Assembly: GCA_012797975.1 (NCBI GenBank)
Contig: JAAZOD010000035.1
Location: 1 to 38,361 of the forward strand
Source of the DNA: Pelolinea sp.
Lineage (GTDB): Bacteria > Chloroflexota > Anaerolineae > Anaerolineales > Anaerolineaceae
Direction of reading: 5' to 3'
DNA: 38,361 bases
Below the pieces are notes generated by a model. The model was not told where the DNA came from. It made no database searches and worked only from the letters and a program-made list of their open reading frames with translations. Shown here piece by piece: positions 1 through 38,361 of this stretch; position 1 is the first letter of the stretch, and every line of letters begins with the position of its first letter. The position numbers were made by a program, and so were the translations under genes.

Positions 1-1275
1 CCCGCGTTCGTGTGCCGTCAGGGCAGCTTTGCAGCCCGCAGGACCCGCCCCGATGATCACCACCCTCTTCTTCAATTTCGCTTCGCCCAGCTCCAGCGGC
101 ACCCGGTTCTCCCGCCGATAACGTGGATTGACCGAACATTGGGTATTGGTGTGGATAGTGGCGGAATGATAGCAGTACAAACAACGCAAGCAAGGGACGA
201 TGTCTTCGCTTCGTCCTTCCTGAGCTTTACGCCCGAAGTATGGATCAGCATTCAGGGGTCGCCCCAATACCACTGCATCTGCCCAACCCTTGGCAATGAT
301 CTCTTCAGCGTCCTGTGGGGTGGTGATGGAACCGTTCACCGAGACCAACTTGTCAGGATATTTTTCCTTTACTTTAGCTGCCCAGTGCACGTTGGTCATG
401 GGTGGTTCAAAGATGGATTGGCAGTGTTTGCCATTCACCCAATACCAGGCCTCCAATCCCAACGAGGTGTCAATGATAGGATCATCCTGGAAGTAGCCGG
501 GAACAACATCCAACCCGGCGGTGACATGGATCAGATCGACCATATCCTTTACCTCGCCGATCAGGGCAAGAATATCTTCGAATTCAAAAGAGTTTTTCAG
601 GAAGTGCGATGCGCTCACGGCAAAAACGATGGGAAAATCTGGCCCAATATTTTCACGGATGGTGCGCACATGTTCAATTGCAAAGCGCATGCGGTTTTCC
701 AAACTGCCGCCATATTCGTCCGTCCGCTTGTTGAAAGCGGGTGAAAGGAACTGCGCTGCCAGTGATTCATGAACAGCACCGCAGTACAGCATATCAAATC
801 CGAAATTCTTGGCCGCGATGGCTTCCTTAACTCCCTCCTGCAGCATTTCCTGAATATCCGCTTTGGTCATCTCTATGGCAAGCTTTCCAGTGCGGGTCAT
901 ATACGGAGAAGGTGCATAAGCGCCGAAAACTTCGAACATATCACGCGGATTCCTGCTTAAGTCAATCCTTTTATGAGGCATTACACCTTTGGCAGCTTTG
1001 GCGCCGTACTGCCGCATCACCGAGAGCGCTTCGCGCATCTCATCCCGTGAATATTTCGGGTATTCGCAATTATCGTCCGCGAACGCTTCTGCGCCTCCAA
1101 ACACGACCGCAGCGCCCCCTGCTGATTTATCGAACAGACTGACATTTCCATAATATGTTGTGGAAAGGACCTTATGATGGGCTGGCATTCCCATGGGAGA
1201 AGAGAAGATCCTGTTCTTCAACATGATCGAATTTACTTTCAATGGTTGAAATAAATGAGAAAAATTATTTTTCAT
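1..1275 (-). CDS. NADH:flavin oxidoreductase / 2,4-dienoyl-CoA reductase-like (old yellow enzyme family), 3' truncated by window edge
   Basis: The reading frame stays open for 425 codons from ATG at 1275 to base 1 and continues outside the window. The start has GGAG about 9 nt upstream. The N-terminal part is an FMN-binding OYE-type TIM barrel, with the family signature FLSPxxNKRTDEYGGSLENR around residues 190-210. A cysteine cluster C362-x2-C365-x2-C368-x11-C380 sits where this family binds a 4Fe-4S cluster. A Rossmann motif, VVIIGAGPAG, begins near residue 405 and opens the second FAD/NAD(P)-binding domain. This is the three-cofactor (FMN, 4Fe-4S, FAD) architecture of 2,4-dienoyl-CoA reductase, BaiCD and trimethylamine dehydrogenase relatives. 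The substrate cannot be told from the sequence; reduction of an enoate or enoyl-CoA is the family norm. The second cysteine spacing (x2, not the usual x3) is noted as a finding. Confidence 0.88.
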   Translation of the reverse strand, partial: MKNNFSHLFQPLKVNSIMLKNRIFSSPMGMPAHHKVLSTTYYGNVSLFDKSAGGAAVVFGGAEAFADDNCEYPKYSRDEMREALSVMRQYGAKAAKGVMPHKRIDLSRNPRDMFEVFGAYAPSPYMTRTGKLAIEMTKADIQEMLQEGVKEAIAAKNFGFDMLYCGAVHESLAAQFLSPAFNKRTDEYGGSLENRMRFAIEHVRTIRENIGPDFPIVFAVSASHFLKNSFEFEDILALIGEVKDMVDLIHVTAGLDVVPGYFQDDPIIDTSLGLEAWYWVNGKHCQSIFEPPMTNVHWAAKVKEKYPDKLVSVNGSITTPQDAEEIIAKGWADAVVLGRPLNADPYFGRKAQEGRSEDIVPCLRCLYCYHSATIHTNTQCSVNPRYRRENRVPLELGEAKLKKRVVIIGAGPAGCKAALTAHERG

Positions 1276-1602
1276 TTTTGAAACGCTCCATTCTTTTTGC
1301 TTAAAATCAGTGTAGATGGCGTTTTTCATGAAATCAAAACGCTTTTTTCCCCCTTGGTGGCAAAATGATTGAATCAGTTGGTAAATTGCGGTTTCTGCTT
1401 TTTAATACTTTGCAATGAACACACTACCAGTTGCTCTATAATTTTTACTAGAAAAGAATAGTGCTTTAGTTATCAGGAGGATTTTTTGGCATATCATCCT
1501 TAAAATAATAAAAAAATCCCCTTGCAGACCGGATAGATTCCGCCTTGGGGCGGATGGAAAGGGACTGTGCAGCTATTAACATGGAACCAATAAGGAGTGA
1601 GA
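1276..1602. other. Divergent intergenic region with hairpin and possible promoter
   Basis: About 330 bp separate the divergent oxidoreductase and lipoprotein genes. A stem of seven base pairs (GCGTTTT at 1319-1325, AAAACGC at 1336-1342) is followed on the plus strand by six T residues. It looks like a terminator, but no plus-strand gene precedes it. TATAAT at 1437-1442 could be a -10 box for the lipoprotein gene, without a convincing -35. A short GC-rich hairpin lies near 1539-1554. No riboswitch was recognised. Confidence 0.35.
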
Positions 1603-3084
1603 ATGAAACAGTTCATACAAAAAGCATTTCTTCCAATAGTGATCATCACCAGCCTGTTACTGAGTGCCTGTGCCGTTTCCACCAATTCATCCATGGTCAG
1701 TACAAGCGAAGCGACCACACAAAGCACCGCCAGCGCATCCACAAATGAAAAACCGAATGAAAATCCACCCGATGGCGAAAAACCGGAAGGCAAACCGCCG
1801 GATGGTGGAAAACCCTCGGGAAACTCGCCCGATGGCAACCAGTCCGATGGCAGCAGTTCTGACGCATCTTCCTATAATTTCAGCGGCACCTATACCGTGG
1901 ATGGCAACAGTGAAAGCCAGAGCGGTCAAACTTACACTGCCACCGCAACCGATCAATCTGCTGTGTATGTTATCAATGGCGGCAAGTTGACCCTGCAGAA
2001 TATCACCATCACCAGCAGCGGGGATTCCTCTTCTTCCGATGCCAGCAGTTTCTATGGCTTGAACGCTGGTGTTCTGGCAACCTCCGGCAGCAGCATTGAC
2101 CTTTCCGACAGCAATGTGACCACCACAGGCGATGGGGCGAACGGTGTATTTGCTACGGGTGAAGGTTCCACTATTACCATCGCTGACACCACCATCGATT
2201 GCAGCGGGCAGTATGCGCATGCGGTCATGGCCACCCAGGGTGGTGTATTGAACGTCACAAATGTGGATATGAACACTGCCGGCGCCAGCTCCGGTGCCAT
2301 CGCCACCGATCGCGGCAGCGGTACCATCAACGTCACCGGCGGTACGGTACGCACCAGCGGCAGCGGCTCCCCCGGCATTTACTCGACCGGAAATATCACT
2401 GTTAGCGGTACTGACATTGCCGCAAATGGATCAGAAGCCGCGGTCATCGAAGGAAGCAATTCCATCACATTGAATGATGTCACCCTGACCTCCAGCTATG
2501 ACAATTTCAAAGGCGTGATGATTTATCAAAGCATGTCAGGGGATGCCGAAGGTTCCGAAGGCATCTTCACCATGACCGGCGGATCCCTCTCCTACACCGG
2601 CACGAACGGACCGCTATTTTACATCACCAATGCCTCGGCTGCCATTAACCTGAACGCGGTAAATATCACGGTCGCTTCCAATATCCTGCTCAAAGCTGCG
2701 ACAGACCGGTGGGGCACCGAAGGGTCCAATGGTGGGAACGCCACCCTGACGGCCGACGACCAAGTATTGAGCGGTGATTTTCTGGCAGATTCCATCAGCT
2801 CGCTGGCAGTGGTCCTGAAGAACGGTTCCAGTCTGACCGGAGCCATCAACCCGGATGGAGCAGCTCAGTCTGCCGCTCTGACCCTGGATGCAACCAGCAT
2901 CTGGACGGTGACCGCCGATTCGCATCTGACAACACTGGAAGACAGTGCCGGAATCTCAGGCACGTCCATCAGCAACGTCATCGGAAATGGTTTTACCGTT
3001 ACGTATGATGCCGATGCCAACCCCTCATTGGGAGGATTGACCTACACCCTGAGCGGTGGCGGGACCCTGACCCCAGCACAATAA
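1603..3084 (+). CDS. Surface lipoprotein with predicted beta-helix repeat domain
   Basis: A 493-residue secreted lipoprotein. The ATG at 1603 is chosen because AAGGAG lies six bases upstream; the GTG at 1597 overlaps that site. Residues 1-22 form a signal peptide ending in lipobox LLSAC, with C23 the predicted lipidated cysteine. A Ser/Thr-rich stretch is followed by a Pro/Gly/Asp linker (about 45-80) with the repeated unit PDG-x-KP. The rest (about 90-490) is Thr/Ser/Gly/Asn-rich with many short strand-like repeats of the kind GGxLxLxNxxIxTSG, typical of right-handed parallel beta-helix proteins and polymorphic adhesins. No catalytic motif of a pectate lyase or similar enzyme was seen. Adhesion, polysaccharide binding or structural display are all possible. 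The gene stands alone and ends at a strong bidirectional terminator. Confidence 0.82.
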   Translation: MKQFIQKAFLPIVIITSLLLSACAVSTNSSMVSTSEATTQSTASASTNEKPNENPPDGEKPEGKPPDGGKPSGNSPDGNQSDGSSSDASSYNFSGTYTVDGNSESQSGQTYTATATDQSAVYVINGGKLTLQNITITSSGDSSSSDASSFYGLNAGVLATSGSSIDLSDSNVTTTGDGANGVFATGEGSTITIADTTIDCSGQYAHAVMATQGGVLNVTNVDMNTAGASSGAIATDRGSGTINVTGGTVRTSGSGSPGIYSTGNITVSGTDIAANGSEAAVIEGSNSITLNDVTLTSSYDNFKGVMIYQSMSGDAEGSEGIFTMTGGSLSYTGTNGPLFYITNASAAINLNAVNITVASNILLKAATDRWGTEGSNGGNATLTADDQVLSGDFLADSISSLAVVLKNGSSLTGAINPDGAAQSAALTLDATSIWTVTADSHLTTLEDSAGISGTSISNVIGNGFTVTYDADANPSLGGLTYTLSGGGTLTPAQ

Positions 3085-3107
3085 CAAAAAAGTCTGAAAG
3101 TTAATTG

Positions 3108-3140
3108 AAAAGAACCCTCCGGCATACGGAGGGTTCTTTT
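3108..3140. terminator. Bidirectional rho-independent terminator
   Basis: A perfect 14-bp stem (3108-3121 with 3127-3140) encloses a five-base loop. It carries a T run at either end depending on strand. It serves the lipoprotein gene on plus and the ICMT-like methyltransferase on minus. Confidence 0.9.
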
Positions 3141-3142
3141 CA

Positions 3143-3826
3143 TCACCAGATCCCGGGCAACAGCCGATAACGTACCTCTTGAGTGTAAGCCGCATATCCT
3201 TCTAATTCCGCTTTCAAAGCTTTATCTTCCAATGCCGTGCGCACCAATAGCAACATCACGCCCAACCCGCTGGGGACGGCAGACCACCAGGATCCGAGCA
3301 CAACCCATACCAAGGCTTCGAAGACAATTGCGCCAAGATAACCCGGGTGGCGCACATAACGGTATGGTCCATCCTTCACCACGGTCTGCCCGCGCTCCTT
3401 TTGGATGCGCACGATTTGGGTAAAGAACCTATTGGAAGCGGTCGCCCACACCATGAGAACATACCCCAGTGCACACAAGACCAGAGCTACAAGCTGCCCT
3501 GCTATAGAGAACGGAGAGGACCAGCCATGCCGTACATCCAGACCGGCTACGATATAGCGCACCAACTGCACCAATCCCAGTACGCTCATAATGACGGTAT
3601 CCCAACGTTTGGCTCCTTTGCGCGGTCCCAAGCGCTCTGCCAGCAAGGATGGATCACTGCGCAGGATCACCACAGCGGTAGCTATGCTCCACACCAACAT
3701 GATCAACAACACTGCCCACGCCTGCCACCAATATAGCGTGCCTGCGGACCAAAATAGCGCCGCCCCCATGCCAAAAATGCCAACACTCTCCCGAACGACA
3801 TAACGTACGAATATCTTGTTGTCCAT
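3143..3826 (-). CDS. Isoprenylcysteine carboxyl methyltransferase (ICMT)/phospholipid methyltransferase-family membrane protein
   Basis: A 227-residue integral membrane protein with about five hydrophobic segments (near 12-32, 35-52, 75-95, 105-130 and 165-190). The family signature GPYRYVRHPGYLGAI lies at about residues 152-166, with a following hydrophobic hairpin and a charged helix. The R-HP motif binds S-adenosylmethionine in ICMT/PEMT-type methyltransferases. In bacteria such proteins usually methylate small or lipid substrates rather than prenylated CaaX proteins; the substrate here is unknown. The ATG start has AAGGATAGGG immediately upstream. It shares a bidirectional terminator with the convergent lipoprotein gene. 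Confidence 0.85.
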   Translation of the reverse strand: MDNKIFVRYVVRESVGIFGMGAALFWSAGTLYWWQAWAVLLIMLVWSIATAVVILRSDPSLLAERLGPRKGAKRWDTVIMSVLGLVQLVRYIVAGLDVRHGWSSPFSIAGQLVALVLCALGYVLMVWATASNRFFTQIVRIQKERGQTVVKDGPYRYVRHPGYLGAIVFEALVWVVLGSWWSAVPSGLGVMLLLVRTALEDKALKAELEGYAAYTQEVRYRLLPGIW

Positions 3827-3957
3827 CCCTATCCTTTTTCACATTGTACAACGGTTTCAGCATCTTCCATTCACACTGGAATCACAGGAAAATGCATCGG
3901 TATTTTTAAAAAGATATAATTGGTCATACATTTTTTCCTTTGACCTGGAGGTATTGC

Positions 3958-4572
3958 ATGCTCACTAGAGAAAAGATCCAATCCTGCCCCAATGAAAAAC
4001 TAAATGACCTGCTCCCATCGTTAAATGCGGAAGATATCCGGCAGCTTGTGGCATGGCTGTCGGAGAAAGCTGATACCTTTCGCTATCAATGCTTCCTGCT
4101 GTTGCTGGCAAGGTCCGAGAAGGATAGCGATGTCTATCCTTACTGGGATGTCTTTGTGGAAAAAATGGGAGACGCAAACTCCTATCAGCGCAACATCGGG
4201 CTGCGAATGATTGCGGCCAATGTGCGTTGGGATGAACAGGGAAAATTTGATTCCATTTGCGATTTCTACCTTTCATGCTGCAATGATGAAAAACCGGTCA
4301 CCGTGCGCCAGTGCATCCAGGGCCTATGCCAGATCGTGCCGTTCAACAAGCGATGCCATGCCAAAGTAGCTCAGAAACTGATGTCGATTGATATTACCCA
4401 ACGCAAAGAAACGCAACAAAAACTGGTGCTGCTGGACAGCATCTCGGTGTTGCTTCTCATCAATCGCGCCAATTTCGATCAGGAAATTTTCAACTTTATT
4501 CAGCATGCATTGACAGGGGAAGTTTTGGATAAAAAATCCAAACAATCTATCGAAGCGCAGTTATCTTCCTGA
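3958..4572 (+). CDS. Hypothetical protein with HEAT/ARM-like helical repeats
   Basis: A 204-residue protein predicted to be entirely helical. ATG 3958 is preferred because GGAGG lies six bases upstream; a TTG further 5' lacks a site. Leu-rich amphipathic helices recur roughly every 35-40 residues, as in HEAT/ARM-type or DNA-alkylation-repair-like solenoids. No signal peptide, membrane segment or catalytic motif was seen. A -10-like TATAAT is present at 3915-3920. It converges on the nucleotidyltransferase gene. I do not recognise a specific family; a protein-interaction role is only a guess. Confidence 0.72.
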   Translation: MLTREKIQSCPNEKLNDLLPSLNAEDIRQLVAWLSEKADTFRYQCFLLLLARSEKDSDVYPYWDVFVEKMGDANSYQRNIGLRMIAANVRWDEQGKFDSICDFYLSCCNDEKPVTVRQCIQGLCQIVPFNKRCHAKVAQKLMSIDITQRKETQQKLVLLDSISVLLLINRANFDQEIFNFIQHALTGEVLDKKSKQSIEAQLSS

Positions 4573-4590
4573 CGTGCACCCTTCTGGAGT

Positions 4591-5133
4591 TCATTTTTTT
4601 GTTTCTTTGTCCGATTTTTGAAAGGATTCGTACTCTTTCGGAAGCTCAAGACCGAATTGATCGCATAAGGCTTTGATATCCCGGTAATCATTTTCGTCGA
4701 CCGTGTAACCGGTATGGAATTGCACCAACCAATCGGCAGTGATGCACTGCACAGGTTTTCCATCAATGGTTCCGCTTCCTTTCAGTGCATCTGCGGGATA
4801 ACGGACGCCAAAAATGCAGTTTCCTTCATCGTCGAATTCGAAGGAGTGAATGTCAATGCAGTGCCCCAATGAATCGCCCATCACAAAGTTGCACAGCCAT
4901 GAATCATCCCGTTCGATTTCCGCATAGCCGCGCGCTGCCAGCAACGCCTGAATACGTCCTGCATTGCGATGCCGTACCGCAATATCCAGATCGTCATGTG
5001 GGCGGGTCTGGCTGCCGAGCAACGCATCCACCGCCCAACCACCGTCGACCCACATCTCAATGTTGTTTTGGCTCATCAATTGGATGAACTCCAGCACATC
5101 CTGAGCAGTCATTTCAGTATTTTGTTTATCCAT
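4591..5133 (-). CDS. Lincosamide/aminoglycoside-type nucleotidyltransferase (LnuA-like fold)
   Basis: A 180-residue protein. Near residues 30-52 it reads WVDGGWAVDAL followed by QTRPHDDLDIAV, which is the GGW...DxD signature of the DNA polymerase beta-like nucleotidyltransferases that adenylylate lincosamides (Lnu) and some aminoglycosides. A third acidic position is likely in the CIDIH segment. Length fits the Lnu(A)/Lnu(F) class. ATG 5133 is chosen; a GTG 12 bases upstream overlaps the GGAG site. Whether it confers resistance is unknown, since many environmental homologues have other or untested substrates. It is monocistronic. Confidence 0.82.
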   Translation of the reverse strand: MDKQNTEMTAQDVLEFIQLMSQNNIEMWVDGGWAVDALLGSQTRPHDDLDIAVRHRNAGRIQALLAARGYAEIERDDSWLCNFVMGDSLGHCIDIHSFEFDDEGNCIFGVRYPADALKGSGTIDGKPVQCITADWLVQFHTGYTVDENDYRDIKALCDQFGLELPKEYESFQKSDKETKK

Positions 5134-5252
5134 GGTCGGTCGCACTCCAGAGGTGATTCAAGCTGTTCTTTTTCTTCGTGTTTGAGAGTATTTATACTCA
5201 CATTACTCGTTTTTCACAACCGGCTTGCTGTGAAAAGGGTCTTTTAACAAAA

Positions 5253-5286
5253 GTATTCCCCCATTTTACATGCAATGGGGGAATAC
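5253..5286 (-). terminator. Terminator of the cupin gene
   Basis: A perfect 13-bp inverted repeat (5253-5265 and 5274-5286) has an 8-nt loop. On the minus strand it is followed by TTTTG, 34 bp past the cupin stop codon. Confidence 0.8.
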
Positions 5287-5320
5287 CAGTAATCAGGGGA
5301 GCATTGAACAGCCCATTCTT

Positions 5321-5713
5321 CTATTCCGTCGTTTTTCCGTCGAATTCTTCTTCATCTCGTTCGGCCTCTTCGCGGGTATGATGGACCACTCCATCACGAT
5401 GATTTGGCGGAGCGTAAATGGTATACAGTTTCAATGGAACGCTGCCGGTATTGATGATGTTGTGGTTCGTCCCTGCCGGTACGATCACGGCAAAACCGGC
5501 ACTGATGGGTGTGGTGACTCCATCGAGGATCGCCTCGCCGCTGCCTTCCTCCACACGGAAGAATTGATCGAGATGATGTACTTCCATGCCAATCTCTTCT
5601 TTCGGTTTTAGAGACATGACCACCAATTGGCAATTCCTGGCCGTATACAGCACGTGTCGAAAATCCTCGTTTTTTACCGAAATATCTTCAATATTTTTTA
5701 TGAACCCTTTCAT
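5321..5713 (-). CDS. Cupin-domain protein (cupin_2 / mannose-6-phosphate isomerase-like)
   Basis: A 130-residue single-domain cupin. Motif 1 is GMEVHHLDQFFRVEEGSGEAILDG-like (about residues 42-65), with two adjacent histidines and an acidic residue. Motif 2 is PAGTNHNIINTG (about 82-93), providing the last metal-binding histidine. ATG 5713 is chosen because AAAGGAG lies ten bases upstream; the frame extends a further 14 codons without a ribosome site. The C-terminus is Glu/Asp-rich. Close relatives are small metal-binding cupins of unknown substrate. Confidence 0.86.
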   Translation of the reverse strand: MKGFIKNIEDISVKNEDFRHVLYTARNCQLVVMSLKPKEEIGMEVHHLDQFFRVEEGSGEAILDGVTTPISAGFAVIVPAGTNHNIINTGSVPLKLYTIYAPPNHRDGVVHHTREEAERDEEEFDGKTTE

Positions 5714-5779
5714 AAGAGAACCGCTCCTTTCCAATTTACGGATCGTTATCAGCACACAGAGATCATTCTTCGACCACTG

Positions 5780-6399
5780 TTATGCATGATTTTCAGGATT
5801 GATACTCTCATTATACAGAAATGCCATTCTTTTCAAGTAATAGCAAAATATAAGAAAACATCCCATTCGGCCCGCATCGAGCGTGATTTGAATGGAACTG
5901 CCATCTGATAAAATTCGGCTTTGTACCAGATCATCATCCGCGGTGATCAGAGTGGATTGGCCAACCCCAATTTCGGTTTCCACGTTAGAACCCAGATATA
6001 CAGAAATTTTGATGCGCCGTTCGCTTTGCCATCTTCGGGAGCCGTGTAACGCGCCCTGTGGGCAAATCCAAATGCGATAAAACTCCCCTCTTTTTTCCAA
6101 ATACTGCCTTCTATTCTTGTGAAACAATACCTTTGTTTCCATAAAATCTGCCACAAATAAAGACGCCGGGCGGCGGCAGATCGCATAGGGGGCTCCAAGC
6201 TGTTCAATAGGCCTTTGCTCATCACCATGATACGGTCTGACAAACCCATTGCCCCTGTCTGATCATGCGTGACATAAATGCGGATTGTTCCCATGCGCTG
6301 CTGCAAATGGCGCAATTCAATGCGCATTTGAACGTGCAGTTTTGCACCCAGCTTGGAAAGGGATTTCGTTGCAATCGTTCTTGGACTTATTTCTGTCAT
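5780..6399 (-). pseudogene. Decayed MalK/UgpC-type sugar ABC-transporter ATPase fragment
   Basis: The first frame (6399 down to about 6184) encodes the post-Walker-B half of a carbohydrate ABC ATPase: KLHVQMRIELRHLQQRMG, then IYVTHDQ with the switch histidine, then LSDRIMVMSKG. At about 6181-6184 one base is missing. The sequence then continues in the neighbouring frame as CRRPASLFVADFME and a C-terminal TOBE/OB segment (VYLGSNVETEIGVG, then ITLDAGRM). The Walker A, Q-loop, signature and Walker B regions are absent. With both a 5' deletion and a frameshift it cannot make an active ATPase. No permease genes lie nearby. Confidence 0.87.
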
Positions 6400-6430
6400 G
6401 AAAAGCAGTTACTTTCTTTCACGGATTTGT

Positions 6431-6459
6431 TTGTTATTTTTTGAAGATAGTGATATGAT
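6431..6459 (+). promoter_or_regulatory. Sigma70-type promoter of the metal sensor/ATPase operon
   Basis: TTGTTA (6431-6436) and TATGAT (6454-6459) are separated by exactly 17 bp, with the operator-like palindrome directly downstream. Confidence 0.65.
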
Positions 6460-6469
6460 TCGCAAACAT

Positions 6470-6485
6470 TTGAGCAGGTGTTCAA
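6470..6485 (+). promoter_or_regulatory. Predicted SmtB/ArsR-family operator
   Basis: TTGAGCAGGTGTTCAA is an imperfect palindrome matching the TGAxCA-N2-TGTTCA core bound by zinc and cobalt sensors of the SmtB/CzrA group. It starts 11 bases after the -10 box and lies 20 bases before the regulator start, so binding would block initiation. Autoregulation of the operon is inferred. Confidence 0.65.
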
Positions 6486-6505
6486 TCGTTTAAATAAGGA
6501 AGAAC

Positions 6506-6811
6506 ATGAACCCAAAATCTTTTATTCTTGATGAGCATACAGCAGCGCACGTAGCTGAACTGTTTAGCGTCTTCAGCGACACCAGCCGGGTGCGCATCCT
6601 CTCCGTGATCGTGGAGCAGGAATTGAACATCCAGGCGCTGGCCGAACTGATCGGCGTAACGGAGTCCGCAGTTTCTCATCATATGCGCGGATTGCGCCAG
6701 ATGCATATCGTACAGGCGCGCCGCGATGGTAAAGAAGTCTATTACAGCGTAGTTGACCCGCATATCATCGCACTATTCAAACAAGGAGTCGATCATGTCA
6801 AAAATGGATAA
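6506..6811 (+). CDS. ArsR/SmtB-family metal-sensing repressor
   Basis: A 101-residue winged-helix protein with AGGAAG just upstream of its ATG. The recognition region is IQALAELIGVTESAVSHHMRGL (about 49-70) and the wing is RRDGKEVYYSV. The C-terminal helix carries D84-P-H86-x10-H97, the alpha-5 zinc-site pattern of CzrA and SmtB; the fourth ligand position (100) is Asn rather than His or Glu. The cysteine (CVC-type) alpha-3 site of arsenic and cadmium sensors is absent. By family knowledge it should release DNA on binding Zn(II) or Co(II). Its 3' end overlaps the ATPase gene by 17 bp, indicating translational coupling. An operator-like palindrome lies in its promoter. Confidence 0.9.
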   Translation: MNPKSFILDEHTAAHVAELFSVFSDTSRVRILSVIVEQELNIQALAELIGVTESAVSHHMRGLRQMHIVQARRDGKEVYYSVVDPHIIALFKQGVDHVKNG

Positions 6812-9236
6812 ACGTAACGCTACCGGGTTAACCAATGAGGAGGTATTAGAAAGACGTAGCCAATTTGGTGAGAACCGGCTGCCAACAGAAAAACCAATTT
6901 CACCCTGGACCTTGCTGCTCAACCAGTTCAAAAGCCCCCTGGTGTATATCATCCTGGTTGCTGCGCTGGTTTCTTTGTTCGCAAAGGAGATCAGTGATTT
7001 CTTCATCATCATCGTTGTGGTCCTCGTGGATGTCATCCTGGGTTTCATCCAGGAACTTCAAGCACAGAAGACTTATACTGCCCTGAAAGGTCTGCTCAAA
7101 CCCACTACCACCGTCATCCGCGAGGGTGAACGCCGCGAGGTGGAAGTATGGGAATTGGTGCCCAGCGATCTGGTGCTCTTGAACGCTGGTGAGAAAGCAC
7201 CGGGAGATGGAACTTTGATCGAGTGTATTAAAGTGACCATTGATGAAGCCATTCTTACCGGTGAAAGTGAACCGGTGACCAAAATCGAAAATGACCAGGT
7301 CTTCATGGGAACCACCATCCTGACAGGGCGTGGATTAATGGAAGTAACTTCCATCGGCAGCAATACCGAGTTGGGTAAGATCGCCACCAGCTTGCAGGAA
7401 CATGTGGAAGAAGACACCCCACTGCAGGTTCGCTTGAAAGCGTTCAGCAAGACCCTCACGTATATTGTGATCGGGTTCACCCTTGCCATCTTTGTGGCCG
7501 GATTGATCATGGGCGGCTCATTCCTGGATACCCTGCGCACCTCCATCATTTTAGCGATCGCAGCGGTTCCCGAAGGGTTGCTGATCGCAGTGACGGTCAT
7601 TCTGGTATTGGGTATGCGCAAGATCCTCAAGCGCAACGGTTTGGTGAAACGCATGCAGGCAGTGGAAACACTGGGTTCCGTTACCGTCATCTGCACCGAT
7701 AAAACCGGCACGCTCACCGAAGGACGCATGCGCGTGACCCGCGCCGACCTGAATGATCAGAACCGCGCTTACCAGACCATGGTATTGTGCAACGACCTGG
7801 AAGGCCCGGTGGATGTGGCATTATGGGAATACGCTCTAGGGCTCGTTACGGACGATCCGCAAAAATTGGTGGATCGCTCCGAACGTCTTTCAGAAGAGTT
7901 GTTCAGCAGTGAGACAAAGTTCATGATCACCGCCAACAATTTGGATGGTGGAAAATTCAACTATCTGAAGGGTGCTCCTGAGATCGTGCTGGAAATGTGC
8001 AAGCTGGAGAAAAAAGAAAAAGAGCGCATTCTGGCACAAGTGGAAGCATGGGCTGGTGACGGCTTGCGATTGCTTGGTCTGGCCTATCGTGAAGATGGAA
8101 AGCTGGAAGATCACAGCGGTTATACCTGGCTGGGTCTATTAGGTATGGAAGATCCTCTGCGCGAACAGGTGCAGGAATCCATTCAGATCGCGCAGAAAGC
8201 CGGCATACAGGTGAAAATGATCACCGGTGATTACCGTATCACTGCCGAACGGATTGCCCGCAACATTGGGCTCATGCACGATGGAGATGAGATCATCGAA
8301 GGTTCTCAACTGGAAGCTATGAGCGACGAAGAGTTGGCAGAACGGGTGAAAAAAACCGCCATCTTCGCACGCATTCGTCCGCATGACAAGCTGCGCATTG
8401 TGCGCGCTTTGCAGAGCAACAAAGAAGTGACCGCTATGATCGGTGACGGAGTGAACGATGCTCCGGCTTTGCAGCAGGCGAACATCGGCGTGGTGGTGGG
8501 CACCGCCACGGATGTGGCAAAAGAAACTGCCGACCTGATCCTGCTTGACAACAACTTCCGCACCATTGTGGCTGCCATTGAAGAAGGGCGCATCATCTTT
8601 GAGAACATCCGCAAGGTGGTCGCTTACACCCTTTCCAACTCATTCGCCGAGGTGTTGACCATCTTCATCGCCATGATATTGCGCTGGCCTGCACCGCTGG
8701 TAGTGGCCCAGATCCTGTGGATCCACTTGATCTGCGATGGTCCATCCGATATCGTGCTGGGTTATGAACCCAAGGAACGCGGGATCATGGATGAAAAGCC
8801 GCGCTCATTGAAAGAACCTATCCTGAACAATCTGGGGCTTTCTTTGATCGCCATCATCAGCATTGCCAGTGCCGCCGCAGCGTTGTATCTTTTCAACCAT
8901 ATGTACACGGTACACTTGAGCGAAGCGGAAGGACGTAGCATTGTCTTTGCGTCCTTTGCTATCAACTCCATGATCTACATCTTTGCCTACCGCAGCATGC
9001 GTGTTTCACTGTTCCGCATGAACAAGGTCACCGCCAACAAACCGCTGCTGTGGGCGGTGGGTGCCGGGCTCCTGACCGCAGTCCTGCCATTCCTCGTCCC
9101 TTCCATCGGCAACCTGCTGGGCATCGTTCCGTTAACCTTGCAAGAATGGTTGATGGTCGCTGGCATCGCCATCGGGCTGCTGTGCGTTGTAGAAGTTGGC
9201 AAATGGGTCAGCAACAAATTGCATGTGAAAGATTAG
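6795..9236 (+). CDS. P2-type cation-transporting ATPase
   Basis: An 813-residue P-type ATPase; ATG 6795 has AAGGAG six bases upstream. Visible elements are the actuator loop TGES (155-158), PEGL in TM4 with E260, the phosphorylated Asp in DKTGT (D302), nucleotide-binding KGAPE (from K392), and hinge GDGVNDAP (from 550). Ten membrane segments are expected. There is no CPx motif and no N-terminal metal-binding domain, so it is not a P1B heavy-metal ATPase. It belongs with Ca2+ and Na+/K+-type P2 pumps; PEGLL is as in Na+/K+-ATPases. The N-domain is short (family often 880-900 aa). In TM6 the SERCA sequence NLVTD is replaced by HLICD (H644, C647, D648). Coupled to a zinc-sensor-like regulator, it may export a transition metal; this is inference. 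Confidence 0.92.
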   Translation: MSKMDKRNATGLTNEEVLERRSQFGENRLPTEKPISPWTLLLNQFKSPLVYIILVAALVSLFAKEISDFFIIIVVVLVDVILGFIQELQAQKTYTALKGLLKPTTTVIREGERREVEVWELVPSDLVLLNAGEKAPGDGTLIECIKVTIDEAILTGESEPVTKIENDQVFMGTTILTGRGLMEVTSIGSNTELGKIATSLQEHVEEDTPLQVRLKAFSKTLTYIVIGFTLAIFVAGLIMGGSFLDTLRTSIILAIAAVPEGLLIAVTVILVLGMRKILKRNGLVKRMQAVETLGSVTVICTDKTGTLTEGRMRVTRADLNDQNRAYQTMVLCNDLEGPVDVALWEYALGLVTDDPQKLVDRSERLSEELFSSETKFMITANNLDGGKFNYLKGAPEIVLEMCKLEKKEKERILAQVEAWAGDGLRLLGLAYREDGKLEDHSGYTWLGLLGMEDPLREQVQESIQIAQKAGIQVKMITGDYRITAERIARNIGLMHDGDEIIEGSQLEAMSDEELAERVKKTAIFARIRPHDKLRIVRALQSNKEVTAMIGDGVNDAPALQQANIGVVVGTATDVAKETADLILLDNNFRTIVAAIEEGRIIFENIRKVVAYTLSNSFAEVLTIFIAMILRWPAPLVVAQILWIHLICDGPSDIVLGYEPKERGIMDEKPRSLKEPILNNLGLSLIAIISIASAAAALYLFNHMYTVHLSEAEGRSIVFASFAINSMIYIFAYRSMRVSLFRMNKVTANKPLLWAVGAGLLTAVLPFLVPSIGNLLGIVPLTLQEWLMVAGIAIGLLCVVEVGKWVSNKLHVKD

Positions 9237-9254
9237 CAGTTCGTTCTTTACAAC

Positions 9255-9287
9255 AAAACTCTCCCTCAAAAAAGGGAGAGTTTTTAT
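9255..9287. terminator. Bidirectional rho-independent terminator
   Basis: A 12-bp stem (9255-9266 with 9273-9284) and a 6-nt loop are followed by T residues on the plus strand. It lies between the convergent ATPase and UroD-like genes and can serve both. Confidence 0.9.
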
Positions 9288-9288
9288 A

Positions 9289-10275
9289 TTAATTCTTTTG
9301 GAGAGTGGAATAGAACACATCCAGATTGCGCAGCGGGGCGCCTGGTGGAATATCACAGCCTGAGGAAAGTATGAAATTCCGATGTAGCTTCGCCATTTCC
9401 AACAATTGGAGCGTTTTTTGTTCCACCTCGACCTCGGTACCTTGAAAAAAGACAGCCACCGGGTCCAAATTACCACACAGGATAACGTTCGAATCAACCC
9501 GCTGGAGCGCTGCCGAAAGGTCCATGGGGGTGCTGAAATGGTAGACCTCCGCACCGGATTCCAGCACTTTGGGAAGATGGATCAACTGTGCACCGCAGTT
9601 GTGCAGGATGAGGGTGAAATCAGGGGTCTGGGTTGCATCCACAATACGTTTCACATAGGAAGCAGAAAATTTTGCCAGCCCGCGCGGCGATAACAATCCA
9701 GCAGCAGGTTCAGCCATAATGATGCCGGCCGCGCCAACCTGTCGAAAAGATAGAATATATTCGATCAAATAACTGGTCACCTTTTCCAGCAAGGCCTGCA
9801 TCAGGTCAGGGTCGGTCATGGTTGCTTCCAGCGCTTCGCTCACGCCGAACAATCGGCCGGCCAATGAAAAAGGTCCAATACAGCCGCCAAGAACGGGGAC
9901 CTTTTTGGCATTCACCAGATTCTCTGCAGTTTTCAGATGAACTGCCGTGCGTAATTCTCCGGCTTGCGGGACGTGCAGGGAATCGATCTGTTCCCTGGTT
10001 GTGACAAAGCGACCGATCACTGCCGGGATCTCCTCGTCCGACATGCGGATCGCACAGCCAAAGGTCTCGGCTTCAGCACTGAGATCCATGGCGGTCATCA
10101 TCACTTCCGAATGAAAACGTTCCTGCATGGCCAGGACGGCATCCGTCTGAACCTGTGCATCGCTGACGACCTGCCGGACGTTAGCATGGATGATCTCCAG
10201 TCCGGAATAAACACCGATCAACATCCCCATGGGATGGGTGCGTTGCAAAACAGATTGCGTAAAGTGAGTGGGCAT
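9289..10275 (-). CDS. Uroporphyrinogen decarboxylase-fold methyltransferase (MtaA/CmuA-like)
   Basis: A 328-residue TIM-barrel protein preceded by GAGGAG. It shows features of the methylcobamide:CoM methyltransferase branch of the UroD family rather than true HemE. H225-N-C227-G and C307 in SSGCDIPPGAP form the expected zinc site that activates a thiol acceptor in MtaA/MtbA/CmuA. GNLDP and PPGAPxxN segments are conserved. The N-terminal Arg-rich porphyrinogen-binding motif of HemE is not seen. It probably transfers a methyl group between a corrinoid protein and a thiol or tetrahydrofolate acceptor. No corrinoid protein or substrate methyltransferase is next to it, so its pathway is undetermined. 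Confidence 0.84.
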   Translation of the reverse strand: MPTHFTQSVLQRTHPMGMLIGVYSGLEIIHANVRQVVSDAQVQTDAVLAMQERFHSEVMMTAMDLSAEAETFGCAIRMSDEEIPAVIGRFVTTREQIDSLHVPQAGELRTAVHLKTAENLVNAKKVPVLGGCIGPFSLAGRLFGVSEALEATMTDPDLMQALLEKVTSYLIEYILSFRQVGAAGIIMAEPAAGLLSPRGLAKFSASYVKRIVDATQTPDFTLILHNCGAQLIHLPKVLESGAEVYHFSTPMDLSAALQRVDSNVILCGNLDPVAVFFQGTEVEVEQKTLQLLEMAKLHRNFILSSGCDIPPGAPLRNLDVFYSTLQKN

Positions 10276-10333
10276 TTTCTCCTCATCGATTGTCGTTTTA
10301 TGAAAGTTGGTGTGTCAAAATAATTTCGAAGCC

Positions 10334-10657
10334 TTATAAGCCGTTCCTGCCCTTCAATGAATGTCTTTGGATGTTTTTCAAGAATTCTAACACACCCAAA
10401 CATTCTTCATCGGGATAACTGAAATGGAACCGGTCCGCGACCTGAAGTGCCACCGTTTGGAAAAGTTCGGCCATGGTGTAAAGTGCTTCCCAGTTGTGAT
10501 CGATATCCGCGTCGGCATAGGTTTTCAGCAGCGAATCCCATTGTGTGGTAGAAAGAAACGTCTGGAAGTATTTTCCCTGTTTGCCTGGGTTGCGGTGAAA
10601 ATTCGTCTGCATGCCAATATACCAATAGAAGAAGCTTGTAATATGGGCAAATAGCAT
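10334..10657 (-). pseudogene. C-terminal fragment of an aminoglycoside 6-adenylyltransferase (ANT(6)/AadE/AadK-like)
   Basis: The 107 codons resemble the C-terminal third of ANT(6) enzymes: WYIGMQTNFH, then GKQGKYFQTFLS, then WEALYTMAELFQTVA and FSYPDEE. The same frame is open only about 45 bases further 5' before an in-frame TAG, and no ribosome-binding site precedes the first ATG. The nucleotidyltransferase domain with its catalytic aspartates is entirely absent. This is a 5'-deleted remnant that cannot adenylylate anything. A foldback (10686-10721) and a tRNA-3'-end-like sequence lie just upstream, in a position compatible with a deletion junction. Confidence 0.8.
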
Positions 10658-10685
10658 CCGGGGTAAAAAATAATCATGTCCATTT

Positions 10686-10736
10686 TCTCCCCTAAAAATC
10701 TACGTGGGAATTTTTGGGGGAGGACTGGATTTGAAC
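10686..10736. repeat. Imperfect foldback adjoining a tRNA-3'-end-like sequence
   Basis: CTCCCCTAAAAAT and ATTTTTGGGGGAG face each other with one G-T pair (about 10688-10723). Read on the minus strand, 10736 to 10715 gives GTTCAAATCCAGTCCTCCCC plus CA, which looks like the T-loop, acceptor stem and terminal A of a tRNA. The partner T-stem strand does not pair and no tRNA body exists, so it is not a tRNA gene. It may be a former integration site. Confidence 0.4.
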
Positions 10737-10740
10737 AACT

Positions 10741-11349
10741 CTAGGGCAATCTTTCTACTCTTAATTCAACGGGCGAGGCTGTATCCCTCTGTGCAGAAAA
10801 AATTGGTGTGCCAATTTCATACTGCTGACAACCATAATAGCTGTCACAGCCGGCTGTTTGCCAGCAGGTATAATAACCCAGTGTTCTTCCAGCGCCTTCA
10901 GAGTACGTTGCATAGGTTATCCCTGATACACTTTGATTTGGGGGAAGGGTTGCTTGAACTACAACCGGTTGATTGGAGTAGATTTGAAAATAAACAGTCG
11001 TTGGATCCATTCCAGTTGCCTGGCAATTACTGAATGTCACCGGAAGCTTTACGTTCAAATTCAAGTCAACTGTTTTGGATGAATCATTATGAATCACATA
11101 ATTGATGGTCCAGCCCCAGCCATTCTCTCCACCTCCCAGTTCCCCTTTTGCTTCTACGTAAATCTGATCATAGGGAATAGAAGATTCTTTAAAGTATGTG
11201 TATATCCAGTTCAATCCACCGGAAACCAATTGAATTAGCAAGAGAATGACCACAATAACGATCGCTAATGCAAAACAACCACCCACTAATCTGTTTACTG
11301 TTATATCGCCTTCGGCCGTATGGTGATTTAGATTTCCAGGAGTTGTCAT
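10741..11349 (-). CDS. Membrane-anchored protein of unknown function
   Basis: A 202-residue protein. ATG 11349 is preferred, with AAAGG five bases upstream; the frame runs 40 codons further into the preceding gene. A short polar N-terminus is followed by one strong membrane segment (about 21-45). The remaining 150 residues look extracytoplasmic, rich in Thr, Tyr, Gly and beta-strand patterns, with four Cys in the last 60 residues (CWQTAGC and YYGCQQ) that could pair as disulfides. It starts 46 bp after the stop of the polytopic membrane protein, so the two are probably co-transcribed. No family was recognised. Confidence 0.66.
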   Translation of the reverse strand: MTTPGNLNHHTAEGDITVNRLVGGCFALAIVIVVILLLIQLVSGGLNWIYTYFKESSIPYDQIYVEAKGELGGGENGWGWTINYVIHNDSSKTVDLNLNVKLPVTFSNCQATGMDPTTVYFQIYSNQPVVVQATLPPNQSVSGITYATYSEGAGRTLGYYTCWQTAGCDSYYGCQQYEIGTPIFSAQRDTASPVELRVERLP

Positions 11350-11395
11350 AGTTACCTTTAATAAAGAATTCAAACTCTTATCAATAGTGGATCGG

Positions 11396-12235
11396 TTACC
11401 CTGCCAGTTGCGCCATGGATGCTCGATTGAGTTTGAAACGATAATCAATGCCGAGTTGGATAAGAACACTTATGACGAAAAGCATCACCCACCATACGGG
11501 TTGCAGTTGCAGCGCCATTCCGACAAAGGAAGCTCCGATGAGAGCCGTAATACCCACATTGGCCTTTTTATACAGGATAACGGAAAGGATGCCGCCAACC
11601 AGGAACGCCATAATAAAGAGGGGGTACAGAAATATATATACATTGCCAAAGAGGTTCGATAGTTCCCCCTGCCCGCCCAGCGCAAAGACAACCGTGAAAT
11701 ACGCTGCGCTCAACCCGCCTAAAAAGAAGGAAATGAAACGTGGCGCGAACCAAGCAATGATCCCGCAAACGGTCCCGGCAATCGCAAACACAAAAAATGG
11801 TTTGGATAAGAAACCGTCCGTCACAGGCCACTGCGCACCGCCAAACCAGTAGTAGAAATTGAGCACCACGGTTGCCATGGTCATAGTAGCAAGGATTGGG
11901 AAAAAGAAACGGTGGCTCAAGGTGCCCACCAGGCACATCACGATTCCGAGGATCAGGAGCAGCCAGGCAGGGTATTCAAAGAGTATGGCGCCGGGGTATT
12001 TGCGAGTGAAATACAGTCCGATCGGGATCCCGATGCCGAAGAAAACTGCAGCGAAGCGTGGATTTTCAATGCAGTAGCGAATGAACTCCGCGATGGCCTC
12101 GAGAACACTTTTCATGAAAGCAAACATTACACTGAAAAAAATCACGGTGCCGATCACTCTTTCGGCGGTGGTTGGTTCAATATGATCCCCCAAGCGGTTC
12201 CCATATTCGTCATAGAAAATATATCGTGTGGGCAT
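11396..12235 (-). CDS. Polytopic membrane protein of unknown function
   Basis: A 279-residue protein with AAGGAG six bases before ATG. After a soluble N-terminus (MPTRYIFYDEYGNRLGD) there are about seven or eight hydrophobic segments between residues 27 and 265. The N-terminal 20 residues have a YDEYGN pattern seen in small beta-hairpin motifs. It resembles general TM-rich DUF4203-like bacterial proteins only in composition, and I do not assign a family. It is the first gene of a two-gene unit with the single-TM protein downstream. Confidence 0.7.
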   Translation of the reverse strand: MPTRYIFYDEYGNRLGDHIEPTTAERVIGTVIFFSVMFAFMKSVLEAIAEFIRYCIENPRFAAVFFGIGIPIGLYFTRKYPGAILFEYPAWLLLILGIVMCLVGTLSHRFFFPILATMTMATVVLNFYYWFGGAQWPVTDGFLSKPFFVFAIAGTVCGIIAWFAPRFISFFLGGLSAAYFTVVFALGGQGELSNLFGNVYIFLYPLFIMAFLVGGILSVILYKKANVGITALIGASFVGMALQLQPVWWVMLFVISVLIQLGIDYRFKLNRASMAQLAG

Positions 12236-12532
12236 CTTGTTCTCCTTAACGTTAAATGTCTTAATTTTAAATTGACACTATTACCGATTATATAAACTAT
12301 TTTCCCAATGTAAAGCTAGGATGTAACTGTTCTCTTCTTATAAAGAAGAGTCCATTCACTGTTTTCAAAAAACGCTGAAGATCTTCATCTACTTCATATC
12401 ATTGTTCTCTTCTTGTTTAATTCTCTCTTTCTATATTTACAAAAATGAGGGGGGATTCCATGAAAGTCCCTGTTTAATTACTGGATAATTTAGCATTTCA
12501 ATATTTCATGGAGCGTTTTTTCAACTTATTTT
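12236..12532. other. AT-rich intergenic region, no gene seen
   Basis: It holds the ribosome site of the membrane-protein gene and a small hairpin (CTCTTCTT and AAGAAGAG, about 12331-12350). TGTTCTCTTCTT occurs twice (about 12328 and 12402). Nothing coding was recognised. Confidence 0.4.
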
Positions 12533-12760
12533 TTTAAAAACGCATCTACCACCTTTGGATCGAATTGGATACCAGTTTAGAAACAACGATAAATTTGGTT
12601 TTATTTCCCTGGTTGTTGGACAACAAATTCGCTAAATCGTGTGTCTCCCTACCAATCCTTCGTGAACATCTGCGGTATCCACTCATTGTCATAATGGCAG
12701 GCAATCTCAGCACAGGAGAGTTCGTACATAGGAATAGGCACTTCCTGTTTTCCACAATAT
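12533..12760 (-). pseudogene. Decayed C-terminal HD-GYP domain remnant
   Basis: Minus-strand translation ends TGIQFDPKVVDAFLKK-stop, closely matching the GIHFDPKVVEVFLQ end of the intact HD-GYP protein just upstream. Further 5', CHYDNEW and, after a frame change, GYRRCSRRIG line up with CHHEKW and GYPRGLKGDQ of the intact gene. About 35 codons between these blocks are missing. It is a degenerate tail of a second, tandem phosphodiesterase gene. Confidence 0.68.
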
Positions 12761-12783
12761 ACCAGGAGAGTCATCTGAATAGA

Positions 12784-15264
12784 TCAATGTACTTCTTGTT
12801 CCGCCATCATCTGCAGGAACACTTCAACTACCTTTGGATCGAAGTGAATCCCGGCTTGTGACCGAATATGTTCGAGCACTTTTTTCTCAGACCATGCTTT
12901 TCGATAGGGGCGCTCTGAACGCAGCGCATCCCATACGTCCACCACCGCGAACAGACGTGCCGCCAAGGGTATCTGGTCACCCTTTAATCCACGGGGGTAG
13001 CCGTTTCCATCCCATTTTTCATGGTGACAGTATGGAATATCCATGGCAGGTCGGAGATAAGATATTGGCGCAAGCAGATCAAACGCATATACCGGATGTT
13101 TGCGCATGATGACCCATTCTTCTTCGGTTAGAGAAGCTGGTTTTAGAAGAATATGATCGGGGATTCCCAGTTTTCCAATATCGTGCAGCAGAGCGCCGCG
13201 CCGGATATGGATGCGTTCTTCTTCGCTAATTCCCATGCGTTTCGCAAATTCCAGGGTCAATTCGGTGACCCGTAGGGTGTGACCTTCGGTTTCTTTGTCC
13301 CTCAAGTCCAATGCACGCGACCAGCCTTCCAACGTTGCATCATAGGCCAGGGTGAGATCCATGTTTGCAGAGCGTAATCCATCATTGACTTGGGCATTAT
13401 CAATGGCAATGGCGGCTTGACCGGCCAGTGCTTCAAGAAAATCAAGCCATTCGCTGTCCGGTTTCATCGGTGAGCGGTGGAATACTTCCAAAACACCCTT
13501 CAGATCACCCTTGATAAATAATGGAACACAATAATAAGCTTGGAATCTTTCTTCCTTCACCATCCAGGGATTGATATCCTCATCAGAAACCTCTCTCAGA
13601 TCCGGTATCGCGATCGTTTTCCGTTCCAGGGCTGCCCGTCCCGGCAGCCCACTTCCAAGCCGAATGCTGAACTTTTCACCTTGCTTTGTTTGAAAGCCTT
13701 TATATACGGTCTGTACCAAATTATTGGTAGTGTGATCCAATAATAGGACATCCACCGCATCCACCTGCAAGCTGGTCTGCAGCATTTCGACCAGGGTGTT
13801 CAGTACCACATGCATATCCGTGCTGGCTGCAATGGCCTGGTCGATCTCGCGCAAGGTTTTCAAGCGGTAAAGTTGTGTTTTTATCCTTTCTTCGGCCAGT
13901 TTACGTTTTGTGATAACCTCTGAGAATAGAATGATCCCTCCGATCTCTGCGTGGTCATCAAACCAGGGAAGCACCTCCCAGCGCACCCAATCCATCCTTC
14001 CATCCAACCGCGGAAATTCTTGTTCATCATTGTTGATCGTTTCGCCCTTTAAACAACGTTGGTGGATCGCTTTAACCTCAGCGGTGATCTCGGGAAAAAT
14101 CTCATAGTGGGATTTCCCAATGATGCTCTTTTCTTTGATTCCATAATCGGAATAGAATTGCCTGCTGACCGTAATGTAGCGCATTTTTTTGTCAAACATG
14201 GCGATGGCCGCAGGGGCGTGTTCGATGAACTGCTCCAGGTCATGCTGTTTTTTCTTGTTGACCTCTTCTGCGCGCTTAATATCGGTGATGTCGCGGCCCA
14301 CCACCACTGATCCGACGATCTCGCCGTTTTTATCCCGGATGGGAGCAAAGCTGTAGCTGCCTATCCATTTCTCTCCGGTATCCTTACGATGCAAACCGTA
14401 TTCAACATTCATTCCGATCTCGCCGCATAATGCTCTGGAAACAGCCCATTGATCCAGCGATGCCAACTCCCCATTTGCCATATAAACATCCAGGAATTCC
14501 GGATATTCCTTTAGCGTCTTGGCACATTCCTCTTTATTTTTGAATTTGTGGAATGTGGCAAACGCTTCATTAAAATTTATGAAATTTCCTTCAAGATCCG
14601 AAATGAAAACAGCGTCACTCATGCTCTCCAGAGCCGCAGTTAATTTGGCACTGATGGTTTGCGCTTCGTCTTCCAGCGCTTTGCGTTCAGTGATATCACG
14701 CAGGATCGTATTCGTGCGTAAATTCCCGCTGCTATCCCTAAAGCTGGTGGTGGAAAACTCACCTTCGAACTTCGAACCATCACTGCGAATGAAGGCCATT
14801 TCACCTTTGAAAGAACCTTTATGCGCTCTTTCTTTAAACGCCGATGCAAATCGTGGATCTAAGGTGTCCACCAGTGCATCTCTTCCCAGGGCACAGATCT
14901 CTTTTTCCGAACGGCCAAAGATCTTGCACGCGGCCGGGTTGGCGGCAAAGATCCGCCCATCCGGGTCTGACAGAATGACCGCATCCAGACTGGTTTTGAA
15001 CAGCAGGCGATACCGTTCTTCGTTTTCTGCCAGTTCTCTTTCAGTTTGTTTTTGAAAATTTAGATATCGGCGGACTAGAGCGTAGATCGTGATCGCGCTG
15101 GCTGCTACAAAGAACCATCCCTTGAAATTTTGATAATGGGTTAATGTCACTGGATCGCGAATCAATGAAGCGAGAAATTTGTCAGAGAAAAATATCCAGA
15201 TGCATCCGAGGATGAAATAGACCAAACTGATCTGGAATTCGCCATTTAACTTTATTTTTTTCAT
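12784..15264 (-). CDS. PAS-PAS-PAS-GAF-HD-GYP c-di-GMP phosphodiesterase
   Basis: An 826-residue signalling protein. ATG 15264 is chosen for its GGAG; the frame extends six codons further. Two hydrophobic segments (about 10-35 and 48-66) anchor it in the membrane. Three PAS domains follow (about 82-200, 205-335 and 345-470), then GAF (about 485-625) and HD-GYP (about 640-826). The HD pair is H694-D695 in HDIGK, then HH at 747-748 in CHHEKWDGNGYPRG, with GYP at 755-757. These match active HD-GYP phosphodiesterases that hydrolyse cyclic di-GMP to GMP. The ligands of the PAS and GAF sensors cannot be predicted. No diguanylate cyclase or response regulator is adjacent. A decayed copy of the same domain lies immediately downstream. 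Confidence 0.93.
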   Translation of the reverse strand: MKKIKLNGEFQISLVYFILGCIWIFFSDKFLASLIRDPVTLTHYQNFKGWFFVAASAITIYALVRRYLNFQKQTERELAENEERYRLLFKTSLDAVILSDPDGRIFAANPAACKIFGRSEKEICALGRDALVDTLDPRFASAFKERAHKGSFKGEMAFIRSDGSKFEGEFSTTSFRDSSGNLRTNTILRDITERKALEDEAQTISAKLTAALESMSDAVFISDLEGNFINFNEAFATFHKFKNKEECAKTLKEYPEFLDVYMANGELASLDQWAVSRALCGEIGMNVEYGLHRKDTGEKWIGSYSFAPIRDKNGEIVGSVVVGRDITDIKRAEEVNKKKQHDLEQFIEHAPAAIAMFDKKMRYITVSRQFYSDYGIKEKSIIGKSHYEIFPEITAEVKAIHQRCLKGETINNDEQEFPRLDGRMDWVRWEVLPWFDDHAEIGGIILFSEVITKRKLAEERIKTQLYRLKTLREIDQAIAASTDMHVVLNTLVEMLQTSLQVDAVDVLLLDHTTNNLVQTVYKGFQTKQGEKFSIRLGSGLPGRAALERKTIAIPDLREVSDEDINPWMVKEERFQAYYCVPLFIKGDLKGVLEVFHRSPMKPDSEWLDFLEALAGQAAIAIDNAQVNDGLRSANMDLTLAYDATLEGWSRALDLRDKETEGHTLRVTELTLEFAKRMGISEEERIHIRRGALLHDIGKLGIPDHILLKPASLTEEEWVIMRKHPVYAFDLLAPISYLRPAMDIPYCHHEKWDGNGYPRGLKGDQIPLAARLFAVVDVWDALRSERPYRKAWSEKKVLEHIRSQAGIHFDPKVVEVFLQMMAEQEVH

Positions 15265-15439
15265 CCGGTAACTCCAGTTCACAGAAAGCTATTCTAAATA
15301 TCATTATATACATGCAAACATGATTAAAATGGATTTTTGGGGAGTCTGTTTCAAACATTGCATACGCATCCTGAGTGTCTCCCTTGTTTCAACTTCTTTT
15401 TATTCTCCGCACATTTTTCTGAAATATGCTCATCATTCT

Positions 15440-15823
15440 TTATCGCCTCTTTTTTGCTTCTGCTTTTTCCAAATTTTCGCGAACGCGAAAAGCTACGATC
15501 CGGCGAACCAGATCATACGGAATCGGCTTCCCATACGGAAACTGGATTGCGCCTTTTGAAGTCTCATATTCTGTTAATTCGGCCCTGAATTTGTCAATCC
15601 CGCTGGGGTTGGGATAAAAACCAATATGGTTTTTATGTGCCGCGAAGTGGACTAAATTCCCTTTCTGTGCGAAAGTGGGCATTTGATAGCTGATCTTTTC
15701 TTCCGCCTCCGGCGCCGCTGTTTTAATAACTGCTCTCATTTCTTCCAGGATTTTTTGCACCTTGGTCGGAAAAAGGGCAATATACGCATCGATCGTATGA
15801 AATTCATTTTTCGGCTCTTTCAT
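15440..15823 (-). CDS. DUF1801 family protein (YdhG-like)
   Basis: A 127-residue soluble protein with GGAG seven bases before its ATG. The pattern of the DUF1801 family is clear: an N-terminal helix with DAYIALFPTKVQKILEEMR, then EEKISYQMPTF, then FAAHKNHIGFYP and the C-terminal GAIQFPYGKPIP. Structurally known members are frataxin-like single domains; a role in iron handling has been proposed for YdhG-type proteins of Bacillus. The strongly basic C-terminal tail ends in KKRR. It is monocistronic. Confidence 0.88.
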   Translation of the reverse strand: MKEPKNEFHTIDAYIALFPTKVQKILEEMRAVIKTAAPEAEEKISYQMPTFAQKGNLVHFAAHKNHIGFYPNPSGIDKFRAELTEYETSKGAIQFPYGKPIPYDLVRRIVAFRVRENLEKAEAKKRR

Positions 15824-16164
15824 TTTGTCTCCAAATTTCTTTTGTTTATAAACAATCCACTCCGATGAGAATGATCCTTTTCATTACCCGTATATTTCAT
15901 GCGGTTAGAGCATCCATCCCATCATCCAGGTTCATCAGAAAAATCAACAGCTTTCCAAAAGTACCTGTATCCTTGCTTTCATTTTACTGAAGAGATTTGC
16001 AGAATCTATTTGATGATTGTTAACAAATTACACTCTGACTTTCCATGAAAAATAACCGCTTTAACCCAATTGTGCCAGGGCATAGTTGGAAGACCATCCC
16101 CTCTATTTTTCAGTTTCTGAATCGATGATCCTCTCTGCCCATCACTTTCCTCCTATTTGACACA
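15824..16164. other. AT-rich intergenic region, no gene seen
   Basis: About 340 bp between divergent genes. Apart from TTGACA at 16157-16162, just before the operator-like palindrome, I see no gene, repeat or RNA motif here. Confidence 0.4.
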
Positions 16165-16211
16165 ACATAATGTAAGTTACACTTTACATTATGTAATATT
16201 TATGTTACTAT
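16165..16211 (+). promoter_or_regulatory. Promoter with 11-bp palindromic operator upstream of the membrane protein/XRE pair
   Basis: ACATAATGTAA (16165-16175) and TTACATTATGT (16184-16194) form a perfect 11-bp inverted repeat with an 8-bp spacer. The right arm overlaps TTTACA (16183-16188), which is 17 bp from TACTAT (16206-16211). The operator covering the -35 box suggests repression by the downstream XRE protein. Confidence 0.62.
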
Positions 16212-16247
16212 ATGTACATAATAGATTACACAAGGAGTATATCGGTC

Positions 16248-16745
16248 ATGTCATACCAGGAAAAAAGAACGATCACCAGTGTTTTTGTCGGAGCGGTGGT
16301 ATTAGCTGCCTACTGCATCTATGCATTTGGCCGCTTCAATTCAGGAATGGCTGCCGCAGATGATCTTCGGTTTTGGGCAAGCACCATGCTGATCTTTATT
16401 GGCATAGGCATTGGTGCTGAAATTATCGTTCAAATCATCTTTCATATTATTTTTTCGATCGCGATCGCCATCAAGGAAAATATCCGGGATGAGCAATGCG
16501 ATGAGAAGGAAATTGAAAAAAAGATCGAACGGGAAACCGTGGAAGATGAAAGAGATAAACTGGTCGAACTTAAATCATTGCGGGTTGGATTCACGATTGC
16601 AGGAATAGGGTTTGTCGGCGCTCTTGTCTCGCTGGTTTTGAATAATTCCGCGATGGTGATGCTCAATATCCTGTATCTATCTTTCTGCGTTGGTTCGATC
16701 TGCGAAGGAATTGCCCAATTCTATTATTATCGAATGGGTCTATAG
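16248..16745 (+). CDS. Four-TM membrane protein paired with XRE regulator
   Basis: A 165-residue protein; ATG 16248 has AAGGAG ten bases upstream. Hydrophobic segments lie at about 12-30, 43-72, 112-130 and 134-155. Between TM2 and TM3 is a highly charged cytoplasmic helix (about 75-108, rich in Glu, Lys and Arg) likely to form a coiled coil. The arrangement of small four-TM protein followed at once by a short HTH regulator is common in Firmicutes and Chloroflexota (DUF2178/DUF3796-type pairs); membership of a named family is not certain. The function of these pairs is unknown. Confidence 0.78.
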
Positions 16746-16746
16746 A

Positions 16747-16971
16747 ATGACAAAAAAATTTGAAATAACGAACAATATTCGCAAATTACGGTTTTTTGCT
16801 GATGAAATGACCCAGCAGGAACTAGCGGAAAAAGCCGGCGTTTCAAGGCAAACAATCATAGCAATTGAAGCTGGAAAATATTCACCCTCTTTGGAGCTTG
16901 CATTCCGAATATCGGATGTGTTTGGTGTAAAAATCGGAGAGGTGTTCAGTTACAAAGTACAAGACGATTGA
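16747..16971 (+). CDS. Small XRE-family HTH transcriptional regulator
   Basis: A 74-residue protein consisting almost only of a Cro/C1-type helix-turn-helix: [21 protein letters not shown] at about 21-41, then the [22 protein letters not shown] helix typical of YozG/YgzD-like regulators. Its ATG begins one base after the stop of the membrane-protein gene, so translation is probably coupled. It is the obvious candidate to bind the palindrome in the promoter of its own operon. Confidence 0.92.
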
Positions 16972-16988
16972 GGAAATCACAAAAATTA

Positions 16989-17032
16989 AGTAAAGAGAAG
17001 TGTCTTCTGTTTGAATGGCACTTCTCTTTACT
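16989..17032 (+). terminator. Hairpin after the XRE gene, probable terminator
   Basis: A perfect 14-bp stem (16989-17002 with 17019-17032) has a 16-nt loop, 18 bp after the stop. The U-tract is poor, so termination efficiency is uncertain. Confidence 0.6.
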
Positions 17033-17123
17033 CATCGTTCTTTATACCGATAAAACATCCTTTCCTTTTACTCTCCATGTGAATATGGCTCCCTAATGGG
17101 TTTCATCGGTAAGGTCTATTGTA

Positions 17124-17615
17124 TTATTCGGATAGAAATTTCTCCACATCCGCGATGAAACACAGAGTGTTTTCTTCTATTGTTCTTGTCAGCGCATCCA
17201 GGTCGCCAAAATCAGGATCAACCACCAGGATATGCTCCAGAATGGAATCCTTTCCCTCCGTGGTGGGCACCAGGTGATCGCAGTTCCATCCGCTGTCTTT
17301 GAACAGCCGCCAGTACTCCGCCTGGGTTTGTTTATTATACCCACCCAACCATACTTCGAAGCGAAAGGCATCATAGTTGAAAACAACCGCAATCTTTAGT
17401 TTTCGATCTTTGAGCGCTTGAGGGGTGAAAGAAAAATAGGTCATGTCCATATATCCGCAATAGATGCTGCCGGATACAAAATAATTGGGGTATTTGTTCT
17501 TGAAGTATGTCTTCAAGTTCATGATGAAATCCATCAAGCCGCGGTACGCTTGCTGGACCGTTCCCTGTTTTAACAATTCTTTGAATTCCTGCATGTTTTC
17601 TTGAAATGAGCTCAT
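17124..17615 (-). CDS. Conserved hypothetical protein (DUF7000-like)
   Basis: A 163-residue soluble protein with GGAG seven bases before ATG. It contains GTVQQAYRGLMDFIMNLKTYF, then FVSGSIYCGYMDMTYFSFTP, then FRFEVWLGGYNKQTQAEYW. From memory this resembles a conserved Firmicutes/Chloroflexota family annotated DUF7000; I cannot confirm the label. The alpha/beta pattern with a central FRFEVWL strand recalls nuclease-like or DUF-type adaptor folds, but no catalytic motif can be claimed. It is monocistronic. Confidence 0.72.
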   Translation of the reverse strand: MSSFQENMQEFKELLKQGTVQQAYRGLMDFIMNLKTYFKNKYPNYFVSGSIYCGYMDMTYFSFTPQALKDRKLKIAVVFNYDAFRFEVWLGGYNKQTQAEYWRLFKDSGWNCDHLVPTTEGKDSILEHILVVDPDFGDLDALTRTIEENTLCFIADVEKFLSE

Positions 17616-17662
17616 CGTTTATCTCTCCATAGTAATAAATTGTTTTTTATTATCATACTCAT

Positions 17663-17716
17663 CCCCTCCCTTAAAATCCGAAATGCGGATTTTAGGGAAG
17701 GTTGGGAGGGGGGCTC
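17663..17716. repeat. REP-like GC-rich hairpin at the end of the DUF559 fragment
   Basis: AAAATCCG (17673-17680) pairs with CGGATTTT (17686-17693) across five bases. It is flanked by CCCCTCCC on the left and GGGAGGGG on the right, giving a longer interrupted stem. The stop codon of the DUF559 fragment lies inside it. Such CCCTCCC-flanked hairpins often follow DUF559 genes (recollection) and may be a dispersed repeat. Confidence 0.5.
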
Positions 17717-17910
17717 CATTTATTTAATTCTTCCTCTATTCTATCTAAAACTCTTTGAATATTTCCCCACACCATATTATTCCAAAACCGAATAACCCTG
17801 TACCCCCTTAATTCAAAGAACGCAATCCGTTCTGCCTCCTGTTCCTCTTGTTCAGCGTGTTGTCCGCCATCCACTTCGATGATCAACAAAAGCAAACAAT
17901 GATCGTATGA
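17692..17910 (-). pseudogene. C-terminal fragment of a DUF559 (Vsr-like) endonuclease
   Basis: The sequence IIEVDGGQHAEQEEQEAERIAFFELRGYRVIRFWNN is typical of the second half of DUF559 proteins, relatives of the very-short-patch-repair nuclease fold. VDGGQH supplies part of the metal/catalytic site. The usual N-terminal 55-60 residues (the RRLRRE...RRQxPIGxYIVDF part) are missing. The frame is continuous, apart from one TAG, with the upstream hypothetical gene. It is a truncated, presumably inactive remnant; TTG 17895 is the only possible start. Confidence 0.75.
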
Positions 17911-18273
17911 CTACCCGTGAAACACAGAATTGCCGCAGGCGTATATTTTTCCTTCGGTATGCCAAACCCTCACACCGGTAAATGTGTCGGTTGAAAAAAC
18001 CGCCATGACCTGTGCACATAATAACTTGTCAATTACCTTGATGACAAACACGTCGAATTGTTTTATTTCAGCAAGTTCTTGAAGATTCGAAAGGATAATG
18101 GCTTTTATTTCTGTGGAGTTGCCCGAGAACAATTGACGGGAACCCCACGCTCTTCTCAACGAATTATGTTCGTTGAAAACCTCATCCTCGCTGATGTATG
18201 GCGCTTCATCCAATGCTTTTCCCAATAAAATCTCAACCGCTTCTTCTGGGTCTTTGGTTTGTATTTCGTTCAT
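17911..18273 (-). CDS. Hypothetical protein
   Basis: A 120-residue soluble protein of unknown family; AAAGGA lies about 11 bases before ATG. It begins with an acidic helical region (MNEIQTKDPEEAVEILLGKA) and ends in a beta-rich part (FDVFVIKVIDKLLCAQVMAVFSTDTFTGVRVWHTEG). The TAG stop is followed in the same frame by the DUF559 fragment, so its natural C-terminus may have been altered by the deletion that removed the DUF559 N-terminus. Confidence 0.5.
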   Translation of the reverse strand: MNEIQTKDPEEAVEILLGKALDEAPYISEDEVFNEHNSLRRAWGSRQLFSGNSTEIKAIILSNLQELAEIKQFDVFVIKVIDKLLCAQVMAVFSTDTFTGVRVWHTEGKIYACGNSVFHG

Positions 18274-18490
18274 TTTGGTTTTTCCTTTTTCCGTCGAATA
18301 GTGAGGTTAATTAATAATTTGTATTGATCTGATTGGTCTTCCTCTCCACTGCTTGACAGCCAGTATTAGCAGCAAGTGACATGAGCGTGGAATCTTCTCG
18401 GGAGCAGATCCTAATCAAATGTAATTTTTGTTACTTGTTGCTTTCTCACTCTGAAATATTAATTATACATAACAGACAAATTCATACAAT
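18274..18490. other. AT-rich intergenic region, no gene seen
   Basis: It contains the 5' leader of the upstream hypothetical gene. No promoter, repeat or coding signal was recognised. The ORF on the plus strand here lacks a ribosome site and protein-like composition. Confidence 0.35.
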
Positions 18491-18495
18491 TAAAA

Positions 18496-18516
18496 TGCCT
18501 TCCAAAACGGAAGGTA
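18496..18516 (-). terminator. Probable terminator of the decayed DUF35 gene/methyltransferase
   Basis: TGCCTTCC (18496-18503) pairs with GGAAGGTA (18509-18516), the outermost bases by T-A. On the minus strand it is followed by TTTT. It lies about 40 bp past the stop of the DUF35 remnant. Confidence 0.6.
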
Positions 18517-18556
18517 TTTATTTATTGTTCATTGATTGCTACTCACATATCACAAG

Positions 18557-18679
18557 TTACTGAGCTGACAGCACCGGTTTGAACTTGTACCTGTACATCC
18601 GACTCGGTCCACGCCAGTGAAATAAAGATGATACTTTAGCGCGGCACAGCCGTGACGATCCGCCGGATGCGCCAACGCG
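18557..18679 (-). pseudogene. Remnant of a second DUF35/OB-fold gene
   Basis: On the minus strand the last codons read RMYRYKFKPVLSAQ-stop, matching the tail of the intact DUF35 gene 1.1 kb away (MLIYGYKFRPVLRMS). At DNA level 18574-18598 and 19694-19718 agree at about 20 of 25 bases. Between here and the methyltransferase stop, VTRWRIRRI resembles VTRRIRQDG of the intact protein. The rest of the gene is missing. Confidence 0.55.
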
Positions 18680-19426
18680 TCACCGCTGCATCAGAGCGAA
18701 CACACCCCAGCCCAGGTATTCACGCGTGTAAGCGGCGTAGCGCTTAGGTTCCGAGGTCAGTTGGGCGCGAACATCTTTCGTGAGCTCGTCGTTGGGATTG
18801 GCTTCAAGCCATTGGCGCATGGTGAGCCATTTGGCCGCCTCGTATCTGTCCCAGCCGTCTTGATCAGCCAAAACCATTTCAACGACGTCGTAGCCAAGAT
18901 GGTCGAAAAACGTAAGAAGTTCTGGAAGCATGAGAAAGTCGGAGATCGAGTTGGCAAGACATCCCCTGACAACTTCTTCCGTCGGCGGTAACTGCCGCCA
19001 GTACGGCTCGCCGATGAGGATGATCCCTCCGGTACGCAGACTCCGCGTCAGAAGCTCGATTGTGCCGGCTACTCCCCCGGCAATCCAGGTGGCACCGACA
19101 CAGGCTGCCACACTGACCTTCTCATCAGAGACATAACCGGCAGCATCGCCATGGATGAACTTGACTTGATCTGCGACGCCGAGTTCTTCAGCACGAAGTT
19201 TCGCTTGCTCGGTGTACAACTGGCTCATGTCGATGCCGATGCCGATGACACCGTGATCGCGTGCCCAGGTGCACAGCATCTCTCCCGAACCACTGCCGAG
19301 GTCGAGCACTCGGGCCCCCGATTCCAGACGCAGCGCCACACCGAGCGTGGCGAGCTTTTCGGGCGTGATCGGGTTGTGGATACGGTGAGCGCTCTCAGTG
19401 ATGTTGAATATTCGTGGTATGTCCAT
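18680..19426 (-). CDS. Class I SAM-dependent methyltransferase (YjhP-like)
   Basis: A 248-residue methyltransferase. Motif I is VLDLGSGSGEML (40-51) and the acidic end of strand 2 is GIGIDMSQ. HGDAAGYV marks motif II, and a typical GGIILIGEPYWRQ strand follows. The C-terminal half (about 150-248) matches the layout of YjhP-type enzymes, whose substrate is not known. AAGGAG lies 12 bases before ATG. The gene sits between an intact DUF35 gene and a DUF35 remnant, suggesting insertion or rearrangement. Its base composition (many CG-rich codons) differs somewhat from the AT-rich genes on its downstream side. Confidence 0.88.
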   Translation of the reverse strand: MDIPRIFNITESAHRIHNPITPEKLATLGVALRLESGARVLDLGSGSGEMLCTWARDHGVIGIGIDMSQLYTEQAKLRAEELGVADQVKFIHGDAAGYVSDEKVSVAACVGATWIAGGVAGTIELLTRSLRTGGIILIGEPYWRQLPPTEEVVRGCLANSISDFLMLPELLTFFDHLGYDVVEMVLADQDGWDRYEAAKWLTMRQWLEANPNDELTKDVRAQLTSEPKRYAAYTREYLGWGVFALMQR

Positions 19427-19616
19427 TGTGGAAAAACTCCTTACGGGTGAATAGACTCGGTCATGGCCTAATGGCTTGCGTTAGGTAGAAGGGTGGGTTG
19501 GCAACCACCCTATTACTCAATACTACCCTTTTCCAGCATGTGGGTGGGCATGGATTCAATTAGGAAAATTATCCCTCACTTGTTAATTCTACTCCCGAAA
19601 ATAATCCGCCAATTAC

Positions 19617-19650
19617 AAAAACGCCCTCCATTTCTGGAGAGCGCTTTTTT
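19617..19650. terminator. Terminator of the HMG-CoA operon
   Basis: CGCCCTCCA (19622-19630) pairs with TGGAGAGCG (19635-19643) with one mismatch and a four-base loop. T5 follows on the minus strand and T6 on plus. It lies 30 bp after the DUF35 stop. Confidence 0.82.
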
Positions 19651-19676
19651 CTCGTCTAAAACCGCCACTGATAGTA

Positions 19677-20081
19677 TTAGCTCATTCGTAAAACCGGCCT
19701 GAACTTATACCCGTAGATTAACATTCCCCTTTCATCCCCATCCTGGCGGATGCGGCGGGTGACCATCTCCACCGGTGTGCCGATCTTCACTTCACGCTCG
19801 CCCACATCGGTGAGCTGGGCGGTGATGATGGGGCCTTCATCCAGCTTCACCAGTGCCACCGTGTAAGGAGCATTTTCCTCAAAACCGGCCGGCACGCTGT
19901 GCAAGGTGGTGAAGGAATATACCTCCCCTTTTCCACTGAACTTGAAAGCGGTCTTGGCTTCCCCGCCGCATTCGGGGCATACGTCGCGCGCGGGGAAGAT
20001 CTTGGCTTGGCAGTGCGGGCATACCTCACCCACCAGGGCAAGGCGCTGTTTTTGTAATCTCCAATGTCGCGGTATTTCCAT
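19677..20081 (-). CDS. DUF35 Zn-ribbon/OB-fold acyl-CoA-associated protein
   Basis: A 134-residue protein. Its N-terminal rubredoxin-like zinc ribbon has C21-x2-C24 and C35-x2-C38. An OB-fold follows (about 48-134), with GKGEVYSFTTLHS and the C-terminal YGYKFRPVL. In archaea the homologous protein bridges acetoacetyl-CoA thiolase and HMG-CoA synthase in one complex and channels the CoA intermediate. In actinobacterial steroid degradation, DUF35 domains partner thiolase-fold aldolases. It is the last gene of the operon, 84 bp after the thiolase-fold gene, with GAAGGAG ten bases before ATG. It is expected to bind the thiolase-fold protein and perhaps HMG-CoA synthase. Confidence 0.92.
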   Translation of the reverse strand: MEIPRHWRLQKQRLALVGEVCPHCQAKIFPARDVCPECGGEAKTAFKFSGKGEVYSFTTLHSVPAGFEENAPYTVALVKLDEGPIITAQLTDVGEREVKIGTPVEMVTRRIRQDGDERGMLIYGYKFRPVLRMS

Positions 20082-20165
20082 TCGTACTCACTCCTTCATA
20101 AGAGTGAAACAAGTGTACAGATGGAATCCTCTCAAAACCTATCAGATTCTGGATTGGAAGAAGAC

Positions 20166-21317
20166 TCACATTTTTCGCAAAATATGGGTGATGACGCTGG
20201 CTGCCGCGCCGCTGATCGCCTGCGTCATGGCCACCTGCGCGCTGGCGATTTGGTTCCGCCCGGCTTCTCCGCGCAATTGCTGAACCGCATCCAGCACCTG
20301 ATACGCACCCGCCGCACCGGGGGCAAAGCCATGTGCCTTGATGCCGCCCAATGTGGCAACGGGCAGCCGGCCAGTCAATGCCAGATTGTCCAGGGTGGCA
20401 AACTGCCAGCCCCTGCCGCGTTCAGCAAACCCACCCGCTTCCAGGGATAACATCCCGTAGATGGAGGGGGTATCCCAACACTCGAAGAGATCCAGACAAT
20501 CACGCGTAAGTTTCGCTTTTTCCAGTGCCTTGGTGGTGCTGATGTGCACCGCATCGAACGCCAGCGGGTCAGCCCGGTCGTGAACCGCCAGGGTATCGGT
20601 GGCGATCTCTGACGCACTGATTAACACTGCTTTCTGCCCATCCCGCAGCAGCTTCCGGTTCACCAGCACCAGGGCTGCAGCCCCATCGGCAAAAGTGGGC
20701 ACATCATACAGAGAAAGTGGAACGCTCACCATGGGGGCTTTTCCATAACTATCCAAATCGACGTTCTTTCGATACATAGCAAAAGGATTGTTCACTCCAT
20801 TGGCGTGCGCCGTGATCGGAAAACTGGCAAAGCTCTCGCACGGGGCATGGTATTGGTCAAGGTAGCGCTGCATGAGCAGTCCAGCCATGCCATTGGGGGT
20901 TAGCCCCTGCATTCCCTCAAAATCAGTATCGCCGCTCTGCGCAGCAAACGCTTCGATCTCATCACCGACCATATCGGTCATCTTTTCCAAGCCCACCACC
21001 ACCACACAATCCGCCATGTTTGAGGTGATGGCCAGATAGCCCATGTGCAGTGCGGCAGCGCCCGATGCTTCCCCTGCTTCGACAGTGGTACCTTCCAATC
21101 CATGCAGTCCGGCAGCATCACACACCAGCGCCCCCAGATTGGCTTGATGGGAAATGGAGGAAGCCAAAAAATTGCCGATATACACGATCTCCGGCTGGGG
21201 ATCACCGGCATCCTTCAATGCCGCGCGGATAGCTTTGCTGCTGAGAGCAGCCAGTGATTGATCCCAATGCTCCCCCACCGCCACCTGTCCGATGCCTGTG
21301 ATATACACCTTTTCCAT
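20166..21317 (-). CDS. Thiolase-fold protein lacking thiolase catalytic residues
   Basis: A 383-residue protein colinear with archaeal/SCP-x-type thiolases from VYITGIGQVAVG to the C-terminus. All catalytic motifs are changed. The nucleophile motif, normally EAACASG, reads EAGEASG, with Glu83 at the Cys position. The HDxF motif reads FECW (278-281). GHPxGATG reads GFAPGAAG (330-337). The C-terminal HNxGG or CxHxxGG loop reads TQAISG. The fold-defining stretches (SGAAALHMGY, FADGAAALVLVN and GGIKAHG) remain, so the gene is not decaying. It starts seven bases after the HMG-CoA synthase stop. By context it should complex with synthase and DUF35. It is either a scaffold or an enzyme with different chemistry, such as a retro-aldolase; acetoacetyl-CoA thiolase activity is unlikely. 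Confidence 0.9.
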   Translation of the reverse strand: MEKVYITGIGQVAVGEHWDQSLAALSSKAIRAALKDAGDPQPEIVYIGNFLASSISHQANLGALVCDAAGLHGLEGTTVEAGEASGAAALHMGYLAITSNMADCVVVVGLEKMTDMVGDEIEAFAAQSGDTDFEGMQGLTPNGMAGLLMQRYLDQYHAPCESFASFPITAHANGVNNPFAMYRKNVDLDSYGKAPMVSVPLSLYDVPTFADGAAALVLVNRKLLRDGQKAVLISASEIATDTLAVHDRADPLAFDAVHISTTKALEKAKLTRDCLDLFECWDTPSIYGMLSLEAGGFAERGRGWQFATLDNLALTGRLPVATLGGIKAHGFAPGAAGAYQVLDAVQQLRGEAGRNQIASAQVAMTQAISGAAASVITHILRKM

Positions 21318-21324
21318 AACTGAC

Positions 21325-22395
21325 CTACTTCATCACGATCTTGCCGCGGTAGCGCGCGTAGGTGGCATAATCGATCTCAATACGCCGTTCAATATATTGC
21401 TGAGTGAGGGGGGCCTTGTTACGCCGTTCTTCGATCAGGTCGGTCACGCGCATGTCAAAGGCATCCGAACCGGCGCCTGAGCCATACGAAACCACCAGAA
21501 TACGATCGCCCGGTTTGGCGATATCCAGCACAGCAGTCAGCCCCACCAGCGATGCTCCGGCATAGGTATTGCCGATAACGGGAGAAAGCAGACCGGTTTC
21601 GATCTGTTCCTTACTGAAACCAAGTTCCCTGGCGACCCGCTGGGGAAACTTGGTATTGGGCTGATGAAAGACTGCAAAAGCATAATCGGCAGCCGTCGTG
21701 CCAAGCTGGCTGAGCATGGTCTGTGCCGCTGCAGTGACGTGTTTGAAATAGGCCGGTTCCCCCGTGAAACGCTGCCCGTGTTCCGGATAGACCTGATGCT
21801 GGCGGCGCCAGAAGTCGGGGGTATCGGTCACATAAGAATAGGATGCAGCGATGGTTGCCAGAGCATTTTCAGCCGGACCGATAACGAAGGCCGCTCCACC
21901 AGCGGCAGCGGTGAACTCGAGCGCATCACCCGGTTTGCCCTGTGCGGTATCCGCCCCAATGGCCAGCGCATAATCACCCATTTTCGATCCGACCAATGCC
22001 ATGGCTGCCACCACCGCTTCCGTTCCGGCTTTGCAGGCAAACTCCAGGTCCGCCGCCTGTATATGCTCCGAAGCGCCGATCGCTTCAGCCACAACCGTGG
22101 AACTGGGTTTCACCACGTACGGATGCGACTCGGAACCGACCCACACCGCGCGTAATTTCTGCGCATCGATCCCAGCGCGTGCCAGTGCGTTGCGGGCTGC
22201 TTCAATGGAAATGGTGATGGTATCTTCGTCCAAACCCGGCACCGCTTTTTCTTTGACCGGTGCACCGCCTTCATCGCCTGCCCAGATGCGCAGGATCTCA
22301 CTGGCCGGCAGGCGGTATTGCGGAATATACACTCCATAACCAACAATGCCCACTGCCCGGGCTGGTTTTAATAATAAATTTTCCCTATCGTTCAC
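21325..22395 (-). CDS. Archaeal-type hydroxymethylglutaryl-CoA synthase
   Basis: A 356-residue HMG-CoA synthase, condensing acetyl-CoA with acetoacetyl-CoA. Archaeal-type features are [10 protein letters not shown] (19-28), [17 protein letters not shown] with the catalytic acid, [12 protein letters not shown] with nucleophile C121, FHQPN with H244, and [10 protein letters not shown] near the end. All catalytic residues are present. I place the start at GTG 22395: GGAG lies seven bases upstream and GTGA overlaps the reductase stop by four bases. An ATG four codons upstream has no ribosome site. Together with the reductase it should make mevalonate; the remaining mevalonate genes are outside the window. 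Confidence 0.93.
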
Positions 22396-23669
22396 TGTTC
22401 GCTCCATTCGTTCAAAATCGCGATCGCACGATCGATGCGGATATTTCCTTCATTCACAAGCTGCTCTGCCAGCGCCGCCACCTTTTCAGGCGGTGCACCG
22501 GCTGCCGCCGCCACCTGCCGGGCATGCAGCGCCATGTGCCCGCGTTGGATGCCTTCGGTGGCCAACGCCCTCAACGCCCCCAGATTTTGTGCCAACCCGA
22601 CCGAAACGATGATCTCCGCCAGGTCGGATGCCTTTTGAACATTCATTAATTTCAAGACAGCCCGTGCCGTAGGATGAACACGGGTCGCTCCGCCCACAAT
22701 CCCGACCGCCATGGGCATCTCCAGTTCACCCCGTAAAGCACCTTTTTCATCCACCGACCAAGTGCTCAAGCTGGTATAGCTTCCATTGCGCGCCGCATAA
22801 GCATGCGCCCCGGCCTCCACCGCCCGCCAGTCATTCCCGCTGGCGATCACCACCGCGTCCACGCCATTCATGATGCCTTTGTTGTGGGTGGCCGCGCGAT
22901 ACGGATCGGCCGCGGCAAATGCCCAAGCTTCGATGATGCGATCGCGCACCTCCGTGCCGCCAAACTGATCGAAAGCCAGCGCTTCGGCCGGAATCGTGCA
23001 GGTGGCCCTTACCAGGCGTCGATCTGCCAGATTGGAAAGGATGCGCAGCAGCACTCTGCCGCCAGTGATCTTTTCCACCAGCGGGCTGATGCGCTCCAGG
23101 GCAGTGTTCACCGCATTGGCGCCCATGGCATCGCGCACATCCAGGATCAGATGCAGCACCAGAAAACTTCCAATGGCTGAATCAGCAATGACGCGCACCT
23201 GCACATCCTTCGGTCCGCCACCCATCCTTGCCAGCACGGGGTCGGTTTGTGCAGCCAGGTCCATGATCTCCGCCTTGGCACTGCGCAACGCTTTTTCCGC
23301 TGCCGCGCTATCGCTCACATCCAGAATCTGAAGCTGGCCGATCATCTCCTGCGCTCCGGCTTTTGCTGTAAAGCCACCACCCGCCTGGGCTAATTTGGCC
23401 ATGAATGAAGCCGCCGCCACCACCGAGGGTTCTTCCACTGCCATCGGCACCAGCACCGGTCGTCCGTTGACCACAAAATGTTGGGCAATGCCCAGCGGCA
23501 AACCAAAGACGCCGATTCCATTTTCGATCATCAGGTCCGCCTGCGCAGTGGATAAACCACCCTGTGGGTCAAAGACCGTCAGCTCTTCTTTGGTTAAATC
23601 CGAATTCGCCTGCAAGTGCTGCAGGCGTTCAGCAAGATCCATCTGGTAAAACTTCTTTTCATCCGGCAT
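22392..23669 (-). CDS. mvaA: Class II hydroxymethylglutaryl-CoA reductase
   Basis: A 425-residue HMG-CoA reductase of the soluble bacterial class II type, the family's normal length. Signature segments are [12 protein letters not shown] (49-60), [13 protein letters not shown] with the catalytic Glu (79 or 80), [18 protein letters not shown] with K264, GND with D280, and [10 protein letters not shown] with H378. There is no membrane anchor. It reduces HMG-CoA to mevalonate, or runs in reverse in mevalonate catabolism. As first gene of the four-gene operon it overlaps the synthase by four bases. Cofactor preference (NADH or NADPH) cannot be stated safely. Confidence 0.95.
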
Positions 23670-23745
23670 TCTTCAAATTCTTCTCTTCCGACAAACGTTC
23701 GCTCTATCATACAGAACGAACACTGGCAAAAGCTATCAGATCCTA

Positions 23746-24432
23746 TCACACCAGGGAATAGGTTTCACCGGGCTGCAGAATGATCACAACGCTGTCCGTT
23801 TTTTCCTCCACCATGCTCTTCCATGCTGCTGCGTCCTGCTGGATGAGCGGAAAGGTATTGTAGTGCATGGGAATGACCACCTTGGGATGGACGAATTCCA
23901 CGGCACGCAAGGCGTCTGCCGGGCCCATGGTGAAATTATCGCCGATGGGCAGCAGGGCAAGATCCACCCCTTCTTCGCCGATCAAGCGCATGTCGCCAAA
24001 CAACCCGGTATCGCCGGCAAAATACAGCTTCTCTTGATCAGGCAGCGTCAGTAAGAATCCGGCCGGGTTGCCCCCGTCCGACCCATCGGGCAGTTGAGAG
24101 CCATGCAGCGCTAGCGTGAGTTTGCAGTAGCCGAACGGGTAGCGAAAGCCGCCGCCGATATGCTGGCCGTGCGCCTTCACACCCTGCTCACGCAGCCAGT
24201 CGGCGATCTCCGCCACGCTGATCACGGTCGCTCCGGTGCGCTTGGCGATCTTCACCGTATCCCCCAGGTGATCTCCGTGTCCATGGCTCACCAGAATATA
24301 ATCCGCCCGTACTTCATCTGCCCTCACACTGGCGGAAGGGTTCCCGCTGAAAAATGGATCGAAAAGCAGATGCAAAGCATCCACCTGCAGTCCAAAACTG
24401 GCATGCCCGTAAAAGGTAAGGTTTATCGCCAT
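23746..24432 (-). CDS. UPF0173 metal-dependent hydrolase (UlaG-like metallo-beta-lactamase fold)
   Basis: A 228-residue protein. ATG 24432 follows GGAGGACAG; a TTG four codons upstream overlaps that site. The metallo-beta-lactamase motif is H50-G-H52-G-D54-H55, with later ligands in GDTGLFGDM (Asp) and PMHYNTFP (His). This matches the UPF0173 group related to UlaG. The substrate is unknown. It lies upstream of the HMG-CoA operon on the same strand with a 76-bp gap, so co-transcription is possible but unproven. Confidence 0.9.
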   Translation of the reverse strand: MAINLTFYGHASFGLQVDALHLLFDPFFSGNPSASVRADEVRADYILVSHGHGDHLGDTVKIAKRTGATVISVAEIADWLREQGVKAHGQHIGGGFRYPFGYCKLTLALHGSQLPDGSDGGNPAGFLLTLPDQEKLYFAGDTGLFGDMRLIGEEGVDLALLPIGDNFTMGPADALRAVEFVHPKVVIPMHYNTFPLIQQDAAAWKSMVEEKTDSVVIILQPGETYSLV

Positions 24433-24551
24433 TCTGTCCTCCAAAAATTCATTCTTTCTTTATATTTTAATGAGGAAGTTTGATTATTCCATAGATTGCG
24501 GGTTAACATATACAATAAAAGAGTCCAATCATTTAATTCAAGGAGTGAATC

Positions 24552-25661
24552 ATGATCGATCCGCGTGTCAATAAACTTGCCACCATGCTGGTGGATTATT
24601 CATTGGGAGTGAAACCTAATCAACGTGTTCTTTTACAAGGCGAAAAGGGCGGCGAGCCGCTGATGATGGCCATCTTCAACACCTGCCTGGAGCGAGGTGC
24701 ATTTCCTTTTATTTATCAGTATCCCGAAGGCATGACCGACAGCTATTTCCGCTATGGCAAACCAGAAAAATTTGCTGACTACTTGCAGGAGCTGAAACGC
24801 TTCGTAGAAACCTATGATCATCGCGTGCGCATATTGGGTGAAACCAATACCAAGGAACTTTCAGGGTTCGACCCGGAACTTGTCTCAAAATTCTACGCAG
24901 AAGGCGGCAAGATATCCAAGATCATGCTCGACCGCGAACAAAAAGGTGAGTTGCACTGGGTGCTGTCGCTCTTCCCCACCCAGGCATACGCCCAGGATGC
25001 CAATATGAGCCTGCCTGATTTCGAAGATTTTGTCTACAATGCCTGCATGCCCGATCAAAACGATCCGGTGGGCTACTGGAAGAAAGTGGCTGCCCGCCAG
25101 GATAAGGTCATCCAGTGGCTGAAGGGCAAGGAACGTGTACATGTGGTCGCCCCCGAAACCGATCTCACCTTGAGCATCAAAGGCAGACCCTTCGAAAATT
25201 GCGCCTGTAAAGTGAATGTGCCGGATGGCGAGATCTTCACCTCTCCCATTGAGAATTCCATGAACGGTCACGTGTATTTTTCCTATCCCACTCTCTATGA
25301 AGGTTTTGAGGTGGTGGGGGTGCGCCTGTGGTTTGAGAACGGAAAAGTGGTAAAAGCCAGCGCGGTGAAGAATGAGGAATATCTGCTGAAGAAACTGGAT
25401 ACGGATGCCGGTTCCCGTTACGTGGGCGAGTTCGCCATTGGCACCAACGAGGGCATTCAAAAATTCACCGGTCAGATCCTTTTTGATGAGAAGATCGGCG
25501 GCAGTTTCCACATGGCATTGGGACACGGTTATCCCGAAACGCTCAGCCAGAACGAATCTGCCATCCACTGGGATATGATCTGCGACCTGCGCCATGGCGG
25601 CAGGATCGAAGTGGATGATGAACTGCTCTACGAAAACGGTAAATTCGTCTTCAATTTCTAA
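24552..25661 (+). CDS. M29-family aminopeptidase
   Basis: A 369-residue peptidase of the AmpS/aminopeptidase T/PepS (M29) family with AAGGAG before ATG. The N-terminal domain shows LVDYSLGVKPNQRVLLQGE. The C-terminal catalytic domain contains VNVPDGEIFTSPIENSMNG with a metal-binding Glu, the helix VGEFAIGTN with another Glu, and GGSFHMALGHGYPET and ESAIHWDMICDLR with His and Asp ligands. These residues bind the two-metal site in known M29 structures. It is cytoplasmic, removes N-terminal residues from peptides, and is followed by its own terminator. Confidence 0.93.
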   Translation: MIDPRVNKLATMLVDYSLGVKPNQRVLLQGEKGGEPLMMAIFNTCLERGAFPFIYQYPEGMTDSYFRYGKPEKFADYLQELKRFVETYDHRVRILGETNTKELSGFDPELVSKFYAEGGKISKIMLDREQKGELHWVLSLFPTQAYAQDANMSLPDFEDFVYNACMPDQNDPVGYWKKVAARQDKVIQWLKGKERVHVVAPETDLTLSIKGRPFENCACKVNVPDGEIFTSPIENSMNGHVYFSYPTLYEGFEVVGVRLWFENGKVVKASAVKNEEYLLKKLDTDAGSRYVGEFAIGTNEGIQKFTGQILFDEKIGGSFHMALGHGYPETLSQNESAIHWDMICDLRHGGRIEVDDELLYENGKFVFNF

Positions 25662-25681
25662 ATTCTTTTCACGTACGATTG

Positions 25682-25714
25682 GAAAAGGGCGTCATGATTG
25701 CGCCCTTTTCTTTT
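25682..25714 (+). terminator. Terminator of the aminopeptidase gene
   Basis: GAAAAGGGCG (25682-25691) pairs with CGCCCTTTTC (25701-25710), followed by TTTT. Confidence 0.9.
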
Positions 25715-25757
25715 GGGTTACAATACAAACACAGAGAAAGAGCGGCAGGATGAACCG

Positions 25758-26627
25758 ATGAAAATGCATCTCGGAATTGCACAGATTGAAACCAAACTGG
25801 GAGTGGTGGATGCCAATCTTCAAAAACATTTGGATTTCATCGGGAAGGCACACCAGGCAGGCGTGGACCTGCTCATGTTCCCGGAACTCTCCCTCACCGG
25901 CTATGTCTTGCAAGACCTGGTGCCCGCGGTGGCACATCACCCCAATTCCAGCGACCCGGTTTTCAAAGAACTGTTCAAAGCCAGTCAGCAAATGGACCTG
26001 CTGGTGGGATTTGTGGAAGAAGATGAGCGCAACCGCTTCTATATCGCGGATGCCTATCTTTCACAGGGCAAGCTGGTGCACATCCACCGCAAGGTTTATC
26101 TGCCCACCTATGGCTTGTTCGACGAAGGACGTTTTTTTGCCCTGGGCGATAACACCCAGGCCTTCAATACCCGTTTTGTGCGCAGCGGAGTTCTGATCTG
26201 CGAAGATTTCTGGCATGTCGCACCACCTTACCTGCTGTGGTTGGATGGCGCCGACCTGCTGTTGTTCACCTCCGCTTCCCCCGGGCGCGGGCTCACCGAA
26301 GCGCCACAGCTTTCCACCTCCATGTGGGTTGAAAGCATCAACCGCGCATATGCCAGCATCTTCACTTCTTTCGTGGCTCATTGCAACCGGGTGGGATTCG
26401 AAGATGGGCTGCACTTCTGGGGTGGCTCCACCGTCTACGATCCGGATGGCAACTGCTTGGCCAAAGCCCCTTATGATCAAGAAGCGTTTCTCACGGTGGA
26501 ACTGGACCTCAACCAGCTGCATCGCACGCGTGCACGGCTGCCGCTGCTGCGCGACGAACGCACTGCATTGGTACAGCGGGAACTAAACCGTATCCTGTCC
26601 AACGAGCATTCCAACTGCGGGAAATAA
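25758..26627 (+). CDS. Nitrilase-family glutaminase subunit of a split NAD+ synthetase
   Basis: A 289-residue carbon-nitrogen hydrolase with the complete Glu-Lys-Cys triad: E43 in FPELSLTGY, K112 in HRKVYLPTYG and C148 in GVLICEDFW. The sequence KVYLPTYGLFDEGRFF is characteristic of the glutaminase domain of glutamine-dependent NAD+ synthetases rather than of general nitrilases. In most bacteria this domain is fused N-terminally to NadE; here it is a separate protein and nadE follows ten bases later. It should hydrolyse glutamine and pass ammonia to NadE. ATG 25758 is preferred; ATG 25764 is also possible. Confidence 0.9.
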   Translation: MKMHLGIAQIETKLGVVDANLQKHLDFIGKAHQAGVDLLMFPELSLTGYVLQDLVPAVAHHPNSSDPVFKELFKASQQMDLLVGFVEEDERNRFYIADAYLSQGKLVHIHRKVYLPTYGLFDEGRFFALGDNTQAFNTRFVRSGVLICEDFWHVAPPYLLWLDGADLLLFTSASPGRGLTEAPQLSTSMWVESINRAYASIFTSFVAHCNRVGFEDGLHFWGGSTVYDPDGNCLAKAPYDQEAFLTVELDLNQLHRTRARLPLLRDERTALVQRELNRILSNEHSNCGK

Positions 26628-26637
26628 GGGAGGGATG

Positions 26638-27462
26638 ATGAAAATTGACCTAACGATCAATACCGACCTGGCAACCGAAATTCTGACCGCTTTTATCAAA
26701 AGCGAAACCACCCGCGCAGGCTTTCAAAAAGTGGTGGTGGGGCTTTCAGGCGGCATTGATTCGGCGCTTTCCTGTGTGCTGGCCGTCCAGGCGCTGGGTC
26801 CACAAAACGTGCTGGCAGTGCGCATGCCGTACCGCACCTCCTCCCCCGATTCGCTGGAACATGCCCAAATGATCATCGACCAATTCGGAGTGCAAACGCT
26901 TACCATCCCCATCACGGCCATGGCAGATGGCCTGATCAATGCTTTTCCCGAAATGAGCAACCAGCGCAAGGGCAATATCATGGCACGCTGCCGCATGATC
27001 GTGCTGTTCGATCAATCCAGCGCTTTCAACGGGCTGGTGGTTGGCACCAGCAATAAGACCGAGATCCTGCTGGGGTATTCCACCATGTATGGCGATTCAG
27101 CCAGTGCCTTCAACCCCATCGGCGACCTGTATAAAACCCAGGTACGTCAGCTATCGACTGCCCTCCACATCCCGGATGTGATCATTCAAAAAGCCCCCAG
27201 CGCAGATCTGTGGGCCAACCAAACCGATGAGGGTGAATTGGGCTTCACCTATGCAGAAGTGGATAAGCTGCTCTACCTGCTGGTGGATGAACGCTACACG
27301 CCTGAAGAATGTGTGGAAGCCGGCTTCGAAAAATCCTTTGTGGAGAATGTGGTAAATCGCATCCGCTGTTTTCATTTCAAACGCATGCTGCCGCCCATTG
27401 CCAAATTGGGCAGCCGTACCATTGGTTATGATTTCCTGTATCTGCGCGATTGGGGTACATAA
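26638..27462 (+). CDS. nadE: NAD+ synthase, synthetase subunit
   Basis: A 274-residue ATP-pyrophosphatase-fold enzyme. The PP-loop SGGIDSAL lies at 37-44; VVGTSNKTEILLGYSTMYGD and KAPSADLWANQTDEGELGFTY are typical NadE motifs. It amidates nicotinic acid adenine dinucleotide with ATP. ATG 26638 is preferred since AGGGAGG lies five bases upstream; ATG 26635 is too close. It follows the glutaminase gene by ten bases and precedes a GerMN lipoprotein by one base, so all three are probably one transcript. Confidence 0.95.
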   Translation: MKIDLTINTDLATEILTAFIKSETTRAGFQKVVVGLSGGIDSALSCVLAVQALGPQNVLAVRMPYRTSSPDSLEHAQMIIDQFGVQTLTIPITAMADGLINAFPEMSNQRKGNIMARCRMIVLFDQSSAFNGLVVGTSNKTEILLGYSTMYGDSASAFNPIGDLYKTQVRQLSTALHIPDVIIQKAPSADLWANQTDEGELGFTYAEVDKLLYLLVDERYTPEECVEAGFEKSFVENVVNRIRCFHFKRMLPPIAKLGSRTIGYDFLYLRDWGT

Positions 27463-27463
27463 C

Positions 27464-28060
27464 ATGATGAACAAACGGATTTTACTTTTGACCTGTACCG
27501 GCATGTTGCTGGTAGCTGCTTGCGCACCTGCCCGGTCAGCGGCGCCTGCCGCCACACCTGTTCCTCAATCCACCAGCACTGTCTTGCCGGCCAAAACAGC
27601 CACTCCCACCCTTTTTCCCACACTGGTGCCCACCGATGCTTCCTCCAAGCCACAAACGGTGCTGATCTATCTGGTTGCGATCGGGGATAATGGCGTTTCG
27701 GGTGAGATGATCGGCTGTGGTGATAGTCTGGTGCCGGTCGAGGTTGCCATCGAACCGACTGTGGCCGTACTGCGGGCAGCCCTCACCGCCCTGCTCAACC
27801 TGGCACCGGAAATGACCTACGGGGAATCGGGCTTGTATAATGCGCTTTATCAATCCGATCTGCACATCGAATCCATCGACATCGTTGACCGGCAGGCAAT
27901 CCTCCGCCTGACCGGCACGCTGGTCAGCGGTGGGGAATGTGACATCCCCCGCATCGAGGCGCAGCTCAGCGCCATCGCTCTGCAGTTCTCGACCATCGAC
28001 ACGGTGACCATCTACATCAATGGCACATTACTCCAGGATGTATTGGACCTGCGGGGGTAG
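27464..28060 (+). CDS. GerMN-domain lipoprotein
   Basis: A 198-residue lipoprotein starting at one of two adjacent ATGs, one base after the nadE stop. The signal peptide ends in lipobox LVAAC (C19 or so). A Pro/Thr/Ser-rich linker (about 22-55) is followed by a GerMN-like domain (about 60-198): VLIYLVAIGDNG, then VPVEVAIEPTVAVLRAALTALLN, and a terminal NGTLLQDVLDLRG. GerMN domains occur in spore germination and other envelope proteins; the molecular role is unclear. Linkage to nadE appears positional only. It converges on the ATP-grasp gene with an eight-base gap and no visible terminator. Confidence 0.86.
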   Translation: MMNKRILLLTCTGMLLVAACAPARSAAPAATPVPQSTSTVLPAKTATPTLFPTLVPTDASSKPQTVLIYLVAIGDNGVSGEMIGCGDSLVPVEVAIEPTVAVLRAALTALLNLAPEMTYGESGLYNALYQSDLHIESIDIVDRQAILRLTGTLVSGGECDIPRIEAQLSAIALQFSTIDTVTIYINGTLLQDVLDLRG

Positions 28061-28068
28061 GGTTCTCG

Positions 28069-29127
28069 TTATTTCAGATTGTTGCGCTCCAGCGCAGTTT
28101 CCAGGATCATCACGACCAATTCTTCGTTGGAAATGCCATCCGCATGGGCGGCAATGACCAGGTCGGAGACCCCAGACAGCCCCGGTAAAGGATTGATCTC
28201 CAGAATATAGGGTTTCCAGTTATCCTTCACATCCAGCCGAAAATCAACCCGTGCCACATCCAGCGTGCCCAGTACCCGAAAGACCGCTGCAGCCAGCCAG
28301 TTCAGCTCATCCACCATATCATCATCCAATGGTGCCGGACAAACATAATTGAGATCGGCTGCCAGTGCCACTTTTAAACGGTTGCTGTACACCGCATCGG
28401 TCAACAGATACGGTTTCAGGTCCACCTCCATGGGCGGCAGAAAACGCAAACCCGATTGGATGCGCGGCAAATTCTCATCATGCGGAATGCGGCGGGCGAT
28501 CGGACCATGCAGGTTCCCGACCATGCCAACCGTCACTTCACGCCCTTCAATATATTCCTCCACCAGGGCGGGCTGGTTGTAGCGGTTCATGATATGGCCA
28601 ACCTGCTCATACAGCTCTTCCTTGGTGTTCACCACCGATTTCAAGCTCACGCCCATACTGGTGCCTTCGCGGCTGGGTTTCACGAACAAAGGAAACCGCA
28701 GGGTTGGATCCAGCGGTTCATCCACCCGTTCAAAGGTTTGAAACGGCGGAGTGGGTAACTCATGAAAATCAAGGATACGCTTGGTCATGGGTTTATCCAG
28801 CGCCAGCGCCAGGGTCAGCACCCGGGAGCCAGTGTAGGGAATGCGCAGCATTTCCAGGATGGCTGGAATGTGCGCCTCGCGCGAATCGCCGTAATAACCT
28901 TCGCAGATATTAAAACAAATGTCCGGCTTATACTTTGGCAGCGTATCGATGATGTTGAAATTTCCTTCGAAGAATTCGCAGTCATAACCCCCATTGCGCA
29001 TAGCTTGTAAAATGATATTAATAGTTTTCTCGGAATCTAAATCATCCCATTGATCCTCAGGCATGCCCTCCCAGTGAGGTGCATTTACCTTCAGGTTAGC
29101 AAGTAGAGCAACCCTTTTCTTTTTCAA
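28069..29127 (-). CDS. D-alanine--D-alanine ligase-like ATP-grasp protein
   Basis: A 352-residue ATP-grasp enzyme. The N-terminal part contains CFNICEGYYGDSREAHIPAI and the LRIPYTGSRVLTLALALDK stretch of Ddl enzymes. PLFVKPSREGTSMGV is the first ATP-binding segment, and ARVDFRLD followed by YILEINPLPGL supplies the Mg2+ ligands (Asp, Glu, Asn). The N-terminal GGxxSE motif of true Ddl is not present in usual form, so it may ligate other amino acids or dipeptides. The start is TTG 29127: GAGGAG lies six bases upstream and no ATG is near. No other peptidoglycan gene is adjacent. Confidence 0.88.
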   Translation of the reverse strand: MKKKRVALLANLKVNAPHWEGMPEDQWDDLDSEKTINIILQAMRNGGYDCEFFEGNFNIIDTLPKYKPDICFNICEGYYGDSREAHIPAILEMLRIPYTGSRVLTLALALDKPMTKRILDFHELPTPPFQTFERVDEPLDPTLRFPLFVKPSREGTSMGVSLKSVVNTKEELYEQVGHIMNRYNQPALVEEYIEGREVTVGMVGNLHGPIARRIPHDENLPRIQSGLRFLPPMEVDLKPYLLTDAVYSNRLKVALAADLNYVCPAPLDDDMVDELNWLAAAVFRVLGTLDVARVDFRLDVKDNWKPYILEINPLPGLSGVSDLVIAAHADGISNEELVVMILETALERNNLK

Positions 29128-29160
29128 TGATAACTCCTCATTCAGTTATGATAGAAATAA

Positions 29161-31044
29161 TTAAGTGCTAGATTTTTCATAGTATTCATCCCACTGATTA
29201 ATCATATCATCGAGCTGTTCCTGTAAAAAGAGGTATCTTTTACCAAGTTCACCAACTCGCTCTGCATCCAGCTCCGGATCCTTCAATTCTTGTTCCAGAG
29301 TGTGAATTTCTGATTCTACTGCATGGATGTGTGTTTCCAATTCCTGCAGTTTCTGTTTATTGATCTTCTTTTCCGTCGTTTTGCGAGGCGCCGGGTGTTC
29401 GGTGTCGGCTTGCATTTTAACCGGAACCTGTGCGGCCTGCTGGCGCGAAATGCTGAATTCCGCATATCCGCCTTTGAATACCTGCAGTTTCTTTGCGGTC
29501 GCATCCACCATCCAGATTTGGGTGGCCAATGCTTCGAGCAAATAACGGTCATGCGTAACCAGCAGGATCGTCCCGTCAAACTCCGCCAGCACCGCCTGCA
29601 GGATCTCTTGTGAAGGCAGGTCAAGGTGGTTGGTCGGTTCATCCAAAAAGATCAGGTTCACCCCTTTCAACGCCAAAATCGCCAGCGCCAGGCGACCGCG
29701 TTCGCCACCGCTCAATACAGAAACAGTCTTGAACACGTCATCCCCGCTGAACAGGAACTTGCCCAGATAATTGCGGATCTCGGCTGGCAGCATCTTGGGG
29801 ACATTGGCTTGAATCTCCTGCATGAGCGTCCAATCCAGGTGCAGATCTTCATGTGCCTGGGCAAAGTAGCCCACATCCAAACTGGCACCCAGCTGGATCT
29901 CCCCTTCATACGGAGGGAGCTGCCCCAGGATGGTGCGCAGCAGGGTGGTTTTTCCGGCACCGTTCGGCCCGATCACGCCCACACACTCGCCGCGCCGCAA
30001 TTCCACATCTGGCATGCGGAAAAGCGAGACCCGTTCATCTTTGAAACCGATCTGCACTCCTTTGGTGCGCAGGATGATATCGCCGGAACGGCGGTTATCT
30101 TTGAACCCAAACACCATGCGGTGCTTGCGGGCAGGGGGAATGAGCTGTCCTTCCTTAAGCAGGCGTTCCAGGCGCCGCCGACGGCCTTTGGCCTGTGCGG
30201 TGTTCTGCCCGGCAATGTTGCGGCGGATGTAATCCTCTTCCTTGGCAATGAATTCTTGCTGGCTTTCGTATTCCTTCATCTGCCGCTCCATGCGTTCCTG
30301 ACGCAGGTGCAAAAATGCCGAGTAATTGCCCGGATAGCTTTCGATGGCCGGGGTCATCTCCCAGATAGTGTTCACGGTCTGGTCAAGAAAATAGCGGTCG
30401 TGCGAAACGATCAGCACCGCTCCGTCATATTTTTTTAAAAAATCTTCCAACCATTCCATGGCTTGAATATCCAGATGGTTGGTGGGCTCATCCAGCAGCA
30501 GCAGGGTCGGGTTCATCAAAAGCAATTTTGCCAGGTAGGCCCGTGTGCGCTCCCCGCCGGAGAACTGGGTGATGGGACGGGTGAGATCTACCGCTTCAAA
30601 GCCCAAACCGCTGACGATGCGCAAGATATAAGAGTCGATGGTGTAGCCACCCAGCCGTTCATAGCGCTCGTGCAGATCACCCAGCCGGTTGATGAGGGTG
30701 TCATCCTGCGGGTTCTGCTGTACCTGCAGGGTCAAAGCTTCGATCTCATTTTGCAGATTGAAAATATCCGTCAGTGCTTCGCGGCATTCCTGCTGCAGGG
30801 TCTGGGAGGACTGAAAGCGTGACTCCTGCGGCAGATATCCCATCTTGAGGTCCTTTGCCCAGGCAATGGTGCCCTCATCCGGCTTTTCGATGCCATACAG
30901 CATGCGCAGCAGAGTGGTCTTTCCAATGCCATTTTCGCCCACCAGCCCGATGCGGGCATGCTGTGGCACGCTCAGCGAAATCTCGCTGAACAGGTCTTCT
31001 GCGCCAAATGACTTTGCCAGGTGGGCTGCCGTAATTAGGGACAC
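29161..31044 (-). CDS. ABC-F family ATPase
   Basis: A 627-residue soluble protein with two ABC domains and no membrane part. Walker A motifs are GENGIGKTTLL and GPNGAGKTTLL; signatures are SGGERTRAYLAK and SGGERGRLALA; Walker B is followed by LDEPTNHLD in both halves. A charged linker (about 225-300) and a C-terminal coiled coil (about 560-620, Glu/Lys/Gln-rich) complete the ABC-F plan. These proteins act on the ribosome, some protecting it from antibiotics. I place the start at GTG 31044 with AAGGAAA upstream and MSLITAAHLAKSFG as the N-terminus; the ATG 22 codons earlier has no ribosome site. Confidence 0.92.
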   Translation of the reverse strand: MSLITAAHLAKSFGAEDLFSEISLSVPQHARIGLVGENGIGKTTLLRMLYGIEKPDEGTIAWAKDLKMGYLPQESRFQSSQTLQQECREALTDIFNLQNEIEALTLQVQQNPQDDTLINRLGDLHERYERLGGYTIDSYILRIVSGLGFEAVDLTRPITQFSGGERTRAYLAKLLLMNPTLLLLDEPTNHLDIQAMEWLEDFLKKYDGAVLIVSHDRYFLDQTVNTIWEMTPAIESYPGNYSAFLHLRQERMERQMKEYESQQEFIAKEEDYIRRNIAGQNTAQAKGRRRRLERLLKEGQLIPPARKHRMVFGFKDNRRSGDIILRTKGVQIGFKDERVSLFRMPDVELRRGECVGVIGPNGAGKTTLLRTILGQLPPYEGEIQLGASLDVGYFAQAHEDLHLDWTLMQEIQANVPKMLPAEIRNYLGKFLFSGDDVFKTVSVLSGGERGRLALAILALKGVNLIFLDEPTNHLDLPSQEILQAVLAEFDGTILLVTHDRYLLEALATQIWMVDATAKKLQVFKGGYAEFSISRQQAAQVPVKMQADTEHPAPRKTTEKKINKQKLQELETHIHAVESEIHTLEQELKDPELDAERVGELGKRYLFLQEQLDDMINQWDEYYEKSST

Positions 31045-31193
31045 GTTGCTTTCCTTTTCCAATCGACGAAATGGAATTGTACCTGAATTATCAGGAAAAC
31101 CCTGTTCCATTTATTGTAGCGCAGGCATGATTTGACAGTGTCTTTTTCACAGGGTATGCTTAACGGCTGATCCTGTGCGTCCGGACAAAAAAA

Positions 31194-32072
31194 ATGACAA
31201 AACCACCCATTTGTGATTACGAAGGTTCTGATTACCAAAAAGCTTTCTGGGAGAAAGGCGGCCGTGAGTACGAAGACGCCGTAGAAGCCATCGCTCTGCG
31301 CCGCCTGTTGCCGCATGCTGGCAGCCGTCTGTTGGAACTGGGCGCTGGTGCCGGGCGCAACACCCCGCGCTACAAGGGCTTTGAGGAGATCACCCTGCTC
31401 GATTATTCGCACACCCAGCTCGAACAGGCCCGTGCCCGTCTGGGAGATTCGGCCAGATACCGCTACGTGGCTGCGGATGCCTATAAGCTGCCCTTCGCCC
31501 CGGCCGTCTTTGACGCCGCTACCATGATCCGCACCCTCCACCACCTCAAGGAAGGCGAAAGCGCTCTGCGGCAGGTCAGCCAGGTGCTGGCGCGGCAGGG
31601 GGTATTCATCCTGGAATTCGCCAACAAGCGCAATCTGAAAGCCATCCTGCGCTATATAACAGGGAAGCAGAAATGGAATCCCTATTCGATGGAACAGGTG
31701 GAATTCGTGGAATTGAACTTCAATTTCCATCCGCGTCAGATCAGAAGCTGGCTGCGCGAGAATGGATTTTCCATCGATCGCCAACTCAGCGTTTCACATT
31801 TCAGGGTGGGTTTTCTCAAACGGCATGTGCCGCTTCGTATTCTGAAAGGGCTGGATTCAGCCCTGCAGTGGACGGGTGCATTGTGGCAGCTCACCCCCAG
31901 CGTGTTCGTGAAAAGCACACACATCGCTGGCGCGGCGCTGCAGGAATTTGCCTTCCGCTGTCCGCAGTGTGGAAAATATCCGCTCGAGCCGCTGCCGGCT
32001 GATATCGCCTGCCCCCAGTGCGGAAAAGTGTATCCGTATCAAGACGGCATCTATGATTTTCGTTTGAAATAA
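31194..32072 (+). CDS. SAM-dependent methyltransferase with C-terminal zinc ribbon
   Basis: A 292-residue protein. Motif I is LLELGAGAGRNTPRY (about 45-59), followed by LDYSHTQLEQAR, AADAYKLPFAPAVFDA and a motif-III-like GVFILEFANKRN. The C-terminal 45 residues have CPQCGKYPLEP then CPQCGKVYPYQDGIYDF, a treble CxxC zinc ribbon of the Trm112/UPF0434 kind fused to the catalytic domain. The substrate is unknown. The start is AT-rich with no clear Shine-Dalgarno. It is divergent from the ABC-F gene with 150 bp between. Confidence 0.87.
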   Translation: MTKPPICDYEGSDYQKAFWEKGGREYEDAVEAIALRRLLPHAGSRLLELGAGAGRNTPRYKGFEEITLLDYSHTQLEQARARLGDSARYRYVAADAYKLPFAPAVFDAATMIRTLHHLKEGESALRQVSQVLARQGVFILEFANKRNLKAILRYITGKQKWNPYSMEQVEFVELNFNFHPRQIRSWLRENGFSIDRQLSVSHFRVGFLKRHVPLRILKGLDSALQWTGALWQLTPSVFVKSTHIAGAALQEFAFRCPQCGKYPLEPLPADIACPQCGKVYPYQDGIYDFRLK

Positions 32073-32117
32073 GGGCATGCGCGCTGAGTTTACTCGATCG
32101 GTCAGAGGAGGAGAAGC

Positions 32118-32177
32118 ATGCAATTGATCATCACCTGCTCAAACTGCGGGAAAATGCCCTCTTTTGATTATAAATAG
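32118..32177 (+). pseudogene. Truncated 5' end of a zinc-ribbon gene
   Basis: A very strong ribosome site (GAGGAGGAG) precedes ATG by four bases, but the frame ends after 19 codons. It reads MQLIITCSNCGKMPSFDYK with one CxxC knuckle. Such a strong initiation signal for so short a peptide suggests the start of a gene whose remainder is lost. It may alternatively be a genuine small protein. Confidence 0.4.
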
Positions 32178-32356
32178 CGATAAGCACACGTGGAATATGT
32201 ATTCGAAAAGAATCCGTAGGTATTGTAGAAGATATTTTTTCAAAACTTCTCATTGTGCCAACCATATTGTGGATTGATTCGCCAATAGGCATATATGATC
32301 CTGATTGCATCTCATACTGAATAATCCGAACAATCGTCTCACAAATTTTCCTTCAT

Positions 32357-32605
32357 TTAATTCTGCAGGCTCAGGTTTTCCAATGAATTATTTTGTTTAA
32401 TCTCTTCATATGACTTCAACAAACTCTCTACCTATTCATTAGGAAGTCTTTTTAATAAATCATAACGAACCCATTAATGTTTTTGTCTACCATAGTAGAT
32501 ATCTTTATTTTCTAATAATCAATATAATTTTGTTTTCAGCAAACCACTAATAAGCCCCAATACTTTTACATACTCCCATTTAATAATGATATAGTTCAAA
32601 TTGTA
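32357..32605 (-). pseudogene. Stop-interrupted remnant of an unidentified gene
   Basis: One minus-strand frame reads as protein broken by single stop codons: VKVLGLISGLLKTKLY*LLE, then NKDIYYGRQKH*WVRYD, then LLKRLPNE*VESLLKSYEE and IKQNNSLENLSLQN*. Amphipathic helices and charged residues look genuine and the stops (TGA, TAA, TAG) are isolated. I cannot name the family. Confidence 0.35.
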
Positions 32606-32719
32606 TAAATACAAAATGCTGATATTCCTAATTCGATATATCTCTCTTTAAATAGCATGTTGGAAAAGCATCAGCAGTTGAGTGCACTTTTAGCACATCG
32701 CAACATTGCGACCTTTTAT

Positions 32720-32766
32720 ATATGGAAAGATTCCTTGGTCCCTGCATTCCTTCGGAACGACGAGAA
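32720..32766. repeat. Degraded copy of a CTTCGG...GATGAC-type dispersed repeat
   Basis: It reads ATGGAAAGATTCCTTGG, then CATTCCTTCGGAACGACG. It is related to copies near 32920, 33950, 33990 and 34050, which share GAGAT(C/T)CTTCG and TCAG(A/G)ATGAC. Confidence 0.45.
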
Positions 32767-33100
32767 GTCTACACCTGTCCCCTATGTGAAATCCGGGGAA
32801 GAATGAGAGAAGATGTCGTGCCAAACGAAGTTGAGAGATCTTTCCAAAATAAACCAGCTATTTTTAGTCTATTGGTGGCTGATCTACTTCTTTGCGACTT
32901 TTCCATGCTTATGATCTCGACATGGAGAGATCCTTCGGTCGTTGCACTCCCCCCACATGGTGTTGATAAAATCAGCATCATTACGATTTATTAATATTGA
33001 AACTGAGAAATTCCTAAGTCACTCTGTTTCTTTAAAAAGATAAGGAACTTAAGTTCATTCAGGATAATAGGTGGGTAAACAAACATGCACCCCTTTAAAT

Positions 33101-33847
33101 TCACGTTACTTTTCCATTAACAAAATCGGTCACAATATCCTCATAGATTTCATAGTCTATACCACAATGTTCATAAATAACGAACAATGGCCACGCAAAT
33201 TGTTCTGTTAGTTCAATGATTTTAGGAGAAATCTCATCAATGGAAACTGTTCCTTTTGTACGAACTTCGTTCTCTTCGGGAAACCTTCTTTCAATATGTC
33301 GTGTAAAATTAGACGATCGAAGCAGCCTGCCCTTTAAACCAAAATAATTTATTTCAACATCTACCCATGTATTTTCATCTGCTAAACCCAAATTTGAATA
33401 CAGCTTCTCACAAAAGAGTAGGGTCTCGGTGATTCTGACAATTCTTGTATTAAAAAATATGGCAATCGTATTTCGCGTATCTTCATATAGACTTTTTAAT
33501 TGGTAAAAATCTCCACTGCAGTTGAAAGCCCAATAATCATACGTTCCCTTATATATATTTTCACTTTTCGTTTTCCCTTCCAAATAAATACCGTTGTCGA
33601 ATGGTTTTGGTCTAAATTGTTCATCGGATTCCATGATTATTCCAATTGGCCACCCAAACGTACGTATTTGAGATTTTTCTACTGCTTCCTCTAATTTTTG
33701 TTGATCAAAGTGTTTTTTTCTATTTTGAAGAGAAAACTTTATTTCCATGTATGTACGAAAACCAGATTTCGTAAATTGCTCATGTGCTCTTTCATATTGA
33801 GCCGCAAACCATTCTTCGGGTGAAAGCATAGAATCATTAACGACCAT
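33101..33847 (-). CDS. AT-rich gene for a hypothetical protein
   Basis: A 248-residue soluble protein with GGAG about 12 bases before ATG. No family was recognised. It has an N-terminal helical part (EEWFAAQYERAHEQFTKSGF), a mixed alpha/beta core (FGWPIGIIMESDEQFRPKPF, DYWAFNCSGDFYQLKSL, DTRNTIAIFFNTRIVRITE), and a C-terminal acidic helix. The middle resembles prophage- or defence-associated proteins with an AlbA-like or nuclease-like core only in general pattern. Base composition is clearly lower in GC than its neighbours, and it is flanked by repeats and a transposase fragment, suggesting lateral acquisition. Confidence 0.62.
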   Translation of the reverse strand: MVVNDSMLSPEEWFAAQYERAHEQFTKSGFRTYMEIKFSLQNRKKHFDQQKLEEAVEKSQIRTFGWPIGIIMESDEQFRPKPFDNGIYLEGKTKSENIYKGTYDYWAFNCSGDFYQLKSLYEDTRNTIAIFFNTRIVRITETLLFCEKLYSNLGLADENTWVDVEINYFGLKGRLLRSSNFTRHIERRFPEENEVRTKGTVSIDEISPKIIELTEQFAWPLFVIYEHCGIDYEIYEDIVTDFVNGKVT

Positions 33848-33944
33848 GGTCTTTGATCTCTCCTTATTGAATAGAATAATTTTACATAATTATTTAATAC
33901 ACGAATCCTCTTTGTTTAGATTTCTCAAGGGATACCCCCAACGA

Positions 33945-34072
33945 AAAACGAGATCCTTCGCATACGCTCAGGATGACGGGTGGGGAAATGGAATGGAAAG
34001 ACTTCTCAGCCACATCATTCTTTCAGAATGACCTAAAGGTCAATATCATCCCAAACACAGTGAGGAATCTTA
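33945..34072. repeat. Cluster of dispersed-repeat copies
   Basis: Three adjoining pieces occur. The first is CGAGATCCTTCG, then GCTCAGGATGACGGG (about 33949-33980). The second is AAAGACTTCTCAG, then TTTCAGAATGACC (about 33993-34033). The third is ATCATCC, then CAGTGAGGAATCTT (about 34045-34071). Together they resemble the gather of CTTCGC/CTCAGGATGAC elements scattered in intergenic regions of several bacterial phyla. Confidence 0.6.
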
Positions 34073-34088
34073 TTAACGCTTTGGCGAG

Positions 34089-34229
34089 TTGAGGATAGGA
34101 CGCCCGAAACAAAGAATCGCGTGGATATGTACGTATCACATCGTGTTCACGCCGAAGTACAGGCGGGAGATAATTTATAACAGGTTGAAGGGGGATATAG
34201 TAGAGATAATCAAAGAATTATGCAAGTAG
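34089..34229 (+). pseudogene. N-terminal fragment of an IS200/IS605-family TnpA (Y1 HUH transposase)
   Basis: The frame contains WICTYHIVFTPKYRREIIYN followed by RLKGDIVEIIKELCK and a TAG at 34227. This is the conserved N-terminal strand-helix of IS200-type transposases (WxCxYHIVFxPKYRR). The HUH metal-binding histidines and the catalytic tyrosine lie further downstream in intact proteins and are missing here. There is no proper ATG. It is an inactive stub. Confidence 0.8.
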
Positions 34230-34424
34230 AATTGACTCTATTGAAATATTCGATGACTGTAGCCAATTATGTTCTGACAGTCAAAGTTGTAATCTTGCTG
34301 GGTTTTGTTCTGGTCCTGAAAATTCTTTCCTTAAAAAATATGTTTTTAGAATCTCTTAACAGATCGATACTTTACTACCAAGAAGGGAATCATTAGCAAA
34401 ACAGATTGTATTTACCCCTTATAT

Positions 34425-35168
34425 TTAAACCTTTTCCACCACCCAGAAATGGGAAAGCCCCAACCCGCGCAGGGGGGTTTGCTCCAGGAACTGCAAGAAA
34501 CCGCGCAGCAGCTTGCCCAGCAGCGGGCTGCGCCGGATGATATTGTCGTAAGCTCCAAAAATGGTGGTGCGACACACAAAGCGCACCGGCAGACCCTCAA
34601 AGAGCTTCTTCAGATCCTTGCTGCGGTACGCGCGCACGTGCGGCGCCAGCTTGCCGCGCCAGCGATCGGGCAGATAATTGACCAAAAACTTGTTGCCGAA
34701 ATGGTATTTGCCCTTCCAGTAAATGCCGTGCGTTTCAAAGGGATATCCCCGGTTGGGGCAGAACAGGATCAGGCGCCCGCCGGGTTTCAGCACGCGCACC
34801 ATCTCCGCCACCGCCTGGCGGTCATCCTGCACATGTTCGATGACCTCATTGCTGATCACCAGGTCAAAGGTTTGCGCGGCGTGCGGCAGCGCTTCACCCA
34901 TTGCCAGTTGCACGGTCAGCCCCTTCTGGCGGGTCTCCAGCACGCGTTCGAATTCCACATCCAGCCCCACTGCCAGCCCCGCTCGTTCCTGCAGGCGCTG
35001 CAAATACTCTCCCACCCCGCAGCCATTTTCCAGGATCACGCCCTGCAGGCGTTCTCCGCCATATTGGCGGATCATGGCCAGGCGGCGCTCCTGCCCGGCG
35101 CGCCAGACATACGAGGGTTCTCCGCGCAGCGCAGCTTTATCAGATATGGCTTTCGATTCAGCGCTCAA
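34425..35168 (-). CDS. Class I SAM-dependent methyltransferase
   Basis: A 247-residue methyltransferase. Motif I is GVILENGCGVGEYL (about 43-56), followed by VGLDVEFER, FDLVISNEVIEHVQDD (Methyltransf_11 motif) and VLKPGGRLILFCPN. The C-terminal 100 residues (YHFGNKFLVNYLPDRWR onward) resemble enzymes that modify lipids or glycans. The start is TTG 35168 with AGGAG seven bases upstream; no ATG is near. It lies 37 bp after the stop of a histidine kinase on the same strand and may be co-transcribed with it. The substrate is unknown. Confidence 0.85.
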   Translation of the reverse strand: MSAESKAISDKAALRGEPSYVWRAGQERRLAMIRQYGGERLQGVILENGCGVGEYLQRLQERAGLAVGLDVEFERVLETRQKGLTVQLAMGEALPHAAQTFDLVISNEVIEHVQDDRQAVAEMVRVLKPGGRLILFCPNRGYPFETHGIYWKGKYHFGNKFLVNYLPDRWRGKLAPHVRAYRSKDLKKLFEGLPVRFVCRTTIFGAYDNIIRRSPLLGKLLRGFLQFLEQTPLRGLGLSHFWVVEKV

Positions 35169-35205
35169 TACTCACTCCTGTTTTCCGTTTGTTGAAGGCC
35201 AACGA

Positions 35206-36363
35206 TCATGAAAGGTTGTTCGGCACCCAGGCCAGCACGGTGGTTCCCTGATGGCGGATGGAAATGATCTCGATGCCGCCGCCCACCGCCTCCACGCGCG
35301 TGGTCATATTCGAAAGCCCATGCCCCAAGCGCTGATTGATCTTGGCCAGATCGAAACCCACCCCGTCATCATTTACCTTGAGCATCACCCGTTGAGGCGT
35401 TTCCCACAGGCGCACATTCACCTTAGTAGCCTTGGCATGCTTGGCAATATTCGCCAGTGCTTCCTGGCATACATGAAAGAGGATCTCGGAACTTTCATCA
35501 GGGATGCGCTCGATATGCTTGATATCCTTCTCCAGTTCCACATCCACCAGCGTATTGGCACGAAATTCGCGGATCAGACTTTCGATCCCCATATACAGGT
35601 CCTGGTTGCGCAATTGGCGCGGGCGCAGGTCCAAAATATAGGCACGAATATCACGGATGGAATCGTTGATGGCATCCAGCGCGTCATCGATGTGCTGCTT
35701 GCTTTCCGTCTCATTGCTATTGTTCTGGAGCATGGCATTCTGCAGCGAAAGTCCCACCCCATACAGCGATTGGATGATGCCATCATGCAGATCCATGCCG
35801 ATGCGCTCGCGTTCTTCCATGACGATCGTACGTTTGGCTTCCAGAGACTTGCGCTCGTGATAGACCACCGCACCGATCACGGCTGCGGTTCCCATCAGGA
35901 CATCCCTCACTTTTTCGTCCAGCACATCGATCTTCTTATCGGCCAGGCAGAGCACCCCCAGCACTCCGCTTTCGGCACGGATGGGAAAACAATGGATGCT
36001 GTGAAAACCGCTCCGCACAATTCGTTGATTGAGATCGGGCGGTTGTTCTTCGTTTAAATCAAGCACACAAGGTTCGACCATTTGTGCGATTTTGCCAAGT
36101 GTGCTTTTTCCCAACTCCTGTTGTTCTTCTTTCCAGAAGAATTCCTTGGATTCACCATAGTGCAGAACCCGCAGCAGCACCAGGGATTTCTCCTTCTTCA
36201 GATACAGCTCAGCATCTGAAAAGTTTAAAAAATCAAGGGTGGTCGGTAAAACACGTTCCAGATACTCGAGGATGAACGGCGTGCTAACCCCATTGCTACC
36301 CACGCGGAAGCGCGCTTTGCGCTGTTGTTCTCTTTCTTCAAAATCGTGGTTATTACCCTGCAT
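35206..36363 (-). CDS. GAF-domain sensor histidine kinase, NarL/DegS type (HisKA_3)
   Basis: A 385-residue soluble kinase. Residues about 25-165 form a GAF-like sensor (SIHCFPIRAESGVLGVLCLADKK). A short coiled coil precedes the HisKA_3 box ERERIGMDLHDGIIQSLYG with phospho-acceptor H193. The HATPase_c domain has N-box HVCQEALANIAKHAKA, G1 NDDGVGFD and G2 GHGLSNMTTRVEAVGGG. It should phosphorylate a NarL/LuxR-type response regulator, but none is present here, so it is an orphan within this window. No membrane segment was seen, so it senses a cytoplasmic signal. AAGGAATCT precedes ATG. Confidence 0.92.
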   Translation of the reverse strand: MQGNNHDFEEREQQRKARFRVGSNGVSTPFILEYLERVLPTTLDFLNFSDAELYLKKEKSLVLLRVLHYGESKEFFWKEEQQELGKSTLGKIAQMVEPCVLDLNEEQPPDLNQRIVRSGFHSIHCFPIRAESGVLGVLCLADKKIDVLDEKVRDVLMGTAAVIGAVVYHERKSLEAKRTIVMEERERIGMDLHDGIIQSLYGVGLSLQNAMLQNNSNETESKQHIDDALDAINDSIRDIRAYILDLRPRQLRNQDLYMGIESLIREFRANTLVDVELEKDIKHIERIPDESSEILFHVCQEALANIAKHAKATKVNVRLWETPQRVMLKVNDDGVGFDLAKINQRLGHGLSNMTTRVEAVGGGIEIISIRHQGTTVLAWVPNNLS

Positions 36364-36479
36364 AGATTCCTTATTCCGGGAAGGTTGACCCTATCATTTT
36401 ACTCACTTTTGCAAGCATCCGTCAATTTATTCCGGTGCTCGCAAACTGGCAGTTGGTATAATTTGGTTGGAGGACATCC

Positions 36480-37109
36480 ATGATGATCGACCGAAAAGAG
36501 CTCGAGCAAAGCATGCAGCGAGAGAACCGTCTGCCACCTGGCCAGGCGTTGACATTGAAATTTCCTGTGCTTCATTATGGTCCGGTGCCCGTTTTCGATC
36601 CGCAAACATGGACCTTCCGCGTTTTCGGCGAGGTGGAAGAGGAAAAAATCTGGAAATGGGAAGAGTTCCAACGGCTGCCGCACTTGAAAGTGCTGTATGA
36701 CCTGCACTGCGTCACCCGCTGGAGCAAGTTCGACACACATTGGGAAGGCATTTCAGTAAAAAAGCTGCTGGACGAAAAGATCATCGTACCCAAACCGGGC
36801 GCAAAGTATGTGATCCAGCATGCTGAAAACGGATTCACCGCCAACCTGCCTGTGGAAGTGGTAGCATCGGAACGATTTCTGTTGGCCACCCATTTTGAAG
36901 GTGAACCCATTTCCGCAGAACACGGTTACCCGCTGCGGGGTGTGGTGGGCGCCTTGCCGGGCAAACACAGCCATCTGGACGTGTACCTGTGGAAAGGCGC
37001 CAAATGGTTGCGCGGCCTGGAATTCAGCAAGGTTGATCGACCCGGTTTCTGGGAACAGGCGGGCTACCACAACAAAGCGGATATCTGGAAAGAACAGCGT
37101 TTTGGTTAA
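36480..37109 (+). CDS. Sulfite-oxidase-family molybdopterin oxidoreductase (cytoplasmic)
   Basis: A 209-residue protein with GGAGG eight bases before ATG. The molybdenum-coordinating cysteine is C77 in LHCVTRWSKFDTHWEGI, the hallmark of sulfite oxidase and YedY/MsrP folds. Further motifs are PGAKYVIQHAENGFTANLP and AEHGYPLRGVVGALPGKHS near the cofactor. There is no twin-arginine signal and no cytochrome or dimerisation domain, as in the small cytoplasmic sulfite-oxidase-like group. The physiological substrate is unknown. It is divergent from the histidine kinase. Confidence 0.91.
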   Translation: MMIDRKELEQSMQRENRLPPGQALTLKFPVLHYGPVPVFDPQTWTFRVFGEVEEEKIWKWEEFQRLPHLKVLYDLHCVTRWSKFDTHWEGISVKKLLDEKIIVPKPGAKYVIQHAENGFTANLPVEVVASERFLLATHFEGEPISAEHGYPLRGVVGALPGKHSHLDVYLWKGAKWLRGLEFSKVDRPGFWEQAGYHNKADIWKEQRFG

Positions 37110-37111
37110 AC

Positions 37112-37154
37112 AAAAACACTCCTTTGAAATTGAATTGAATGGAGTGTTTTTTTA
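37112..37154. terminator. Bidirectional rho-independent terminator
   Basis: AAAAACACTCC (37112-37122) pairs with GGAGTGTTTTT (37141-37151) across an 18-nt loop, with T residues at the end. It lies between convergent genes. Confidence 0.88.
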
Positions 37155-37164
37155 CGAGCGTTGG

Positions 37165-37938
37165 TTATTTGGGAAGTTTGCGGATATAGAACCACAATCC
37201 CACGCCGGCTCCGATGAACAGGATACCCAGCAGCCCCATCAGGATGGATGGTTTCTCATCGCCAAAAATGTGCACCGCACCGGAACTGGGCTGCGCTCCG
37301 AAATCAACAATGGAAACATCGCCCGGCAGCAGCGTGAGGGTATAGTTCAGGACTGTGGTTGGGTTATATCCTTCTGGAATAGCCACACTGAGGTCGTAAT
37401 CCCCTTCGGGAATATCCTCAAAACAGATCGGTTCACCGCTGTCGTCCGTGGTTCCGGTCAAATTGACAATACTGAGGCGGTCGCGCACGCTGACCGCTCC
37501 GCCCGCCAGGGGCAGCTCGGTATCTTCCGCCATGGCATTCCCATTTTCATCATTGAAAAGATAGATGCAGATGGTGCCATTGCCTTTTATGGGGGTGGGA
37601 GTGGGTTGCAGGGTGGTTTGCAGCGCTTCCGCAGTTGCAGTTGGTTCTTCCAGAACTCCGATCAACAACTGCTGCCCCTCCTGCAGATACAGGCAATCAT
37701 CACCCTGCAGGTTATTGAGGTTACGCAGTTCATCCTCCGTAATGCCGTTCAACAGCGCGATGGAAATGCAGGTGTCGTTGGCTTTCACAGTGTAGATAAT
37801 GCGTCCGTCAGCTTGAGGAGTGGGGGTGTAATAATAGGCCTGAGGGAGCGGATAACTGCCGCTGGTGGCAACGAAAACGACCATTACCAACAGGCAGACA
37901 AAGAACGCTCCCAGCACTCGAATTTGTTTTTTGATCAT
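37165..37938 (-). CDS. LysM-domain membrane-anchored surface protein
   Basis: A 257-residue protein. An N-terminal signal or anchor segment (about 8-25) is followed by a LysM domain (about 47-96: IIYTVKANDTCISIALLNGI through YLQEGQQLLIG), expected to bind peptidoglycan or N-acetylglucosamine polymers. A Pro/Thr linker leads to an SdrD-B/carboxypeptidase-regulatory-like beta-sandwich (about 118-205, GTICIYLFNDENGNAM and CFEDIPEGDYDL). A second membrane segment (about 232-252) with a positively charged tail (RKLPK) closes the protein. It is likely held at the cell surface. AGGTG precedes ATG. Confidence 0.83.
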   Translation of the reverse strand: MIKKQIRVLGAFFVCLLVMVVFVATSGSYPLPQAYYYTPTPQADGRIIYTVKANDTCISIALLNGITEDELRNLNNLQGDDCLYLQEGQQLLIGVLEEPTATAEALQTTLQPTPTPIKGNGTICIYLFNDENGNAMAEDTELPLAGGAVSVRDRLSIVNLTGTTDDSGEPICFEDIPEGDYDLSVAIPEGYNPTTVLNYTLTLLPGDVSIVDFGAQPSSGAVHIFGDEKPSILMGLLGILFIGAGVGLWFYIRKLPK

Positions 37939-38009
37939 AGTTTCACCTGCTCGGAATTATAACATCCCTGTTTTCATCTTAACGAAAATTATCCGGTCAA
38001 ATATTCGCA

Positions 38010-38015
38010 TATAAT
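38010..38015 (+). promoter_or_regulatory. Possible -10 box of ssb
   Basis: TATAAT lies 56 bp before the ssb start. No convincing -35 hexamer is visible 17 bp upstream. Confidence 0.4.
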
Positions 38016-38070
38016 TAATGAAAATAGAACGATGATTCATCATCACAAATAGCAGATTGGAAGGAAGAAC

Positions 38071-38361
38071 ATGTCATTTCATACTTTGATTCTTGTGGGC
38101 CGGCTCGGGCAAGATCCAGAGATGCGCTATATGCCCAACGGTCAGGCGGTCACGAATTTCTCGGTTGCCACGGATCGTACCTATAAGAACGCCACTGGCG
38201 AACAGGTGCGGGTTACCACCTGGTTCCGCGTTTCCGTATGGGGCAAGCAGGCCGAAAGCTGCAATCAGTACTTGACCAAAGGCAGCATGGTTCTCATCGA
38301 AGGCACTTTGAATCCGGATAAAGAAACCGGCCGTCCGCGCATTTGGACCAGCGCAGATGGA
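38071..38361 (+). CDS. ssb: Single-stranded DNA-binding protein, 3' truncated by window edge
   Basis: Ninety-seven codons of an SSB open at the window end, with AAGGAAG before ATG. The OB-fold starts FHTLILVGRLGQDPEMRYMP, continues VTNFSVATDRTY with W in TTWFRVSVWGKQAE, and LTKGSMVLIEGTLNPD. These are typical SSB core motifs including aromatic ssDNA-contacting residues. The acidic C-terminal tail is beyond the window. The first base of this gene's 5' leader follows the LysM gene in divergent orientation. Confidence 0.95.
   Translation, partial: MSFHTLILVGRLGQDPEMRYMPNGQAVTNFSVATDRTYKNATGEQVRVTTWFRVSVWGKQAESCNQYLTKGSMVLIEGTLNPDKETGRPRIWTSADG

Follow-up and report, generated by a model that had tools for sequence, protein, structure and literature searches.

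A putative pseudothiolase encoded beside HMG-CoA synthase in mevalonate operons of Chloroflexota

The window, a stretch of 38,361 nucleotides from Pelolinea sp. (Chloroflexota; contig JAAZOD010000035.1), carries on its minus strand a cluster of four genes:

22392..23669, minus strand: HMG-CoA reductase (HMGR); TIGR00532 over cut-off, PF00368
21325..22407, minus strand: HMG-CoA synthase (HMGS) of archaeal type; TIGR00748 at 545.7 bits, over cut-off
20166..21317, minus strand: putative pseudothiolase, an intact reading frame of 383 amino acids with a thiolase fold; PF00108 and PF22691
19677..20081, minus strand: DUF35 protein (zinc ribbon and OB fold); PF01796 and PF12172, two CxxC pairs

Read along the minus strand, the order is HMGR, HMGS, thiolase, DUF35. 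HMGR and HMGS overlap by 16 nt, 7 nt separate HMGS from the thiolase gene, and a further 84 nt precede the DUF35 gene, whose product carries domains of the DUF35/ChsH2 type. HMGS, thiolase, and DUF35 genes are found together both here (19677-22407) and at many related loci. The thiolase-fold protein exceeds the Pfam cut-offs for Thiolase_N (PF00108, 55.6 bits) and Thiolase_C_1 (PF22691, 109.9 bits); all 19 NCBIfam models that match it stay below cut-off, the closest being PRK06064 and AcCoTHIOL_METTL, and its best sequence matches in the PDB are 7yvy (6.9e-74) and 6esq. The protein belongs to the thiolase superfamily and, within it, to the archaeal HMGS-linked subfamily. Two other minus-strand genes were noted in the window: a metallo-beta-lactamase-fold metal-dependent hydrolase (PRK00685, over cut-off) at 23746-24444, just upstream of HMGR, and a DUF7000 protein (PF22526, 198.9 bits) at 17124-17615. 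Scans of the window for promoters (3 sites, with 4.0 expected by chance) and terminators (12 found, with 6.7 expected) were not used.

Alignment of the window protein with the archaeal thiolases 6esq and 7yvy placed the three catalytic motifs as follows, the last two coordinates being obtained by codon numbering from 21317:

21069..21071, minus strand: codon 83, GAA (Glu), aligned with the catalytic Cys
20466..20477, minus strand: codons 281-284, W-D-T-P, counterpart of HDxF
20322..20330, minus strand: codons 330-332, G-F-A, counterpart of GHP

Glu83, within VEAGEASG, aligns with the Cys of VEAACASG and IEAACASG in 6esq and 7yvy. The His of HDxF is replaced by Trp281, with Asp282 retained, as it is in all 105 of the Cys-less operon copies compared, and the His of GHP is replaced by Phe331. 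None of the residues that mark an active thiolase of the archaeal or SCP-x type (the nucleophilic Cys, the HDxF His, and the GHP His) is present in the window protein. The preliminary description had reported Glu for Cys at 21069-21071 and GFA for GHP at 330-332, both in agreement with the alignment. It had also recognized that the HDxF His is gone, but had read the motif as FECW (278-281), three residues away from the WDTP (281-284) found here.

An AlphaFold2 monomer model, computed from an input alignment of 20 proteins, reached a mean pLDDT of 92.8 and a pTM of 0.93. Foldseek, ranked by E value, returned 7yvy first and then 6esq_A (TM 0.96 by query length, rmsd 1.6), while VIA-align placed 6esq_A at the top (Z 60.6, rmsd 1.4, 381 residues), followed by 7yvy_B (Z 57.2) and by Sal (9myr, 48.5) and Ltp2 (6ok1, 47.9). 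By both Z and TM, the best match is the thiolase subunit of the archaeal thiolase/HMGCS/DUF35 complex; a shared fold, here a predicted one, does not by itself prove a function.

To survey operon thiolases, distinct proteins of at least 330 amino acids were collected that are encoded downstream of a same-strand HMGS reading frame, within 2.5 kb. This gave 174 proteins, the window copy excluded; counts over the set carry no weighting for relatedness, and it over-represents the window's family and class. The Cys is kept in 50 of the 174 (one of which, L325, comes from a PhlABC-like cluster) and absent from the other 124, where the site holds Gly (61), Asp (29), Glu (26), Gln (3), Ser (2), Asn (2), or Ala (1). 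The preliminary description had asked whether all Chloroflexota operons of this type carry Glu, and they do not, as Glu occurs in 26 of 174. The HDxF His is lost from 0 of 50 Cys-bearing copies compared with 59 of 124 Cys-less copies, and the GHP His from 3 of 50 compared with 117 of 124. Both His residues are retained in 7 of the 124 Cys-less copies, which, to judge by these residues, might have kept some chemistry. When copies were counted without sorting, stand-alone thiolases kept the Cys in 64/76, the HDxF His in 76/76, and the GHP His in 74/76, compared with 40/145, 97/145, and 45/145 for operon copies (window included), a loss of residues in the operon copies that is beyond chance.

For position-by-position comparison, copies were sorted by the Cys into Cys-less operon, Cys-bearing operon, and intact stand-alone sets (the last sorted also by both His residues); perfect conservation of the sorting letters within these sets therefore proves nothing, and in the two operon sets the His counts alone are free evidence. 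Among the 40 Cys-bearing operon copies, the HDxF His is present in 40 and the GHP His in 38. A C-terminal HN/CxH loop, TQAISG in the window protein, had been listed in the preliminary description as one more lost catalytic element. It is no evidence of loss, because intact relatives mostly read QNIGG there and also have neither His nor Cys: Gln366 occurs in 40/40 Cys-bearing operon copies and 63/64 intact stand-alone copies (the remaining one has His), and Asn367, which is Ala in the window, varies in Cys-bearing operon copies as well (Asn in 32 and Ser in 8 of 40). Takeover of the active site by another conserved Cys, part of the Cys/His pair that the preliminary description had named as evidence against its claim, was considered and rejected: at none of the positions of the window protein's five Cys residues (66, 104, 160, 274, and 280) do more than 4 of 105 Cys-less copies have Cys.

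Archaeal-type HMGS scored over cut-off in 263 of 298 genomes of the window's class. With the window HMGS as query (E<=1e-60), 42 of 201 genomes drawn from the phylum matched, so many members of the phylum are without this type of synthase. Eighteen of the 42 lie outside the class; all 18 have an operon thiolase, and its Cys site is Gly in 18/18. Cys-bearing operons are common within the class (for example, L019, L090, L098, L296, and L319). The 80 loci with organism names fall in Chloroflexota/Anaerolineae groups, save two MAGs labelled Bacteroidetes and Acidobacteria, and include the cultured Leptolinea tardivitalis YMTK-2 and Longilinea arvoryzae KOME-1. The Leptolinea operon copy (L209) reads EAAGASG, VCDAF, and GNP at the three motifs. 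In the genome taken as that of Longilinea arvoryzae (G323), the operon copy (L058) has Glu, Trp, and Phe like the window, and a second thiolase copy is intact (L277, L368).

Of 189 distinct HMGS proteins, 188 keep the Glu, Cys, and His, and the window HMGS has E93, C125, and H248, which we take to be its catalytic residues. The catalytic Cys and Glu of HMGS are named in PMC6392133. HMGS adjoins 29/29 operon copies of the window's family (L037-L065). At nine loci, from five f40 genomes, two f48 genomes, and one genome each of f22 and f50 (G127, G107, G170, G117, G154, G206, G236, G222, and G212), no thiolase lies beside HMGS; an archaeal-type thiolase is present elsewhere in 13/13 genomes (these nine and four further ones), and in three f48 genomes it is Cys-less. 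Loci L331-L335 (f40), L336, and L337 hold HMGR and HMGS, with no thiolase or DUF35 gene within the 12-18 kb examined, and the five f40 genomes have an intact thiolase with DUF35 elsewhere (L344-L346, L348, L349). A separate arrangement was seen at L325 (G030:C1:1277962-1278942 and its neighbor), where an HMGS-like protein with Asn and Ala for the catalytic Glu and Cys lies beside an intact thiolase (Cys, HD, GHP). This arrangement resembles PhlABC, and in the same genome an HMGS of archaeal type neighbors a Cys-bearing thiolase (L307) as well.

A thiolase tree of 108 rows (IQ-TREE quick; 376 of 460 columns, catalytic columns omitted) required at least five Cys-state changes among operon copies and at least seven over all copies, which we read as losses because the archaeal outgroup 6esq bears the Cys. 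A clade of 55 rows (SH-aLRT 96), all Cys-less, brings the window copy together with its family and order and with f70/f80 lineages from beyond the class; further Cys-less operon rows (L007, L084, L103, and L023 with L085) sit amid Cys-bearing ones. Deep branching order is unsure, as many inner branches are weak (40/105 open). Mapped onto a tree of HMGS from 59 class genomes, the Cys state changes at least four times.

Other thiolases are encoded in the window genome, namely, an intact archaeal-type enzyme at C20:91744-92877 (40% identical; Cys, HDAF, GHP) and a canonical TIGR01930 thiolase at C12. A canonical thiolase was found in 30/30 genomes tested; thus, supply of acetoacetyl-CoA need not depend on the operon copy. 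HMGS itself looks needed, since DXR was not found in 13/13 genomes tested, and a match to mevalonate diphosphate decarboxylase was present in 12 of 13, with 10 over cut-off, the window's included. Seven same-family genomes are without both the operon thiolase and HMGS. This joint absence was rejected as support: the seven are also without DXR, and five of them have a same-genus genome with the operon copy, which makes missing contigs likelier. In G318, G304, G317, and G348, of the same family or genus, a stand-alone thiolase (intact in G318, G304, and G348) was found with neither HMGS nor DXR, pointing to an assembly gap or to scavenging of isoprenoid precursors. Other departures at the Cys were seen outside the operon. 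A thiolase of the window genome (G000) at C11:59947-61125 (L107), as well as L169 and L170, has Pro at the Cys place (ENGPASG) with HD and GHP kept, and the stand-alone thiolases L161-L167 and L354 have a RAATATG-like motif, with Thr for Cys and HDAF and GHP kept. From their motifs, the latter look like another Cys-less group with a different history.

Within the window's family, 58 of 61 genomes match the window thiolase at E<=1e-40, most of them twice. The stand-alone second copies belong to the same subfamily and keep Cys, HD, and GHP in 35/35 same-family genomes examined (15 + 20, out of about 55 second copies in the family, window genome included), and they are intact in 13/13 same-order genomes. 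One reading, which we regard as rather unlikely, is that this intact copy joins the same complex in mixed dimers or tetramers with the pseudothiolase, a dead/live arrangement analogous to the KS/chain-length-factor pairs of type II polyketide synthases. Class genomes outside the family (59 used of 67 searched, the other 8 having no readable operon copy) lend it some support, as an intact second copy accompanied the operon copy in 20 of 35 genomes where the latter is Cys-less but in 1 of 24 where it bears the Cys (Fisher p 1.9e-5). The association is clade-bound, however, and phylogenetically independent pairs (HMGS tree, mean of 200 pairings) gave 0.2 in the same direction, 0.3 in the opposite direction, and 2.5 with no difference. 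They support neither mixed assembly nor the candidate explanation that Cys loss follows gain of an intact second copy, for which no causal claim is made. An intact archaeal-type second copy was not found (E<=1e-60) in 15 of the 35 genomes with a Cys-less operon copy, three f48 genomes have a Cys-less copy only (E<=1e-30), and in the 15 regions examined (~10-15 kb each) the second copies stand apart from HMGS and DUF35. In a mirror-tree analysis of 24 genomes, the operon copy tracked HMGS (partial r 0.59) and the stand-alone copy did not (0.07); within the window's family alone, the result was reversed (0.10 versus 0.50), in favor of mixed assembly. Being mixed by family, the mirror-tree signal was dropped as support.

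Across the 105 Cys-less operon copies, the HDxF His site lies at the 74th percentile of variability, the GHP His site at the 65th, and the Cys site at the 66th. Such varied replacements at three catalytic sites are as expected if catalysis was released. The neighboring E279, D282, G325, and G330 are conserved in 105/105, and 48 positions are conserved in all three sets, E279, D282, G324, G325, K327, R329, and G330 among them. Conservation of H171, H378, E279, and D282 in Cys-less copies, along with the 7 of 124 that retain both catalytic His residues, could suggest that a minor non-thiolase activity on acyl-CoA (e.g., CoA-thioester hydrolysis or decarboxylation) has been kept or gained through residues such as these four. 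We consider this improbable: intact thiolases conserve the four to about the same degree, which makes a new activity unnecessary to explain them, and 61 of 124 Cys-less copies have Gly at the Cys site.

The preliminary description had also proposed a lyase acting on a beta-hydroxyacyl-CoA, and a site repurposed in this way, as an aldolase of the Ltp2/Sal type or another lyase with a DUF35 partner, would share the fold (Z 47.9 for 6ok1 and 48.5 for 9myr against the model) and the partnership. The position of the Ltp2/Sal Tyr is nevertheless Trp in the window protein and Tyr in only 5 of 105 Cys-less copies. Of the polar positions conserved in more than 85% of Cys-less copies, all but S56 and T140 match the majority letter of intact copies; these two letters, like Tyr191 (83/105 Cys-less, 14/40 Cys-bearing operon, and 40/76 stand-alone copies), are found in some intact copies as well. 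Profile searches recognized no hydratase in the window gene cluster, which is a mevalonate operon. With neither a substitute catalytic residue nor a new acid/base residue fixed among these copies, the aldolase proposal is set aside as very improbable.

Selective constraint was estimated from one genome pair, the window and its nearest relative G326 (84% identical), with dN/dS of 0.077 for the thiolase, 0.061 for HMGS, 0.025 for DUF35, and 0.046 for HMGR (141 available codons); these values are rough because dS is near or above 1 (1.36 for the thiolase). In the lineages sampled, both inside the class and beyond it, frames of ~380 codons remain open, and among the 67 class genomes searched, two matches had one internal stop. 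The reading as an assembly artefact, or as a neutral remnant about to disappear, would fit the greater divergence of operon thiolases (mean identity 0.58, versus 0.70 for HMGS and 0.70 for the second copy; 55 pairs, 11 same-family genomes) but is hardly credible against that dN/dS (one pair) and frames left open across lineages, also in the cultured Leptolinea tardivitalis YMTK-2. Lost catalytic residues, an open frame, and purifying selection, the last from one pair, are together the attributes of a pseudoenzyme, and all are seen in the predicted protein.

Overall, we conclude, with a probability of about 0.68, that the window protein is a pseudothiolase: it descends from an acetoacetyl-CoA thiolase subunit and is retained in a structural role, as a subunit of HMGS that performs no catalysis. 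An archaeal-type thiolase subunit of the thiolase/HMGCS/DUF35 complex would have lost thiolase chemistry along with its residues, would still assemble with HMGS and DUF35, and would complete the shared CoA site of the HMGS complex. Acetoacetyl-CoA would arrive from outside, made by the stand-alone archaeal-type thiolase (C20:91744-92877) or by the canonical one (C12). In the archaeal complex, CoA is bound at the interface of thiolase, HMGCS, and DUF35, as stated in PMC6392133. A CoA site formed by all three proteins is a reason to keep a dead partner, and by analogy the pseudothiolase is probably the CoA-site partner of HMGS. The HMGS loci that have no adjoining thiolase count against it as a needed partner. 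The preliminary description had judged that this is not simple decay, which agrees with the low dN/dS (one pair), the predicted intact fold, and the conserved gene order. Its suggestion of a scaffold for the synthase fits best with these data and with the drift at the catalytic sites.

The archaeal thiolase-HMGS channel pulls the unfavorable condensation of acetyl-CoA forward. A wider proposal, offered as doubtful, is that many Chloroflexota with archaeal-type HMGS have uncoupled this channel. The dead thiolase would then be a gating or CoA-sensing subunit that admits free acetoacetyl-CoA to the fused site and tunes HMGS, and the thiolase reaction would have moved to separate enzymes, at least five times in all, once at the base of a clade spanning the window's class and outside lineages.

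What is new is a predicted pseudothiolase form of the known complex, wider than first noted (124/174 operon copies). No earlier account of an inactive thiolase in this operon was seen in the titles and abstract beginnings searched; priority is not established. PMC11052028 and PMC13001223 mention mevalonate pathways in Chloroflexota and, in their available portions, contain nothing on an inactive thiolase. In these operons, nature has repeatedly experimented with a known channelling complex. Should many lineages indeed be keeping a dead thiolase subunit, the complex has a structural role apart from channelling, which is testable with proteins of the cultured Longilinea arvoryzae and Leptolinea tardivitalis. 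For pathway reconstructions, the similarity-based name acetyl-CoA acetyltransferase would be misleading for these genes.

Among known systems, the archaeal thiolase/HMGCS/DUF35 complex (6ESQ) is alike in having the same three families in one cluster, in providing the best structural match through its thiolase subunit, and in the kept catalytic residues of HMGS. It differs in that the window thiolase is without the Cys, the HDxF His, and the GHP His. A thiolase subunit with catalytic residues that feeds HMGS is not found in the window, and from the absent residues we infer that hand-over from thiolase to HMGS within the complex cannot start from acetyl-CoA. The Pyrococcus furiosus thiolase PFC_04095 (7YVY), the best PDB sequence match, has the Cys, HDAF, and GHP, and the thiolase-like ST0096 of Sulfolobus tokodaii (4YZO) has, by alignment, Ser at the Cys position and keeps HD and GHP. 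The steroid aldolases Ltp2-ChsH2(DUF35) and Sal-Shy(DUF35) (6OK1, 9MYR) share the thiolase fold, a DUF35 partner, and the absence of thiolase chemistry. According to PMC12329534, they carry Tyr at the HDxF His position (YDHF/YDCY), with replacement sites at Tyr294/Tyr344 in TcLtp2 and Tyr302/Cys304 in CtSal. The Cys-less operon copies differ from them in having no such site fixed. In Ltp2/Sal, the DUF35 partner is part of a hydratase; in the window, a DUF35 gene (19677-20081) adjoins the thiolase gene and stands alone, with no hydratase domain. PhlABC (PpATase, 5M3K), a Friedel-Crafts acyltransferase of Pseudomonas protegens, has a very similar three-part make-up in which one of two thiolase-superfamily subunits is dead, as described in PMC6392133, where assembly is thought to require that HMGS-like subunit. 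PhlABC is the mirror image of the window operon: its dead subunit is the HMGS-like PhlA (Gly115, Cys83) and its active one the thiolase-like PhlC, whereas in the window HMGS retains its residues and the thiolase does not, a pairing useful for the origin of pseudoenzyme subunits in the thiolase superfamily.
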